A DNA stretch of 64,000 bases from an uncultured Caulobacter sp. (GTDB lineage Bacteria; Pseudomonadota; Alphaproteobacteria; Caulobacterales; Caulobacteraceae): the NCBI GenBank assembly GCA_913776195.1, contig CAJYMH010000019.1, positions 1 through 64,000 on the forward strand, in the 5' to 3' direction. Made by a program: the position numbers and the translations under genes. This document shows, piece by piece, positions 1-64,000 of this stretch (positions within the stretch are counted from its first letter, which is position 1; the number at the start of each line of letters is the position of its first letter). The notes beneath the pieces are model-generated. The model was given only the letters and a program-made list of their open reading frames with translations. It was not told the origin of the DNA and ran no database searches.

Positions 1-333
1 TTTCCGCTCCGCGCGATCGTGTCTGGGGGCTCCTCGAGAGGACTTACACATCTCCGAGCAAAGGCCCTGACGGGCGGGCCTCCTCCAGCGAGGAGGTCCC
101 GGACCGCGTGGACGCCGGGGTTCCACGGCTAGATCCCGCTCGACCGCATCCCCGCCACGGCCGGCGCTGGCCGAGCGCCCTCCCAGTGCCGGAGACTTTG
201 GAAGCTTAAGGCAGGTTCGGGAAGGTGCGGATAAGTGCTCGAAAATCCCCCGAAACCTTGACATCACCGGCCTGCCATGCGCCCTTCCGCCGCTCGCAAA
301 TCAGCGCCTTTTTTGAAGATTCCGACGCCTCCC
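1..333. other. Non-coding leader upstream of aspS, possible structured RNA
   Basis: No convincing gene lies here. The + strand contains strong secondary structure: a 7-bp hairpin CCTCCTC/GAGGAGG at 79-96 (extended by GGG/CCC), a 6-bp hairpin CGTGGA/TCCACG at 107-127, and a long-range closing pairing of CTGGG (23-27) with CCCAG (182-186), helped by GGCTC/GAGC next to it. This could be a small RNA of about 160-175 nt or the 5' leader of aspS. I compared it mentally with RNase P RNA, SRP RNA, tmRNA and 6S RNA and recognised none of their conserved cores. An open minus-strand frame runs off the left edge but is Arg/Pro/Gly-rich and has no clear start. Confidence 0.3.
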
Positions 334-2163
334 ATGCACGCCTATCGCTCTCATACCTGCGGCCAGCTCCGCGCCTCCGACACCGGCGCCCAAGTGCGTC
401 TGTCCGGCTGGATCCATCGCAAGCGCGACCACGGCGGTCTGGTCTTCATCGATCTGCGTGACCACTACGGCTTGACCCAGCTGGTGCTGCACCCGGAGAC
501 TCCAGGCTTCGACGTGGTGGAGCGCCTGCGCACCGAAAGCGTGCTGAAGATCGACGGCGAAGTGATCGCCCGCTCGGCCGAGACGGTGAACGCCGGCCTG
601 CCGACCGGCGAGGTCGAGGTTCGGGTGAAGGCGGTCGAGGTGCTCTCGGAAGCCGCCGAGCTGCCGCTGCCGGTGTTTGGCGAGCCGGACTATCCGGAAG
701 AAATCCGCCTGAAGCACCGCTATCTCGACCTGCGCCGCGAGACGCTGCACAAGAACATCGTGCTGCGTAGCCGCGTGATCCAGTCGATCCGCAACCGCAT
801 GTTCGCGCAGGGCTTCAACGAGTTCCAGACGCCGATCCTGACCGCGTCGTCGCCGGAAGGGGCGCGCGACTTCCTGGTGCCGTCGCGTCTGCACCCTGAG
901 AAGTTCTACGCCCTGCCGCAGGCGCCCCAGCAGTTCAAGCAGCTGCTGATGGTCTCGGGCTTCGACCGTTATTTCCAGATCGCCCCGTGCTTCCGTGACG
1001 AGGACCTGCGCGCCGACCGTTCGCTGGAGTTCTACCAGCTCGACGTCGAGATGAGCTTCGTCACCCAGGAAGACGTGTTCGCGGCGATCGAGCCGGTGAT
1101 GCACGGCGTCTTCGAGGAGTTCTCGAACGGCAAGCCGGTCTCGCCGATCTCGGGCACGCACACCTTCACCAACGACTTCGGCCAATCGTTCGAGCACCAA
1201 GGCTTCGAGCGCCTGACCTACGCCCAGTCGATGGCCTGGTATGGCAGCGACAAGCCGGACCTGCGCAACCCGATCAAGATGCAGGACGTCTCCGCCCACT
1301 TCCGTGACGGGGGCTTCGGCCTATTCGCCAAGATCCTGGGCGCGGACGCCAAGAACCAAGTGTGGGCCATCCCCGCACCGACCGGCGGCAGCCGCGCGTT
1401 CTGCGACCGCATGAACAGCTGGGCGCAAGGCGAAGGTCAGCCGGGCCTCGGTTATGTCTTCTGGTCGGAAGACCAGGGCGGCTGGGGCGGCCCGATCGCC
1501 AAGAACCTGGGCGAGCCGACGCAGGCCCTGATGGAGTCTCTGGGCCTTGGCTCGGGCGACGCCGCCTTCTTTGTGGCCGGCGACCCGGCGGTGTTCGCCA
1601 AGTTCGCGGGCCTGGCCCGCACGCGCGTCGGGACCGAGCTGAAGCTGGTCGACGAGAACCAGTTCAAGTTCTGCTGGATCGTCGATTTCCCGATGTTCGA
1701 GTGGAACGAGGAAGAGAAGCGCGTCGACTTCTCACACAATCCGTTCTCGATGCCGCAGGGCGGCCTGGAGGCCCTGGAAACCCAGGACCCGCTGTCCATC
1801 CGCGCCTATCAGTACGACATCGTCTGCAACGGCTACGAGCTGTGCTCCGGCGCGATCCGGAACCACAAGCCGGAGATCATGCTCAAGGCCTTCGCCACGG
1901 CGGGCTACGGCGCCGACGTGGTCGAGGAACAGTTCGGCGGCATGCTGAACGCCTTCCGCTTCGGCGCCCCGCCGCACGGCGGCCTGGCCCCTGGCATCGA
2001 CCGGATCGTCATGCTGCTGGCCGAGCAGGTCGCCATCCGCGAGGTCATCGCCTTCCCGCTGAACCAGCAGGGCCAGGACCTGTTGATGAACGCTCCGGCC
2101 GAGGTGCAGGACCGTCAGTTGAAAGAGCTGCACATCCGTACCGCCCCGCCGATCAAGGCGTAA
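334..2163 (+). CDS. aspS: Aspartyl-tRNA synthetase
   Basis: Class II aminoacyl-tRNA synthetase of 609 aa that charges tRNA with aspartate in the cytoplasm. The N-terminal OB-fold anticodon-binding domain covers about residues 15-105 ([20 protein letters not shown]), followed by the catalytic core with class II motif 2 ([10 protein letters not shown], about residue 219), a bacterial-type GAD insertion domain in the middle, and motif 3 (GLAPGIDR, about residue 550). The start at 334 (MHAYRSHTC) is chosen because homologues begin with this segment; an ATG at 277 in the same frame would add 19 residues of unlikely composition. Bacterial-type length is normal. Whether the enzyme also charges tRNA-Asn (common in alphaproteobacteria without AsnRS) cannot be told from here. 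A strong terminator follows. Confidence 0.97.
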
Positions 2164-2187
2164 GGCGAGGCGGCAGCCTGAAACAAG

Positions 2188-2220
2188 AAACCCTCCGGCT
2201 TGCAGGCCGGAGGGTTTTTC
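2188..2220 (+). terminator. Rho-independent terminator of aspS
   Basis: Perfect 9-bp stem CCCTCCGGC/GCCGGAGGG with a short loop, flanked by AAA on the left and a run of five T on the right. It lies 25 nt after the aspS stop and may also serve the convergent pentapeptide gene, since the A-run gives a U-run on the other strand. Confidence 0.9.
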
Positions 2221-2240
2221 TTTGGGGGGTAGGCCGGGGA

Positions 2241-3179
2241 TCAGTTGCGCGGCGGCTTGGGCGGAGCAGGCGGCCGCGGGGCGGCGCGGACCATGGCGGC
2301 GGCGTTGGCCCGGGCCTCAGCGGCGGCGGCCATGGCCTCGGCCCTGGCTTCAGCCTTGATGCGGCCGGCTTCGGCGGCGTTGACGACGATGCGGCGGTGA
2401 CTGTTCTTGCAGCCGCGCGCGGTGATGCCCGACGGCAGGCGGGTGGAGCTGCCGACGCAGGCTTCGTCGATCTGGTCCTGGGTCAGGCCCTTGGCCCGCG
2501 ACAGGTCCGCGCCATGCAGCGAGACGCCGCTGAGGTCGGTGTTGCGGAAGTCCGCCCCGCGGAAGTCACCGCCGTTGAGGACGGCGCCGGTGAGATCGGC
2601 GTTGCGGAAATCGGCGTTGGAGAAGTTGCCGCCGCTGAGGTTAGAGCCGTTCATCTCCGCGTTGCGGAAGTCGACCCGCATCGCCGAGGCGTTGACCAGG
2701 ACCACGCCGTGCAGCTCGCCATGGCGCAGGTCGGAGTCGTCCAGGTCGGCGCTGGAGAAATTGACGCCGCGCAGCTCGGCGCTGCGCAGGTCCACGCGGC
2801 GCAGGCTGGCGTTGACGAAGTTGGAGCCGGTGGCCTCCAGGCCCTCCATCTGGGCGCCCGACAGCTCGGCCGACTGGAAGTTGGCGCCCATCATGTAGGC
2901 GCCGCGCAGATCAGCGCGCGACAGGTCGGCGCTGGCGAAGTTGGAGCCGATGATCTTGGCGCCGCGCATGTCGGCGCCGACCATCTTGGCGCTCTGGAAG
3001 TTGGCGCCGTTGATGCGGGCGTTAAGGAGCTTCTTGCCCGACAGATCGCACCCGCTGCAAGACCCGCTGAGCGAGATCATGCGCGCCACATCCTTTTCAC
3101 CGTTTGGGGCGAACGCGTGAGCGTTCCCGCCGGCGGCGAGCAGGATGAGGGCGGAGAGGGCGAAGGCGGTACGCGACAT
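2241..3179 (-). CDS. Secreted pentapeptide-repeat protein
   Basis: A 312-aa protein with a Sec signal peptide (MSRTAFALSALILLAAGG..AHA) and then roughly 200 residues of A(N/D)LXX-type pentapeptides (for example GANFQSAKMVGADMRGAKI), which fold as a right-handed quadrilateral beta-helix. The mature N-terminus carries a CSGC motif just before the first repeat. The repeats end with a common cap-like sequence (KGLTQDQIDEACVG), followed by an Ala/Glu-rich coiled segment and a Pro-rich tail. The start at 3179 is chosen because it begins the signal peptide and is preceded by GGAG; the upstream in-frame extension has no signal-peptide character. Periplasmic location is inferred; the function is unknown. 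It is convergent with aspS. Confidence 0.85.
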   Translation of the reverse strand: MSRTAFALSALILLAAGGNAHAFAPNGEKDVARMISLSGSCSGCDLSGKKLLNARINGANFQSAKMVGADMRGAKIIGSNFASADLSRADLRGAYMMGANFQSAELSGAQMEGLEATGSNFVNASLRRVDLRSAELRGVNFSSADLDDSDLRHGELHGVVLVNASAMRVDFRNAEMNGSNLSGGNFSNADFRNADLTGAVLNGGDFRGADFRNTDLSGVSLHGADLSRAKGLTQDQIDEACVGSSTRLPSGITARGCKNSHRRIVVNAAEAGRIKAEARAEAMAAAAEARANAAAMVRAAPRPPAPPKPPRN

Positions 3180-3239
3180 TACATACGCTCCAGCGGCGGT
3201 TACGGTCCCCATTTGGTCCCGGGCCCGCTGAGGCGCCAC

Positions 3240-6008
3240 TTAATTCGAGTTAATGGCCCCGCCATCGGCCCGCCCGGCCTGAGCGCCGCAGGTGTCGCAA
3301 ACCGCCATTCCGCCGCGCTGGACCACGGCCTGGTCGCCGCACGAGGCGCACATTCCGGCTGAAACCCCAGCGGTTGCAGGGGTTTCAGCCTTGCGGCCGC
3401 CGAAGGGCAGCAGGACCAGGTTGTCCGGCGCCGCCCCCCGGGAGAAGCCCTTGGAGATGAATTTGGACGCGGGCTGCGGCGTTTCGTCCTCCACCCCCTC
3501 CGCCGCGTTCTTGCCGGCGCCCAGACCGTCAGCGTTGAACTCCGACGGGTCGGCGTTGGCGAGGTCGTCGCGGTCCAGATAGGACACGCCCAGCTCGCGG
3601 AAGATGTAGTCGAGGATCGAGGTGGCCGAGCGGATGGAGTCGTTGCCCGTCACCGGGCCGGCGGGTTCGAACCGGGTGTAGACGAAGGCCTCGACGAACT
3701 CGTCCAGGGGCACGCCATGTTGCAGGCCGATGGACACGGCGATGGCGAAGTTGTTCATCAGCGAGCGGAAGGCGGCGCCTTCCTTGTGCATGTCGATGAA
3801 GATCTCGCCCAGCTCGCCGTCGTCATACTCGCCGGTGTGGATGTAGACCTTGTGCCCGCCGACGGCCGCCTTTTGGATGTAGCCCTTGCGGCGGTCGGGC
3901 AGCTTGCGGCGAGATCGGTCGCGCTCGACGATCTTCTCGACGATGCGTTCACGGATCTCAGGGGCGCTCTCAAGCCGGCGGCGTGGGGTTTCCTCCACCT
4001 CCGGCAGGTCGAGGGCGAAGCTGGCCGGGGCGGCGGCGCGGGTAAGGCGCAGGGCGCGGACCCCGGCGCGGGCGGCGGCGGCCTGAAGACGCGCGGCCTC
4101 GGTCGGGGTGTCGGCGAAGTCCAGCTCCAGCACGAAGGCGGCCGGGGTGCAGACGAAGGTCTCCACCGCCGCTGTCATGGCCAGGCGGGCGGGCAGGGCG
4201 ATCTCGGCAGGTTCGGCGAAGACCGATTGAGCCTTCTCACCCAGGAAGGGAGCGTCGGACAAGCGACGAGCGCCGAGGGCGTGGGCCTCGGCGGCGGCGA
4301 TTTCGTCGGCTGAGAAGCCGGCGAAGGCCAGGGTGTCGAAGTCCGGCTCCATGACCGCGTCGCCGCCGGCGCCGAGAACGTCGCAGACGAAGCCGGCCTC
4401 GATCACCGCCGGCGCGAAGGCGGCGCGTAGGGAGCCCGCCAGGGGCAGGACCGCCTCGGCGGCGGCGATCTCGTGCGCGGTGAAGCCCTTGGCCTCCAGC
4501 GCGGCGTGGTCGATGGCCGGGGCCTCGCGCAGGTCGCCAACACCGAGCGCATGAGCGCGCAGGTCGTCCTTGAGGCCCAGGCGCGCCGCGCCTAGCAGGG
4601 CGGCCTCGGCCAGGACGGGGACGATCTCGCCGTCGGCGGTCTCCGACACGGTCATGGCGCCGGTCCAGGGCGCGGCGCCTAGGGGCGCAGCGAGGCGCAG
4701 TGCCATGTCGGCGTCCTCGAAGAGCGCGCTGACCGAGGCGTGGGCCAGTTTTTCGGGATGATCGGCGGCGCCGCTGAACAGGGTGGCGGCGCGCGCGGCG
4801 ATGTCGCCCTTCAGCTTGCGGGCGGCCTGGGCGCGCTTGCGGAGTGTGGCGGCGAGGGTGGCGCGGTCATCCTCGCCCACGGGGGCGGCCCCCAGTTCGG
4901 CGGACGCGTGGAATGCCTCGGCGGCGAGCAGGGCGTAAAGGGCGGAGGCGGCTTTGCGGCCGTCCTCGGCGCCGTAAGGCAGGCCGAGGCCGACGACGTG
5001 GTCGCTGAGGCCGGCCAGGGTCAGGTCGATGCGCCCCGACGGCAGGCCGGCCGCGCCGCGTTCGATCTCCAGCGCGGCGGTCATCAGGCGAACGACGTGG
5101 GCGAAGGCGTCGAAGTCGAATCCGGCCTCGCCAGCGAAGGCTCGGATGTCGATGGCGGCGCGAGGCGCGGCGGCGGCCAGGGCCGCGGCGTCGGCAGGAT
5201 CGAAAGCCAGGGTCAGACGGCCTGTCTCCCAGCCGGTCTGGGCGGCGCGACGAGCGGCGGGCTCGGCGGCTTCCACCGCCTTGCGGCTGGCGGAGACGAA
5301 CAGGCGAGACGGGGCGGCGAGGACCGGGGCGGCCTGGGCGATCGGCGTCGCGCCGCTGCGGGCCAGCAGGATGGCGTCGGCGATCTGGGCGTCGTCGGCG
5401 CCAGCTTCACGCGCCGAGCGGGCGGCGCGGGCGAGGGCGGTGTTGCGGCGCGGATCGGCGCAGGCGGCGGCGTCGCCTTCGCAACGGATCACGACGTCGG
5501 AGACGGCGGCCAGACGGCCGGCGAGGTGCAGGGCGGCGCGCTCGGCGCAGGCGGCGGCGCGGACATCGGCCACATGGCGGCCGGCGGCGGCGGCGAATTC
5601 CAGATCGTCGAGGACGACGGTCTCGCTGCGCGCGGCCGGCTGGAGCGCGGCGGGGGCGACAAGGCCAAGAGCGAGGGCGGCGAACAACTCCTCGCGGAAA
5701 CCTTGCGCGTCCGCCGTCTTGGCGAACAGGCCCTGGGCCAGACCATGCGCGGCGAGGCGGCGGGCGTAGCGGTCAGGGCCTCCGGCCAGCAGGACGCCGG
5801 CGGGAGATTCGGCGATCAGGGCCTTGGGCGTGTCGGCCTTGGGCAGATCGTGCGGAAGCTGGGCGGCCCAATCCAGCCAGGCCTGTACGCGGGCGTCGGA
5901 CCAACTCTTGGGAGCCAGGACTCCGGCGAGGGCGTCAGCGGTCTCGACCGTGCGGAGCTCGACCTCCGCCGCACGCGCGTCGGCCGAAAGACGCTTTACG
6001 AACCGCAT
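3240..6008 (-). CDS. NrdJ-like TSCPD-domain protein lacking a recognisable catalytic core
   Basis: A 922-aa protein. The last ~230 residues match the C-terminus of alphaproteobacterial vitamin B12-dependent (class II) ribonucleotide reductase Nrd[72 protein letters not shown], and a terminal CxxC..CxxC zinc-type motif (CASCGD..CDTCGA). Upstream, Ala-rich segments resemble NrdJ only faintly ([28 protein letters not shown]), and I find neither the NPCGE/CxE active-site loop nor the usual ~1200-aa length. I infer a degenerate, probably non-catalytic paralogue or regulator of NrdJ. The start at 6008 is preferred because GGGGAG sits 8 nt upstream; an ATG at 6032 is the alternative. NrdR-like boxes lie in the promoter. 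Confidence 0.75.
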
Positions 6009-6065
6009 GAAGCGACTCTCCCCATTCACCATGCCGCGAAAAGTTAGAGGTCAGGGGCGGGGTTA

Positions 6066-6112
6066 TCAATAGATGTTGGGGTTTGCTGCGGCTTATCCCC
6101 AAGATGTTGCAT
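6066..6112. promoter_or_regulatory. Tandem NrdR-box-like sites upstream of the NrdJ-like gene
   Basis: Two similar 16-mers, 6066-6081 (core ATAGATGTTG) and 6097-6112 (core CAAGATGTTG), share AGATGTTG and are separated by exactly 15 bp. NrdR, the repressor of ribonucleotide reductase genes, is known to bind tandem 16-bp boxes (core CWATATATWG) separated by 15-16 bp. The cores match 7/10 and 8/10. The sites lie about 58 bp upstream of the NrdJ-like start and 100 bp upstream of the divergent NDUFA12-like gene. The regulator assignment is inference from spacing, motif and gene content. Confidence 0.55.
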
Positions 6113-6213
6113 TGTCGGACATGCTGGACGCTGCCCGACGCCCCGCCTATATTCCGCCCGCGTTCGTCGTCCGGCGGATGCTGCGCCCCTGTTTTTCGGA
6201 AGCGATCGTTCGC

Positions 6214-6621
6214 GTGCTGAACCTGCTGAAATCGATCTTCACCTGGTGGAACCAAGGCACTGTCGGCCTGCGCTTCACCGTCAGCCGCCTGGGCCGTCAT
6301 GTCGGCACGGACGAGTACGGCAACCGCTATTTCGAAGCCCGCGACGACCGCGAGAGCTACGACAAGGGCCGCAAGCGTCGCTGGGTGATCTTCCGCGGCT
6401 ATGCCGACGCCTCGAAGGTCCCGGCCGAATGGCACGGCTGGCTGCACTACACCCTGGATGAGGTCCCGACCGCCGAGCCGCTGCCGCGCAAGGCGTGGGA
6501 GAAGGATCACCTGCCGAACCTGACCGGCACCGTCCACGCCTGGCGTCCGAAGGGCTCCATCGCGCGCGGCGGCGAGCGTCAGGCCGCCACCGGCGACTAT
6601 CAGGCCTGGTCGCCGGAGTAA
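6214..6621 (+). CDS. NADH:ubiquinone oxidoreductase subunit NDUFA12 family protein
   Basis: Small soluble accessory subunit of respiratory complex I (NDUFA12, 17.2-kDa type), found in mitochondria and alphaproteobacteria. Family signatures visible are GTDEYGNRYFE, RRWVIFRG, ASKVPAEWHGWLHY and a C-terminal Trp/Pro-rich end. I chose the GTG at 6214 (135 aa; VLNLLKSIFTWWNQG), which matches the usual family N-terminus; in-frame ATGs at 6178 and 6073 would add segments unlike the family, and the 6073 start would overlap the NrdR-like boxes. It is divergent from the NrdJ-like gene and 4 nt upstream of the DUF2155 gene, so the two are probably one transcript. Confidence 0.87.
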   Translation: MLNLLKSIFTWWNQGTVGLRFTVSRLGRHVGTDEYGNRYFEARDDRESYDKGRKRRWVIFRGYADASKVPAEWHGWLHYTLDEVPTAEPLPRKAWEKDHLPNLTGTVHAWRPKGSIARGGERQAATGDYQAWSPE

Positions 6622-6625
6622 GGGG

Positions 6626-7282
6626 TTGAAGCCCGCGCGGATCATCGTCGGCGGCGCGGTGGTGCTGTCGGCCGCCGCCGCTAGCTTGGCCATAGCACAA
6701 CAGACACAACCTCGCGCGGCGCAGCCTATCGCGCCGTCGCCGGCCCAGGTCGCGCCGCCGCCGCCCGTCGCGCCCCCGCCGCCGCCGGCTTCCGAAGCGC
6801 CGCCGCCCATCGCCGTGGTGCCGCTGCCGCCGGCGCCCGCCGCCGAGCCGGCCGTGGTCACCCCCGCGCCCGCTGAACCGGCGCCGCAGAAGCCCGCCAT
6901 CGCCCCCAAGCCCGACGAGCCGCTGAAGCGTGGCCGATCTGGCGTGGCGATCATGCAGGCGCTGGACAAGATCACCGCCGAGACCATGCGTTTCGAGGCG
7001 CCGGTCGGTCAGCCGATCCGCTACAAGAACCTGATCTTCACCGTACGCGCCTGCGAGACCAGCGCGCCGGACGAACCCGCGCCGGACGCCGCTGCATATG
7101 TACAGGTGGTCTCGCAGAGCCGAGACGACCGGGGGCGCCCGGTCGGCGCAGTGCGTGATGTCTTCAAGGGCTGGATGTATGCGTCCTCGCCGGGCGTGCG
7201 CCCGCTGGAGCATCCGGTCTATGACGCTTGGCTGATCGCCTGCAAAGCCTCGACCGCGCCGGCGCCCGCCGGGAAGCGGTAG
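6626..7282 (+). CDS. DUF2155 domain-containing periplasmic protein
   Basis: A 218-aa protein with an N-terminal signal peptide (residues 1-24, ending LAIAQQ), a long Pro/Ala linker (about 30-105) and a C-terminal DUF2155 domain ([50 protein letters not shown]) with two cysteines that could pair. DUF2155 proteins are found beside the NDUFA12-like gene and aat in many alphaproteobacteria, as here; their function is not established. The start is a TTG 4 nt after the preceding stop, which places the signal peptide at the very N-terminus. The 3' end overlaps the convergent aat gene by 64 nt. Confidence 0.85.
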
Positions 7283-7869
7283 AAGTCCGCCTCCACCGTC
7301 AGGGCGGCTTCGAGCCGGCGACGGTACTTGTCGCGCGGAATCTCCATCGTCCCGAACCGCGCCAGGTGGTCGGTGAGAAACTGCGTGTCCAGTAGGGTGA
7401 AGCCGCCGGCGATCAGGCGCGCGACAAGGTGGACAAGAGCCACCTTGCTGGCGTCCGTGACGCGGCTGAACATGCTTTCACCGAAGAAGGCGCCGCCCAG
7501 GGACACGCCATAGAGGCCGCCCACCAGCTCGCCGTCCCGCCAGCATTCGACGCTATGGGCCAAGCCCAGAAGGTAGAGCTCGCGGTACATCATCTGGATC
7601 GGATGGTTGATCCAGGTTTCCGGTCGGTCAGGCCGCGCCTCGGCGCAGGCTTCGACCACCGCATCGAAGGCCGTGTCGATGCGGATGGTGAAGGGTTCGC
7701 CGCGTAGGGTGCGGGCGAGGCGGCGGGGAATGTGGAACCGCTCGAAGGGCAGGACCCCGCGTCGCTCCGGATCGATCAGGAAGACCCGATCGTCGTCGCG
7801 AGCGTCCGCCATGGGGAAGACGCCGCGACGATAGCAGTCGATCAGGTCCTCGACCGTGAACGCGTCCAC
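7219..7869 (-). CDS. aat: Leucyl/phenylalanyl-tRNA--protein transferase
   Basis: Cytoplasmic N-end-rule enzyme that transfers Leu or Phe from aminoacyl-tRNA to proteins with N-terminal Lys or Arg, marking them for ClpS/ClpAP. The 216-aa sequence has the family hallmarks: [11 protein letters not shown] and [19 protein letters not shown] at the N-terminus, [23 protein letters not shown] and [19 protein letters not shown] in the middle, [21 protein letters not shown] near the end. The start is GTG at 7869, only 1 nt after the accC stop, making it the last gene of the aroQ-accB-accC-aat operon. Its 3' end overlaps the convergent DUF2155 gene by 64 nt. Confidence 0.95.
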
Positions 7870-7870
7870 G

Positions 7871-9214
<1,344 letters not shown>

Positions 9215-9219
9215 GACCG

Positions 9220-9717
9220 CTACTCGATGACGACGAGCGGCTCGCCGAACTCGACGGGCTGGGCGTCGCCGATCAGAATCTCGACCACCGTGCCGCCCTT
9301 GGGCGCAGGGATCGGGTTCATGGTCTTCATGGCTTCGACGATCAGCAGGGTCTGGCCGGCTGAAACCTTGTCGCCCACCTTGATGAAGTTGTCGGCGCCG
9401 GGCTGCGGAGCCAGGTAGGCGGTGCCCACCATGGGCGACTTCACGGCGTCGCCGCGGGCGGCGGCCGGCGCGGCTTCAGCGGCGGGAGCGGCGGCGGGCG
9501 GCGGAGCAGCCGCCGTGGCGGGGGCGGCGACCGGGGCAGGGGCGGCGGCGTAAGTGACGGGTGCGGCGGCGACGGTCGTGATCTCGCGGGCGACGCGGAT
9601 GCGCAGTTCGCCTTGCTCGACCTCGATCTCGGTCAGGCCGGTGTCGGACAGGATATCGGCCAGTTTGCGCACCAGACGCGCGTCGATGGAATCCGCTGGG
9701 GCCTTGGGCGTGGACAT
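9220..9717 (-). CDS. accB: Acetyl-CoA carboxylase biotin carboxyl carrier protein
   Basis: The biotin-carrying subunit of acetyl-CoA carboxylase, 165 aa. It has an N-terminal helical segment ([24 protein letters not shown]), a flexible Ala/Pro linker (about residues 50-90) and a C-terminal biotinyl-lipoyl domain with the biotinylation site EAMKTMN (Lys131), which is modified by BirA. The preceding gene is aroQ (35 nt upstream) and the next is accC; the aroQ-accB-accC order is common in alphaproteobacteria. Confidence 0.97.
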
Positions 9718-9752
9718 TTTGGAATTAGACCTTGTTCTGTTGGCCGTGCGGA

Positions 9753-10196
9753 TCAGGCGGCGCCGACGAGGCCGGCCGCGGCCGCTATAGCCAGTTCATA
9801 ACTCGCCGCGCCGAAGCCGGAAACGACTCCTGTCGCCGCGAGCGAAACGTAGGTGTGACGGCGAAAATCCTCTCGCGCCGCCGGATTGGAAAGATGGCAC
9901 TCGACGATGGGTATAGCCAAAGTCTTGAGCGCGTCGAGGAGGGCCACGGAAGTGTGACCATAACCGGCTGGGTTCAGCACCAGGGCGCTGCCCTCCGTGC
10001 GGGCTTCCTGGACCCAGTCGATCAGTTGGCCTTCATGGTTGGTTTGACGGAAAACGACGCTCAGCCCCTTGGCGCCGGCGGCGGCTTCGCAGCGCGCGCG
10101 CACGTCGTCCAGGGTGTCTTTCCCATAAATCTCCGGCTCGCGCTGGCCCAGCAGGTTGAGATTGGGCCCGCTCAGCACATAGATCGGTTTGGACAT
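9753..10196 (-). CDS. aroQ: Type II 3-dehydroquinate dehydratase
   Basis: Third step of the shikimate pathway: dehydration of 3-dehydroquinate to 3-dehydroshikimate, as a dodecameric type II enzyme. The 147 aa show the N-terminal [16 protein letters not shown] motif with the catalytic Arg and Tyr, and the [12 protein letters not shown] segment with the catalytic His. It is the first gene of the minus-strand aroQ-accB-accC-aat operon and is divergent from thiS with an 80-nt intergenic region. Confidence 0.96.
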
Positions 10197-10276
10197 TCGG
10201 CCCCGCGGTCGATTCCGCCGTCTTGTATCCCCCGAAAGACGGGGTCACAAGCTTTGCGGCTCAAACGAGGCGAACC

Positions 10277-10477
10277 ATGCAGTTGATGATCAATGGCGAA
10301 CAGCGTGCGGTGGAGGGCGTGGGCGACGTAGCGTCCCTCGTGGTTTCGCTGGGTCTCGACGTCCGCAAGGTGGCCGTGGAGCGCAATCTGGAAATCGTTC
10401 CCCGGTCAGTCTACGCCGATACGCCCCTGATGGACGGCGATCGGATCGAGATCGTTCACTTCATCGGGGGCGGCTGA
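10277..10477 (+). CDS. thiS: Sulfur carrier protein ThiS
   Basis: Ubiquitin-like sulfur carrier of 66 aa whose C-terminal glycine is thiocarboxylated and supplies sulfur to ThiG for the thiazole half of thiamine. The sequence starts [12 protein letters not shown] and ends with the diagnostic Gly-Gly tail (HFIGGG). The start at 10277 has GAGGCG just upstream; upstream in-frame codons do not belong to the fold. Unusually, thiG is not the next gene but lies about 4.4 kb downstream. No TPP riboswitch was recognisable upstream. Confidence 0.95.
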
Positions 10478-10551
10478 GAGGGCCGGCGGCGCGAGATTTC
10501 TCTGGACGTCGACCGCCAGAAGTTTAGGTCGTCGCCGGAGTACCGCGGAGC

Positions 10552-10965
10552 ATGACCATGATCGACGACGCCGAAGAGCCCCTGTTCGAGGAGGGCGGCT
10601 ATGACGTCGAGGACTGGACGCGCCTGAAGACCTTCGCCGGTGCGGTGGCGACGCTTGAGGACGTGCAGGCCAAGCGCGCCATCTTCGCCCTGGACGACAC
10701 CGAGAACGGCCGTCCGATCGACATGGACCTGCCTCAGCCGGTGATCTGGTGGGGCGAGGACGGCGAGGAGGCGGCGGTGGCCGTCCAGGCCGAGGCGCAC
10801 GAGACCGAGGACGGCGAGACAATGGAGGTTCTCGGCCTAGTCATGCCGGACGGCGGCGGCGCGGTGGCGCTGTTGGAGGATGTGGATTTGGTTGACGACA
10901 GCGACCCAGTCTGGCGCGAGCTGGTCACCGCCGCCATTGGCGATGAGGACGGGGAAGAGGACTGA
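10552..10965 (+). CDS. Acidic hypothetical protein
   Basis: A 137-aa protein rich in Asp and Glu, starting MTMIDDAEEPLFEEGGYDV and ending GDEDGEED. It has no signal peptide, membrane segment or cysteine. There are conserved-looking patches (VEDWTRLKTFAGAVATLEDVQ, DMDLPQPVIWW), but I do not recognise the family. An ATG at 10558 is an alternative start. It lies 74 nt after thiS on the same strand and is followed by convergent genes. High third-position GC supports it being a real gene. Confidence 0.65.
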   Translation: MTMIDDAEEPLFEEGGYDVEDWTRLKTFAGAVATLEDVQAKRAIFALDDTENGRPIDMDLPQPVIWWGEDGEEAAVAVQAEAHETEDGETMEVLGLVMPDGGGAVALLEDVDLVDDSDPVWRELVTAAIGDEDGEED

Positions 10966-10971
10966 GCGCCG

Positions 10972-11265
10972 CTACTTGGGCCGGGCTAGGCAGACGTCCA
11001 TCAGAACGCCGGACAGATAGGCCTGGCCCTCGGTGATGAGCTCCAGGTCGTCGTCGAGGACACAGGCGGCGCCGACCTTAAGCGCCACTCTGGCGAACTT
11101 GGAAGTGGGTAGAGCCCCGAGGATATTGAACTCGCCAGCCGTGCAGTCGTCACCGTCAGCGATGTTTACGATAGGACCAAGCTGCATTTCCTGCTCGCTG
11201 ATCCACTGGTTCAGTTCGGGCAAGCTGTAGGTCTTTTTCGCCCCGACAATATGGGTGTCGGCCAT
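10972..11265 (-). CDS. Hypothetical protein downstream of orphan lipoprotein
   Basis: A 97-aa protein (starts MADTHIVGAKKTYSLPELNQ) without signal peptide or membrane segment, with three cysteines (DDCTAG, AACVLD, DVCLA). I do not recognise the family. Its ATG overlaps the stop of the upstream lipoprotein gene by 1 nt (TAATG), so the two are translationally coupled. Base composition is visibly lower in GC than the flanking genes, and codon use is less biased, which suggests it came in with the lipoprotein gene. Confidence 0.65.
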   Translation of the reverse strand: MADTHIVGAKKTYSLPELNQWISEQEMQLGPIVNIADGDDCTAGEFNILGALPTSKFARVALKVGAACVLDDDLELITEGQAYLSGVLMDVCLARPK

Positions 11266-12221
11266 TAGTAGCTTTCCTTTCCAGTGAGGGGGGCGAGCTT
11301 GGCCACGGTTTCATCAAACTTGGCTTCAGCCAGAATGTTCTGATGAACCCAGACGCGGATGCGTCCAACCTTGGCGTCCTTGTCCGGCGAAGCGCCCAGG
11401 GCCGTGATGGAGGCGTCGAGCTGGGGGTCATCCAGCGCCTTGATCACCTCGTCGATCTTGGCGGCGTCCAGGGCTCCGATGTCCCGCAGCAGCGCGCCCT
11501 TTCGCGTCGCGAGCGGTCCCTGAAGTTCGACCATGTACGCCACATCGAGTTTCTTCTGCTTCTCCTCAGCGTCCGCTACGGCGGTGCTGGTGAGCTTCTG
11601 AATGGCCTGATCCAGGCGAGCTTGTTCTTCAACCCGTCGAACGTCAGCGATAGCTTCAGGCAAGGAGTACTGCTCGGCGCTGAGGCGCAGCTTTTCGACG
11701 ATGCGAGTCTTGGCCTCGGCCCGTGCGCCGTCCATGGAGGCCAGAACCGCGCTGAGCGCCTTATCGATGAACAGGTCCTTGCTGACTGAGGCCTGTCCGC
11801 CGGCGACGACCGCCGAGCCGGCGGCCAGGGCTCTGCGGGCCTCGTTGCCCGAGACCACCGAGATGCCGTTCATCAGCAGAATAGCGATGTTGCCGCCGAA
11901 GGCCGTACCCTTGGCTTCCTGGGAGAGGCGTGTGCGGAATTCCTCATAGCGGGCGTCGGCGGAGCTCATGTAGAGCGCGGTGATCATGTTCCGATACTGG
12001 ACGCGGGTTAGCCCGTCGCGACAGACGGGAGGCCGCTCGCCGCTGGAGCAGTTGTCCTTGAGGGCGAAGAAGGTCTTGTAGACCGTGTCTTCCGGGTAGG
12101 TGGCGACGTAGTTGACGCGGTCCCTGACCGGAATGACGGGTTCAGCTGACCCTCTCAACGAGGTGCAGCCCGCCGTCGCCAGCAGCCCGAGCATGACGAC
12201 GAGCGTGCGCGCCTGACGCAC
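11265..12221 (-). CDS. Orphan lipoprotein with long helical domain
   Basis: A predicted lipoprotein of 318 aa. A GTG at 12221 gives a compact signal peptide (VRQARTLVVMLGLLATAGC) with a lipobox LATAGC and the acylated Cys at residue 19; an upstream TTG at 12263 would push the signal inside the protein. The mature part is mostly charged and helical (for example DVRRVEEQARLDQAIQKL) with one hydrophobic stretch around GGNIAILLMNGISVVSGNEARRALAAGSAVVAGG. The NCSSGERPPVC segment could form a disulfide. No family recognised. It is coupled with the 97-aa gene and lies between thiS and thiG in a lower-GC stretch. Confidence 0.7.
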   Translation of the reverse strand: MRQARTLVVMLGLLATAGCTSLRGSAEPVIPVRDRVNYVATYPEDTVYKTFFALKDNCSSGERPPVCRDGLTRVQYRNMITALYMSSADARYEEFRTRLSQEAKGTAFGGNIAILLMNGISVVSGNEARRALAAGSAVVAGGQASVSKDLFIDKALSAVLASMDGARAEAKTRIVEKLRLSAEQYSLPEAIADVRRVEEQARLDQAIQKLTSTAVADAEEKQKKLDVAYMVELQGPLATRKGALLRDIGALDAAKIDEVIKALDDPQLDASITALGASPDKDAKVGRIRVWVHQNILAEAKFDETVAKLAPLTGKESY

Positions 12222-12333
12222 GAGTGCTCTTGATCCGTGTTGCAAAACCAGCCCCGCGATCAACCTTCACAACAAGGATGCACAATCAAAGGTGGTTTGA
12301 AAGTGCTAATACAACTGTGTTCGCCGATTGCCG

Positions 12334-14706
12334 CTATTTGCTAGGAGTCAGCGTGATCAACGTCTCCGCATCTCGCTCGACGGCCGCGCGGGTGTAGCGC
12401 AGGGGGACATAGTCACCGGCGGCCCAAAGCGGAAACAGGTCTCGATAGTGGGGGTTGAACGGATCGCCTGACTGACCCGGTGAGTTGATCGCCATGGAAT
12501 TGTCCCAGCCGCCCACGTCGATCACCAACCGCACCGTGGCCCCGGCTGTCAGGCGAAAATCACTGAAGCGATAGCCGGCGGCGTGCGGGGTCGAGCCGGA
12601 GCCTGGCACCTGCAGCGGACCGACGCTCATCTGTTCGGCGGTCTGCTTGTCGGCCAGGACGGCGGCGGCGGGCTCGAAGCGGGCCTGATGCAGGCGGCCC
12701 CAGCGCCACGCATTCATGTCCGGACCCAGGCGCGTGGTCAGCTCATCCAGGGCGGGCGGCAGGCTTTTCAGCAGGATCTGCGCGCGCTCGGCGGCGGACA
12801 TCTCCTCCAGGGTGGAGAGGATGGCGTGTTGCGTGGGGATGCCCATGGCGAGGCGAGCCTGGGGAGCCAAGGCTTCGATCAGGGTCGGAGCCATGTGCTT
12901 GACCGCCCAGACCTCGGCGATGGCGGCGGGGACGCTGTCGACGGCCATGTCGGCGTTCCAGCCCCGCATGAGGTCGATGGCCCGCTGTACCCGGGGATCG
13001 GGCGACGAGAGACCGGCCAAGAGGGCGGTCAGGCGGCGGGAATTGACGCTGATGCTGTCGCCCTGCAGCGCCATGGAGTCGGCCAATGTGCTCTTCGGCT
13101 TGGCGGACAGCACCTCCGTGATGCGGTCGATGCGCGAGCGGTCGCCGTATTCGAAGGCCAGGCGACGCTCCTCATTCGGATAATCCGCCGGGATGTTCAT
13201 CTCGTTGGCGGTGGCGAAGAACCCGGCCTTGGGGTCCTTGACCCAGGGCAGCGCGCCCGCGAGCTGGAAGCCGTCCCATTCGTAGCGGCCGTCGCCGGGC
13301 ACGGGAAGCAGGCCGTCCCAGTTCTTGCGGACCGGGGTGAGGCCCGAGGCGGCCCACCCGGTCGTGCCGCCGGTGTCGGCGTAGATCAGGTTCAGGGACG
13401 GCGCGCCCCAACGGTGACTGGCCTTCTCGAAATCGCTCCAGCTCTTGGCGCCCCACAGCCAGGAGGAGGCGAAATAGCCTGACATGCCGGGCTCGTTCCA
13501 AACGGTGCGCAGGGCGAAGGCGCGGTTCCTGGCGGCGTCGGCGTGGAGCAGGGGGCCGTGGCGGGTGAAGCGCAGCTCGACCTCGCGCGGGGCTTGGCCC
13601 TTAACGTCGATGGTCTCGCGGACCACCTTCATCGGCTCCCAGCCGTCCTTGTAGCGATAGCGGTCGCCGTCGATCTGGTAGGCGTAGAGGTCTTCCTGAT
13701 CGATGGCGAAGATGGTCAGACCGAAGGCGGCCTTCCCGTTGTGGCCGAAGGACACGCCGGGTGCGGACGGTTCGCCCGAGCCGATGATCGACAGGCCCGG
13801 CGCCTCCACATGAGCGATGTAGCGCAGGGAGGGGGCCCCGACCGCGCGGTGGGGGTCGTTGGCCAGGATTGGGCGGCCGCTGGCGGTGCGGGAGCCGGCG
13901 ATCACCCAATTGTTGGAGCCCTCTGCAGTGATGCGGTCGGCTGTCTCGGCGAAGTCTAGCGGCGCGGCGGCGACCTTGGTCTTCATGGGATCGAAGCTGA
14001 CCGTGGCGGTCCCTAGAAGGTAATCCTTCAGCACGTCAGCCGGAACGTCACAGGGATCGAGGCCTTCGGGGCGGATCAATTCGTGGGCGGGCTCCAGGCG
14101 ACGACGCAGACGCTCGGCCTTGTCGCCGCCGGCGCACAGGGTGCGGGCGCGGGCCAGCTCCTGCACCGCGTTGGAGACCAGCGCGTGGCTGCGGATGCGC
14201 AGGACGTCCTCGGCGGACCAGGCCTCCGGCTGGCTGGCGGTGAGGCCGAACTCAAGGGGCAGGGGCTTCGTCCCGGCCCGGACCTCGGCCACATAGGCGT
14301 TTATCCCGGCGGCGAAGGCTTCGACCGCCGTCCTGGCGTCGGGGCCGTAGGCGGCCCATTCGTCTGCCATATCGCCGCGATAGAGGAACAGGCGCGCGGC
14401 GCGGTCCTGCTCGACATAGGACGGGCCGAAGCTGGCGGAGAGGCGGCCCAGACCGCGCTTGCGCCACAGGTCGATTTGCCAGAGCCGGTCGCGGGCGGCG
14501 TTCCAACCTTGCAGGAAGAAGGCGTCTCGGGTGTTGCGGGCGTAGATGTGGGGGATGCCCCAGCGGTCGACGATCAGCTCCGCCGGTTGGGAAAGGCCGG
14601 CGACGCTGGCGCTCTCACGATGGACCGCGCTAGAGACCTCGGCGCAGGCCTGACCCGCGATGGCGGCGAGGACAGCCGCCATGGCCGTCGCTGTGATGAA
14701 GCGCAT
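12334..14706 (-). CDS. Penicillin acylase family (S45) amidohydrolase
   Basis: A secreted Ntn-hydrolase precursor of 790 aa. It starts with a signal peptide ([22 protein letters not shown]), followed by an alpha-chain region ([35 protein letters not shown]) and the beta-chain nucleophile at Ser264 in [11 protein letters not shown], where autocatalytic cleavage exposes the serine. Later motifs LANDPHRA and [14 protein letters not shown] are also typical. Known relatives hydrolyse acyl amides such as beta-lactams or acyl-homoserine lactones; the substrate here cannot be told. The start at 14706 is chosen because it begins the signal peptide; an in-frame ATG at 14736 is an alternative. It separates the orphan pair from thiG. 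Confidence 0.92.
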
Positions 14707-14846
14707 GTTTGTTTCCCCCGAGGTCTTTTCTATCAAGACGCAGGCGAGCCCATATTCCGCCCGGCGTCGAGTCGTTGCGGACAGATTGCTGGATTCCTTT
14801 GATCTGGGCGGTTGTCCTGCTCGTCGGGGGGAGTAGAAACCGGGTC

Positions 14847-15641
14847 ATGAACGCTCACGCCCCCGCCGCCCAAGCCGATACCTGGACCGTCGCCGGTCGC
14901 ACCTTCAATTCGCGCCTGATCGTGGGAACGGGGAAGTACAAGGACTACGCCACCAACGCCGCAGCCGCGCGCGCGGCTGGGGCGGAGATCGTCACCGTCG
15001 CCGTGCGCCGGGTGAACCTGACCGATCCGAACCAGCCGATGTTGGTCGATTATGTGAAGCCGGACGAATTCACCTACCTGCCCAACACCGCCGGCTGCTT
15101 CACGGGCGAGGACGCGGTGAGGACCTTGCGCCTGGCGCGAGAGGCCGGCGGCTGGGATCTGGTGAAGCTGGAGGTGCTGTCGAACACGCCGCACCTGCTG
15201 CCCGACATGGAGGAGACCCTGCGGGCGCTGAAGCTGCTGATCTCCGACGGCTTCCAGGTGATGGTCTACTGCTCGGATGACCCGGTCTACGCCAAGAAGC
15301 TGGAAGACGCGGGCGCGGCGGCGATCATGCCGGCGGCGGCGCCGATCGGCTCCGGCCGCGGCATCCAGAACGTCCTGAACCTGGGATTGATCATCGAGCA
15401 GAGCACCGTGCCGGTCCTGGTGGATGCGGGCGTCGGCACGGCGTCGGACGCGGTGATCGCCATGGAGCTGGGCTGCGACGCGGTGCTGATGAACACCGCC
15501 ATCGCCGAGGCCAAGGACCCGATCCGCATGGCGGGCGCCATGAAGCACGCGGTGATCGCAGGCCGCGACGCCTATCTGGCGGGACGGATGGCCAAGCGCA
15601 TGTACGCCGATCCGTCCTCGCCGCTGTCTGGCCTGATCTAG
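14847..15641 (+). CDS. thiG: Thiazole synthase
   Basis: Forms the thiazole phosphate moiety of thiamine from 1-deoxyxylulose 5-phosphate, dehydroglycine and the ThiS thiocarboxylate, in a TIM barrel. The 264 aa include [13 protein letters not shown] near the N-terminus, the Schiff-base Lys in WDLVKLEVL, and the phosphate-binding region [20 protein letters not shown]. The start at 14847 is chosen because homologues begin just before the TWTVAGRTF segment; the ORF is open upstream but without family character. ThiS is about 4.4 kb upstream with unrelated genes between. The last codons overlap the convergent gene by 4 nt. Confidence 0.96.
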
Positions 15642-16096
15642 TTCGCGGCCGCCTGGCGCGGCTTCATGTGCCACAAGGCGTTGACGATGACCCAGCGGTC
15701 GCCGAAGCGGCCGAGGTGGAAATAGTCGATGAACCACGGGGTCTCGACGCGGGCCATGGCGATGTTGGCGTCGACCTCGACCACACGCACCTGACGGTCC
15801 CACTTCTCCTTGGGAGTCTTCAGTGCTCCGTCGGCGGTGAGGGAGACCAGTTCGTCCTTGCTCATCCGGCGCAGGGGCAAGGTCTCGTCGCGGTCGGCGG
15901 TCTTGACCATGCGTTTGGCGAGGTCCGGGTGCAGGGCGCGGGCGACGCGGGCCGGGTCGCCTTCCAACTGACCATCCACATAATCGTAGGCCACGGCCTC
16001 GATCGCCTTGACGGTCTCCGGCGCCACCTGGGCGGGCGGAGCGGCGAGGGCGAACGTCGGCGCGGCCATGGCGGCGGCCAGGATGGTCTTGAACAT
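15638..16096 (-). CDS. Secreted NTF2-like (lumazine-binding type) protein
   Basis: A 152-aa protein with a signal peptide ([18 protein letters not shown]) and a single cystatin-like NTF2 domain: an N-terminal helix pair ([28 protein letters not shown]) and curved strands ending in [14 protein letters not shown]. Related proteins are annotated as putative lumazine-binding or nuclear transport factor 2 family, with no single known function. It is convergent with thiG (4-nt overlap) and is separated by 74 nt from the DsbA-like gene on the same strand. Confidence 0.8.
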
Positions 16097-16170
16097 GCGG
16101 GGTTCCCTACTGAACGTGGGTCGGCGAATACACCGCCGCCCACGATCCCGCAGCTTAAACTTCCGACAGG

Positions 16171-16893
16171 TCAGCCGGCCTTCTGCTTGGCCTCGGCGAT
16201 GGCCTTCTTGAGGCCCTCGATGTCCGCGCCGCGCACGACGGTGTCGCCGACGAAGAAGGCGGGCGTTCCGTCGACGCCTAGCGCGACGGCCAGGTCATGA
16301 ACATCCTTGAGTTGCTGGGTAACGGCGGCGTTCTGGCCGTCCAGCTTGGCCTTGGCCACATCGACGCCGGCTTCCTTCAGCAGGCGATCAACGCCGGCGG
16401 CGTCCAGGGATTTCTCGGCCATGAAGCGGCCGTGGGCGTCCAGGTACTTGCCCTGAGCCTTAGCGGCGAGGGCGCCGCGGGCGGCGGTTTCCGATGCGGC
16501 GCCGAAGATCACGAATTCCTTGAAGACGAAACGGACGTCTGGATTTTCCTTGATCAGCTGGACCACGGCCGGGGTCGCGAGCTTGCAGAAGCTGCAGCGG
16601 TAATCGAAGAACTCGACCACGGTGACCTTGCCGTCGGGATTGGCGACGAAGTCACGCGGATCACGCTCTAGCGCTTGGCGATGCTGGGCGAGGGCGCCCT
16701 TCACCTTCTCGTTTGCGGCGGCCTGCTGGTTTTGCTCCAGCTTCTGGCTCATCTCGATGAGGATTTCGGGATGCTCCAGCAGGTAGGCGCGGACCTTTTC
16801 GCCGAAAGCCTTGTCAGCCTTGGGCTCGCCGCAAGCGGCGACGCTCAGGGCCAGGGTGGAGGTCAGGACGGCGGCGAACACGGTGCGGCGCAA
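16171..16893 (-). CDS. DsbA family thiol oxidoreductase, probable lipoprotein
   Basis: A 240-aa thioredoxin-fold protein with a lipobox-like signal (LALSVAAC, Cys21) and a DsbA-type active site CSFC (Cys100 and Cys103) in VEFFDYRCSFCKLATPAVVQ. An N-terminal helical region (AYLLEHPEILIEMSQKLEQNQ) precedes the domain, as in ScsC/Com1-like proteins, which is consistent with oligomerisation. The cis-Pro loop is GVDGTPAFFVGDTVVRGA. It probably forms or shuffles disulfides in periplasmic proteins. It lies 51 nt downstream of the M48 protease gene, a pairing seen in related genomes, so both are probably envelope quality-control factors. Confidence 0.92.
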   Translation of the reverse strand: MRRTVFAAVLTSTLALSVAACGEPKADKAFGEKVRAYLLEHPEILIEMSQKLEQNQQAAANEKVKGALAQHRQALERDPRDFVANPDGKVTVVEFFDYRCSFCKLATPAVVQLIKENPDVRFVFKEFVIFGAASETAARGALAAKAQGKYLDAHGRFMAEKSLDAAGVDRLLKEAGVDVAKAKLDGQNAAVTQQLKDVHDLAVALGVDGTPAFFVGDTVVRGADIEGLKKAIAEAKQKAG

Positions 16894-16944
16894 GGCGGAT
16901 TCTCCTAGTGACGCGTCCGGTCTAGACGGCGGAGGGGGCCAAGC

Positions 16945-18330
16945 CTAGCCCTCGCGGGCGATGCGCTTGAGGTCATCGTCAGACGGCTTGGACGCCAGGA
17001 CGATGTCGGTGGCGCGGCGCCAGTCGATGGTGTCCTTGGTCAGGTTCTCACGGGCGCGCATGGCAAAGACGCGAGCCTCCTGCAAAGCCCCCAGCGAGAA
17101 GTAGTACTCAGCGGTGGCAAGGCGCGCTTTGCCCGGCTCCTTCTGGGTGTCGTAGGCTTGGCCCAGCAGGCGCCAGGCGGTGGAGTTGCCCGGATCCTCG
17201 ACCAGGGAGCGTTTCAGCTCCGCGATGCCTTCATCGACCTTCTTGGAGTCTGGCATGTTGATCAGGGTCTGGCCGAGATTGGTGCGCAGCAGCGGCGCGT
17301 CCGGTTTCAGGGCCACGGAGCGGCGCTGAGGCTCCTCGGCCTCGGCGGTGCGGGCGAACTCGAACAGAATCTGGCCCTTCAGCTCCCACAGATAGGGGTT
17401 GTTCGGCTGTTCGGTCAGCAGGGCGTCCACCAGGCGGATGGCCCGGTCGGGCTCCTTCATCTGGTAGTAGGCGATCGCGCGGGCGTAGCGGGCCGGGTAG
17501 GAGGCGTCGGTCTCTTTGTAACGGATCAGCGACAGCTGCGGGTTGATGAACCCGTCCAGCTTGGCCTTCATGATCTCGTGCTTGGCCACGTCGTCAGGAC
17601 TGTCCACGGCGTCGTAGTGGGACAGCTTCTCCACGCGGCCGCGCAGGGCCTCGATCCGGTCGGACGACAGGGGGTGGCTTCGGAAATAGGCGAAGCGGCG
17701 GCTTTCGTCGAAGACCTCCTGGTAACGGAAGTTGTCGAAGAACTCGACGAGGCCGCGGCCGGACTGGCCGGTCTTCTCCAGCAGAGTGGCGCCGGCCTGG
17801 TCGGCGCGGCTTTCCTGCTCGCGGCTGTAGCCCAAGGCGCCAAGCGTGCCGAAATAGCTGGCGTTGCCGGCCAGGATGGCGCCCGCGTCGGGGGCGCCGG
17901 CCAGGGCGGCCAGAACGCCCAGGCCCATGGTCAGCAGCATGGGCTTGAGGCCCGCGCGCTGCATTTCGCCGCGACGGAAGGAGTGCCCGCCCTGAAGGTG
18001 GCCGATTTCGTGGGCGATGACGCCGCGCAGCTGGTTGGGGTTCTCAGACTGCAGGATCAGGCCGGTATAGACGCCCATAACGCCTGGCCCGGCGAAGGCC
18101 TGCAGGTCCTTGCCGCCCACCAGCAGGATCTCGACGCTGTTGGGGTCCATACCCGCCGCGGCGAACAGCGGCTTGGAATCCTCCAGCAGGATCTCCTCGA
18201 TTTCCGTGTCGCGGATCAGGGACACGCCCTGCTGGGCGCTGGCGGCGGCCGGAAGGATGGATCCGGCCGCGACCACGGCGGCGAGCGCGATACTGAGAAG
18301 GCGACGGGCGGGCCGCGCAAGCGACGTCAT
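16945..18330 (-). CDS. Periplasmic M48 family metalloprotease with TPR repeats
   Basis: A BepA-like zinc metalloprotease of 461 aa. A signal peptide ends around ALAA..ASAQQ; the M48 catalytic motif is HEIGH (residues 107-111) in LRGVIAHEIGHLQGGHS, with the third zinc ligand Glu in SREQESRADQAGATLLEKTG. The C-terminal half (from about residue 270) contains tetratricopeptide repeats (ARAIAYYQMKEPDRAIRLVDALL, RLLGQAYDTQKEPGKARLATAEY). Known relatives assemble or degrade outer-membrane proteins. It is followed closely by the DsbA-like gene, in line with a role in envelope protein folding. Confidence 0.93.
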   Translation of the reverse strand: MTSLARPARRLLSIALAAVVAAGSILPAAASAQQGVSLIRDTEIEEILLEDSKPLFAAAGMDPNSVEILLVGGKDLQAFAGPGVMGVYTGLILQSENPNQLRGVIAHEIGHLQGGHSFRRGEMQRAGLKPMLLTMGLGVLAALAGAPDAGAILAGNASYFGTLGALGYSREQESRADQAGATLLEKTGQSGRGLVEFFDNFRYQEVFDESRRFAYFRSHPLSSDRIEALRGRVEKLSHYDAVDSPDDVAKHEIMKAKLDGFINPQLSLIRYKETDASYPARYARAIAYYQMKEPDRAIRLVDALLTEQPNNPYLWELKGQILFEFARTAEAEEPQRRSVALKPDAPLLRTNLGQTLINMPDSKKVDEGIAELKRSLVEDPGNSTAWRLLGQAYDTQKEPGKARLATAEYYFSLGALQEARVFAMRARENLTKDTIDWRRATDIVLASKPSDDDLKRIAREG

Positions 18331-18386
18331 CCAAGATACTCCAGACCGCGCCCCCGCGCGCCCGCCACCAAGTTAAGCACGCTGGC

Positions 18387-21038
18387 CTAGCGGCGCCACC
18401 ATCCGCGACGCTTCGCCGTCGGCGCGCCCGAAATCTCGTTCGGATCGGGCTCGGCGGGAGCGGCTTCAGGTTCCGGTTCAGCCGGCGCTTCGACGACCGG
18501 AGTCTTTGCGGCCGTGGCCTTCGCTGGCTTCGGTGAGGCCGCAACGACCGGTTCCGGGGCCGTGGCTGCCTCGACTTCGGCTTCAGCGGCTTCAGCTTCC
18601 GGTTCGGCCTTCTTGCGCGAGCGGGTGCGGCGCGGCTTTTTCGGCGCTTCGTCCTTGGCCGGCAACTCGACCCACACATCCACGTCCTCGGCGGGCGCGG
18701 CGACGGCCGCTGGGGCGGCCTCGACCTCGGCGACGGTCTCAACCGGAGCCTCGACGGTTTCAGCCGCCGCGGCGCCGCGACGACCGCGACCACGGCGGGC
18801 GGGCTTGGCGGGCTTTTCTTCGGCGGGAGCGGCGCTGGCTTCGACCGGCGTGGCCTCGGCGACTACAGCAGCCTGCGGTTCGCGGGCCGGACGCAGCGGG
18901 GCGTCGTTGGCCGGGCGCGGCTGCGAGCCGTCCAGGTCGGCCACGTTGTGCCACACGAAGGGATCATCGCCGAACGGCACGCGCGGGCGGGTCCAGGTGA
19001 AGGTGTCGGCCGGACGGGAGTCGTCGCGCATGCGGCGACCGCCGCGACGACCGCGACGGCGGCGGCGGCGCGGGCCGTCCTCGTCGTCGCCATCGGCTTC
19101 GCTGTCGTAGACGTCGTTTTCGCCTTCCTCGTCATCCGAGGCGGAACGGGCTTCCTGTTCGCCGCGCTCTTCATCGCGGCGCCCGCCACGACGGCGGCGG
19201 CGGCGGCCGCGACCGTCACGGCCGCCCCGGCCTTCAGATTCTTCACGCGGCGCGCGGGCGGCGGGGGCTTCGTCGCCGCCGTCGTCCTCGTCCTCGTCGA
19301 TGATCTCTTCGTCGTCCTCTTCCTCGTCCTCCTCGACGACGAAGTCATCCTCGGGTTCGACGGCGGAGGGCGCGGGCAGGCCGTAGTTCGGGATCGGACG
19401 CGCGGCGGCTTCGCCGTTACGCTGGATATCGAAGTCGCCCGAATGCATCAGCTCGTCGATCACCACGACCACGAACAGCCCGTGGCGCTGGTGCAGGCTG
19501 GCCAGATAGGCGCGCTTCTCGTTGAGGATGTAGAGGCCGACCGTGCGGTTGACCTTCAGGATCAGTTCGCCGCCGCCGCGCAGGGCTTCAAGCTCGATGC
19601 CGCGCAGGGCGGTCAGGGCGGAGGACTCGACCGTGCGGACGCGGCCCGCGCCTTCGCAATGCTCGCAGACGTGCGTGGTGGCTTCCAGGACGCCCGAACG
19701 GCGACGCTGACGGCTGATCTCCATCAGACCGAACGAGCTGATCTTGCCCATCTGGACCCGCGCGCGGTCGTCCTTCAGGCAGTCCTTCAGCTTCTTTTCG
19801 ACGGCGCGATTGTTCTTGCCCTCGTCCATGTCGATGAAGTCGATCACGACGAGGCCGGCGAGGTCGCGCAAGCGCATCTGGCGGGCGGCTTCCTCGGCCG
19901 CCTCCAGGTTAGTCTTCAGGGCCGTCGCCTCGATGTTGCGCTCACGGGTGGAGCGGCCCGAGTTGACGTCCACGGCCACCAGGGCCTCGGTCTGGTTGAT
20001 CACCAGGTAGCCGCCCGAACGCAGGGGGACGACCGGCGAATAGATCTGGGACAGGTGGTCCTCGACCTTGTGCGCCACATAGAGCGGGGTCGGTTCGCGC
20101 CACTGTTGGATCTTCTTGGCCTGCGACGGCATCAGCATGCGCATGAAATCGCGGGCTTCGCGGAAGCCGGCCTCGCCCTCGACCCAGATTCCGTCGAGAT
20201 CCTTGTCGTAGAGGTCGCGGATGGCGCGTTTGACGAGGTCTTCCTCCTCGTAGATCAGCGCCGGAGCGACCGAGCTCATGGTCGTCTCGCGGATATTCTC
20301 CCACAGACGCATCAGATACTCGTAGTCGCGCTTGATCTCGAGCTTGGTGCGCTTGGCGCCTGCGGTGCGGACGATCAGGCCCATGCCCTGCGGCACGTCC
20401 AGGCTCTGGACGACGGTCTTCAGGCGCTTGCGGTCGGTGGCGGTGGTGATCTTGCGGCTGATGCCGCCGCCACGGGCGGTGTTAGGCATCAGGACGCCGT
20501 AACGGCCGGCCAGGGACAGATAGGTGGTCAGGGCCGCGCCCTTGTTGCCACGCTCTTCCTTGACGACTTGGACCAGCATGATCTGCCGGCGGCGGATCAC
20601 TTCTTGGATCTTGTAGCGCTTCATCAGGCGCCGGCGGCGACGCTCGACCTCTTCTTCCATGTCGTCGTCGTCATGGTCGGAGACGCTGCGCACGATGGGT
20701 TCGCCATCCTCGTCCAGCTGCGGCGCGGCCGAATGATGATGGTCGTCATCCTCCTCAGCGACCTCGCGCATCAGCGCTTCGCGGTCGGCGACGGGGATTT
20801 GATAGTAATCCGGGTGGATTTCGTTGAAGGCCAGGAAGCCGTGACGGTTGCCGCCGTATTCGACGAACGCCGCCTGGAGGCTGGGCTCCACGCGGGTGAC
20901 CTTGGCTAGATAGATGTTCCCGCGAAGCTGTTTGCGGGTCTGGCTTTCGAAATCAAACTCTTCGACGCGAGTTCCATCCACGACCACCACACGCGTCTCT
21001 TCGGCGTGGGCGGCGTCGATCAACATTTTCTTCGACAT
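18387..21038 (-). CDS. rne: Ribonuclease E
   Basis: Endoribonuclease of 883 aa that starts mRNA decay and processes rRNA and tRNA; its C-terminal tail scaffolds the degradosome. The N-terminus (MSKKMLIDAAHAEETRVVVV) leads into an S1 domain interrupted by an acidic, His-rich insertion (about residues 60-125). The catalytic DNase I-like region has VAVDVNSGRSTRERN and VVIDFIDMDEGKNNRAVE with the magnesium-binding Asp residues, and the zinc-link CEHCEGAGR. The last ~380 residues are disordered, with Asp/Glu and Arg-rich tracts and Ala/Pro repeats, ending GWWRR. The start at 21038 is chosen by homology and GGAG upstream; an in-frame ATG at 21374 would add 112 unlikely residues. Confidence 0.96.
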   Translation of the reverse strand: MSKKMLIDAAHAEETRVVVVDGTRVEEFDFESQTRKQLRGNIYLAKVTRVEPSLQAAFVEYGGNRHGFLAFNEIHPDYYQIPVADREALMREVAEEDDDHHHSAAPQLDEDGEPIVRSVSDHDDDDMEEEVERRRRRLMKRYKIQEVIRRRQIMLVQVVKEERGNKGAALTTYLSLAGRYGVLMPNTARGGGISRKITTATDRKRLKTVVQSLDVPQGMGLIVRTAGAKRTKLEIKRDYEYLMRLWENIRETTMSSVAPALIYEEEDLVKRAIRDLYDKDLDGIWVEGEAGFREARDFMRMLMPSQAKKIQQWREPTPLYVAHKVEDHLSQIYSPVVPLRSGGYLVINQTEALVAVDVNSGRSTRERNIEATALKTNLEAAEEAARQMRLRDLAGLVVIDFIDMDEGKNNRAVEKKLKDCLKDDRARVQMGKISSFGLMEISRQRRRSGVLEATTHVCEHCEGAGRVRTVESSALTALRGIELEALRGGGELILKVNRTVGLYILNEKRAYLASLHQRHGLFVVVVIDELMHSGDFDIQRNGEAAARPIPNYGLPAPSAVEPEDDFVVEEDEEEDDEEIIDEDEDDGGDEAPAARAPREESEGRGGRDGRGRRRRRRGGRRDEERGEQEARSASDDEEGENDVYDSEADGDDEDGPRRRRRRGRRGGRRMRDDSRPADTFTWTRPRVPFGDDPFVWHNVADLDGSQPRPANDAPLRPAREPQAAVVAEATPVEASAAPAEEKPAKPARRGRGRRGAAAAETVEAPVETVAEVEAAPAAVAAPAEDVDVWVELPAKDEAPKKPRRTRSRKKAEPEAEAAEAEVEAATAPEPVVAASPKPAKATAAKTPVVEAPAEPEPEAAPAEPDPNEISGAPTAKRRGWWRR

Positions 21039-21442
21039 TAAGGCGATCTCCACGGCGCGCGGCAGGCATGCAGCCCGGGCGCCGGCTTGTGATGAGGGCG
21101 CGCGCGACAGCGCTGCTCGCGCCGCCGAAGCGGATCGTGCGAGCGGCGTTAAGCCGAATGCGGGCGTGTGCGACGCAGCCCATGGGTTCAATTCCCTGAC
21201 GCGCCCATGAGGCGCGGATCGGATGACGCGTCGATGCCGATAGTGACGGCTCTGACCCGACGCGGGCCGGGGTGCGATAGCGCGCGTCAACAAAGACGCA
21301 GCGAACGCGCGCGTACTTTTGCAGCATCGGACCACAAAAGGGAAGCGCCGCGATGCGTGCGGCGTCTTAACCACTTGCTCACCATGATCTGGCCAAATGT
21401 CAGCATCTGCGCCATGGCGGTGTGTTTTTGGGGCTCTGGTTG
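21039..21442. other. Intergenic region between divergent rne and amidase genes
   Basis: About 400 nt without a convincing gene. It should hold the rne promoter and 5' leader on the minus strand (rne leaders are commonly long and autoregulated) and the amidase promoter on the plus strand. An 8-bp inverted repeat GCGCGCGT/ACGCGCGC with a 17-nt loop lies at 21280-21312. A T-arm-like GGTTCAATTCC at 21184-21194 drew attention, but no tRNA cloverleaf can be built around it. Confidence 0.5.
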
Positions 21443-22642
21443 ATGGGCGCGAGGGTTAAGGGATCTGGGATCAAGTGGACGGCGCTGGCGCTGTCGGCGG
21501 CGCTCGCCGCTGGCGCGGCCGCGGTCGCGTTCGCCCAGGGCCCTGAATCCGCCGGTCTGACCAAGGTGCGATTCGGCGGCGACCGTTTCGAAACCCGCGT
21601 GGTGCTGGAGCTCGACAAGGAGACCAGCGCAAAGTTGCTGGCCGATGGTTCGCTGGACCGCCGCGTGGTCCTGGCCATGCCGCGCACGACCGTCACGGGC
21701 GACCTGCAGGGCGCCGGCTATGGCCTGGTGAAGGCCTGGATGGTCGAAGAGGCCGCCGGCGGCGCGCGTCTGAGCCTGGATTTGCGCCAGGACGCCGAGG
21801 TTCGCCGCCGCTTCCTGCTGCCGCCGTCAGACGGCGCCGCCAACTATCGCTATGTTATCGATCTGCGGGCCAAGGGCGCGCCGGCCACGCCGAAGCCGGC
21901 GGAGGCCAAGGCGGTCCTGACGGCGACGCCGATCTCGGCCGCAGCTCCGCCGCTCCGCTTGAAGAAGGTGGTGGTGATCGACGCCGGCCATGGGGGCAAC
22001 GATCCCGGTACTTCCGGCGCGCACTATAAGGAAAAGGAGCTGGTGCTCGCCGCCGCTCAGGCGCTGAAGGCGCGATTGGAGCGCAGCGGCAAGTACAAGG
22101 TGCTGCTGACGCGGGACACCGACGTCTATGTTCCGCGCGAAGGCCGGGTGCAGATCGCCCGCCGCGCCGACGCCGACCTGTTCATCTCGCTACACGCCGA
22201 CGCAGGGCCGAACCCGACGACGCAGGGCGCCAGCGTCTATACCCTGTCCGAAAAGGGGCAGGGGCGAGTGGCCGAGGTCGCCAACAAAAACGACTGGTTC
22301 ATGAACGCCAGCCTGTCGGGCGGCGACAAGGCCGTCAGCCAGATCCTGCTCGACCTGACTCAGCGCACCACCAAGAACCGCTCGGCCATGTTCGCCGAAA
22401 CCCTGCTGGAGAAGGTGGGCGGGGCGGACGTGCCGCTGCTGCGCCGCAGCCATCGGGACGCCGGTTTCGTAGTTTTGCTGGCTCCAGACGTGCCGGCTGT
22501 GCTGTTCGAGATGGGCTTCATGACCAATCCGGATGATGAGGCGCGTCTGGCGGATGCGGGCGCCCGGGCCCGCGTGGCGGACGCGATCGGCGACGCCATC
22601 GATGCCTATTTTGCTCAGCAGACGCGGCTCGCCGCCCGGTAA
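21443..22642 (+). CDS. amiC: N-acetylmuramoyl-L-alanine amidase (AMIN + Amidase_3)
   Basis: Periplasmic zinc amidase that removes stem peptides from peptidoglycan during cell separation. The 399 aa start with a signal peptide (MGARVKGSG..LALSAALAAGAAAVAFAQ), followed by an AMIN targeting domain (about 40-140) and an Amidase_3 catalytic domain with VVVIDAGHGGNDPGTSG (zinc His), KEKELVLAAAQAL (zinc Glu), LFISLHADAGPN (zinc His) and the catalytic Glu in AVLFEMGFMTNPDDE. The start at 21443 is the Met that best fits a signal peptide; an in-frame ATG at 21422 is possible. It is followed by the PBP1A gene, as in Caulobacter. Confidence 0.93.
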   Translation: MGARVKGSGIKWTALALSAALAAGAAAVAFAQGPESAGLTKVRFGGDRFETRVVLELDKETSAKLLADGSLDRRVVLAMPRTTVTGDLQGAGYGLVKAWMVEEAAGGARLSLDLRQDAEVRRRFLLPPSDGAANYRYVIDLRAKGAPATPKPAEAKAVLTATPISAAAPPLRLKKVVVIDAGHGGNDPGTSGAHYKEKELVLAAAQALKARLERSGKYKVLLTRDTDVYVPREGRVQIARRADADLFISLHADAGPNPTTQGASVYTLSEKGQGRVAEVANKNDWFMNASLSGGDKAVSQILLDLTQRTTKNRSAMFAETLLEKVGGADVPLLRRSHRDAGFVVLLAPDVPAVLFEMGFMTNPDDEARLADAGARARVADAIGDAIDAYFAQQTRLAAR

Positions 22643-22717
22643 ACCACGTTCCATCGCCGATGCGGCCACACGCCCGTTGGCGCCCTGCGCGGAGCACGAT
22701 AGAGGACGGTCTGCGGG

Positions 22718-25099
22718 ATGGTTTTCCGCGGAGGTCAGTCTAGCTTGAAACCGCTGCAGAAGTGGGCCGCGATCGCCGGAGTGACGGCGCTCAGCGTCAT
22801 CGCCTTGGCGGGCTTCGCTCTGGCTGTGTACGCCGCCTGGCTTTTTCATGACATGCCTGACGCCGGCGATCTGCAGGACTATCGTCCGCCGACCGCCACG
22901 CGCGTCTATGCCTGGGACGGCACCCTGATCGGCGAGTTCTCGCGCGAGCGTCGTATTTTCGTGCAGTACGACCAGATTCCGCCGCACCTGATCTATGCCT
23001 TCCTGGCGGCCGAAGATCGCAATTTCTTCGAGCATAACGGCGTGGACGTGGGCGGCCTGTCGCGGGCGATGATCAAGAACGTCGGCAACGCCATGGCCGG
23101 CCGGCGCCTTGAGGGCGGCTCGACGATCACACAGCAGGTGGCCAAGAACGTCTTGCTGACGTCCGACCGCACCGTCGGCCGCAAGCTGAAAGAGGCGATC
23201 CTCGCCCAGCGGCTTGAGAACAGCCTGACCAAGCAGCAGATCCTCGAGCTGTATCTGAACGAGATCTGGCTCGGCTACCGGTCCTACGGCGTCGCCGTGG
23301 CCGCCTACAATTACTTTGGCAAGGCGATCAACGACCTGACTATCGCCGAGGCCGCCTATCTGGCCGCCGTGCCCAAGGGGCCGGACAACTATCACCCGAT
23401 CCGCAACAAGGCCCGCGCCATCCAGCGCCGCAATTGGGTGCTCGGCCAGATGGCCGAGGCCGGCTGGATCACCCGCGCCCAGGCGCAGGCGGCGATGAAG
23501 GAAGACCTGAAGGTCCAGCCTGCGCCGACTCGAGCCCAGTATCGCGACGCCGACTATTTCGTGGAGGAGGTGCGCCGCCGCGCCCTCGCCACCCTGGGGC
23601 CGCGCCTGAACGAGGGCGGCTACTACATGCGGACCACCTTGGATCCGCGCCTGCAGACCGCCGCCCGTGAAGCCCTGATGGAGGGGCTGGAGCGCTACGA
23701 CCGCCGCCATGGCTGGCGCGGGGCGTGGGGCCAGGTCGAGGTGGCCGAGGGGTGGGAGAAGGCGGCCCTGAAAAAGAGCCCGCCGTCCGAGCGTCGCGCC
23801 TGGCAGGCGGCGCTGGTGGACAGCGTGTCTGGCGGCTCCGTGCGTGTGCGTCCCGTGAAGGATGGGGCGCCCGGCCTGCTGGCGTCCGAGGATGTGAGCT
23901 GGGCCCGGGCGGGCAAGGGGCTGACGGCGGGCGATCTGGTGTTCGTGGAGCCCGCGCAGGGCGGCGGTTACCGCCTGAAGCAGGTGCCGCTGGTCAACGG
24001 CGCGCTGGTGGCGATGGAGCCCCACACCGGCCGGGTGTTGGCTATGGTGGGCGGCTATTCCTTTTCTCTGTCGAAATTCAACCGCGCGACCCAGGCGCAG
24101 CGCCAGCCGGGCTCGGCGTTCAAGCCGTTCGTCTACGCCACCGCCCTGGAGAACGGCTACACGCCCGCCAGCACCGTGGCTGACGCCCAGATCAGCCTCG
24201 TCGGCGCCAAGGAGGGCGAGGTCTGGTCACCCGAGAACTACAATCACGAGTACTACGGCTCGCTGCCCCTGCGCCGGGGTCTGGAGCTGTCGCGCAACAC
24301 CATGACCGTGCGCCTGGCGCAGGGCGTGGGCATGCGCAAGATTTCCGACATGGCGGTGCGCACCGGCGTATCAGACAAGATGATGCCTGTGCTGGCCATG
24401 GCCCTGGGGGCGGGGGAGACGACCCCGTTCCGCCTGACCGCCGCCTATGCGCCGTTCGTCAACGGTGGCCGCAAGGTTGACCCGCACCTGATCGAGCTGG
24501 TCCAGGACCGCGAGGGCAAGACCCTGCTTCGGGCCGACAAGCGCGAGTGCCCCAAATGCGACGCCGGCTTCAATGGTGAGGAAAGCCCGCGCCTGCCGGT
24601 CACAGGCCAGCAGGTGATGGACCCGATAACGGCCTATCAGATCACCTCCATGCTTGAAGGCGTGGTCCAGCGCGGCACCGCGACCCAGGCCCGTGTCCTG
24701 GGCCGTCCGGTGGCGGGCAAGACCGGCACCACCAACGAGTACCGCAGCGCCTGGTTCGTAGGCTACACGCCGCAGATCGTAGTCAGCGTCTTCATCGGCT
24801 TCGACGACAACCGGTCCTTGGGCTCCAGCGAGACCGGCGGCGTGGCCAGCGTGCCGATCTTTATCGACTTCATGACGGAAGCGATGAAGGGCGTGCCCCC
24901 GACCCCGTTCAAAGAGCCGAAGAACGCCAAGTTCGGCTATGTCCGCGGCATGCGTGAGGCGTTCCGCCCTGGCACCGAACCCAAGCTAGTCACCACGCCG
25001 CTGATCCCGACCGGCCCGATCCCCTATGGTCAAATCGCGCCCGCAGCCCCCGGACAGGCCCCGCCCAAGCGCGACCCCGACCTGACCGGATTGTATTGA
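22718..25099 (+). CDS. Penicillin-binding protein 1A (bifunctional)
   Basis: Class A PBP of 793 aa that polymerises glycan strands and cross-links peptides. It has one N-terminal membrane segment (about 17-42), a GT51 transglycosylase domain with EDRNFFEHNG (catalytic Glu about residue 98) and GGSTITQQVAKN, an OB-like insert (about 250-410), and a transpeptidase domain with the SxxK serine in PGSAFKPF (about 466), SRNTMTVRLA as the SxN-type motif region, and KTGTTNEYRSAWFVGYTP (Lys668). It follows the amidase by 75 nt and precedes prfB by 46 nt. Confidence 0.95.
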   Translation: MVFRGGQSSLKPLQKWAAIAGVTALSVIALAGFALAVYAAWLFHDMPDAGDLQDYRPPTATRVYAWDGTLIGEFSRERRIFVQYDQIPPHLIYAFLAAEDRNFFEHNGVDVGGLSRAMIKNVGNAMAGRRLEGGSTITQQVAKNVLLTSDRTVGRKLKEAILAQRLENSLTKQQILELYLNEIWLGYRSYGVAVAAYNYFGKAINDLTIAEAAYLAAVPKGPDNYHPIRNKARAIQRRNWVLGQMAEAGWITRAQAQAAMKEDLKVQPAPTRAQYRDADYFVEEVRRRALATLGPRLNEGGYYMRTTLDPRLQTAAREALMEGLERYDRRHGWRGAWGQVEVAEGWEKAALKKSPPSERRAWQAALVDSVSGGSVRVRPVKDGAPGLLASEDVSWARAGKGLTAGDLVFVEPAQGGGYRLKQVPLVNGALVAMEPHTGRVLAMVGGYSFSLSKFNRATQAQRQPGSAFKPFVYATALENGYTPASTVADAQISLVGAKEGEVWSPENYNHEYYGSLPLRRGLELSRNTMTVRLAQGVGMRKISDMAVRTGVSDKMMPVLAMALGAGETTPFRLTAAYAPFVNGGRKVDPHLIELVQDREGKTLLRADKRECPKCDAGFNGEESPRLPVTGQQVMDPITAYQITSMLEGVVQRGTATQARVLGRPVAGKTGTTNEYRSAWFVGYTPQIVVSVFIGFDDNRSLGSSETGGVASVPIFIDFMTEAMKGVPPTPFKEPKNAKFGYVRGMREAFRPGTEPKLVTTPLIPTGPIPYGQIAPAAPGQAPPKRDPDLTGLY

Positions 25100-25145
25100 C
25101 GAGCCGCGCACGCTATCTGCGCCGCTCGAATTCTAGGAGTGTCAC

Positions 25146-26267
25146 ATGAGACCGGATGTCCAGGCCGCCGCGGCCGACATCGAGCAGTCGATCGGGCTGC
25201 TGCGCCGGCGTCTCGACTGGGAGCCTGCGCTTCGCAAGCTCGATGAGCTGAACGCCCGGGTCGAGGACCCGACCCTGTGGGACCGCCCGTCAGAAGCCCA
25301 GGCGGTGAGCCGTGAGCGCGCCGCCCTGGCCGCTCGGGTCGAGGCCGTGCAGAGTCTTGAGCGCGAGCTGAAGGACGCGCTGGAGTACGCGGAGCTGGCC
25401 GACATGGAGAGCGATGAAGGCTCTCTGGAAGACGCCCGCGCGCAGCTTCGCGCCTTGAAGGAGCGCGCCGCTCGCGCCGAACTGGAGGCGCTGCTGTCGG
25501 GCGAGGCTGACGGCAATGACTGCTATCTCGAAATCAACTCGGGGGCCGGCGGGACGGAGTCCAACGACTGGGCCGGCATGCTGCTGCGCATGTATTCGCG
25601 CTGGGCGAACGCCCATGGCTACACCGTCGATCTGATCGAAGAGACCAGCGGCGAACAGGCGGGCATCAAGTCGGCCACTCTGCAGGTGAAGGGGCCGAAC
25701 GCTTATGGCTGGCTGAAGACCGAGGCGGGCGTGCACCGTCTGGTCCGCATCAGCCCGTACGACGCCGCCGCCAAGCGCCACACCAGCTTCGCCTCGGCCT
25801 GGGTCTATCCTGTGGTGGACGACACCATCGAGATCGAGATCAACCCGGCCGACGTGCGGACCGACACCTATCGCGCCAGCGGCGCCGGCGGTCAGCACAT
25901 CAACAAGACGGACTCGGCCGTGCGCCTGACGCACATCCCGACCGGCGTGGCCGTGGCCTGTCAGGCCGGCCGTTCGCAGCACCAGAACCGCGAGGAGGCC
26001 TGGAAGATGCTGCGCGCTCGCCTGTACGAGCTGGAGCTGCAGAAGCGCGAAGCGGCTCAGCAGGCGCTGGAAGACCAGAAGACGGACATTGGGTGGGGTC
26101 ACCAGATCCGCTCTTACGTCCTGCAGCCGTACCAGATGGTCAAAGACCTGCGGACGGAGGTCGAGACCTCGGACACGCAAGGGGTCCTGGACGGGGACCT
26201 GGACCAGTTCATGGGCGCGGCGCTGGCCCAGCGGGTCGGCGCCACCCGGGACGCGGTGGAAGGCTAG
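25146..26267 (+). CDS. prfB: Peptide chain release factor 2
   Basis: Recognises UAA and UGA stop codons and triggers peptide release. The 373 aa contain the GGQ catalytic motif (residues 248-250, [11 protein letters not shown]) and the stop-codon recognition loop, which reads SPY (203-205) instead of the SPF of E. coli RF2. The frame is continuous from the ATG at 25146, so the programmed +1 frameshift known from many prfB genes is absent. It is followed by a strong bidirectional terminator. Confidence 0.97.
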
Positions 26268-26274
26268 AATTGAG

Positions 26275-26301
26275 AAAGGCCCGCTGCGAAGCGGGCCTTT
26301 T
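26275..26301. terminator. Bidirectional terminator between prfB and bactofilin genes
   Basis: Perfect stem AAAGGCCCGC/GCGGGCCTTT with a 6-nt loop (TGCGAA). The T-run on one strand and A-run on the other suit both convergent genes. Confidence 0.9.
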
Positions 26302-26303
26302 GC

Positions 26304-26762
26304 TTATTCGGCGGCGGGTAGGGCGACCACGTCGGCTTCCGGTTGCGGCGCCGCGGCGGGCGCTGGGCGCTGGAGCTTGAGGCTTCGGCCCTGGAAGTAG
26401 GCGCCGATCTCCATCGAAAGCTGCTCGTGGGTGACGTCGCCGTCCACGTGGGCGGTGCTGAACAGACGGACCTGCTTGGCGGTGATCGCGCCGGAGACGC
26501 GGCCCCGCACGTCGACCGTCTCGGCCGTGATGGCGCCCTGAACGTGGCCGGTCTCGCCGATGGTCAGGCGTTCGACCTTCACGTCGCCCTTGATCGTGCC
26601 GTCCAGATGCAGGTCGCCGCCACCGGACAGGTTGCCCTTGAGGGCGATGTCGGCGCCGATCAGCGAGGCGACCTTGGGGCCGCTGTTGCGGCGACCGCCG
26701 TCATGGACGGTCGGAAGATTCTCGACGGACGGGCCGCCCTTAGCTGCTTGCTTGCTGAACAT
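26304..26762 (-). CDS. bacA: Bactofilin (polymer-forming cytoskeletal protein)
   Basis: A 152-aa cytoskeletal protein with a central beta-helical bactofilin domain (about residues 30-125: LIGADIALKGNLSGGGDLHL, GTIKGDVKVERLTIG, GHVQGAITAETVDVRG) between short disordered ends. Bactofilins polymerise without nucleotides and bind membranes through the N-terminus. In Caulobacter, BacA recruits a peptidoglycan synthase at the stalk base. Here the gene directly follows an M23 endopeptidase gene and overlaps it by 23 nt, the conserved bactofilin-LmdC type pair. Confidence 0.93.
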   Translation of the reverse strand: MFSKQAAKGGPSVENLPTVHDGGRRNSGPKVASLIGADIALKGNLSGGGDLHLDGTIKGDVKVERLTIGETGHVQGAITAETVDVRGRVSGAITAKQVRLFSTAHVDGDVTHEQLSMEIGAYFQGRSLKLQRPAPAAAPQPEADVVALPAAE

Positions 26763-27885
26763 AATCGCCGGCCCTCACAAAGCGGTCTGGGTTCTGCGCC
26801 TTGCCGTTGACCCAGACCTCGTAATGCAGATGCGGACCGGTGGAACGGCCCGTGTTGCCCATGCCGCCGATCCGCTGGCCGACGCCGACCCGCTGGCCTG
26901 GACGCACGCCGATGGCCTGGAGGTGGGCGTAGCGGGTCTTAAAGCCGCCGCCATGGTCGATCTCGATGGTGTTGCCGTAACCCGAGCGCACGCCGGTGAA
27001 GGAGACGACGCCTGGCGCCGTTGCGCTGATCGGGGTGTTGATCCCACCCGCGAAGTCCAGGCCGGAATGCAGGGCGGGGCGGCGCGTGAACGGATCGAAG
27101 CGCACGCCAAAGCCGCTGGTCTTCACCGCATAGGCGGGGCGGGCGAGGGGCAGACGGTTGGCGGCCGTAGAGAGGCTGCGCATGGCCGACATATTGGAGG
27201 AGGCGCGCTGGATGCGCATGGCGAAGTCCGGCTCCACGTCGAGCACGGCGGCCAGGGCGCGGGGATCCTTAGCCTCGATCAGCGGGCCGCCGAGCGCCCC
27301 GCCGCGATTGACGTAGGATTCCGGGTTCAGGCCGGCGAGGCGGAAGGCCACGCGCAGGCGCTCGGCCCGGGTCTTTGCGTAGGTCTCGGCCGACTGGATC
27401 AGGCGCTCCTGGTCCATGCGGGTGGCGTTGATGCGTTCGACCGGATTGGCGTCGGCCAGTCGCGGGGCGGCGGGCTTCAGCGCCTCGGCGGCGCCGGGGG
27501 CGCCCTTGAAGTCGCTGACCAGCATGGCCAGGGCGGCGTGACGGCGCTCGACGGAAGCGGCGAGGTCGTCGACCGAGCCGTTGACAGCGGAAAGCTGGGC
27601 GATGGCGCTGTTCAGGCGAGCCTGCCGGTCGGCGTTCATCCGCTCGTTCTGCGCCTTGATGCGCATGACCTGCTGGTCGGCGGCGTTCAGCGACGAGGCG
27701 TTGATCAGCATCGCGACGGTGGAGACGCCGGTCCACAGGGCGAAGCCGGCGACGCCGCCGGCGATGACCATCTGCTTGACCGGGGTCAGAACGACGCCGC
27801 GCATCTGGCCGCCAGAGCGGACATACAGATGTCGCTCTGGAAAAAGCTCATGGAGCGATCGCCACAGTCGCCTGAAGCGTGTCAT
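26740..27885 (-). CDS. lmdC: M23 family peptidoglycan endopeptidase, bactofilin partner
   Basis: A bitopic membrane protein of 381 aa: a short cytoplasmic N-terminus (MTRFRRLWRSLHELFPERHL), one membrane segment (about residues 40-62, MVIAGGVAGFALWTGVSTVAML), a periplasmic coiled coil, and a C-terminal LytM/M23 domain (HSGLDFAGGINTPISATAPG, VVSFTGVRSGYGNTIEIDHGGGFKTRYAHL, GPHLHYEVWVNG) with the zinc ligands His and Asp of HxxxD and HxH present. The start at 27885 is preferred over an in-frame ATG at 27900. It is encoded immediately before bacA, and this pairing is known to control localised cell-shape changes. Confidence 0.9.
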   Translation of the reverse strand: MTRFRRLWRSLHELFPERHLYVRSGGQMRGVVLTPVKQMVIAGGVAGFALWTGVSTVAMLINASSLNAADQQVMRIKAQNERMNADRQARLNSAIAQLSAVNGSVDDLAASVERRHAALAMLVSDFKGAPGAAEALKPAAPRLADANPVERINATRMDQERLIQSAETYAKTRAERLRVAFRLAGLNPESYVNRGGALGGPLIEAKDPRALAAVLDVEPDFAMRIQRASSNMSAMRSLSTAANRLPLARPAYAVKTSGFGVRFDPFTRRPALHSGLDFAGGINTPISATAPGVVSFTGVRSGYGNTIEIDHGGGFKTRYAHLQAIGVRPGQRVGVGQRIGGMGNTGRSTGPHLHYEVWVNGKAQNPDRFVRAGDYVQQASS

Positions 27886-27978
27886 GCCCACCCCGCACAA
27901 TTACTCACAGCGGCGGGATAAGGGCATAAACTTAAGAAGCGGTGCAAGAGGCGAAAAGCACACGCAGGCGCGGCAAAG

Positions 27979-28005
27979 ATGCATCATTAATGGTTAATGA
28001 CGCAT
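27979..28005. promoter_or_regulatory. 12-bp inverted repeat upstream of lmdC-bacA
   Basis: ATGCATCATTAA (27979-27990) and TTAATGACGCAT (27994-28005) form an inverted repeat with one mismatch and a 3-nt spacer. It lies 94 nt upstream of lmdC. Read on the minus strand it contains TTAACCATTAA, similar to the TTAACCAT half-site known from CtrA-controlled Caulobacter promoters. It is probably an operator; the regulator is unknown. Confidence 0.6.
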
Positions 28006-28058
28006 GAATGCATTCTCGCGGTGTCTCATGCCTAATGCGGAGGCGATCCGCCAGTTCC

Positions 28059-28523
28059 CTAGAGATTGCGAACGGCCTCCAAAACCTGCGCGGCGTGCCC
28101 GGAAACCTTCACCTTGCGCCAGATGTGGCGGATCACGCCTTCACCATCGATGACGAAGGTGGCGCGGTCGATGCCCATGTACTGACGGCCATAGAGGGTC
28201 TTTTCGATCCAGACACCGTAGCTTTCGACCATCCCACCCTCGGGATCGGCGCCCAGCTCGACTTTGAGGTCATGCTTGGCGCGGAATTTCCCGTGCTTCT
28301 TGGCGGTGTCCTTGGACACGCCGACCACGACGGCGCCGGCCTTGGCGAAATCGTCGCGAAGAGCCGAGAAGTCGATCGCCTCAGTCGTGCAGCCAGGGGT
28401 GTCGTCCTTGGGATAGAAGTAGAGCACGACCGTCTTGCCCTTCAGCCCAGACAGGCTGACGCGTCCGGTGTCGGTCTCGAGGTCGAAATCGGGGGCGCGG
28501 TCGCCGATGTTCAAGTCAGGCAT
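28059..28523 (-). CDS. bcp: Thioredoxin-dependent peroxiredoxin (Bcp/PrxQ)
   Basis: Reduces hydrogen peroxide and alkyl hydroperoxides in the cytoplasm using thioredoxin. The 154 aa carry the catalytic motif YPKDDTPGCTTEA with the peroxidatic Cys45. The resolving Cys five residues later, present in E. coli Bcp, is absent, and no other cysteine occurs, so this is a 1-Cys type. It is separated from tyrS by REP-like repeats. Confidence 0.95.
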   Translation of the reverse strand: MPDLNIGDRAPDFDLETDTGRVSLSGLKGKTVVLYFYPKDDTPGCTTEAIDFSALRDDFAKAGAVVVGVSKDTAKKHGKFRAKHDLKVELGADPEGGMVESYGVWIEKTLYGRQYMGIDRATFVIDGEGVIRHIWRKVKVSGHAAQVLEAVRNL

Positions 28524-28551
28524 TTGCTTCTCACATCTTCCAGCCCCTCAA

Positions 28552-28635
28552 CCGCTCACCCCGGCGTAGGCCGGGGTCCAGATGACGGGCTCGGAGCTCT
28601 ATGATCTGGTTCCCGGCCTTCGCCGGGATGAGCGG
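28552..28635. repeat. REP/BIME-like inverted repeat pair between bcp and tyrS
   Basis: Two 32-nt units, 28552-28583 and 28604-28635, are inverted copies of each other with four mismatches. Each contains its own palindromic core (CCCCGGCGTAGGCCGGGG and CCCGGCCTTCGCCGGG). The 20-nt spacer has GAGCTC. This has the form of a repetitive extragenic palindrome doublet, common between genes in alphaproteobacteria, and may also act as a terminator or mRNA stabiliser. Confidence 0.75.
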
Positions 28636-28642
28636 AGTGAAG

Positions 28643-29902
28643 TTAGACCGGCTTCACCAGGACGATCTTCTTCTTGCCGGCGGCCAGCTTGATGACGCCG
28701 TCGACGAGGTCGGCCTGGGTCACCATCTGGTTGGCGTCGGTTACGGCCTGATCGTTCATGCGAACGCCGCCGCCCTGGGCCAGGCGACGAGCTTCGCCGC
28801 GCGAGCCGGCGAGGCCGGTGTCGGCGAACAGGGCCGCGAGCTGAACGCCCTCGGCCAGGGTCGCAGCCGGGATCTCGAACGTCGGCAGGTCGGCGGAGAC
28901 GCTGCCCTGTTCGAACAGCTTCTGAGCCGCATCGCGAGCCGTGCGGGCGGCGTCTTCGCCGTGGGCCATGCGGGTGGCTTCGTCGGCCAGGACCTTCTTG
29001 GCGTCGTTGATGGCGGCGCCTTCTAGCGACTCCAGCCGGGCGATCTCGTCCAGGGGCAGGTCGGTGAACAGGCGCAGGAACTTGCCGACGTCGGCGTCCT
29101 CGGTGTTGCGCCAGAACTGCCAGTAGTCGTAGGGGCTCAGCTGTTCGGCGTTGAGCCAGACGGCGCCGGCGGCGGTCTTGCCCATCTTGGCGCCCGAGGC
29201 GGTTGTCAGCAGGGGCGTGGTCAGGCCGAAGGCGGGTTTCTGGTCCACGCGGCGGATCAGCTCGACCCCGTTGAGGATGTTCCCCCACTGGTCCGAGCCA
29301 CCCATCTGCAGCACGCAGCCGCGGGTGCGCTGCAGCTCCAGGAAGTCGGTGGCCTGCATCAACATGTAGTTGAATTCCAGGAAGGTCATCGGCTGCTCAC
29401 GCTCGAGCCGCAGCTTGACGGAGTCGAAGGCCAGCATGCGGTTGACGGTGAAGTGGACGCCGAAATCGCGCAGGAACTGGATGTAGCCGAGCTTGGACAG
29501 CCACTCGTCGTTATCGACCATCACCGCATCGCTCGGCCCGTCGCCGAAGGTCAGGAACTTCGAGAAGACCTGCTTGATGCCGGCGATGTTGGCGGCGATG
29601 TCGGCGTCGGACAGCAGCTTGCGGCTTTCATCCTTGCCGGTGGGGTCGCCGACCTTGGTGGTGCCGCCGCCCATCAAGACGATGGGCTTGTGGCCGGCCT
29701 GCTGAAGGCGGCGCAGCATCATGATCTGGATCAGGCTGCCCACATGCAGGGAGGGGGCCGTGGCGTCGAAGCCGATGTAGGCGGTGATGGTCCCCTTGGC
29801 CGCCGCCTCGTCCAGCTCCTCCGGATGGGTGATCTGGTGGATGTAGCCCCGCGCCTGCAGGGTCCGCAGGAAGTCGGACTTGAACGCGGGGTCGGCGGAC
29901 AT
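28643..29902 (-). CDS. tyrS: Tyrosyl-tRNA synthetase
   Basis: Class I synthetase of 419 aa that charges tRNA-Tyr. The N-terminal Rossmann domain has the HIGH-like motif HVGS (in [15 protein letters not shown]), [19 protein letters not shown], and the KMSKS-like KMGKT ([16 protein letters not shown]). The C-terminal S4 RNA-binding domain ends [11 protein letters not shown]. The start at 29902 is chosen because homologues begin near [17 protein letters not shown]; a long open frame upstream to 30454 lacks family character. It is divergent from anmK, a conserved arrangement. Confidence 0.96.
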
Positions 29903-30155
29903 GGCTTTGCTCTCTTCAGTCTGGGTGCGCGCGTTTAGCACGGCTGGGGTGGGGAGGGATGTGGATTTCATGAGTCCGGGCTTGGTTTGAAGGCCGGAAA
30001 CACGGGCTTTGTGATGACATGCCGCCGGCTGTTGGGCGGCAGGCAGGATCGCTGAGCCGCTCGCTAGGACTGCGAGCGGTAATAGAGGCCTGAAAGGGCG
30101 CGGCGAGCGATCATGGACGCTAGCTACCTTTCGCGGAGAGTGGCAGTCAAGGCGC

Positions 30156-31265
30156 ATGAAGGTTCTTGGATTCATGACGGGCACGTCCCTGGACGCCGTG
30201 GATATGGCGGTGCTGGAGACGGACGGCGAGGCGATCACCGCCTTCGGGCCGGCGGGCGAGCGCAAGCTGAGCGACGCGACGCGCGAACTGGTGCTGGCCG
30301 CGACGCACGACGCCCTGAAGTGGGAGCGGGGAACGCCGGAGCCGGAAAGCTTCGCCCCCGCGGCGACGGCCGTGGCGCAGGAGCATTTCGAGGCGGCGTC
30401 GAGCTTCATTGAGGAACACGGCCTGGCCTGGACCGAGTTCGACCTGATCGGCATGCACGGTCAGACCGTGCTGCACGAGCGGCCCAATGAAGAGCGGATT
30501 GGCCGGACGGTGCAGCTGGGCGACGCCCAGGCGCTGGCGGACCTGACGGGCGTTCCGGTGGCGTTCGATTTCCGCACCGCCGACGTGGCGGCCGGCGGGG
30601 AGGGGGCGCCGCTGGCCCCGATCTATCATCTGGCGCGGGCCAGGGCCGGGGGGCTGGAGCCGCCGGTAGCGATCCTGAACATCGGCGGGGTGGCCAATGT
30701 GACGCTGATCGACGCCGACGGCACCATGGTGGGCTTCGACACGGGGCCGGGCAACGGGATGATCGACCTGCTGATGCAGGAGCGCGGAGCGGGGCGGTTC
30801 GACGCCGGCGGCAAGTACGCCAGCGTCGGGGCGGTGGATGAGGCGGCGCTGAAGGCGATGCTGGCCCATCCGTATTTCGAGGCGGCGCCGCCCAAGAGCC
30901 TGGACCGCTATGATTTCTCGCTGGAGCCGGTGAAGGCCCTGCGGCTGGAGGATGCGGCGGCGACGCTGGTGGCGTTCACCGCAGCGGGTGTGGCCAGGGG
31001 CGTGGCGTACGCGCCCGTGCAGCCCAGGGCGCTGATCGTCTGTGGCGGCGGGCGGCACAATCCTGAGCTTATGAAGGCGCTGGAGAAGGTCCTGCCCATG
31101 CCGGTGAAGACCGCCGAGGATCTGGAGTGGCGCGGGGATTCCATCGAAGCGGAGGCCTTCGCCTATCTGGCGGCGCGGACGGCCAAGGGCCTGCCGATCA
31201 GCTTTCCCGGCACCACGGGGGTGAAGGCGGCCATGACCGGCGGGCGGATCGCAAAGCCCCGCTGA
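30156..31265 (+). CDS. anmK: Anhydro-N-acetylmuramic acid kinase
   Basis: Cytoplasmic kinase that converts 1,6-anhydro-MurNAc from cell-wall turnover to MurNAc-6-phosphate, for recycling. The 369 aa include the N-terminal [15 protein letters not shown] (ATP-binding) and GMHGQTVLH, then [27 protein letters not shown] and the catalytic Asp region. The C-terminal [14 protein letters not shown] loop is also typical. It is divergent from tyrS with a 253-nt intergenic region that contains one GANTC (CcrM) site at 29973. Confidence 0.95.
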
Positions 31266-31749
31266 GGCCGGGAATGTCTCCAAAGTCCATGTCCCCTGTG
31301 TTTGTCGTTTTCGGCGGGCCGCCGGGCGCGCGGGCCCGCTCTTAGTCGCAAGGGTACCGCCGGGGCGAGGGGCGGGGAAATTTCGAAGCCTGGAGCTGGC
31401 GGCGCAACGGGTAGGGCGATGGCCTTGCAGGGATGTTGGGCGCGGCGCGGGAGCGGGCTGACCGCTTCGCCGGCGCGGCGAGATGTAACCAGTGTCTCCG
31501 CGAAGGGTCTCGGTCTCCCCTGAGTTTCGGTCTCCAGAGTCTTCTGTCGGATCGTGACCGCGACGGTGCGTCCTTGGACTTGGCGCTGCGCGGATAGCGC
31601 GAGCGGGGCGAGTCGTCGAAGCACGCAGGGCGGTAGCTGAACCGCCCTTCATCAAGCTGAACCGAAGATAACGACCGGCTCCGGTTGCGTTCAGCTTGAG
31701 CGCTCTAGGGTCGTCTCACTGGCTGATCAAAACCAGAGGAGACCTGATC
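31266..31749. other. Intergenic region upstream of the SH3 protein gene
   Basis: About 480 nt without a convincing gene; short ORFs on both strands are Arg/Ala-rich and overlap anmK or show no coding character. The 3' part carries three copies of AGCTGAACCG-like motifs (listed separately), and a good ribosome site (AGAGGAGA) lies just before the next gene. Confidence 0.5.
31635..31697. promoter_or_regulatory. Repeated AGCTGAACCG motifs upstream of the SH3 protein gene
   Basis: AGCTGAACCG occurs at 31635-31644 and 31655-31664, exactly 20 bp apart, and an inverted copy CGTTCAGCTT lies at 31688-31697, about 50 bp before the start codon. Two-turn spacing of direct repeats suggests binding of a dimeric response regulator. 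The regulator is not identified. Confidence 0.5.
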
Positions 31750-32346
31750 ATGACCGCCAAGACCAAGAAGACCCTGGCCGCAGTGACGGCCGCCTCGATC
31801 GCCGCCATGCTGGCGACGACCGCCGCCCCGAACATGGCGAGCGCCCAGAACCTGAAGCCGGTGATCGGCTGCTCGGCTCCTGGCGGCAAGCAGGAAGGCG
31901 GCGCCCTGATTGGCGCGATCCTGGGCGGCGTCTTAGGCAGCAACCTGGCCAAGAACGACCGCGGCACGGGCACCGTCATCGGCGCCGTCGGCGGCGCGGC
32001 GGCGGGTTCGGCCATCGGTTGCAAGATGCAGGAGAAGCGGACCGCCAACGAATACGGCGGCACGTACAAGAGCGGCGGCTACAAGCTGGCGTCCTATGTC
32101 CAGCCGGCGCGCTTCGACGGCCTGAACGAGATGTATGTGGCGACCTCGACCGTCAACGTCCGGGCCGCCCCGACCACCCGGGCCGCCAAGACCACCGCGC
32201 TGACGCGGGGCCAGACCTTCAAGGCCATGGCCGTCGCGGACCGGGGCGAGTGGATCCTGGTGGGTCGTGACGGCGTAGGCATCGGCTACGTCCACGCCGA
32301 CTACGTCCGGCCGCAGAATGGCGGGTATCGTTACGCCAGCTATTAA
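31750..32346 (+). CDS. Secreted glycine-zipper and SH3-domain protein
   Basis: A 198-aa envelope protein. It has a signal peptide (MTAKTKKTLAAVTAASIAAM..ASAQ), then a glycine-zipper segment (GALIGAILGGVLGSNLAKND, GTVIGAVGGAAAGSAIG) of the type found in Rickettsia 17-kDa surface antigens, then a bacterial SH3 domain (STVNVRAAPTTRAAKTTALT, RGEWILVGRDGVGIGYVHADYV). A Cys-containing GCSAPGG segment follows the signal but is not a lipobox. The start at 31750 has AGAGGAGA just upstream. Its function is probably cell-envelope binding; it stands alone with its own terminator. Confidence 0.85.
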   Translation: MTAKTKKTLAAVTAASIAAMLATTAAPNMASAQNLKPVIGCSAPGGKQEGGALIGAILGGVLGSNLAKNDRGTGTVIGAVGGAAAGSAIGCKMQEKRTANEYGGTYKSGGYKLASYVQPARFDGLNEMYVATSTVNVRAAPTTRAAKTTALTRGQTFKAMAVADRGEWILVGRDGVGIGYVHADYVRPQNGGYRYASY

Positions 32347-32350
32347 GCCG

Positions 32351-32370
32351 GTTCATATATACATATGAAC
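32351..32370. repeat. Perfect 20-nt AT-rich palindrome
   Basis: GTTCATAT-ATAC-ATATGAAC: perfect 8-bp arms with a 4-nt spacer, immediately after the SH3 gene stop and before its terminator. It is strikingly AT-rich for this genome. Confidence 0.6.
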
Positions 32371-32380
32371 TTCAAGGAGA

Positions 32381-32409
32381 GGCCCGGGTGGAGACCGCCC
32401 GGGCCTTTT
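32381..32409 (+). terminator. Rho-independent terminator of the SH3 protein gene
   Basis: An 11-bp stem GGCCCGGGTGG/CCGCCCGGGCC (one G-U pair) with loop AGA and a TTTT tail. Confidence 0.9.
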
Positions 32410-32432
32410 CTTGTGCTCCCACCAACCGTCTT

Positions 32433-32451
32433 GCCCCGGCTCGTCCGGGGC
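32433..32451. repeat. GC hairpin, REP-like
   Basis: GCCCCGG-CTCGT-CCGGGGC: perfect 7-bp stem with a 5-nt loop, between the SH3 gene terminator and uvrD. It resembles one arm of the bcp-tyrS repeat in its CCCCGG core. Confidence 0.5.
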
Positions 32452-32535
32452 ATCCAAGCGCGGGCCCATCCGAAAGCGAGGCGGCGCCGTCTAATGGTTG
32501 CTCAGCATGACGAGTGTGGGTTGATCTCTGAATTC

Positions 32536-32574
32536 GTCATCCTGAGGAGGCCGAAGGCCGTCTCGAAGGACGCA
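32536..32574. repeat. REP-like extragenic element
   Basis: An imperfect palindrome around GGCCGAAGGCC, flanked by CATCCTGAGGA on the left and TCTCGAAGGACGCA on the right. This TCATCCTGAGG...TCGAAGGA form is a widespread intergenic repeat in Caulobacterales and Sphingomonadales genomes. It overlaps nothing but abuts the uvrD 3' end. Confidence 0.6.
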
Positions 32575-32578
32575 CGGC

Positions 32579-34903
32579 TCACGCCTTCTCCACGAAGCTG
32601 TCGATGACCTTCTTTTCACCGGCCTTGTCGAAGGCGACGGTGAGTTTGTTGCCTTCGACGGCTTTCACGCCGCCGTAGCCGAACTTCACGTGGAAGACGC
32701 GGTCGCCGCGCTTATAGGCGCTGTTGGCGGCGGAGGGGTCGGAGACGGCGATCAGGCGGCCGTCGCCCTCGATCACCGGGTTGCGGGCGCCGGAGCCGGA
32801 ACGGACGAAGCTTGCGGCGCGGTCCTGGGCTCGCTTCCAGCCCGGGGAGGTGTAGCCGGAGTCGAAGGCCGGCTGGTCGTCCCAGCGGCTGGCGGCCTGC
32901 TGCATGCCGGGGCCGCCGCCATAGTAGCCGGTCTCGGAACCCGCCTCGACGTTGGCGATGGGCAGTTCATCGACGAAGCGGCTGGGTAGCTGGCTTGTCC
33001 AGCGCCCATAGACCTGACGGTTGGCGGCGAAGGAGATGCGGGCTTCCTCCCGAGCACGGGTGATGCCGACATAGGCCAGGCGGCGTTCCTCCTCGAGGCC
33101 CTTTTCGCCCTTTTCGTCCATGCTGCGCTGGGAGGGGAAGACGCCTTCCTCCCAGCCGGGCAGGAAGACCAGGGGGAACTCCAGGCCCTTGGCCGAGTGC
33201 AGGGTCATGATCTGGACGTTGTCGTCGCTGGACCCGCGGTCCAGGTCCATGACCAGGGAGACGTGCTCCAGATAGGCCTCCAGCGTGTCGAAGGCGGCCA
33301 TGGACTGGACCAGTTCTTTGAGGTTCTCCAGGCGGGTCTGGCTCTGCGGGCCTTTGTCGGCGCGCAGCATGTCGGTGTAGCCGCTCTCCTCCAACACCGT
33401 CTCCATGAGGCGGGCATGGTCGAGGCTGTCCTTCATCGAGCGCCAGCGGTCGATGTCGCGGATGAAGTTGGCCAGGGACGTGCGCGTCTTGGCGGCGATC
33501 TCGTCGGTGTGGACGACTCCGCGAGAGGCCATGGAGGCCGAGACGTTGTTGAGGCGCGCCACCTGCAGCAGCTTCTGCACCGTGGTGTCGCCGATGCCGC
33601 GCTTGGGTACGTTGACGATCCGCTCGAAGGCCAGGTCGTCGTCTTCGGAATTGATCAGGCGCAGATAGGCGTGGGCGTCGCGGATTTCGGCGCGCTCGAA
33701 GAAGCGCGGGCCGCCGATGACGGTGTAGGGGATCTGGAGCAGGACGAAGCGCTCTTCGAAGCTGCGCATCTGGAAGGAAGCGCGCACGAGGATGGCGACG
33801 TCCTTGTACTTGCGGCCGCTTTTCTTCCAGCGTTCGATTTCATCGGCCACGAGGCGGCTTTCGGCCTCGCCGTCCCAGACGCCCGCGACGCGGACCTTTT
33901 CGCCGTCATTAGCCTCGGTCCACAGGGTCTTGCCCAGGCGGCCCTTGTTGGCGGCGATGAGGCCCGAGGCGGCGGCTAGGATGTGGCTGGTAGAGCGGTA
34001 GTTGCGCTCAAGCTTGACCACCTTGGCGCCGGGGAAGTCCCGCTCGAAACGCAGGATGTTGTCCACCTCGGCGCCGCGCCAGCCGTAGATCGACTGGTCG
34101 TCGTCGCCCACGCAGCAAACGTTCTGGCGCTTCTGGGCCAGCAGGCGCAGCCACAGATACTGGGCGACGTTGGTGTCCTGATACTCGTCCACCAGGATGT
34201 ATTTGAAGCGCTGGTGATAGTCCTCCAGCACATCCGGGTTGTTCATGAAGATGGTCAGGTTGTGCAGCAGCAGGTCGCCGAAGTCGCAGGCGTTCAGGGT
34301 GCGCAGGCGGTCCTGGTACATGCGGTAGCAGACCGCGCCCTTGCCGTTGGCGAAGTGCTCGGCCTCGCTCGGGGGCAGCTTGTCCGGGGTCCAGCCGCGA
34401 TTCTTCCAGTGGTCGATCTGCCCGGCGAGGGCGCGGGGCGTCCAGCGCTTGGGATCGATGTTCTGCGCTTCGAGCACCTGCTTGATGACCCGTTCCTGGT
34501 CGTCGGTGTCGAGGATGGTGAAGTTGGACTTCAGGCCCGCCAGCTCGGCGTGGCGGCGCAGAATCTGGGCGGCGACCGAGTGGAAGGTGCCCAGCCAGCG
34601 CAAGTCGGCCGCCTGGCCGCCGATGATGTGGCCGATCCGCTCGCGCATCTCGCGCGCGGCTTTGTTGGTGAAGGTCACCGCAAGCAGCTCCCACGGCCGG
34701 GCCTTGCCGGTGGCCAGGATGTGGGCGAGGCGGGTGGTCAGGACGCGGGTCTTGCCGGTGCCGGCGCCGGCCAGGACCAGGACGGGGCCGTCGGTCGCCT
34801 CGACCGCGGCGCGTTGTTCGGGATTGAGGCCGTCCAGGTAGGAGCCTTGCGGCCCGTCAGCGCGGGCGAGGTCGGAGATGCGGACGGCGGGTAGGTCGGA
34901 CAC
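32579..34903 (-). CDS. uvrD: UvrD/PcrA-type ATP-dependent DNA helicase
   Basis: Superfamily 1A 3'-5' helicase of 774 aa used in nucleotide-excision and mismatch repair. It contains Q motif and motif I (GLNPEQRAAVEATDGPVLV, AGAGTGKTRVL), motif II (VDEYQDTN), motif III (DDDQSIYGWRGA), motif IV onwards (LERNYRS), motif V (IMTLHSAKGLEF) and motif VI (YVGITRAREE), and a C-terminal Tudor-like domain (YKRGDRVFHVKFGYGGV). I chose the GTG at 34903 (VSDLPAVRI); an upstream ATG at 35164 would overlap a divergent gene and add unlikely sequence. A LexA-like box lies 27 nt upstream. Confidence 0.94.
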   Translation of the reverse strand: MSDLPAVRISDLARADGPQGSYLDGLNPEQRAAVEATDGPVLVLAGAGTGKTRVLTTRLAHILATGKARPWELLAVTFTNKAAREMRERIGHIIGGQAADLRWLGTFHSVAAQILRRHAELAGLKSNFTILDTDDQERVIKQVLEAQNIDPKRWTPRALAGQIDHWKNRGWTPDKLPPSEAEHFANGKGAVCYRMYQDRLRTLNACDFGDLLLHNLTIFMNNPDVLEDYHQRFKYILVDEYQDTNVAQYLWLRLLAQKRQNVCCVGDDDQSIYGWRGAEVDNILRFERDFPGAKVVKLERNYRSTSHILAAASGLIAANKGRLGKTLWTEANDGEKVRVAGVWDGEAESRLVADEIERWKKSGRKYKDVAILVRASFQMRSFEERFVLLQIPYTVIGGPRFFERAEIRDAHAYLRLINSEDDDLAFERIVNVPKRGIGDTTVQKLLQVARLNNVSASMASRGVVHTDEIAAKTRTSLANFIRDIDRWRSMKDSLDHARLMETVLEESGYTDMLRADKGPQSQTRLENLKELVQSMAAFDTLEAYLEHVSLVMDLDRGSSDDNVQIMTLHSAKGLEFPLVFLPGWEEGVFPSQRSMDEKGEKGLEEERRLAYVGITRAREEARISFAANRQVYGRWTSQLPSRFVDELPIANVEAGSETGYYGGGPGMQQAASRWDDQPAFDSGYTSPGWKRAQDRAASFVRSGSGARNPVIEGDGRLIAVSDPSAANSAYKRGDRVFHVKFGYGGVKAVEGNKLTVAFDKAGEKKVIDSFVEKA

Positions 34904-34929
34904 GGGGGAGGAAGCTCTCTGATTCAATA

Positions 34930-34944
34930 GAACATATGTAGCAC
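34930..34944. promoter_or_regulatory. LexA-box-like site upstream of uvrD
   Basis: GAAC-N7-GCAC on the plus strand (GTGC-N7-GTTC on the uvrD strand). The known alphaproteobacterial LexA box is GTTC-N7-GTTC, so it matches 7 of 8 conserved bases. It is centred about 34 bp upstream of the uvrD start, in a locally AT-rich promoter-like segment, which would fit SOS control. Confidence 0.5.
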
Positions 34945-35021
34945 AAACGCCGCGCGGCTTAAGGGGCGGGAACGTGCGGGCGGCATGGCCGTTCACTTCC
35001 GCTGGAAGTGGGGAGGCGCGT

Positions 35022-35225
35022 ATGGACAACGGATCCGAACCGGAAAGCGAACGGCGCGGCGAGGTGCCGCTGCTGCTGTGGGCGATGATCGGGGTGATCG
35101 TCGTTGGAGGCGTGGCGCTGTGGTTGGCGTTCGGGACGGAGAAGCGCTCGGTTTCCCGGACCACGACGATTCCGATGACCGAACCGCAGAAGGCGCCGGA
35201 GGTTACGCGCCCCGTGCAGCGGTGA
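35022..35225 (+). CDS. Small single-pass membrane protein
   Basis: A 67-aa protein: charged N-terminus (MDNGSEPESERRGE), one membrane segment (VPLLLWAMIGVIVVGGVALW), then a short polar tail with Thr/Pro. ATG at 35022 is preceded by GGGAGG. It is divergent from uvrD and overlaps the next (minus-strand) gene by 23 nt. Family not recognised; the form resembles small alphaproteobacterial inner-membrane proteins of unknown function. Confidence 0.65.
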   Translation: MDNGSEPESERRGEVPLLLWAMIGVIVVGGVALWLAFGTEKRSVSRTTTIPMTEPQKAPEVTRPVQR

Positions 35226-35424
35226 GCGCGCGATTGAGGGCGAAGACCCGACAGGCGGACGCCAGGGGACGGTCGCCGCGGCTTGCGTCAATCTGCAGCA
35301 GGAGCTTGGCCATGCTCTCCTCCGCCCGGGCCGCATCATCCAAAACCGCCCAGAATTCGGGCTCCAGGGCGAGTGACGTGGCGTGACCAGAGAGGTTCAC
35401 GGAGCGTTTGGAGAGACCAGCCAA
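35203..35424 (-). CDS. Ribbon-helix-helix domain protein
   Basis: A 73-aa protein with SKRSVNLSGHATSLALEPEFWAVL followed by RAEESMAKLLLQIDASRG: a short strand and two helices typical of the RHH_4-type ribbon-helix-helix family of alphaproteobacteria. This suggests a small DNA-binding regulator, probably a dimer; the target is unknown. It is convergent with the small membrane protein gene (23-nt overlap) and divergent from coq4. Confidence 0.75.
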   Translation of the reverse strand: MAGLSKRSVNLSGHATSLALEPEFWAVLDDAARAEESMAKLLLQIDASRGDRPLASACRVFALNRALTAARGA

Positions 35425-35489
35425 GTTCGCCTCGACTTGAAAATAGGTGACGGCGCCGTCAGGTTCGCACGCCTGCGGAGACCCGTTCT

Positions 35490-36260
35490 ATGGACATGAC
35501 CGCCGACCTTGCAAGGCGACCGACCAGCCGGGCGACCCCCGGCCGGTTCGAGATTCAGCCGCTGCGCGCCCTGCAGGCCATGCGCCGGCTGATCGCCGAC
35601 AAGGAAGACACCCAACAGGTCTTCGAGATCATGCGCGCCCTTGCCGGCAAGTCGATCCCCAAGGGATATCGCCGCCTGCTGGCGACGCCGAAGGGCGGCT
35701 ACATCGCCTATCAGCGCGAGGAATTCGCCGACCGCCTGTCCGACAGCGCTTGGCTGGCGAGCTTCGGGCCGGGCACTGTAGGGGCGGCCTATCGCGACTT
35801 CATCGCTCCGCGCGGCCTGTCAGCGGAAGGGTTGGCGGATGAGAGCCGCAAAGTGGCGGACAACGATGTGGACGCGGCCCATCCCTATGCCTGGTTCGGG
35901 CGTCGGGTGCGTGACATCCACGACGTCTGGCACGTCCTGACCGGTTACGGCACGGACGGTTTCGGCGAGGTGTGCGTGGTGGCCTTCTCCTACGGCCAGA
36001 CGGACAATCTTGGCTTCGGTTTCATCGCCGCGGCTGGGGCGCGGGAATACGCGAAGTTGAGGACCGAACATCCGTTCGGGCGTGCGGCGTGGCAGGCCTA
36101 TCGCAACGGCCGGAGAGCGGCCTGGCTGGCGGGGGAGGATTATCACGCTCTGTTCGCCGAAGACCTGGAGAGCGCACGGCGGCGGCTCAACATCGCTTCC
36201 CCGGATCTCTACCTGGCGATCCCAGGCGAGGACCGCGAGCGCCTTCACCTTCAAGGCTAG
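35490..36260 (+). CDS. Coq4 family ubiquinone biosynthesis protein
   Basis: A 256-aa homologue of Coq4, which acts in ubiquinone biosynthesis (in yeast it organises the CoQ complex; recent work links it to decarboxylation and hydroxylation at C1). The metal-binding signature HDxxH-(x)11-E is intact: His144, Asp145, His148 and Glu160 in IHDVWHVLTGYGTDGFGE. The rest is helical, with a C-terminal RLNIASPDLYLAIPGEDRER. It overlaps the convergent DUF4169 gene by 3 nt. Confidence 0.88.
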   Translation: MDMTADLARRPTSRATPGRFEIQPLRALQAMRRLIADKEDTQQVFEIMRALAGKSIPKGYRRLLATPKGGYIAYQREEFADRLSDSAWLASFGPGTVGAAYRDFIAPRGLSAEGLADESRKVADNDVDAAHPYAWFGRRVRDIHDVWHVLTGYGTDGFGEVCVVAFSYGQTDNLGFGFIAAAGAREYAKLRTEHPFGRAAWQAYRNGRRAAWLAGEDYHALFAEDLESARRRLNIASPDLYLAIPGEDRERLHLQG

Positions 36261-36436
36261 TCCTTGTCGAGCTTGGCCTGATCGAGGGTGCGTTCAGCCT
36301 TTTCCGCCCGGGCCTGGTCCAACGACCTGTCCGCCTTGGTGCGGCCGAAGCGGGCGCGGTTCTCCACGGCGGCCGTTTTGCCGGCCTCCTTCGCCTTGGC
36401 CTTGCGGGCCTTGTTGAAGTTGATGACCTGGGCCAT
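36257..36436 (-). CDS. DUF4169 family small protein
   Basis: A 59-aa basic protein starting MAQVINFNKARKAKAKEAGK and ending DQAKLDKD. Repeated RxxRADRSLDQARAEKAERTLDQA-type sequence is typical of DUF4169, a short helical alphaproteobacterial family of unknown function. The ATG overlaps the stop of the upstream DUF6807 gene by 1 nt (TGATG), so it is coupled to it; its 3' end overlaps coq4 by 3 nt. A different minus-strand frame is also open here but shows no such family. Confidence 0.8.
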   Translation of the reverse strand: MAQVINFNKARKAKAKEAGKTAAVENRARFGRTKADRSLDQARAEKAERTLDQAKLDKD

Positions 36437-37296
36437 CAGCGAGCTCCTGCCGGGCTGATGACCACGGAAGACTCAAGGCGCAGCGGCTGACCCTTGGCGA
36501 GCGGGAAGGGTTGGCGGCCCGGGAACACGCAGTTCTGCATCGACAGAGACTTGCGCAGAATCCAGCTCGTGATCGGCTTGCCCTGAGCCTTGCAGCCGAA
36601 ATGGATGGTCCAGGCGGGATAGGCGGCCTCTCTCGGCCACCCCAGGGCCATGACGCCGCCGGCCTCGACCGCCTCGTTCGTCGGCATCACCGGCTTGCCG
36701 TCGGAGACGAAGCTCAGGGCGTCCGGCCTCACGGTGCGGATGGAGAAGCCGCCATAGCCCTTCACATCATCGCTGCCGCCGAGGGCGAAGCCGTCCACGA
36801 CGGGGGTGATGACCGTGTCGAAGTCGATGCGGCGCGGGCCTTCGGGGGCGAGCTTTTGGGGCGTGACCTTTGTGACCTCGTTGGCGATCACCGCGCCCTT
36901 GGCGTCCAGCCAGTCGACCTTCACCGTCAGCACGCCGTCGGCGAAGGCGCGGTCGGTGGTGCGAAAGCCCAGGCCCTGCATGAACCAGCCGTCGCCAACG
37001 GAGGCGCCGTTCGCCAGCACCTGATGCCAGCTCCAGAACACGCCGCGGTGGTGGATGTGGTCGGCGGGTTTCTCCTCCGTCAGCACGGTCTTGCCGTCCG
37101 GTGCGTAGAGCGGGTGGACGAAGTTCAGGCGGCCAGGATCGGCTAGATCGGCGGCCTTGGTGCGGTAGAACAGCACCGGCTTGCCGCCGTCGGTCACTGC
37201 GACGCCGTCGTCCGCCATGGTCGCAGTGATCTGGGCGGAGGCGGGAGCAGCCGAAACGACGGCCGCAGCGGCGAGGAGGGGAAGAAAAGCGCGCAT
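36436..37296 (-). CDS. Secreted DUF6807 (PmoA-like) protein
   Basis: A 286-aa protein with a signal peptide (MRAFLPLLAAAAVVSAAPASAQ). The diagnostic region is EKPADHIHHRGVFWSWHQV, a His-rich motif of the family often labelled PmoA or DUF6807 (the annotation PmoA does not mean methane monooxygenase). Related genes are found beside oxidoreductase and sugar-related genes. Function unproven. The 3' end is coupled with DUF4169. Confidence 0.83.
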   Translation of the reverse strand: MRAFLPLLAAAAVVSAAPASAQITATMADDGVAVTDGGKPVLFYRTKAADLADPGRLNFVHPLYAPDGKTVLTEEKPADHIHHRGVFWSWHQVLANGASVGDGWFMQGLGFRTTDRAFADGVLTVKVDWLDAKGAVIANEVTKVTPQKLAPEGPRRIDFDTVITPVVDGFALGGSDDVKGYGGFSIRTVRPDALSFVSDGKPVMPTNEAVEAGGVMALGWPREAAYPAWTIHFGCKAQGKPITSWILRKSLSMQNCVFPGRQPFPLAKGQPLRLESSVVISPAGAR

Positions 37297-37412
37297 GCGG
37301 TGACGATGCCGCCTCGGCCGCTTCAGTTCAACGGCGATTGAACCCGATCTGGCTCAGGCCGTTGGAAAAGCCGACGGGCCGCTGCCGAGGCCCTGCATTA
37401 GGAGACGATCCG

Positions 37413-37655
37413 ATGATCACCCCCACCCAGATCCGCGAACATTTCGAAGTCGTCGGCTCGGACGACAAGCATGTGGGCCGTGTGGACCACGTGGTCGGCC
37501 AGGAAATCGAGCTGGCCAAGCTGGACCTCGGCGCCGGCTTCAAGCACCACATGATCCCATTGTCGTGGGTCGATTATGTGGATGAGGCCGAAGAGAAGGT
37601 TCGCCTAAACCTGACCCAGGACCAGGCCAAGGCCCAGTGGCGCGAGAAGCACTAG
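37413..37655 (+). CDS. DUF2171 (PRC-barrel-like) protein
   Basis: An 80-aa protein (MITPTQIREHFEVVGSDDKHVGRVDHVV..) with the sequence of DUF2171, a small PRC-barrel-like fold: VGRVDHVVGQEIELAKLDLGAG, HHMIPLSWVDYVDEAEEKVRL. ATG at 37413 has GGAG upstream. Commonly a stand-alone stress-related or photosynthetic-barrel-like protein; function unknown. A bidirectional terminator separates it from the convergent aminotransferase. Confidence 0.85.
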   Translation: MITPTQIREHFEVVGSDDKHVGRVDHVVGQEIELAKLDLGAGFKHHMIPLSWVDYVDEAEEKVRLNLTQDQAKAQWREKH

Positions 37656-37672
37656 GGCTTACCGCCTACAAG

Positions 37673-37703
37673 AAAGAAGGCCCGCCTTTCGGCGGGCCTT
37701 TTG
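37673..37703. terminator. Bidirectional terminator between DUF2171 and aminotransferase genes
   Basis: Perfect AAGGCCCGCC/GGCGGGCCTT stem with loop TTTC and T/A runs on both sides. Confidence 0.9.
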
Positions 37704-37705
37704 CT

Positions 37706-38914
<1,209 letters not shown>

Positions 38915-39036
38915 TCAGGGCTCCCCTGGAAGGTTTCAGGATTGCGGCGGTCTTTACGCGCGGTCGTGCTGCGGCGCAACGAATGGAACCCGATCAGCCC
39001 CGGCTCTTTTTCGCACAGGGGCATCGGAGGGATCAC

Positions 39037-39474
39037 ATGCGACATCTTCCAGGGATCGTATCAGGCTTAGGAGCGGCGATGCTGCTGGCCGCCTGCAACG
39101 ACACGCCGCCGCAGGACGCGGGGGCGTCCAACGCCACATCTTCGCCGGTGACCTCCGACCAGGGGCCGACCAGCGCGCCGTCAGTGGCGGTGACGCCGCG
39201 CTACGTCGGGCGGTGGGCCGCGGCCAAGACGGCCTGTGGCCACGAAGCGTGGCGGTTCGAGGATCGCCGCCTATCGACTCCGGGCGAGGTCGGCTGCGAG
39301 TTCAAAGACGTCCGGGAGGCCTCGGGCGGATACGACATCTCCGCCGCCTGCCTAGCGGAGGGCGAGAGCGCCACGGGGGAGCTGCGCCTGAGGTTCACGG
39401 ACGTGACAGATCGAATGTCGGTGGAGGGCGGGCCGTTCTCCTGGAACGTCGATCTCGTCTATTGCGGGCGGTAG
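39037..39474 (+). CDS. Hypothetical lipoprotein
   Basis: A 145-aa predicted lipoprotein: MRHLPGIVSGLGAAMLLAAC gives lipobox LLAAC with Cys20. A Ser/Thr/Pro linker (about 22-55) leads to a small C-terminal domain with three or four Cys (KTACGHEAW, EVGCEFKDV, SAACLAEG, LVYCGR) that could form two disulfides. The family is not recognised, but the WAxxxxxCG...W pattern is like small alphaproteobacterial periplasmic domains. ATG at 39037 has GGAGG upstream. Confidence 0.75.
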   Translation: MRHLPGIVSGLGAAMLLAACNDTPPQDAGASNATSSPVTSDQGPTSAPSVAVTPRYVGRWAAAKTACGHEAWRFEDRRLSTPGEVGCEFKDVREASGGYDISAACLAEGESATGELRLRFTDVTDRMSVEGGPFSWNVDLVYCGR

Positions 39475-39510
39475 AGCCCGCTTGACCCGCTGGGGCGGAT
39501 CGGCGAGGCC

Positions 39511-40218
39511 ATGGCCATGCGTCGCCTGATCGATTTCGTCATGAACATGGACGCCCGCGCCTGGCGGGCGCTGGCGGTTTCTTTCGTCCTGTTCGGCGGG
39601 GTGGGGGTTGTTTTCCTGTTCGGCGCGTCGGTGCTGGGCTTCTCCGGCGAGGCGACGGTGGAGCGGTGGCTGGGTTCGGCGCACGGCGTGTGGGGTCTGC
39701 CGGTGGCGGTGTTCGCCTTCGCGGCCTTGGCGTTCCTGGGCGTGCCGCAGTTCGTGCTGATCGCGGCGGCGGTCGTGGCTTTCGGCGCCTGGACCGGCTT
39801 CGCCTACAGCTGGATCGGCACGCTGGTCAGCTCGATCGTCGGGTTCTGGCTGGGGCGGGCGTTCGGCGGCCGGCTGCTGCGAGACATTCCGGGCGACGGG
39901 GTGAAGAGCTTCATGCGCCTGATCGGACGCAACGGCTTCACCGCCAGCCTGATCGTGCGGCTGGTGCCGTCGGCGCCGTTCATTGTGGTCAATATGGCGG
40001 CTGGGGTGACCCCGATGAAGTTCTGGCATTTCGCGGCCGGAACGGCGATCGGCATCGTTCCGAAGATCGCCCTGACCGCCTTCGCCGGCAATTCCATCGT
40101 CCAGGCGATGAAGGGCGGCGGCATGGGCCACATCGGCTTGCTGGTCGGCGTCGCCGCCCTGTGGATCGCCCTGGGCTGGGTCGCCCGCAACTGGCTCAAG
40201 CGTCGCGAAGCGGAGTGA
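39511..40218 (+). CDS. VTT domain (TVP38/TMEM64, DedA-related) membrane protein
   Basis: A 235-aa inner-membrane protein with about six hydrophobic segments. The central VTT motif FGAWTGFAYSWIGTLVSSIVGFWLGRAFG and the re-entrant-loop motif VRLVPSAPFIVVNMAAGVTPMKFWHF, with FWHF and GTAIGIVPK, place it in the TVP38/TMEM64 family, relatives of DedA implicated in lipid scrambling or undecaprenyl-phosphate flipping. Its 3' end overlaps the convergent XRE regulator gene by 23 nt. Confidence 0.88.
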   Translation: MAMRRLIDFVMNMDARAWRALAVSFVLFGGVGVVFLFGASVLGFSGEATVERWLGSAHGVWGLPVAVFAFAALAFLGVPQFVLIAAAVVAFGAWTGFAYSWIGTLVSSIVGFWLGRAFGGRLLRDIPGDGVKSFMRLIGRNGFTASLIVRLVPSAPFIVVNMAAGVTPMKFWHFAAGTAIGIVPKIALTAFAGNSIVQAMKGGGMGHIGLLVGVAALWIALGWVARNWLKRREAE

Positions 40219-41011
40219 CAGGGTTCAGGCGGCGCAGGGTTTCGGCCGTCTGGGCGTCAGCCGGAAAGAACGACTCGATCGCCAGCTCCGACAGTGTCAC
40301 GTCCACGGGCGTGCCAAAGACCGTGATAGTGCTGATGAAGGAGAGCACGCCGGCCTCCGTCTCGATCAGCAGGGGCACCGCGACGCCGCCGAGATCGCTG
40401 TGCGGCGGGCGGTGGATGGACGGCGCCGGCGCGGGGTAGGCGGCCAGTTCGTCGTAAAGCTCGGCGAGAATCTGATCGCCGCTGACCTCTATCTGCTGCT
40501 TCAGCCGCTCCTGCACATGGGCGCGCCATTCGCCGTAGTTGATGATGCGGGGCGCGACGCCGCGCGGATGCAGGCTCAGCCGCAACACGTTGACCGGCGG
40601 CGTCAACAGGCCTGGGTCGTCCACCTGCATCAGCAGGGCTACGGCGGCATTGGCGGAGACCAGGTTCCAGGCGCGGTCGACGGCGACGGCGGGGTAGGGG
40701 GCGTGGCCTTCAAGAATACGATCCACCGCGCGACGGGCGGAGGCCATGGCTGGATCATCCAGGCTGCGTTCCGAGAACATCGGAGCAAAGCCAGCGCCGA
40801 CAAGCAGGGCGTTGCGTTCGCGCATTGGGACCTCAAGGCAGCCGGCCAGGCGCAGGACCATGTCGCGGCTGGGGAGCGAACGGCCGGTCTCCATGAAGCT
40901 GAGGTGGCGGGTGGAGATTTCCGCCTCCAGCGCCAGGTCAAGCTGGCTCAGGCGGCGGCGCTGACGCCAGGTTCGAATCTGGTCGCCGATCGAGGGCTGC
41001 GTCTGGTTCAT
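40196..41011 (-). CDS. XRE family regulator with MmyB-like ligand-binding domain
   Basis: A 271-aa transcription factor. The N-terminal helix-turn-helix is QIRTWRQRRRLSQLDLALEAEISTRHLSFMETGRSLPSR, and the C-terminal half is an MmyB-like PAS-type ligand domain (AVAVDRAWNLVSANAAVALL, LRLSLHPRGVAPRIINYGEW). MmyB-type regulators generally control a divergent neighbouring gene. Here the divergent partner is a small four-helix membrane protein, and a palindrome with ATTAC/GTAAT arms lies between the two. Confidence 0.9.
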   Translation of the reverse strand: MNQTQPSIGDQIRTWRQRRRLSQLDLALEAEISTRHLSFMETGRSLPSRDMVLRLAGCLEVPMRERNALLVGAGFAPMFSERSLDDPAMASARRAVDRILEGHAPYPAVAVDRAWNLVSANAAVALLMQVDDPGLLTPPVNVLRLSLHPRGVAPRIINYGEWRAHVQERLKQQIEVSGDQILAELYDELAAYPAPAPSIHRPPHSDLGGVAVPLLIETEAGVLSFISTITVFGTPVDVTLSELAIESFFPADAQTAETLRRLNPVTPLRDA

Positions 41012-41044
41012 GGCGAGACCATAACCTCGCGGCTCGGCTTGCCC

Positions 41045-41061
41045 ATTACCTCAGGCGTAAT
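41045..41061. promoter_or_regulatory. Palindromic operator candidate for the XRE regulator
   Basis: ATTACCTCAGGCGTAAT: inverted arms ATTAC/GTAAT with a 7-nt spacer, 34 bp from the regulator start and about 70 bp before the divergent gene. Similar ATTACCT-type palindromes sit between MmyB-type regulators and divergent genes elsewhere. Confidence 0.55.
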
Positions 41062-41087
41062 CGACCCGCGTCGAAGGCGGGGAGAGG

Positions 41088-41121
41088 CTTGGATCACGGA
41101 CGCACCGTCCGCCGATCCAAG
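41088..41121 (+). promoter_or_regulatory. 5'-leader hairpin covering the ribosome site of the membrane-protein gene
   Basis: Outer arms CTTGGATC (41088-41095) and GATCCAAG (41114-41121) and inner arms CGGACG/CGTCCG (41097-41111) build a long hairpin. The right outer arm overlaps the AAGGAG ribosome site (41119-41124) of the gene starting at 41131, so the structure could hide it. Confidence 0.55.
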
Positions 41122-41130
41122 GAGAACATC

Positions 41131-41532
41131 ATGTCCGCCATTTCCTCTTCCTTCCTGCGCAAGGTCCTGGCCCTGGACGCCGTCGCCAGCGGCGCGACCG
41201 GCCTGCTTCTGGCGGCTGGCGCGGGGCCGTTGGAGGGGCTTCTGGGTCTGTCGCCCGCCCTGACGCGGCCCGCCGGTCTGTTCCTGATCCCCTACGCCCT
41301 GTTGGTGGCGTGGATGGCGAGCCGCCCCAGCCTGCCGCGCGGGGCCGTGTGGGCCGTGGTGGTGGTCAATGCTCTGTGGGCGGTTGAGAGCGTGACGCTT
41401 GTCGGCGCGGGCTGGGTGCATCCGACCCTGCTGGGGGCGCTCTTCATCTGCGCCCAGGCGGCTGTGGTCGCGCTGTTCGGCCTCCTGCAGTTCGCGACAT
41501 TGCGGCAAGATCGAGTCGCGCGAGCGATTTAG
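41131..41532 (+). CDS. Small four-segment membrane protein
   Basis: A 133-aa protein with four hydrophobic segments (VLALDAVASGATGLLLAAGA, PAGLFLIPYALLVAWMA, AVWAVVVVNALWAVESVTLV, LLGALFICAQAAVVALFGLL). It is divergent from the XRE/MmyB regulator, the typical arrangement of a regulator with its target. No family with known function recognised. The start at 41131 is set by the AAGGAG ribosome site. Confidence 0.8.
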   Translation: MSAISSSFLRKVLALDAVASGATGLLLAAGAGPLEGLLGLSPALTRPAGLFLIPYALLVAWMASRPSLPRGAVWAVVVVNALWAVESVTLVGAGWVHPTLLGALFICAQAAVVALFGLLQFATLRQDRVARAI

Positions 41533-41619
41533 GGAACGATTTTGCTAAGAAGTCAGGTGGAAGCGTCAATTGGCGCATTCTTGTTGCGTGACGCGTGCTG
41601 AATCGGTAGATAAAGCCCC

Positions 41620-41688
41620 ATGCGCCGCAATCGCGACAACCTGCTGCTTCTTTCGCTGGGGCTTAGCCGCCCCTGGGCCGCCGTTTAG
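41620..41688 (+). CDS. leuL: Leucine-rich leader peptide of leuA
   Basis: A 22-codon ORF upstream of leuA, beginning MRRNRDN, continuing with four consecutive Leu codons, then SLGL, and ending SRPWAAV. Six of 22 residues are Leu and five of these fall within eight codons, the classic sign of a transcription-attenuation leader that senses charged tRNA-Leu. It ends 82 nt before leuA. Too short for usual gene calling; the call rests on codon content and position. Confidence 0.7.
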   Translation: MRRNRDNLLLLSLGLSRPWAAV

Positions 41689-41725
41689 CCGCGCTTTCTT
41701 CGCGGCCGGTCGCTCAGGGGCGTTT
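41656..41725 (+). promoter_or_regulatory. Possible leuA attenuator region
   Basis: Mutually exclusive pairings can be drawn over and behind the leader codons: GGGG (41658-41661) with CCCC (41670-41673); CGCCCC (41668-41673) with GGGGCG (41717-41722), which is followed by TTT; and GCCGCG (41688-41693) with CGCGGC (41701-41706). This fits antiterminator/terminator switching, but the U-run is short and no clear textbook terminator is seen. Confidence 0.4.
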
Positions 41726-41770
41726 CCAGTAACAGACCCAGCAAGCCGACCTCCGCGAAAGACCACTTCC

Positions 41771-43339
<1,569 letters not shown>

Positions 43340-43380
43340 GTCTGGCCGCGCCTTCCGGCGCAGGCTAAGCCCCGCATCCC

Positions 43381-44262
43381 ATGCTCTGGATTCCCGTGAC
43401 TATCGGCGCGGCGGCCCTTCAGGTCGCTCGCAACGCCGCGCAGCGCTCGGTCATGACTGGGGCGGGGCCCTGGGGCGCGACCCTGGTGCGGTTCCTGTTC
43501 GGCCTGCCGTTCGCGCTGATCTTCGTGGGCGTGCTGTGGCTGCTGACCCCCGGCGCGCGCTTCCATCCGTCCGCGGCGTTCTTCCTCGCCTGCCTGGCGG
43601 GGGCGGGACTGCAGATGGCGGCGACGGCGTCGATGCTGACGGCCATGCATCGGTCGTCCTTCGCCCTGGGCACGGCGATGCAGCAGAGCGGCCTGCCGTT
43701 CGCCCTGGTCTGGGGCGTGCTGTTCTTCGGCGACCACGTGGGTCCGCTGGTTTGGCTGGGCGGAGGGATCGCCACCCTGGGGCTGACGGCGCTGTCCTGG
43801 CCGCAGGCTGGTGCTGTGCATATGCAACGTGGCGCGGTTCTGTTCGGTCTGAGCTCTGGCGCCATGTTCGCGCTCAGCGCCAACTTCTTCCGGCAGGGGG
43901 CGTTGGCCCTGGATCCGGCTCATCCGGTGCTGTCGGCGTTCGCCACGGTGGCGGTCGTTCAGGCGATCCAGACGGTGAGCCTCGGCGGCTGGCTGCTGGC
44001 CACCAACCGCACGGCGGTGATCGCCGTGGTCGCGGCGTGGCGGCGGTCCCTGGGGGCGGGTTTCTGCGGGGCGGCGGCGTCGGGGCTCTGGTTCACGGCC
44101 ATGGCCCTAAGTCCCGTGGGGCCGGTAAGGGCGGTGGGCGTGGTCGAGATGCCCATCGCGGCGCTGGTGGGGCGACGCCTGTTCGCGGAACGGCTCAGTT
44201 TACGGCAATGGGTGGCTGGCGCCCTGACGGCGGCGGGCGTCGTTCTCGCCGCGACAGGATGA
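43381..44262 (+). CDS. EamA/DMT family transporter
   Basis: A 293-aa inner-membrane protein with about ten hydrophobic segments in two EamA repeats (for example FLFGLPFALIFVGVLWLLTPG, ALVWGVLFFGDHVGPLVWLGG, LFAERLSLRQWVAGALTAAGVVLA). Drug/metabolite transporter superfamily members export amino acids or other metabolites; substrate unknown. It follows leuA by 41 nt on the same strand, so co-transcription is possible and an amino-acid-exporter role can be considered. Confidence 0.85.
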   Translation: MLWIPVTIGAAALQVARNAAQRSVMTGAGPWGATLVRFLFGLPFALIFVGVLWLLTPGARFHPSAAFFLACLAGAGLQMAATASMLTAMHRSSFALGTAMQQSGLPFALVWGVLFFGDHVGPLVWLGGGIATLGLTALSWPQAGAVHMQRGAVLFGLSSGAMFALSANFFRQGALALDPAHPVLSAFATVAVVQAIQTVSLGGWLLATNRTAVIAVVAAWRRSLGAGFCGAAASGLWFTAMALSPVGPVRAVGVVEMPIAALVGRRLFAERLSLRQWVAGALTAAGVVLAATG

Positions 44263-44302
44263 TGAACGCCGCTCGCGATAGGCCTTGAAATCAACTCACT
44301 AG

Positions 44303-45493
<1,191 letters not shown>

Positions 45494-45584
45494 TAAAGAA
45501 CCGGCGCTGCGCCTGGCTCGCAATGCGGGCTAGACTGGCGACATCATCTGAGTCGGGCGCGGGGGCGCCGGGAGACCCCATCAA

Positions 45585-46667
45585 GTGGCCTTGAAAGAAG
45601 GTCAGTTTGGCGAGTTGAAGGTCCCGCTGACCTGGACGGCGGCGGTGGCCTTGATCGTGGCCGGCATCGTCGCCGTCGCCTTGCTGGTGAATGACCGCCG
45701 CGAGACCCTGCAGAACCAGGCCTATGGCGTGACCCGCCAAGCCGTGGACACCGTGGCCGCGCCGGTCAGCGGAGCCGTCGCCGCGCCCGGCCGCTGGACC
45801 CGGTCCGCCGTCGATTGGGTCGGGGACTACTTTTTCGCCGTTTCCGAGAACCGCAAGCTGAAGGCCGAGCTGGTCGAGATGCGCCAGTGGCGCGACGTGG
45901 CCCTGGCCCAGCGCGACATCAACGAACGCTACCGCACCCTGATGGGCCTGCGCACCGATCCGCCGATCCCGATGGTGGCCGCGCGGGTGATCAGCGACAG
46001 CCGCGGGCCCTACGCCAATACGCGTCTGGCCGACGCTGGCCGCGACAAGGGCGTGATCAGCGGCAATCCGGTGATGAGCGAGCACGGCCTGATCGGCCGC
46101 GTGGTCGGCGTTGCGGGCAGCATCAGCCGCGTGCTGCTGTTGACCGACACCACCTCGCGCACGCCGGTGATGATCGACCGCACCAACGCCCGCTCGATCC
46201 TGACCGGCGACGGCGGTCCGAACCCCCGCCTTGAGTATCTGCGCGGCCGTGATCCGGTGAAGGAGGGCGACCGCATCGTCACCTCAGGTGACGGCGGCGT
46301 GCTGCCGCGCGGTCTGCCGGTGGGCGTGGCGGTGAAGGGGATGGACGGCGCTTGGCGCGTTGCGCTGTTCGCGGACTCCACGCCGATCGATTACGTGCGC
46401 ATTCTGCTGTTCAAGGACTTCGGCCAGCTGGCGGACCAGAAGGGCCTTTCGACGACGCAGCTGCCGACCATCGACACCGAGGATCCGGAAGCCCGCAAGG
46501 TGCAGACGATCCTGGGCAATGTCGCGCCGCCGTCCAACGCAGGGACGCCGCCCCCTGCCGCAGTCGCGACCACGCCCCCCGCGACGCCGCAGTCGGCCCC
46601 CGCCGCACCTCGGCCTCCGGCCCCGCAGCCGGCCGCGCCCGCGACGACCCCGGGGACGCCGCAGTGA
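45585..46667 (+). CDS. mreC: Rod shape-determining protein MreC
   Basis: Bitopic periplasmic scaffold of the elongasome, 360 aa. It has a short cytoplasmic N-terminus, one membrane segment (VALIVAGIVAVALLV), a coiled coil (KLKAELVEMRQWRDVALAQRD) and the beta-barrel MreC domain (VISDSRGPYANTRLADAGRDKGV, GDRIVTSGDGGVLPRGLPVG), then a Pro/Ala-rich disordered tail of about 45 residues. The start is GTG at 45585. The stop overlaps the GTG of mreD by 4 nt. Confidence 0.95.
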   Translation: MALKEGQFGELKVPLTWTAAVALIVAGIVAVALLVNDRRETLQNQAYGVTRQAVDTVAAPVSGAVAAPGRWTRSAVDWVGDYFFAVSENRKLKAELVEMRQWRDVALAQRDINERYRTLMGLRTDPPIPMVAARVISDSRGPYANTRLADAGRDKGVISGNPVMSEHGLIGRVVGVAGSISRVLLLTDTTSRTPVMIDRTNARSILTGDGGPNPRLEYLRGRDPVKEGDRIVTSGDGGVLPRGLPVGVAVKGMDGAWRVALFADSTPIDYVRILLFKDFGQLADQKGLSTTQLPTIDTEDPEARKVQTILGNVAPPSNAGTPPPAAVATTPPATPQSAPAAPRPPAPQPAAPATTPGTPQ

Positions 46668-47176
46668 GGCGCGCGGCCGCCGGGCTCAATCCTGTCCAAT
46701 GGCTGGCCGTGCCGATGCTGATCTGCATCGTCGCGGCGATCCTGTTCGCCATGCCCGCGCGCGCCTTCGGATTCCAGCTGCCCGAGCCCATGTGGGCCAT
46801 TGTCCCGGCCTTCGCCTGGGGCGTGATCAGGCCGTCGGTGCTGGCGCCGTTCGCCTTGCTGGTGCTGGGCCTGTTCTTCGACGGCTTCTGGGGCGGGCCC
46901 ATCGGTCTTTGGGCGCTGGCGCTGCTAATTGTCTACGGCGTGGTGATCGCCCTGCGGAATATCCTGAGCGGCCAGGCCGGGTTGGTGACGTTCGCTTGGT
47001 ACGCGGGCTGTACGGCGCTGGCCATGGGTGTGGGCTACGTCTTCATGATCCTTGGCGAGCTGGGCCGTCCGGGGCCCCTGTCGGTCTTCTGGCAGTTCCT
47101 GATCACTGTGGCGCTGTACCCGGCGGCCCACTGGCTGATCGAGCGCTTCGAAGATCAAGACGTGCGTTTCCGCTGA
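46664..47176 (+). CDS. mreD: Rod shape-determining protein MreD
   Basis: Small polytopic inner-membrane protein of 170 aa with five or six hydrophobic segments (WLAVPMLICIVAAILFAMPA, LLVLGLFFDGFWGGPIGLWALALL, ALAMGVGYVFMILGEL, FLITVALYPAAHWLIERF). The start is the GTG at 46664, which overlaps the mreC stop (GTGA); a longer frame from 46352 lies inside mreC and is not real. The stop overlaps the mrdA ATG by 1 nt. Confidence 0.92.
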   Translation: MRRAAAGLNPVQWLAVPMLICIVAAILFAMPARAFGFQLPEPMWAIVPAFAWGVIRPSVLAPFALLVLGLFFDGFWGGPIGLWALALLIVYGVVIALRNILSGQAGLVTFAWYAGCTALAMGVGYVFMILGELGRPGPLSVFWQFLITVALYPAAHWLIERFEDQDVRFR

Positions 47177-49185
47177 TGGGCGAGCCGTCAATCTTCTTCT
47201 CCGAAGTGAACGAGCGTCAGGGCACGTTCCATCGGCGCGCCTTCCTGATGGGGGGCCTTACGGGGGTGGGCCTGCTGACCCTGGGCGGGCGCCTGGCGCA
47301 GCTGCAGCTGGTCGAGGCGGGGCGGTATCAGAAGCTTTCGGCCGGCAACCAGTTCAACTTCCGGCTGGCTCCGCCGCCGCGCGGGTTGATCTTGGACCGC
47401 AGCGGCGTGTCACTGGCGTCCAACCGGCCCAACTTCCGGCTTCTGGTCTCGCGCTCCAAGGACATGGACATCGACAAGACCGTCGCCGAGCTGGCGCTGT
47501 TGCTGCCGATGGACGAAGCGCGCCAGAAGCGTGTGATCCGCGACATCAAGAACAGCCCTCGCAACGCGCCGGTGGCTGTCATGGAGGACATGACCTGGGA
47601 GGAGTTCAGCCGCATCAATGTGCGCGCGCCTGAACTGCCCGGCGTCACCGCCGACATGGGGGAGGTGCGGGTCTATCCGTTCGGCGGGGCCTTCGCCCAT
47701 GTGATCGGCTATGTGGCGAAGATCTCCGACCGCGACTTGAAGGAGGCCGGCCCCAATCCGGAGCCGCTGCTCCTTCACCCAGGATTCCGCATCGGCAAGC
47801 AGGGGGTGGAGAAGGCTCTCGACGTAGAGCTACGCGGCAAGCCCGGCGCCAACAAGGTCGAGGTGGACGCCCGAGGGCGCGTAGTGCGCGCCGATCCGGA
47901 GGGCGACATCCCGTCCGTCCCCGGCAAGGAAGTGCGTCTGACCCTGGATGCGGACATCCAGAACCGCGCCCTGGAGGTCATGGGCGACGAGAGCGGCGCC
48001 ATCGTGGTGATGGACTGCCGCAGCGGCGACATCCTTTGCATGGTTTCCGCGCCGAGTTTCGACGCCAACCGCTTCGTGCGCGGCCTGTCTGGTCCGGAAT
48101 ACCGGGCTTTGGCGGAGTACGAGCGCAAGCCGCTGCTGGACAAGGCGCTAAGCGGCACCTACCCGCCGGGCTCGACCTTCAAGACCATGACGGCGCTGGC
48201 TTGCCTGGAGGCGGGGATCAATCCGGAGGAACGGGTTCACTGCTCAGGCGGCTGGTTTTTCGGCGGGCGGACGTTCCACTGCTGGGGCCGGCACGGCTCG
48301 CAGAACGTCCACGATGCGATCAAGAACTCCTGTGACGTCTACTTCTACACCATGTCCCTGCGGGTCGGTCCGGACCGGATCGCCCAGGTGGCGAGGGCGT
48401 TCGGCTTCGGCCAGACCTTCGATATCGGCATTCCCGGCCAAAAGAAGGGGACGGTGCCTGATCGCGAATGGAAGAAGCGGGCCTTCAAGCGCAACCCGGC
48501 GAACCAGACCTGGTATCCGGGCGAGACGCCCAGCTATGCGATCGGGCAGGGGGCCCTGGCGGTCAACGCCCTGCAGCTTTGCGTGATGACCGCACGGCTG
48601 GCGAACGGCAAGAAGGCCCTGAACCCGCGGCTGATCAAATCGGTCGGCGGCGTCGAGCGGCCGCATGGCGACGAAGTGCCGGACCTGCCGTTCAGCCAGG
48701 AGCATCTGAACATCGTGCGCGGCGGCATGGCGGCCGTGGCTAACGACACCGGAGGCACGGCCTATCGCCAAAGCCAGCTTGGTCTTGGGGATGTGAAGAT
48801 GGCCGGCAAGACCGGCACGGCGCAGGTGCGTTCCTACGGCTCCGGTTCGCGGAAGATGACCGGCGTGCCATGGCGGTTCAAGGACCACAACCTGTACGTC
48901 GCCTTCGCGCCCTATGATGATCCGCGCTATGCGCTGTCGGTCATTATCCAACACGGCGGCATGGGCGGCGCCACCGCCGGCGCCCCGCGCGCCAGAGAGG
49001 TGATGCGCGTGGCCCTGCTGAAAGACCCGGAGGTGAGGGCCCGCATCGAGCGGCCGCTGCCGATGCCGGAGCTGGCGCCTGAGACGACCGTGGATGGCGT
49101 GGCGCCCGACGCGCCGATCGAAACGCCCACGCCGCCGGCCGAGGCTGCGCCGACGCCCGCTCCCGCCCCGGAGACGCCTCGATGA
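47176..49185 (+). CDS. mrdA: Penicillin-binding protein 2
   Basis: Class B transpeptidase of 669 aa that cross-links peptidoglycan in side-wall growth together with RodA. N-terminal membrane segment (AFLMGGLTGVGLLTLGG), a pedestal domain (RGLILDRSGVSLASNRPNF), and the transpeptidase domain with the nucleophile in YPPGSTFKTM, SCDVYFYTM as the SxN motif and AGKTGTAQV as the KTG motif; a Pro/Ala/Thr-rich tail follows. The ATG at 47176 overlaps the mreD stop (TGATG); the longer open frame from 46360 is spurious. Confidence 0.96.
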   Translation: MGEPSIFFSEVNERQGTFHRRAFLMGGLTGVGLLTLGGRLAQLQLVEAGRYQKLSAGNQFNFRLAPPPRGLILDRSGVSLASNRPNFRLLVSRSKDMDIDKTVAELALLLPMDEARQKRVIRDIKNSPRNAPVAVMEDMTWEEFSRINVRAPELPGVTADMGEVRVYPFGGAFAHVIGYVAKISDRDLKEAGPNPEPLLLHPGFRIGKQGVEKALDVELRGKPGANKVEVDARGRVVRADPEGDIPSVPGKEVRLTLDADIQNRALEVMGDESGAIVVMDCRSGDILCMVSAPSFDANRFVRGLSGPEYRALAEYERKPLLDKALSGTYPPGSTFKTMTALACLEAGINPEERVHCSGGWFFGGRTFHCWGRHGSQNVHDAIKNSCDVYFYTMSLRVGPDRIAQVARAFGFGQTFDIGIPGQKKGTVPDREWKKRAFKRNPANQTWYPGETPSYAIGQGALAVNALQLCVMTARLANGKKALNPRLIKSVGGVERPHGDEVPDLPFSQEHLNIVRGGMAAVANDTGGTAYRQSQLGLGDVKMAGKTGTAQVRSYGSGSRKMTGVPWRFKDHNLYVAFAPYDDPRYALSVIIQHGGMGGATAGAPRAREVMRVALLKDPEVRARIERPLPMPELAPETTVDGVAPDAPIETPTPPAEAAPTPAPAPETPR

Positions 49186-50336
49186 CCATGAGCGCCCTGA
49201 CCCGGCCGGGTGAACGCGACCGGCTGATCGTCAAGTTCAAAGAGATCGACTGGGTCTTCTGCCTGGCGCTGTGCCTGATCGCGGGCGCGGGCATCCTGAT
49301 GCAGTTCTCGATCGCCGGCGGATCGTGGACCCCGTGGGCGCTGTCGACCGCCGGCCGTTTCGCCTTCTGCTTCGCCCTGATGATCTGCCTGGCGATGATC
49401 GACCTGCGGGTCTGGTTCGCCTTGTCCTATCCCATCTACGGGCTTGGCCTGATCCTGTTGCTGGCGGTGGAAGTGATGGGGGATATCTCGCTCGGCGCCC
49501 AACGCTGGCTTCAGATCGGGCCGGTGCGCCTGCAGCCGTCGGAGATCATGAAGATCGGCGTCGTGCTTGGGCTGGCGCGGTTCTATCACGGCATGTCGGG
49601 CGATAGCGCGCGGATGTCCTGGTGGCTGCTGATCCCGGCGGCGATGGTTGGCGTGCCGGTGCTGCTGGTGGCGCACCAGCCGGATCTGGGCACCGCCGTC
49701 CTGATCGCAGCCACGGGCGGCGCCATCATGGTGCTGGCCGGGCTGTCCTGGAAGCTGATCGGCGGCGCGGCCCTGGCGGTCGGCATGGCCATTCCGCCGT
49801 TTGTGATGTTCGTGCTGCACGACTATCAGCGCAAGCGTGTGCTGACCTTCCTGGACCCCGAGAACGATCCGTCGGGCTCCGGCTATCACATCCTGCAATC
49901 GAAGATCGCCCTGGGGTCCGGGGGGCCGCTGGGCAAGGGTTTCGGCCTGGGTTCGCAGAGCCAGCTGAACTTCCTGCCCGAGAAGCATACCGACTTCATC
50001 TTCGCGACCCTTGCCGAGGAGTTCGGTTTCGTGGGCTGTATCTCGGTGCTGTTCCTGTACGGCGCCGTGATCTTCATGGCCTTGCGCATGGCGTCGATCA
50101 CGCACAGCCACTTTGGGCGCCTGGGCGCCGCCGGGGTGACGGCGACCTTCGCGCTCTACGTCCTGATCAACGGTGCGATGGTGATGGGCATGGCGCCGGT
50201 CGTGGGCGTGCCCATGGCGATGCTGTCCTACGGCGGCACCGTGATGCTGACCATGATGATCGGCTTCGGCCTGGTGCTGGCCGCGAGGGTGCATCGCTAC
50301 TCGGAAGTCACCTCCGGCAAGGGCACGCTGCTCTAG
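49182..50336 (+). CDS. rodA: Peptidoglycan polymerase RodA
   Basis: SEDS-family glycosyltransferase of 384 aa with about ten membrane segments, partner of PBP2. Signatures: GAQRWLQIGPVRLQPSEIMKI, AHQPDLGTAVL (with the functionally critical Asp region), ILQSKIALGSGGPLGKGFG, LPEKHTDFIFATLAEEFGFVG and VGVPMAMLSYGGTVMLTMMIGFGLVLA. It begins with an ATGA overlap on mrdA and ends the elongasome operon. A short GGCGG/CCGCC hairpin follows at 50336-50350, without a clear U-tract. Confidence 0.96.
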   Translation: MTMSALTRPGERDRLIVKFKEIDWVFCLALCLIAGAGILMQFSIAGGSWTPWALSTAGRFAFCFALMICLAMIDLRVWFALSYPIYGLGLILLLAVEVMGDISLGAQRWLQIGPVRLQPSEIMKIGVVLGLARFYHGMSGDSARMSWWLLIPAAMVGVPVLLVAHQPDLGTAVLIAATGGAIMVLAGLSWKLIGGAALAVGMAIPPFVMFVLHDYQRKRVLTFLDPENDPSGSGYHILQSKIALGSGGPLGKGFGLGSQSQLNFLPEKHTDFIFATLAEEFGFVGCISVLFLYGAVIFMALRMASITHSHFGRLGAAGVTATFALYVLINGAMVMGMAPVVGVPMAMLSYGGTVMLTMMIGFGLVLAARVHRYSEVTSGKGTLL

Positions 50337-50430
50337 GCGGTCTTTCCGCCAAACCCCAGTAGCTAAATTCCACGGCGCGCCGGATCGCGGGCGCTTGACT
50401 CAGGCCGGGTTTGAGCGAACACTTAAGCGA

Positions 50431-50778
50431 ATGCTACAGTATCAACCCGCACCGCTCGATCTCGCCTTTCAAGCCCTGTCCGATCCCGGAAGGCGCGCCA
50501 TGGTGGAGCGTCTCAGCCTTGGTCCAGCCTCGGTCAGCGAGCTGGCCAAGCCGTTGCCGATGACCCTGTCGGCCGTGGTCCAGCATTTGAAGGTGCTGGA
50601 GGAGGCGGGACTGGTGACCAGCCAGAAAGTCGGCCGGGTGCGCACCTGCACCCTGGACATCGGGGCGATGACTCAGGTCGAGCGCTGGGTGGCCGAGCGC
50701 AAGCGGTTCTGGGAGCAGCAGTACGATCAACTGGAGGCCTATCTGGCCCGAACCGCCCCTCAGGAGGGGGAGCAATGA
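50431..50778 (+). CDS. ArsR/SmtB family transcriptional regulator
   Basis: A 115-aa winged-helix repressor: LDLAFQALSDPGRRAMVERLS, GPASVSELAKPLPMTLSAVVQHLKVLEEAGLVTSQKVGRVRTCTLD. It has no Cys metal-sensing motif, so metal sensing is unlikely; this subtype usually pairs with an AHSA1 gene, as here. I chose the ATG at 50431; an in-frame TTG at 50395 may instead be part of a -35 element. The stop overlaps the AHSA1 start (ATGA). Confidence 0.87.
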   Translation: MLQYQPAPLDLAFQALSDPGRRAMVERLSLGPASVSELAKPLPMTLSAVVQHLKVLEEAGLVTSQKVGRVRTCTLDIGAMTQVERWVAERKRFWEQQYDQLEAYLARTAPQEGEQ

Positions 50779-51248
50779 CCGTCACTAACGCCATGTTCAC
50801 GATCGAGCGGACGCTGAAGGCGTCGCCCGCACGGGTCTTCGCGGCCTATTCCAGCCTTGAGGCCAAGAGCGCCTGGTTCAAGACGCCGTCGGATATCGAG
50901 ACTCTGAACCGCGACTTCGACTTCCGTGTCGGCGGTGTGGAGCGGTTCCGCGCTCGCTGGCCGAGCGGCATGGTCAGCGACTTCCAGGCCACCTATCACG
51001 ACATCGTCGAGAATGAGCGGATCATCCTCGTCTACGACCTGTTCCATGACGCCGATAAACTCTCCGTCTCCCTAATGACGCTGGAGTTCAGGGCGGAGGG
51101 CGACGGCACCCGGTTGATCCACACCGAGCAGGGCACCTATCTGAGCGGGGGCGTAGAGGCGGTGAAGGGCCGTGAGCATGGCACGACCTGGCACGTGGAG
51201 AATCTGGTCGCCCTCATCGAGGGGCGGGAAGCGAAGCCCTTCTCATGA
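50775..51248 (+). CDS. SRPBCC (AHSA1) domain protein
   Basis: A 157-aa START-like protein: FTIERTLKASPARVFAAYSS, AWFKTPSDIETLN, DFRVGGVERFRARWPSGMVS, WHVENLVALIEGR. The AHSA1 family comprises bacterial relatives of the Hsp90 activator Aha1 and binds hydrophobic ligands in a deep pocket. It is coupled to the ArsR gene and to the GST gene by ATGA overlaps, so the three form one operon. Confidence 0.87.
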   Translation: MTVTNAMFTIERTLKASPARVFAAYSSLEAKSAWFKTPSDIETLNRDFDFRVGGVERFRARWPSGMVSDFQATYHDIVENERIILVYDLFHDADKLSVSLMTLEFRAEGDGTRLIHTEQGTYLSGGVEAVKGREHGTTWHVENLVALIEGREAKPFS

Positions 51249-51898
51249 CCATCGAATTCTTCGCCCATCCGTTCTCATCATACTGCCAGAAGGCGCTGAT
51301 CGCCTTCTATGAGAACGACATCGCCTTCACCTACAGGATGCTTGAGGACCCAGGCGTCGGCGAGGAGCTGGCTTCGCTGTGGCCCATGAAGCGTTTCCCC
51401 GTTCTGCGCGAGAACGGCCGCGTGGTGCTGGAGACGTCCATTATCATCGAGTACCTGCAGGTGCATCATCCAGGGCCGGTGAAGCTGATCCCGGAAGACC
51501 CTGACCTCGCCCTTGAGGCGCGGATGCTGGACCGCTTCTTCGACAACTACGTCATGACGCCCCAGGGGCGTTTTGTGTACGACGCGCTGCGTCCCGCAGA
51601 GAGCCGCGATCCTTATGGCGTCGAGGAGGCAGGCAAGATGCTGGACACCAGCTACGTGTGGCTGGACCAGCGCATGGAAGGACGCACCTGGGCGGTGGGC
51701 GAGACGTTCACCCTGGCGGACTGCGCTGCGGCGCCGTCGCTGTTCTACGCCGACTGGACCTACAAGATCCCCGAGCGTTACGGGAATCTGCTGGCCTACC
51801 GCGAGCGTCTCCTGCAGCGGCCGTCCTTCGCCCGCGCGGTGGATGAGGCAAGGCGATTCCGCCACTACTTCCCGCTGGGGGCGCCGGACCGGGACTAG
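51245..51898 (+). CDS. Glutathione S-transferase family protein
   Basis: A 217-aa two-domain GST: thioredoxin-fold N-terminal domain (IEFFAHPFSSYCQKALIAFYEND, FPVLRENGRVVLETSIIIEYL, with the SxI glutathione-binding pattern ETSII) and an all-helical C-terminal domain (TWAVGETFTLADCAAAPSLFYADW). Third gene of the ArsR-AHSA1-GST operon, suggesting detoxification of a small molecule sensed by the regulator. Substrate unknown. Confidence 0.9.
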   Translation: MTIEFFAHPFSSYCQKALIAFYENDIAFTYRMLEDPGVGEELASLWPMKRFPVLRENGRVVLETSIIIEYLQVHHPGPVKLIPEDPDLALEARMLDRFFDNYVMTPQGRFVYDALRPAESRDPYGVEEAGKMLDTSYVWLDQRMEGRTWAVGETFTLADCAAAPSLFYADWTYKIPERYGNLLAYRERLLQRPSFARAVDEARRFRHYFPLGAPDRD

Positions 51899-51906
51899 AG
51901 GTTGTG

Positions 51907-51930
51907 CGAGGTGCGGGCGAGCGCACCTCG
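51907..51930. terminator. Hairpin between convergent GST and AhpD-like genes
   Basis: Perfect 9-bp stem CGAGGTGCG/CGCACCTCG with a 6-nt loop, but without a U-run, so termination is uncertain. Confidence 0.45.
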
Positions 51931-51941
51931 CCGACCCAGTG

Positions 51942-52388
51942 TCAGGCGGCCGCCTTCACCGGCAGGCGGAACGGCGAGCCAAGGCGGTTGAAAGCGTTCA
52001 TCGTCGCGATGGTGATGGTGAGCTCGACCAGGGCCTTCGGCTCGAACGCGGCGGAAGCCGCCGCATAGGCTGCGTCGGAGGCGTGGGTCTCGCCGATCCG
52101 GGTCACTTCCTCCGCCCAGGCCAGAGCTGCGCGCTCCTGATCGGAGAAGAGGAGAGGAACCTCGTCCCAAACAGGTAAGAGCATGACCTTGTCTACCGAC
52201 ATCGTCTTCAGCAGGTCGCGGCTGTGTATGTCTATGCAATGGGCGCAGCCATTGAGCTGCGACACCCTCAGGAACACCAGGTGAATCAACTCCTCCGGCA
52301 AGCTGGTGTTCTTAGTCACATAGTGGTGGACGCCGAACAGCGCCTTGGCGCCTTCGGGGGCGACTTCGTACCAGGTCAATCGTTTCAT
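51942..52388 (-). CDS. AhpD-like carboxymuconolactone decarboxylase family protein
   Basis: A 148-aa helical protein with the redox motif CAHC (Cys48, Cys51) in LNGCAHCIDIHSRDLLKTM and ALAWAEEVTRIGETHASD, ITIATMNAFNRLGSPFR. Members such as AhpD are alkyl hydroperoxidases; many are uncharacterised. The start at 52388 (MKRLTWYEVAP) is taken because homologues start here; an in-frame ATG at 52448 would add unlikely sequence. Convergent with the GST gene. Confidence 0.88.
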   Translation of the reverse strand: MKRLTWYEVAPEGAKALFGVHHYVTKNTSLPEELIHLVFLRVSQLNGCAHCIDIHSRDLLKTMSVDKVMLLPVWDEVPLLFSDQERAALAWAEEVTRIGETHASDAAYAAASAAFEPKALVELTITIATMNAFNRLGSPFRLPVKAAA

Positions 52389-52476
52389 TCGGGCTCTCGC
52401 TCTTCCGTGAATTGGATATCGACGAAAGACGAGGCCGGAGCCGCCCATGTGACATGGGCGGCGAAGTTTTCGGTCT

Positions 52477-53463
52477 CTAGCGCCCCGCCGCGTCGGTGGC
52501 GCGGATCAGCGAGTCGATGACGCCCGGCTCGGTGGAGGCATGGCCGGCGTCCCAGATGATGTCGAACTTCGACTTCGGCCAGGCCTTGTGAAGGGCGTAG
52601 GCGCTCTCCAGCGGGGTGACCACGTCGAACCTGCCCTGGACGATCCAGCCTGGGATGTGGGCGATCCGGTCGACGTTCTTCAACAGCCAGCCGTCATGCT
52701 CGAAGAAGCCGCGGTTGGTGAAGAAATGGCACTCGATCCTGGCGAAGGCGATGGCGAAGTCGATCTCGTTGAACTTCGGCGGGCGCGCCTCGGGTCCACG
52801 AATGGAGATGGTGTCGCCTTCCCACTGGCTCCAGGCGGCGGCGGCTTCGGCTTGCACGGCGCGATCTGGGTGGGTGAGGCGCTTGTGGTAGGCGGCCATC
52901 AGGTCGCCGCGCTCAGCCTCGGGGATCGGCTTCAAGAAGCGCTCCCAGGCGTCGGGGAACAACATGGAGGCGCCGTCCTGGTAGAACCAGCGCAGCTCGC
53001 GCTCGGTCAGTAGGAAGATGCCGCGCAGGACCAGGCCCTCGACCCGATCCGGGTGTGTGATGGCGTAGGCGAGGGCGAGGGTTGAGCCCCAGGAACCGCC
53101 GAAAACCGTCCATTTCTCGACGCCGAGCTTTTCACGCAAGCGTTCAATGTCGGCGATCAGCGACCAGGTGGTGTTGTCCTCAAGGCTGGCGTTCGGGCGC
53201 GAGCGGCCGCAGCCCCGCTGGTCGAACAGGGCCACGCGCCATTTCGATGGGTCGAAGAAGCGCCGCATCGTCGGGTTGATCGCGCCGCCCGGGCCGCCGT
53301 GCAGGACCAAGGCCGGCTTGCCGTTCGGGTTGCCGCACTCTTCGTAATAGATCTCGTGCGGCCCGTCGGTCTGCATCCAGCCGAAGGAATAGGCGTCGAT
53401 CTCGGGATAGAGGCTGCGGCGGCCGGCGGCGGACATGACGGGGTTGGCGGCGTTGTGATCCAT
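52477..53463 (-). CDS. pip: Proline iminopeptidase
   Basis: Serine alpha/beta-hydrolase (S33) of 328 aa that removes N-terminal proline from peptides. Signatures: LVLHGGPGGAINPTMRRFFD (oxyanion HGGPG), FDQRGCGRSRPNASLEDNTTW, nucleophile elbow FGGSWGSTLALAYA, and FTNRGFFEHDGWLL; the acid and His follow in RFDVVTP and WDAGHASTEP. Cytoplasmic. Lies 50 nt downstream of the next alpha/beta hydrolase on the same strand. Confidence 0.95.
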   Translation of the reverse strand: MDHNAANPVMSAAGRRSLYPEIDAYSFGWMQTDGPHEIYYEECGNPNGKPALVLHGGPGGAINPTMRRFFDPSKWRVALFDQRGCGRSRPNASLEDNTTWSLIADIERLREKLGVEKWTVFGGSWGSTLALAYAITHPDRVEGLVLRGIFLLTERELRWFYQDGASMLFPDAWERFLKPIPEAERGDLMAAYHKRLTHPDRAVQAEAAAAWSQWEGDTISIRGPEARPPKFNEIDFAIAFARIECHFFTNRGFFEHDGWLLKNVDRIAHIPGWIVQGRFDVVTPLESAYALHKAWPKSKFDIIWDAGHASTEPGVIDSLIRATDAAGR

Positions 53464-53512
53464 GCCGCCAGCCTAGGGCGCCGCAACGCCGCTCGCCAGC
53501 GTCACACCCGCT

Positions 53513-54511
53513 TCACAGGGGAAAACGTCGGCCGAGCCAGTCGAGGAGCACCTTATTGACCGCCTCGGGCTCTTCCTGCTGTGTCCAGTGCCCGCTGTTG
53601 GGAATGAGCACCTTTTCCAGATCAGGGATGAACTGGCCGATGTGGTCGGCGGAGGAGGGCGGCAGCACCGCGTCGCGCTCGGCCATGACCATCAGGCTGG
53701 GCACATCCACCTGCGTCGGCAGATCGGCGGAGTTCCGCCAGTTTCGGGTGAAATTTCGATACCAGTTGATGCCGCCGGTGAAGCTGGTGCGCTGGAAGCT
53801 TTCAACGAAGACCGCGAACTCCTCGTCGGAGAGGAATGTGTCGCGGGTGTCGAACTTCGGATCATAGGCCTCGACCATCCGAACCAGAGGGAAGGCCGAG
53901 CCGTCGCCTTCTTTGCGCTCGGTGGCGAAGCCGGCGGAGGCGCCCTGGTCGGCGGGGGGGCGACGCAGCATGAAGCCCATGGTCTTGGCCACGTCACGAC
54001 CCAGGATTTCGTCGGCCTCGCCGGGCTTCTGGAAATGGACGATGTACATCTCCTCGCCCAGGCGGGCGCGCATGATAGCGATGGGATCGACTGGCGAGCG
54101 GGGGATGAAGGGGGTGTTGAGGCTGATCACCGCCGCCGTCCGGTCGGGGTGGCGCAGGGGCATCTGCCATACGACGATGCCGCCCCAGTCGTGACCAACG
54201 AAGATCGCTTTCTTCGCTCCCACGTGATCCAGCAATCCGGCGAGGTCGTCGGTCAGGTTGGCCATGTCATAGGCCTCGACCGCCTCTGGAGCCGAGGTCA
54301 GGCCGTAACCGCGCTGATCCGGGGCGATGACCCAGTAGCCGGCCTCTGACAGAGCCTTGATTTGGTGACGCCAGGAGAAGGCCAGCTCCGGAAAGCCGTG
54401 GCTGAAGACGACCGGCGCGCCGCCGCGCGGGCCGGCTTCGTAGTAGGCCATGCGCACGCCGTTGACGTCGGCGTACTGGACGGGCGGCATCATCTCTTCG
54501 AGAGCGGACAT
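53513..54511 (-). CDS. Epoxide hydrolase-like alpha/beta hydrolase
   Basis: A 332-aa hydrolase with VVFSHGFPELAFSWRHQ (HGFP oxyanion), APDQRGYGLTSAP, the nucleophile elbow VGHDWGGIV with Asp as nucleophile (typical of epoxide hydrolases and haloalkane dehalogenases), and the His in NSGHWTQQEEPEAVN. The MAERDAVLPP segment supplies the acid. Substrate unknown; the Asp nucleophile points to epoxide hydrolase rather than esterase. Confidence 0.88.
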   Translation of the reverse strand: MSALEEMMPPVQYADVNGVRMAYYEAGPRGGAPVVFSHGFPELAFSWRHQIKALSEAGYWVIAPDQRGYGLTSAPEAVEAYDMANLTDDLAGLLDHVGAKKAIFVGHDWGGIVVWQMPLRHPDRTAAVISLNTPFIPRSPVDPIAIMRARLGEEMYIVHFQKPGEADEILGRDVAKTMGFMLRRPPADQGASAGFATERKEGDGSAFPLVRMVEAYDPKFDTRDTFLSDEEFAVFVESFQRTSFTGGINWYRNFTRNWRNSADLPTQVDVPSLMVMAERDAVLPPSSADHIGQFIPDLEKVLIPNSGHWTQQEEPEAVNKVLLDWLGRRFPL

Positions 54512-54634
54512 GGCGTTTCCAAACGTTTGTTTGTCTTTGAGGCACGGTGACCTTTCCGGCGCCTTTCGGCAAGCGCGTCCTTGCTTTCATCGCTGGGCCC
54601 TTGATCCCAAGGCGTGGGGGCGTAAGGACAGGGC

Positions 54635-55852
54635 GTGACCTCCTCATCTCCCCCAGAACCGCCGACACGCGTTGCGTGGGGGCTTGTCGTGCTTCTCGGT
54701 TCGCTGACCGCGTTCGGGCCCATGTCGATCGACATGTACCTGCCGGCGCTGCCCGATCTGACGAGGGATTTGAGCGCGGCGCCGGAGCGGGCGCAGTTGA
54801 CCCTCGCCACCTTCTTCGCCGGCATGGCGATCGGCCAATTTTTCTACGGCCCGGCGTCCGACCGTTTCGGCCGGCGCATCGCCCTGCTGATCGGCATCGG
54901 TATCTATATCGCCGCCTCGGCGGCCTGCGCCGTGGCCGACAGCATCGATCACCTGATCCTGGCGCGCCTGATGCAGGCCTTGGGGGCCTGCGCCGGCGGG
55001 GTGGTGGCGCGGGCCTCGGTGCGTGATCGCTTCAGCCATGTGGACACGGCGCGCGTCCTGTCGCTGCTGACGCTGATCATGGGCCTGGCGCCCATCCTGG
55101 CGCCGCTTCTGGGCGGGTGGATGCTGAGCGTCGCCAGCTGGCGGGCGATCTTCTGGACCCAGGCCGCGTTCGGAGTGTTGTGCGGCATCGGGGTCATTCT
55201 TCGACTTCAGGAGTCGCGATCGGAGGAAACCGCGGCCCAGGCGCGGGCGGAGAACCCGTTCCGGGCTTTTCAGGCGCTGCTGCGCAATCCGCGGCTGATC
55301 GGCTACGCCTTAGCGGGCGCCATGAACGGCGCGGTTTTGTTCACGTACATCTCAGCGTCTCCGCAGCTGGTGATCGGCACCTACGGCTTCTCTCCGCAGG
55401 CGTTCGGCTGGGTGTTCGGGGCCAACGCGATTGGAGTGATTGGAGCCAGCCAGGTGAACCGCTTCCTGCTGCGGAGGCTGGCTCCGGACACGGTGCTGGC
55501 GCGGGCGTCCATCGCGGCGGTGATCTCCGCCGTGCTTATGACCATCTTTGCCTGGACGGGGATCGGCGGGATGTGGAGCGTGATGGCGACCCTGTTCGCG
55601 GCGCTGGCGTCCTATGGCCTGATGGGCGGCAATACCATGGCCGGCGCGCTTAGCGTCGACCCGCGACGGGCGGGCTCGGTGTCGGCCCTGATGGGCGGGG
55701 CGTCATTCGGGGCGGGGGCTTTGGCGGCCTGGGCTGGCGGGGCGCTGCACGACGGCACCGCGCGGCCTATGGCCGGGGTGATGCTGCTGTGTCTGGTCGG
55801 CTCGATGGCCGCGCTTTATCTGCTGGCGTTCCGCAAGCCTCAGTCGGCCTGA
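54635..55852 (+). CDS. Bcr/CflA family multidrug efflux MFS transporter
   Basis: A 405-aa proton-driven efflux pump with twelve membrane segments. Signatures: TAFGPMSIDMYLPALPDLTRDL (family N-terminal motif), FFAGMAIGQFFYGPASDRFGRR (MFS motif A), and ARLMQALGACAGGVVARASVRD (motif C region). The start is a GTG at 54635. The 3' end overlaps the convergent DUF423 gene by 13 nt. Confidence 0.92.
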   Translation: MTSSSPPEPPTRVAWGLVVLLGSLTAFGPMSIDMYLPALPDLTRDLSAAPERAQLTLATFFAGMAIGQFFYGPASDRFGRRIALLIGIGIYIAASAACAVADSIDHLILARLMQALGACAGGVVARASVRDRFSHVDTARVLSLLTLIMGLAPILAPLLGGWMLSVASWRAIFWTQAAFGVLCGIGVILRLQESRSEETAAQARAENPFRAFQALLRNPRLIGYALAGAMNGAVLFTYISASPQLVIGTYGFSPQAFGWVFGANAIGVIGASQVNRFLLRRLAPDTVLARASIAAVISAVLMTIFAWTGIGGMWSVMATLFAALASYGLMGGNTMAGALSVDPRRAGSVSALMGGASFGAGALAAWAGGALHDGTARPMAGVMLLCLVGSMAALYLLAFRKPQSA

Positions 55853-56217
55853 AGCGATAGGCTGGCCCAGGCGAGGATCAGCCAGCCGATCATGAAGGAC
55901 ACGCCGCCGATGGGCGTGATGGCGCCGAACCAGCGCGGGGCTCCCAGAGCCATAGCGTAGAGCGAACCGGAGAAGAGCACGGCGCCGGCCAGGAAGAACC
56001 CCGGAGCCCATCGCGCCCTGTGCGCGCCCAGGCTTGCCACCAGGGCGGCGGCGAAGATCGCGAAGCTGTGGACGAAGGCGTAGGTGGATCCGGTGCGCAG
56101 CCATTCCGCCGTCTTCAGGTCTTGTACGCCGTGCGCGGCGAAGGCGCCGAAGCCCACGGCCAGCAGGCCGTTGAGCGCGGCAAGGCAAAGCCAGGTGCGG
56201 CGGTTCCAGAGAGACAT
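55840..56217 (-). CDS. DUF423 family membrane protein
   Basis: A 125-aa inner-membrane protein with four hydrophobic segments. Family signatures are GLLAVGFGAFAAHGVQDLKT near the start, FFLAGAVLFSGSLYAMALG and FGAITPIGGVSFMIGWLILAWASL near the end. DUF423 is widespread with no established function. It overlaps the convergent MFS gene. Confidence 0.9.
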   Translation of the reverse strand: MSLWNRRTWLCLAALNGLLAVGFGAFAAHGVQDLKTAEWLRTGSTYAFVHSFAIFAAALVASLGAHRARWAPGFFLAGAVLFSGSLYAMALGAPRWFGAITPIGGVSFMIGWLILAWASLSLQAD

Positions 56218-56283
56218 GGGCGCGGCTCCGTTTGTACAGAGCGTGTCTAAACCAGTTCGCGGGAGTCTGCTAAAGGCGCGGCG

Positions 56284-57435
56284 ATGTCCGTCTCCCTTCG
56301 CCTCGCCCTGGTCTATTCGGCCCTGTTTCTGGGCACGGGTGTCAGCCTGCCGTTTATCGGCGTGTGGCTGGGCGGCAAGGGGCTGAGCGGCGCGCAGATC
56401 GGATTGATCCTGTCGGCGCCGATGCTGGGCCGAGTGCTGACCTCGCCGGTGCTGGCGGTGTGGGCGGATGGGTTCACCCTGCGGCGGACGCCGATCATCC
56501 TCCTGGCGAGCGGTTCAGCGGTAGCCTATGGGGCGCTGCTGGCGGTGAACGGCCTGGGCGCATGGATGCTTTGCTGGTTCGTGGCGGCGTCGCTGCTGCC
56601 GATGATCACGCCTCTAACCGACGTCATGACCATGCGGCGGGCGCGCAGCGACGGGTTCAACTATGGCTGGCCGCGCGGCATCGGGTCGGTGGCCTATATC
56701 GTCGCCAATGTCAGCATGGGCCTGTTGCTAACCCGGCTGGACGCCAGCGTGGTGATCATCTGGTCCGCCGCCGCGGCGGCGTTGACGGCGTGTGCGATTA
56801 TTGCCGCGCCCAAGGACCCCGTGCATGCGGACGGCGAGAAGGCCAGGCGACGGGATCGCTGGCGCGGGCTGGGCGACTTGCTGAGGAACCGCACCTTCAT
56901 GCTGATGGTGCTGTCGGTCGGCTGCATCCAGGCGGCGCACGCCTTTTATTACGGGTTCTCCGTGCTGCTATGGCGCAAGCAAGGGATTTCCGAGGCGGTT
57001 ATCGGCCTGCTGTGGGGCACGGGCGTCGCCATCGAAGTCATCTTCATGTGGTTCGGCGAGCGCTGGCGGCGCGCGACCGGGCCGGAACGGCTCCTTGTGA
57101 TCGGGGGTCTGGCGGCCGTAGTGCGATGGGGGACCTTCGCCTTCTCGCCGCCGGTGGGCATGCTGTTCGTCCTGCAGACGTTGCACGCCATGACCTTCGC
57201 GGCGACCTACATGGCGTCGCTGAGCCTCGTGGAGCGGCTGTCGCCAGCGCAGAGCGCGTCGGCGGGCCAGACGATCAGTTCGGCCCTATCTTCCGGCTTG
57301 ATGATCGGGCTGGCGACCATCGTCTCCGGCCCAATCTTTGATCACTTCGGCGCGCGCGGCTATCTGGCCATGGCGTTGCTGGCGGCGGTGGGCGTCGCGG
57401 GCTCGTTCGCTCTGATCCGGCGATCCAAAGCTTAG
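56284..57435 (+). CDS. MFS transporter (MFS_1_like/HcaT-type)
   Basis: A 383-aa transporter with twelve hydrophobic segments. The N-terminal [21 protein letters not shown] and MFS motif A-like [20 protein letters not shown] resemble the HcaT/nucleoside:H+ symporter-like MFS group. Substrate unknown. The last codons overlap the convergent cysNC gene by 4 nt. Confidence 0.87.
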
Positions 57436-59339
57436 ATCGCGTAGTCGGCTTCGCGGCCTTCCAGCCAGTCGACAATGCGCTCCGCCGCCTCGACCGCCGA
57501 GGTCGAGGTGGTGTCGATGCGGATCTCCGGCTTGTCGGGGGCTTCATAGGGACTGTCGACGCCGGTGAAGTTCTTCAGCACGCCGGAGCGGGCCTTGGCG
57601 TAGAGGCCCTTCACGTCGCGGGCCTCGGCCACGCTGATCGGCGTGTCCACATGAACCTCGACGAACTCGTTCTCGGCCAGCAGTTCGCGGGCCAGCTGAC
57701 GCTCCGCCCGGAAGGGGGAGATGAAGGCGGTGACTACGATCAGGCCGGCGTCGACCATCAGTTTGGCCACCTCGGCGATCCGGCGAATGTTCTCGACGCG
57801 ATCCTCCTCGGTGAAGCCGAGATCCTTGTTCAAGCCGTGGCGGACATTGTCGCCGTCCAGCAGGTAGGTATGCCGGCCGTTGGCGTGCAGGCGTTTCTCG
57901 ACCAGATTGGCGATGGTCGATTTGCCGGCGCCGGACAGGCCGGTCAGCCAGACTACGCGGCCCTTCTGGCTTTTCAGTGCGGAGCGAGCGGCCTTGTCGA
58001 CGTCGGTGTGCTGCCAGTGGATGTTGTCCGAGCGCCGCAGGGCGAAACGGATCAGGCCTGCCCCGACGGTCCGGTTCGACAGCCGGTCGATCAGGATGAA
58101 GCCGCCGAGGTCGCGGTTCTCGCCATAAGCCTCGAACGGCACAGCCTGGTCGAGGTTGATATTGCAGACGCCGATCTCGTTCAATTCCAGACGTTTGGCG
58201 GCATTTTCCTCAAGCGTGTTGACGTTCACTCTATGCTTGATGTCGGTGACGCTGGCGGTGACCGTTCGCGGGCCGATCTTCAGCAGGTAGGGTCGGCCCG
58301 GCGATAGGGCGTGGTCATCCATCCAGACAACCGTCGCCTCGAACTGATTGGCGACGGGCAGGGGATCCTGGGCGGCGGCCAGGATGTCGCCGCGTGAGAT
58401 ATCGACCTCGTCGGCCAGGGTCAGGGTCACGGATTGGCCGGCGACTGCGCTGTCGAGATCGCCCGGCAGGGTGACGATGCGCGCGACGGAGCTTTCGCGA
58501 CCGGACGGCAGTACCTTAACGCGATCACCAGGACGGACCGTGCCGGCGGCGATTTGGCCGGAGAAGCCGCGGAAGTCGAGGTTGGGGCGATTGACCCATT
58601 GAACCGGCATGCGGAACGGGCGGGAGCGCAGGTTGTCCTCGACCTCCAGGCTCTCCAGCCATTGCATGAGGTGTGTTCCAGAATACCACGCAGAGTCAGA
58701 GCTTTGTGAGGTGATGTTATCACCACGAAGGCCTGATATCGGGATGGCGGTGAACGCCTCCAGGCCGATCTTGCGCGCGAATTCGGCGTACTCTGCGACA
58801 ATGGCGTCGAAGGTCGCCTTCTCCCAGCCGACCAGATCCATCTTGTTCACGGCCAAGGCGACGTGGCGGATGCCCAGCAGCTGGACGAGATAGCTGTGGC
58901 GACGGGTCTGGGTCAGAACGCCCTTGCGGGCGTCGATCAGGATCACGGCGGCGTCGGCGGTGGAGGCGCCCGTGACCATGTTTCGGGTGTACTGCTCGTG
59001 CCCCGGCGTGTCGGCGACGATGAACTTGCGCGTCTCGGTAGAGAAGAAGCGGTAGGCGACGTCGATGGTTATGCCTTGCTCGCGCTCGGCGGCGAGGCCA
59101 TCGACGAGCAGGGCGAAGTCGATCTCGCCGCCCTGGGTGCCGACTTTTCGGGAGTCGCTTTCGAGGGCCGAAAGCTGGTCCTCAAAGATCATCTTGGAGT
59201 CGTAGAGCAGGCGGCCGATCAGGGTCGACTTGCCGTCATCCACCGAACCGCAGGTGATGAAGCGTAACAGCGACTTGTGATGGTGGGCGGTGAGGTACGC
59301 CTCGATATCCTCGGCGATGAGAGCGCTCTGGTGAGCCAT
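57432..59339 (-). CDS. cysNC: Sulfate adenylyltransferase subunit 1 / adenylylsulfate kinase fusion
   Basis: Bifunctional sulfate activation enzyme of 635 aa. The CysN part (about 1-430) is an EF-Tu-like GTPase: P-loop GSVDDGKST (31-39), [15 protein letters not shown]; with CysD it makes APS from sulfate and ATP. The CysC part (about 450-635) has its own P-loop GLSGAGKST and phosphorylates APS to PAPS ([19 protein letters not shown]: [32 protein letters not shown]). The gene follows cysD with a 1-nt overlap. Confidence 0.96.
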
Positions 59340-60316
59340 CAGAAATAGCCCTCCTGCTTCTTTTTCTCCATCGAAGCGGCCTGGTCGTGGTCGATGACCC
59401 GCCCCTGGCGCTCCGAGGTAGTGGTCAGCAGCATCTCCTGGATGATCTGGGGCAGGGTCGCGGCCGTGCTCTCAACCGCGCCCGTCAAGGGATAACAGCC
59501 CAGGGTGCGGAAGCGGACGCTGCGCATCTGCGGCGTCTCGCCTGGCTTTAGCGGCATGCGGTCATCATCGACCATGATCAGCGCGCCGTCGCGCTCCACC
59601 ACCGGCCGTTCGGCGGCGAAGTAGAGCTGCGGGATCGGGATGTTTTCCAGATGGATGTATTGCCAGATGTCCAGCTCGGTCCAGTTGGACAGCGGGAAGA
59701 CCCGGATGCTTTCGCCGCGATGTTTGCGGGCGTTGTAGAGGCTCCACAGCTCGGGCCGCTGGTTCTTGGGGTCCCAGCGGTGCTCGGCCGAGCGGAACGA
59801 GAAGACGCGCTCCTTGGCGCGGCTTTTCTCTTCGTCGCGACGCGCGCCGCCGAAGGCCGCGTCGAAGCCGTGGAGGTCGAGGGCCTGCTTAAGAGCCGCC
59901 GTCTTCATGATGTCGGTGTGAACCGCCGAACCGTGGCTGAACGGGCCGACGCCCTGGGACAGGCCATCGGGGTTGGTGTGGACCAGCAGCTCCAGGTCCA
60001 GCTCGCGAGCCATGCGGTCGCGGAAGCTGATCATCTCCCGGAACTTCCAGGTCGTGTCCACGTGCAGGAAGGGAAAGGGCGGGCGTGAGGGATAGAAGGC
60101 CTTCACCGCCAGATGCAGCATCACCGCGCTATCCTTGCCCACGGAGTACAGCATCACGGGGCGATCGGCCTCGGCCGCCACCTCGCGCATGATGTGGATG
60201 CTCTCGGCTTCCAGACGCTGCAGGTGTGTGAGGCGCGCGAGGTCGGTCGCCGGTAGGGCGGTCGAGCGGACGGGGGTGGTTTCAATCTCGGACAGGGCCA
60301 CAGCGGGTTCCATCAA
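59339..60316 (-). CDS. cysD: Sulfate adenylyltransferase subunit 2
   Basis: ATP-sulfurylase small subunit of 325 aa that adenylates sulfate, driven by CysN GTP hydrolysis. Signatures: [21 protein letters not shown] (PP-loop SxGKDS), [37 protein letters not shown] and [17 protein letters not shown] at 60316. Single-step upstream region of 232 nt divides it from the divergent TipN-side genes. Confidence 0.95.
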
Positions 60317-60537
60317 CGCACAACAGTCCGCCCACCGCGAGCGCGGCGACGGTTGGGCCCTGCGATTTCAGCTAGAGAAGCCAGCCGGCGGGGGCAAGCC
60401 GAACCGGCGGGCGCAGGGGCGATGATTTCTATCGACGCTTTCAGGGGCGGTGACCTTGGCGGCATGACCGAAAGTTCATGTTCGCACACATTGCCTTAAG
60501 GTCTCGCTTGCAACATAACCCGGGTTGTCGAACTGGG

Positions 60538-60548
60538 GATTCTGACTC
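60538..60548. promoter_or_regulatory. Pair of GANTC (CcrM) sites
   Basis: GATTC (60538-60542) and GACTC (60544-60548) lie 1 nt apart, just before the TTG of the next ORF. Methylated GANTC in promoters is the recognition mark of the cell-cycle regulator GcrA in Caulobacter. A perfect 10-bp palindrome AACCCGGGTT lies at 60517-60526. The promoter assignment is tentative. Confidence 0.4.
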
Positions 60549-60767
60549 TTGACCGCGATCGTCGAAATTTTGGCAGCTTTGGTGGTGTCCGCCGCTTGCG
60601 CCGCTTTCGCGTCGTTCGGCGTGAATCTCCAGACCCACTCCGATAGCGATCACCTGCGCAAGAACGAGGCCGGCCGCATGGTGGCCCGCACGCCTCAAGG
60701 GCAGCGCGTTTCGGTGACCGCGAGTCAAACTCCGGAAGCCATCAAGGTCCGCCGCACCCCGGCCTGA
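60549..60767 (+). CDS. Small single-pass membrane protein upstream of the TipN-like gene
   Basis: A 72-aa ORF: MTAIVEILAALVVSAACAAFASFGV is a membrane segment, followed by a polar tail (NLQTHSDSDHLRKNEAGRMVARTPQGQRVSV). The start is TTG at 60549, directly behind two GANTC sites, which would make a very short or absent leader. Codon bias is normal for the window. Unknown function; small envelope protein. Gene reality is uncertain. Confidence 0.5.
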   Translation: MTAIVEILAALVVSAACAAFASFGVNLQTHSDSDHLRKNEAGRMVARTPQGQRVSVTASQTPEAIKVRRTPA

Positions 60768-60938
60768 CCTGCGTGTTACGCACTTATTTCCACCGGGGAT
60801 AACCTTCACAGACTGTGCGAAGTGTCTTTGCTGGCGAGGTTTTCGCCGGTAGGCTCGCTGTGCGCGCGAAGTGGGGCCGTCGCGTGCGCATAGACGTGCG
60901 GTCCCGAGTTCGCATCGTCGCAGGATTTCGGCAGCCGC

Positions 60939-63416
60939 ATGAAGGCTCGTAAGCGCCAACCGCTCGATTTTTCCGTTCTTCCGACAGAACCGCCGACGGC
61001 TGAAACGCCCGTCGCGGCGAGGGCGGAGCCTGCGCCCGAGACCGCGCCTGATCCGGATATGGCCATCGTGGAAGCTCCAGTGGCCGAGACGCCCGTCGTG
61101 CAGCCGCAAGCCGAAACACAGCCGACGGCTTCGGCGCCGCCTTCGCCGCCTGTCGAACCCACGTCCGCCGTGCGGCTGGATGTTCGCCCGGAACCTACTT
61201 CGGGCGGCGGCATGTTCTGGTTCGCGGCCTGGGCCGTCGCCGCGATCTGGAGCATCACTCCCATCGCCTTCACACTGGGCTGGCGTCAAAGCTCCGGCCC
61301 GTTCGCCTTTGACGGCTTCACCCTGGGCCTGCTGCTTCTGCTGGGCGTAGGCTCGGCGGCCTTCGTACTGCTGGGCGCCTATCTGTTACGCCAAGGTATG
61401 CGTCTGGCCGCGGAGGCTCGTCGCGCTCGCCTGATGGCGGATCAGTTGCTAAGCCCTGCCGCCCTGGCCGCCAGCGGGGCCAGCGATGTAGTCGCCGCCG
61501 TACGCCTGCAGATCGAACACGCCAACGCCGCCGCCGCCGAGGCGCGGGAACGTATGCTGGCCTTGCGTGAGGCCTTGGCGGTCGAAACCGAGCGATTGGC
61601 CGAGGCGGCCGCCACGTCCGCTCGCACGGCCAGCCATCTGGCCGAGAACCTGGGGCGCGAACGGGAGTCGATGACCGTGCTCTCGCAGACCCTGGATGGC
61701 CAGGCCACTTCGGTCACCGATGCTATCGCCCGTCAGGCCCGCATGGTCGCCGAGGCTTCCGACCTGGCCGAGGCCCAGCTTCGCGAGGCCGAAGCCGCTT
61801 TGGCCGCGCGCGCCGCCGACATGGCCGCCGCAGCCGGGGAGGCGAACACCGCTGCTCGGACCACAGCCGACGACCTGTCTCGCCAGATCGCGCGCCTTGA
61901 AACGGCCGGCGTGGGGGTTGGAGAACAGCTGCGCGCCGTCGAACTGGCCCTGACCAACCAGCGCACGGCTTTGGTGGATGCGGCCCAAGGGCTGCGCGCC
62001 GACCAGGAAGATTTCGCCGCCGAGACGGAGACGCGCACAGCGCAGCTTTCCGAGTTCGTGGGCCACACCCGCCAAAGCGCGGGAGAGCTGAATGACATCT
62101 CCACCCGTGCGGCGGAGACCCTGTCGGCGCTCATCGCCAGCACCACAGAGCAGTTCCGTCAGATCGCCGATTCCGCGAAGGAAGAGCGCGAGGCTCTTGG
62201 CGTCGAGGCGGGGCGCTCCCTGGGCGCCGTGGCCGAGGCGGCCGCCGCCGAGCGCGCGCGGTTGGAGCAACAGCTCTCCGGCGCTTTCGAGGGGCTTTCC
62301 GCCGCCGCCGAACAGGCGCGCCGTGCCGCCGATCAGCACGCCGACGCGGCTATGGCCCGGGTGGATCAGCTTAATGAAGCGGCCTTCGCCGCCGGCCAGA
62401 AGGCGGACGCCATCTTCGAGGCGCGCCTGAACGATGCCCGCGAGCTGATCGAGCAGTCGGCCATGATGGTCGAGCAGGCCGGCGCTCGCACGGCCCAGAA
62501 GCTGGAAGACGGAGTTGGTCGCGCTCGCCACACGCTCGGCGAGCTGGAGGCCCTGATGGCCGAGGTGGCGGCGCGCGTGCGCGGCCTGCCGGACGACGCC
62601 TTGCAGCAGGCTGAAGCGGTGAAGCTGGCGGTGGAGCGCGGCGTGGGCGAGTTGCTCAGCGCCGCCCGTCAGGCGGCCGAGGAGACCCAGGCCATCGACG
62701 CGGCCTTTCAGGCCCGCGTTCGCCGCAACTATGACATCCTCAACGAGGCCGCGAGCCGGGTGGCCTCGACTCCCGTCGTCGCGCCCCGCCCGACGGCCGC
62801 CGCTCCGCTGCCGACTCCCGTCGCGGCGCCGCCAGCGCCGAAATCCCGGGCCGCTGCTCCCGAAACCGCCGCGCCGGAGGCTGGCGGGCTGCGTCCGCGC
62901 CTGCGGCTGACGCCGACGGCCACAGACGAGGAGTTCCGCTCCGTTTTCGGCGCGGCTGGCGGTCCAGCTGAGGAGGCCGCGCCCGAGCCGCCCGCCGATC
63001 GTGGCGACTGGTCGTGGAAGGACCTGCTGTCGACCATCGACGACGGCTCGGCTGACGATCAGCGCCTAGGCGAGAAGCTGCACGCCGAGATCACTGGCAT
63101 GGGTATCGACCCGACGGCTCTGCTGCCGCAATCGCGCCTCGACGACATCGCCGAGGTGCTGAAGACCGGCGACCGGGCCGGCGCGCGCGAAATGGTCAAG
63201 AAACTGGCCCCGGCGGCGACCCGCCGTCTGGTGCGTCGCCTGTTCTCCGACACCGCTCTGCGAACCCAGGTCGATCGTTTCCTGCGCCGTCAGGCTGCGA
63301 TGATCGACGAGGCGGTGGAGCAGGATCGGGGCGGCTTCCTGGTCGGCACACTGGTCGGTTCCGAGGTTGGTCGCGCCTACCTGCTGCTGGAAGCGGCGGC
63401 CGGCGACCTGGCCTGA
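60939..63416 (+). CDS. tipN: TipN-like polarity protein
   Basis: An 825-aa protein: disordered Pro/Ala N-terminus, two membrane segments (about 91-114 and 124-150), then a long coiled-coil, Ala/Glu/Arg-rich region (about 150-600), a Pro-rich linker and a conserved C-terminal domain (DWSWKDLLSTIDDGSADDQR, KKLAPAATRRLVRRLFSDTALRTQVDRFLRR). This matches the known form of Caulobacter TipN (two N-terminal membrane segments plus large coiled coil, about 890 aa), the birth-scar landmark that sets polarity. The identification rests on architecture and place beside cysD/cysNC and is not proven by alignment. The stop overlaps the next ATG (TGATG). Confidence 0.68.
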   Translation: MKARKRQPLDFSVLPTEPPTAETPVAARAEPAPETAPDPDMAIVEAPVAETPVVQPQAETQPTASAPPSPPVEPTSAVRLDVRPEPTSGGGMFWFAAWAVAAIWSITPIAFTLGWRQSSGPFAFDGFTLGLLLLLGVGSAAFVLLGAYLLRQGMRLAAEARRARLMADQLLSPAALAASGASDVVAAVRLQIEHANAAAAEARERMLALREALAVETERLAEAAATSARTASHLAENLGRERESMTVLSQTLDGQATSVTDAIARQARMVAEASDLAEAQLREAEAALAARAADMAAAAGEANTAARTTADDLSRQIARLETAGVGVGEQLRAVELALTNQRTALVDAAQGLRADQEDFAAETETRTAQLSEFVGHTRQSAGELNDISTRAAETLSALIASTTEQFRQIADSAKEEREALGVEAGRSLGAVAEAAAAERARLEQQLSGAFEGLSAAAEQARRAADQHADAAMARVDQLNEAAFAAGQKADAIFEARLNDARELIEQSAMMVEQAGARTAQKLEDGVGRARHTLGELEALMAEVAARVRGLPDDALQQAEAVKLAVERGVGELLSAARQAAEETQAIDAAFQARVRRNYDILNEAASRVASTPVVAPRPTAAAPLPTPVAAPPAPKSRAAAPETAAPEAGGLRPRLRLTPTATDEEFRSVFGAAGGPAEEAAPEPPADRGDWSWKDLLSTIDDGSADDQRLGEKLHAEITGMGIDPTALLPQSRLDDIAEVLKTGDRAGAREMVKKLAPAATRRLVRRLFSDTALRTQVDRFLRRQAAMIDEAVEQDRGGFLVGTLVGSEVGRAYLLLEAAAGDLA

Positions 63417-64000
63417 TGCGTCTGACCCTACGCGACGAGCGCTGGCCCATCGCCGGCGCCTTCACGATTGCGCGCGGCTCCAAGACCGAAGCGCACGTGG
63501 TTGTGGTCGAGATCGAGGATAGCGGCTTCGTCGGGCGAGGGGAGTCCACGCCCTACGCCCGATACGGCGAGACGGTTGAAGGCGTCCTGGCTGAGATCGA
63601 GGGCGTGCGTGCCGCGGTCGAGCGCGGCCTGGACCGCACGGGTCTGCAGCCGATGCTGCACGCGGGGGCGGCGCGAAACGCTATTGATTGCGCCCTTTGG
63701 GACCTGGAGGCCAAGCAGACAGGGCGACCCGCCTGGGCCTTGGCGGGTCGTGGAGAGCCGGGCCCGGTGGAGACTTGCTACACCATCAGTCTGGGAACGC
63801 CGGAGGCCATGGCCGAAGCCGCCGCGAAGGCCGCGCATCGTCCGTGGTTGAAGCTGAAGATCGGCGGGCCGGATGATCTGGCCCGTGTCGAGGCCGTGCG
63901 CGGCGCCGCGCCGCGTTCGCATCTGGTGGTGGACGCCAATGAGGGGCTGTCCTTTGATGATCTGCGCCGCCTCGCGCCGGAATTGGCCAAGCTGGACATT
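63416..64000 (+). CDS. L-Ala-D/L-Glu (dipeptide) epimerase, 3'-truncated by the window
   Basis: Enolase-superfamily enzyme that epimerises L-Ala-D-Glu from peptidoglycan recycling. Only the first ~195 codons are in the window: N-terminal capping domain (RLTLRDERWPIAGAFTIARGSKTEAHVVVVEI, GRGESTPYARYGETVEGVL), and the start of the barrel with the catalytic KLKIGG (KxK) motif and VDANEGLS with the first metal-binding Asp. The start codon overlaps the TipN-like stop. The gene continues past the window end. Confidence 0.88.
   Translation, partial: MRLTLRDERWPIAGAFTIARGSKTEAHVVVVEIEDSGFVGRGESTPYARYGETVEGVLAEIEGVRAAVERGLDRTGLQPMLHAGAARNAIDCALWDLEAKQTGRPAWALAGRGEPGPVETCYTISLGTPEAMAEAAAKAAHRPWLKLKIGGPDDLARVEAVRGAAPRSHLVVDANEGLSFDDLRRLAPELAKLDI

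Follow-up and report, generated by a model that had tools for sequence, protein, structure and literature searches.

A class II ribonucleotide reductase homolog of Caulobacterales that has lost its catalytic core and retains a strongly conserved TSCPD domain

INTRODUCTION

Catalytically dead large subunits of ribonucleotide reductase (RNR) are found in betaherpesviruses (M45/UL45 type), and short TSCPD-domain proteins without an RNR barrel occur in other bacteria. For the class II enzyme NrdJ, the C-terminal tail domain is known for electron relay and has been linked to oligomerization, and its IscU-like part is without a reported role (PMC9669993). The same paper predicts an IscU-like fold for the domain, suggests that it oligomerizes, gives its role as not known, and states that most IscU-like class II tail domains lack Fe-S cysteines. 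Loderer et al. (PMC5704485) describe six cysteines in the tail of actinobacterial NrdJ, four assigned to zinc and two (Cys933 and Cys945 in S. nassauensis) to redox electron transfer; the authors' own zinc measurements disagree with one of the zinc assignments. In the same study, the tail domain (CRD) is required for the oligomers induced by dATP and dGTP. In C. crescentus, CCNA_01966 is named a vitamin B12-dependent RNR (PMC5869019), and a study of B12 use (PMC6538847) draws it as NrdJ in the pathway for nucleotide reduction. Here, we describe the corresponding gene of an uncultured Caulobacter sp., its relatives, and what they suggest about the TSCPD domain.

RESULTS

The window, which is the whole 64,000-nucleotide stretch of DNA analyzed, carries on its reverse strand an uninterrupted reading frame of 930 aa (3240..6032), confirmed as a real ORF, that we assign to a core-less NrdJ ortholog by reading frame, profile match, and homolog lengths. 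The start at 6008 (Met9, 922 aa) is probably the true one, because the two closest homologs among the best 120 of 6785 matches, P0002 and P0003 (92 and 91% identical, both labeled Caulobacter), have 922 aa. The sole Pfam domain above its cut-off is TSCPD (PF12637, 42.9 bits versus 22.8). The RNR barrel (PF02867) is matched below threshold at residues 292-381 (16.2 bits versus 23.9), and the protein scores 385.8 bits with the long NrdJ model NF005736, whose cut-off is 1737. The solved NrdJ 7b9p, which we take to be the R. sphaeroides enzyme, shows a colinear likeness to the protein, and the 7b9p and 7b9q matches fall outside TSCPD.

Several parts can be mapped, all on the reverse strand. Module A (residues 176-235, 5328..5507) carries RCEG-x4-AC-x-DP-x2-N, and its Cys pair is retained in 82 and 81 of 92 sequences. 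Module B (residues 485-600, 4233..4580), retained from NrdJ according to profile and alignment, contains two "GF-x2-EI-x2-AE" repeats recognized by eye. The TSCPD domain itself (about residues 706-830, 3543..3917; Pfam profile and alignment) is the best conserved part and has no conserved cysteine. It is followed by the linear motif SKGFSRG (residues 860-866, 3435..3455), of which S860, G862, R865, and G866 are invariant across the 92 sequences of alignment A1 and which has a counterpart in canonical NrdJ and in the SAR11 proteins described below. At the C-terminus lies a zinc ribbon, CASC...CDTC (Cys895, 898, 912, and 915; 3288..3350), where the canonical redox cysteine pair is absent. In other NrdJ relatives, the insert in module A (residues 315-385 of the canonical locus L172) resembles the TACO1/YebC N-terminal domain below threshold: in five of eight NrdJ-family proteins, the insert scored 12.6-22.9 bits with PF20772 (E 1e-4 to 0.19; cut-off 36 bits), and the domain was not found in the window's own protein at E up to 1.

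To examine the catalytic core, we aligned the window's protein with 90 proteins taken from fetched loci, of which 19 are canonical NrdJs with NPCSE; columns follow the numbering of L172. All 19 canonical loci taken have NPCSE, and N-x-C-x-E is found in none of 121 proteins (the window's protein and the best 120 of 6785 matches). In the window's protein, alignment places DPADA (residues 278-282, 5187..5201) at the site of this lost finger-loop motif and Ala289 at the next redox cysteine; the placement is approximate, as the region is poorly conserved and the Asn column is a gap in 40/40 family rows. Columns 218, 495, and 506 hold Cys in 0/40 Caulobacteraceae rows and 0/18 rows of other Caulobacterales families, so the barrel redox cysteines (218 and 506) are lost. 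Moreover, practically all 40 Caulobacteraceae rows are gapped throughout columns 201-250, and 83% of their cells are gaps in columns 251-300; together these columns presumably hold the specificity-loop region.

A sequence-only reading of this DNA had proposed a non-catalytic NrdJ relative, which is borne out by the disappearance of the NPCSE loop, of the redox cysteines in the barrel, and of the specificity-loop region; the alignment recovered no active-site Cys in any of the 40 and 18 rows. Judged by the lost active-site residues, AdoCbl-dependent reductase activity should be absent, and the alignment excludes catalysis by known RNR chemistry. The same reading had also suggested a cobalamin or dNTP sensor, which is unlikely through the old RNR sites because columns 201-300 are mostly deleted; TSCPD itself may still have a dNTP-responsive role.

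The redox pair of the tail has likewise been lost. All six tail cysteines are present in 18 of 19 canonical alphaproteobacterial loci, the exception (L169) having a broken end, and the positions equivalent to S. nassauensis Cys933 and Cys945 hold Cys in 0/40 Caulobacteraceae rows and 0/18 other core-less Caulobacterales rows. The four zinc cysteines, by comparison, are retained in 32 of the 39 family loci, in all 18 other core-less Caulobacterales, and in 85 of 92 aligned sequences overall. Among core-less proteins that bear the ribbon, either redox cysteine is found in 0/32 of the family, 0/18 of other Caulobacterales, and 0/2 of other orders, versus 18/18 canonical proteins. Seven of the 39 family loci (L057, L058, L059, L087, L088, L095, and L096) keep TSCPD and lack the ribbon; six belong to genus g15, one of these being 95% identical to an Asticcacaulis record, and one to g11. 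The C-terminus had been read as almost normal for NrdJ. This holds for TSCPD, in which 43 of 45 canonical-invariant residues are kept, but not for the extreme end, where two of six conserved cysteines are missing. The further idea that the protein supplies its tail to a genuine RNR is left unsupported, because no examined Caulobacterales protein retains the redox pair, and a redox relay through the known cysteine pair is excluded as far as the alignment goes. Separately, L123 and L169 (both in G206) are a canonical NrdJ with its last 180 residues in another frame (profile positions 1-1044 and 1043-1222), explained by an error in sequencing or by a break of recent date.

The genomic position of the gene is that of canonical NrdJ. 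The recurrent Caulobacteraceae order is aspS, a pentapeptide gene, the core-less NrdJ gene, an NDUFA12-like gene, DUF2155, aat, accC, accB, and aroQ. Within the fetched stretches, NDUFA12 is present at 37 of 39 family loci, the pentapeptide gene at 36, and aspS at 35; NDUFA12 is also present at all 18 other core-less Caulobacterales loci and at 8/13 (order) and 9/15 (class) canonical NrdJ loci. Because this position near NDUFA12 matches that of canonical NrdJ, the gene is a decayed NrdJ ortholog rather than the paralog first supposed, and descent from the long alphaproteobacterial NrdJ is found both in sequence (NF005736, 7b9p) and in position. Directly downstream in the window, on the same strand, lies the pentapeptide-repeat gene (2241-3239), which in the order also accompanies canonical NrdJ, at 11 of 13 loci, and whose likely N-terminus resembles a signal peptide by eye.

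The gene is widespread. Counting matches at E up to 0.001 as presence, it was found in 139 of 149 Caulobacteraceae genomes (126 of the 132 good genomes) and usually lies in a single aspS/NDUFA12/accBC cluster; the frame is open at nearly all listed matches, with one stop in a few. It is dispensable somewhere, since six good genomes of the family lack a match, all with NrdA; one of them, G002, has an intact short NrdJ besides. Of 150 genomes surveyed in the order, 29 score above the NF005736 cut-off and six carry a nearly full-length NrdJ just below it, these 35 being the genomes of family f5 (30) and five genomes of f4, while nine others have weak matches only, and 106 have core-less scores. 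The class survey (240 genomes) gave 139 above the cut-off, and TSCPD is missing from many of the alphaproteobacteria surveyed. Core-less proteins with TSCPD occur elsewhere at L194, L197, L198, L199, L203, L206, L207, and L208, and one genome outside the order, G483, apparently has two such copies (L197 and L213). The opposite pattern, with TSCPD lost or reduced to a weak remnant and the rest retained, is seen at L195, L200, L201, L202, and L204, in three families.

Within Caulobacteraceae, pairwise dN/dS (Nei-Gojobori) was computed on the 77 of 92 rows that remained once near-identical ones had been taken out. The summed ratio is 0.24 for the body (25 pairs) and 0.04 for TSCPD (24 pairs), with 0.17 for module A, 0.16 for module B, and 0.14 for the zinc end (22-25 pairs); with near-identical rows left in, body and TSCPD give 0.23 and 0.04. 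In every pair and every module, dN is below dS. Median body identity is only 24-37% (group medians over differing numbers of loci), and identity to the window's counterpart is higher for TSCPD than for AspS in 51 of 56 loci and higher than for AccC in 63 of 69, apart from near relatives (all about 90-94%) plus L333 and L335. Forty-five TSCPD residues are invariant in the 19 canonical NrdJs. When the window's protein (43 retained) and 11 others were scored for these, L188, L182, L177, and L197 kept all 45, L194 kept 43, L198 kept 42, and the SAR11 proteins kept 39 and 35. These comparisons show that the decay is not neutral and that the protein is under purifying selection, strongest on TSCPD.

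In one family, TSCPD stands alone. L199 (274 aa) and L203 (272 aa) have TSCPD and no barrel; we call the family SAR11 because a 98% identical protein bears the name Candidatus Pelagibacter. A match was found in 103 of 118 genomes and 44 of 45 good ones, with no stops inside the listed matches. The TSCPD-only proteins (L199, L203, L329, L330, and L347-L358) are about 275 aa long, lack the zinc ribbon, and have a new N-terminal region, for whose first 60 residues no clear relative turned up in the loci fetched from outside SAR11 (best E 0.08); a PDB search with the SAR11 protein gave no credible match (best E 0.94). At L329 the order is aroQ, accB, accC, DUF2155, NDUFA12, the TSCPD gene, and aspS, with zero gap to aspS, and L203 and L330 agree; in both genomes examined, NDUFA12 and aspS flank the gene. 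Of 78 possible pairs, 14 have dS below 1.6, and in these dN in TSCPD is 0.00-0.04 at dS 0.9-1.5.

How often the core was lost depends on the tree. A tree of six neighboring genes, built by a quick method on 51 rows (that of the window, 12 drawn from the 34 usable family loci, and 38 further rows), needs six changes between canonical and core-less, at least five of them forced by well-supported branches because canonical L159 and L166 nest among core-less clades; in this tree, the SAR11 rows are of odd composition and the adjacent L328 is a long branch. A tree on the 375 retained NrdJ columns disagrees, as in it a branch with support 99 has all 31 core-less Caulobacterales rows to one side, and L194 falls among the canonical rows. 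Parallel loss is possible, and so is a single loss combined with re-acquisition or with long-branch grouping. Provided that the core cannot be regained once lost, the cases of Caulobacterales, L194, and SAR11 do not go back to a single event.

As the sequence-only reading had anticipated, a separate intact RNR is present: the window's genome encodes class I NrdA (NLCSE, C-terminal ECLACQ) and NrdB, both elsewhere in the genome, and no NrdJ above the TIGR02504 cut-off was found in this assembly (83.75% complete). Such an NrdJ is present in 23 of 149 family genomes and absent from 126; G138 has both forms. The 16 genomes with core-less NrdJ include none with an ATP-cone in a long frame. Fifteen have one cone match each, in frames of 153-260 aa, which is NrdR size, and G000 has none; among 27 genomes without core-less NrdJ, only two (G297 and G427) have a long-frame cone. 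Compensation for gene loss by an ATP-cone was considered and rejected: in 15 of 16 genomes of the family and order, PF03477 matches were confined to frames of 157-193 aa, and the remaining genome had none. The genomes that lack the gene and gained no cone are G002, G013, G017, G031, G049, G066, G100, G110, and G163; long open frames in G017 and G031 are apparent upstream read-through (by eye), and G110 has no PF03477 match at all.

DISCUSSION

We consider it likely, from sequence comparison, that this protein is a pseudoenzyme whose TSCPD (IscU-like) domain has a binding or oligomerizing role independent of RNR. More generally, we strongly infer a TSCPD function that needs no ribonucleotide reduction, because purifying selection is strongest there and TSCPD survives alone in SAR11. 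The gene descends directly from the long class II NrdJ of alphaproteobacteria; as dNTPs could come from class I NrdAB, the catalytic machinery was lost, and the protein was retained under purifying selection, on TSCPD above all. Given the IscU-like fold and the oligomerizing role proposed for other class II tails, TSCPD is most likely a protein-binding or oligomerizing module that sits beside the barrel in NrdJ and would act in trans here, with the core-less protein as a non-catalytic scaffold or regulator and its shrunken body as the platform. By analogy, NrdA is the leading candidate partner, because it carries a homologous RNR barrel. A wider proposal, which we offer tentatively and with the balance against it, is that the TSCPD end of alphaproteobacterial NrdJ is an independent housekeeping function to which the reductase is merely attached: after the NrdAB takeover, the enzyme would have been hollowed out (Caulobacterales) or removed (SAR11), and TSCPD would persist to control dNTP supply or replication in trans.

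Some observations count against an RNR-independent role. Ten of 149 Caulobacteraceae genomes lack a match, including the six good ones (93-100% complete), which all have NrdA. In the class survey, 48 of 240 genomes have only weak matches of NrdA-like strength and 28 have none. The core-less proteins at L195 (f108), L200/L201 (f119), and L202/L204 (f125) have no TSCPD match or a weak partial one, L206-L208 retain only 26-27 of the 45 canonical-invariant residues, and TSCPD is not better conserved than AspS in 5/56 loci or than AccC in 6/69.

A sharper form of the pseudoenzyme explanation makes the protein a trans-acting regulator that senses purine dNTPs through its TSCPD and body and switches or assembles the cone-less NrdAB. 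The absence of long-frame cones from all 16 genomes with core-less NrdJ favors this, as do the CRD-dependent dATP/dGTP-induced oligomers of actinobacterial NrdJ (PMC5704485) and the roughly 8-fold tighter NrdJa-NrdJb binding with dATP (PMC4520616). However, the latter study credits the P. aeruginosa dATP effect mainly to NrdJa dimerization, cone-less NrdA is equally usual without core-less NrdJ (long-frame cones in only 2/27 such genomes), and no cone was gained in the nine genomes that lost the gene. We regard this specific form as doubtful.

An IscU-like Fe-S scaffold serving neighbors such as complex I would draw on the IscU-like fold described for class II tails (PMC9669993) and on the divergent NDUFA12 close by across the class; it is very unlikely, given that TSCPD columns 706-830 hold Cys only at 780 and 784, in 1 and 2 of 92 sequences, and that the cluster also contains unrelated housekeeping genes. 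We find it hard to credit a redox tail donor, which would use its C-terminal cysteines to reduce NrdA or a different RNR in trans, in the way that NrdJb serves NrdJa: the TSCPD plus zinc ribbon is indeed the NrdJb architecture (PMC9669993) and the zinc ligands are largely retained, but the redox cysteines are gone from every core-less ribbon protein examined, NrdA bears its own ECLACQ tail, and the SAR11 proteins and 7/39 family loci have no ribbon. A functionless, decaying relic would account for the low body identity and for the loss of the gene from some genomes; it is highly improbable in view of frames open at nearly all listed places (a few with one stop), dN below dS in every pair and module, retained synteny, and the retention of TSCPD alone in the SAR11 family. 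Finally, a working RNR with an unrecognized active site, which the colinear NrdJ likeness across much of the length and the C. crescentus annotation might suggest, is almost certainly wrong, with the active-site cysteines and specificity-loop region lost and NrdAB present.

The pseudoenzyme explanation bears on annotation. CCNA_01966 is very probably the C. crescentus ortholog, judging by its published names, the presence of the gene throughout the sampled genus, and the lack of a long NrdJ above cut-off in the C. vibrioides control genome. Its annotation as NrdJ would lead astray any model of the B12 requirement of Caulobacter and its relatives. The retention of the domain with the enzyme removed is a natural experiment that points to another TSCPD function, which becomes testable in C. 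crescentus and SAR11 bacteria. Within the open-access PMC full text searched, judged by titles and selected passages, we found no description of a core-less bacterial NrdJ, and none of a chromosomal one retained through a bacterial order and reduced to TSCPD in SAR11.

With the long alphaproteobacterial NrdJ (NF005736/PRK07562; 7b9p), the core-less protein shares genomic position, colinear modules, TSCPD, and zinc ribbon. It differs in lacking the catalytic loop, redox cysteines, and specificity-loop region, in its length (922 versus about 1230 aa), and in the presence of NrdAB. Pseudomonas NrdJb (PMC4520616, PMC9669993) likewise combines an IscU-like (TSCPD) domain with a zinc ribbon on a chain that has no functional barrel, but it supplies redox cysteines to NrdJa, its partner in one operon. 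In the core-less protein the redox pair is absent, and an NrdJa-type partner (NrdJ above the TIGR02504 cut-off) was not found in the window's genome. From IscU, the protein differs in that the Cys ligands of IscU are absent from its TSCPD. The dead RNR large subunits of betaherpesviruses are alike in being large-chain homologs that lost catalysis and took another role; those are viral, class I, and given to a different role, whereas the protein described here is chromosomal, class II, and conserved through a bacterial order.
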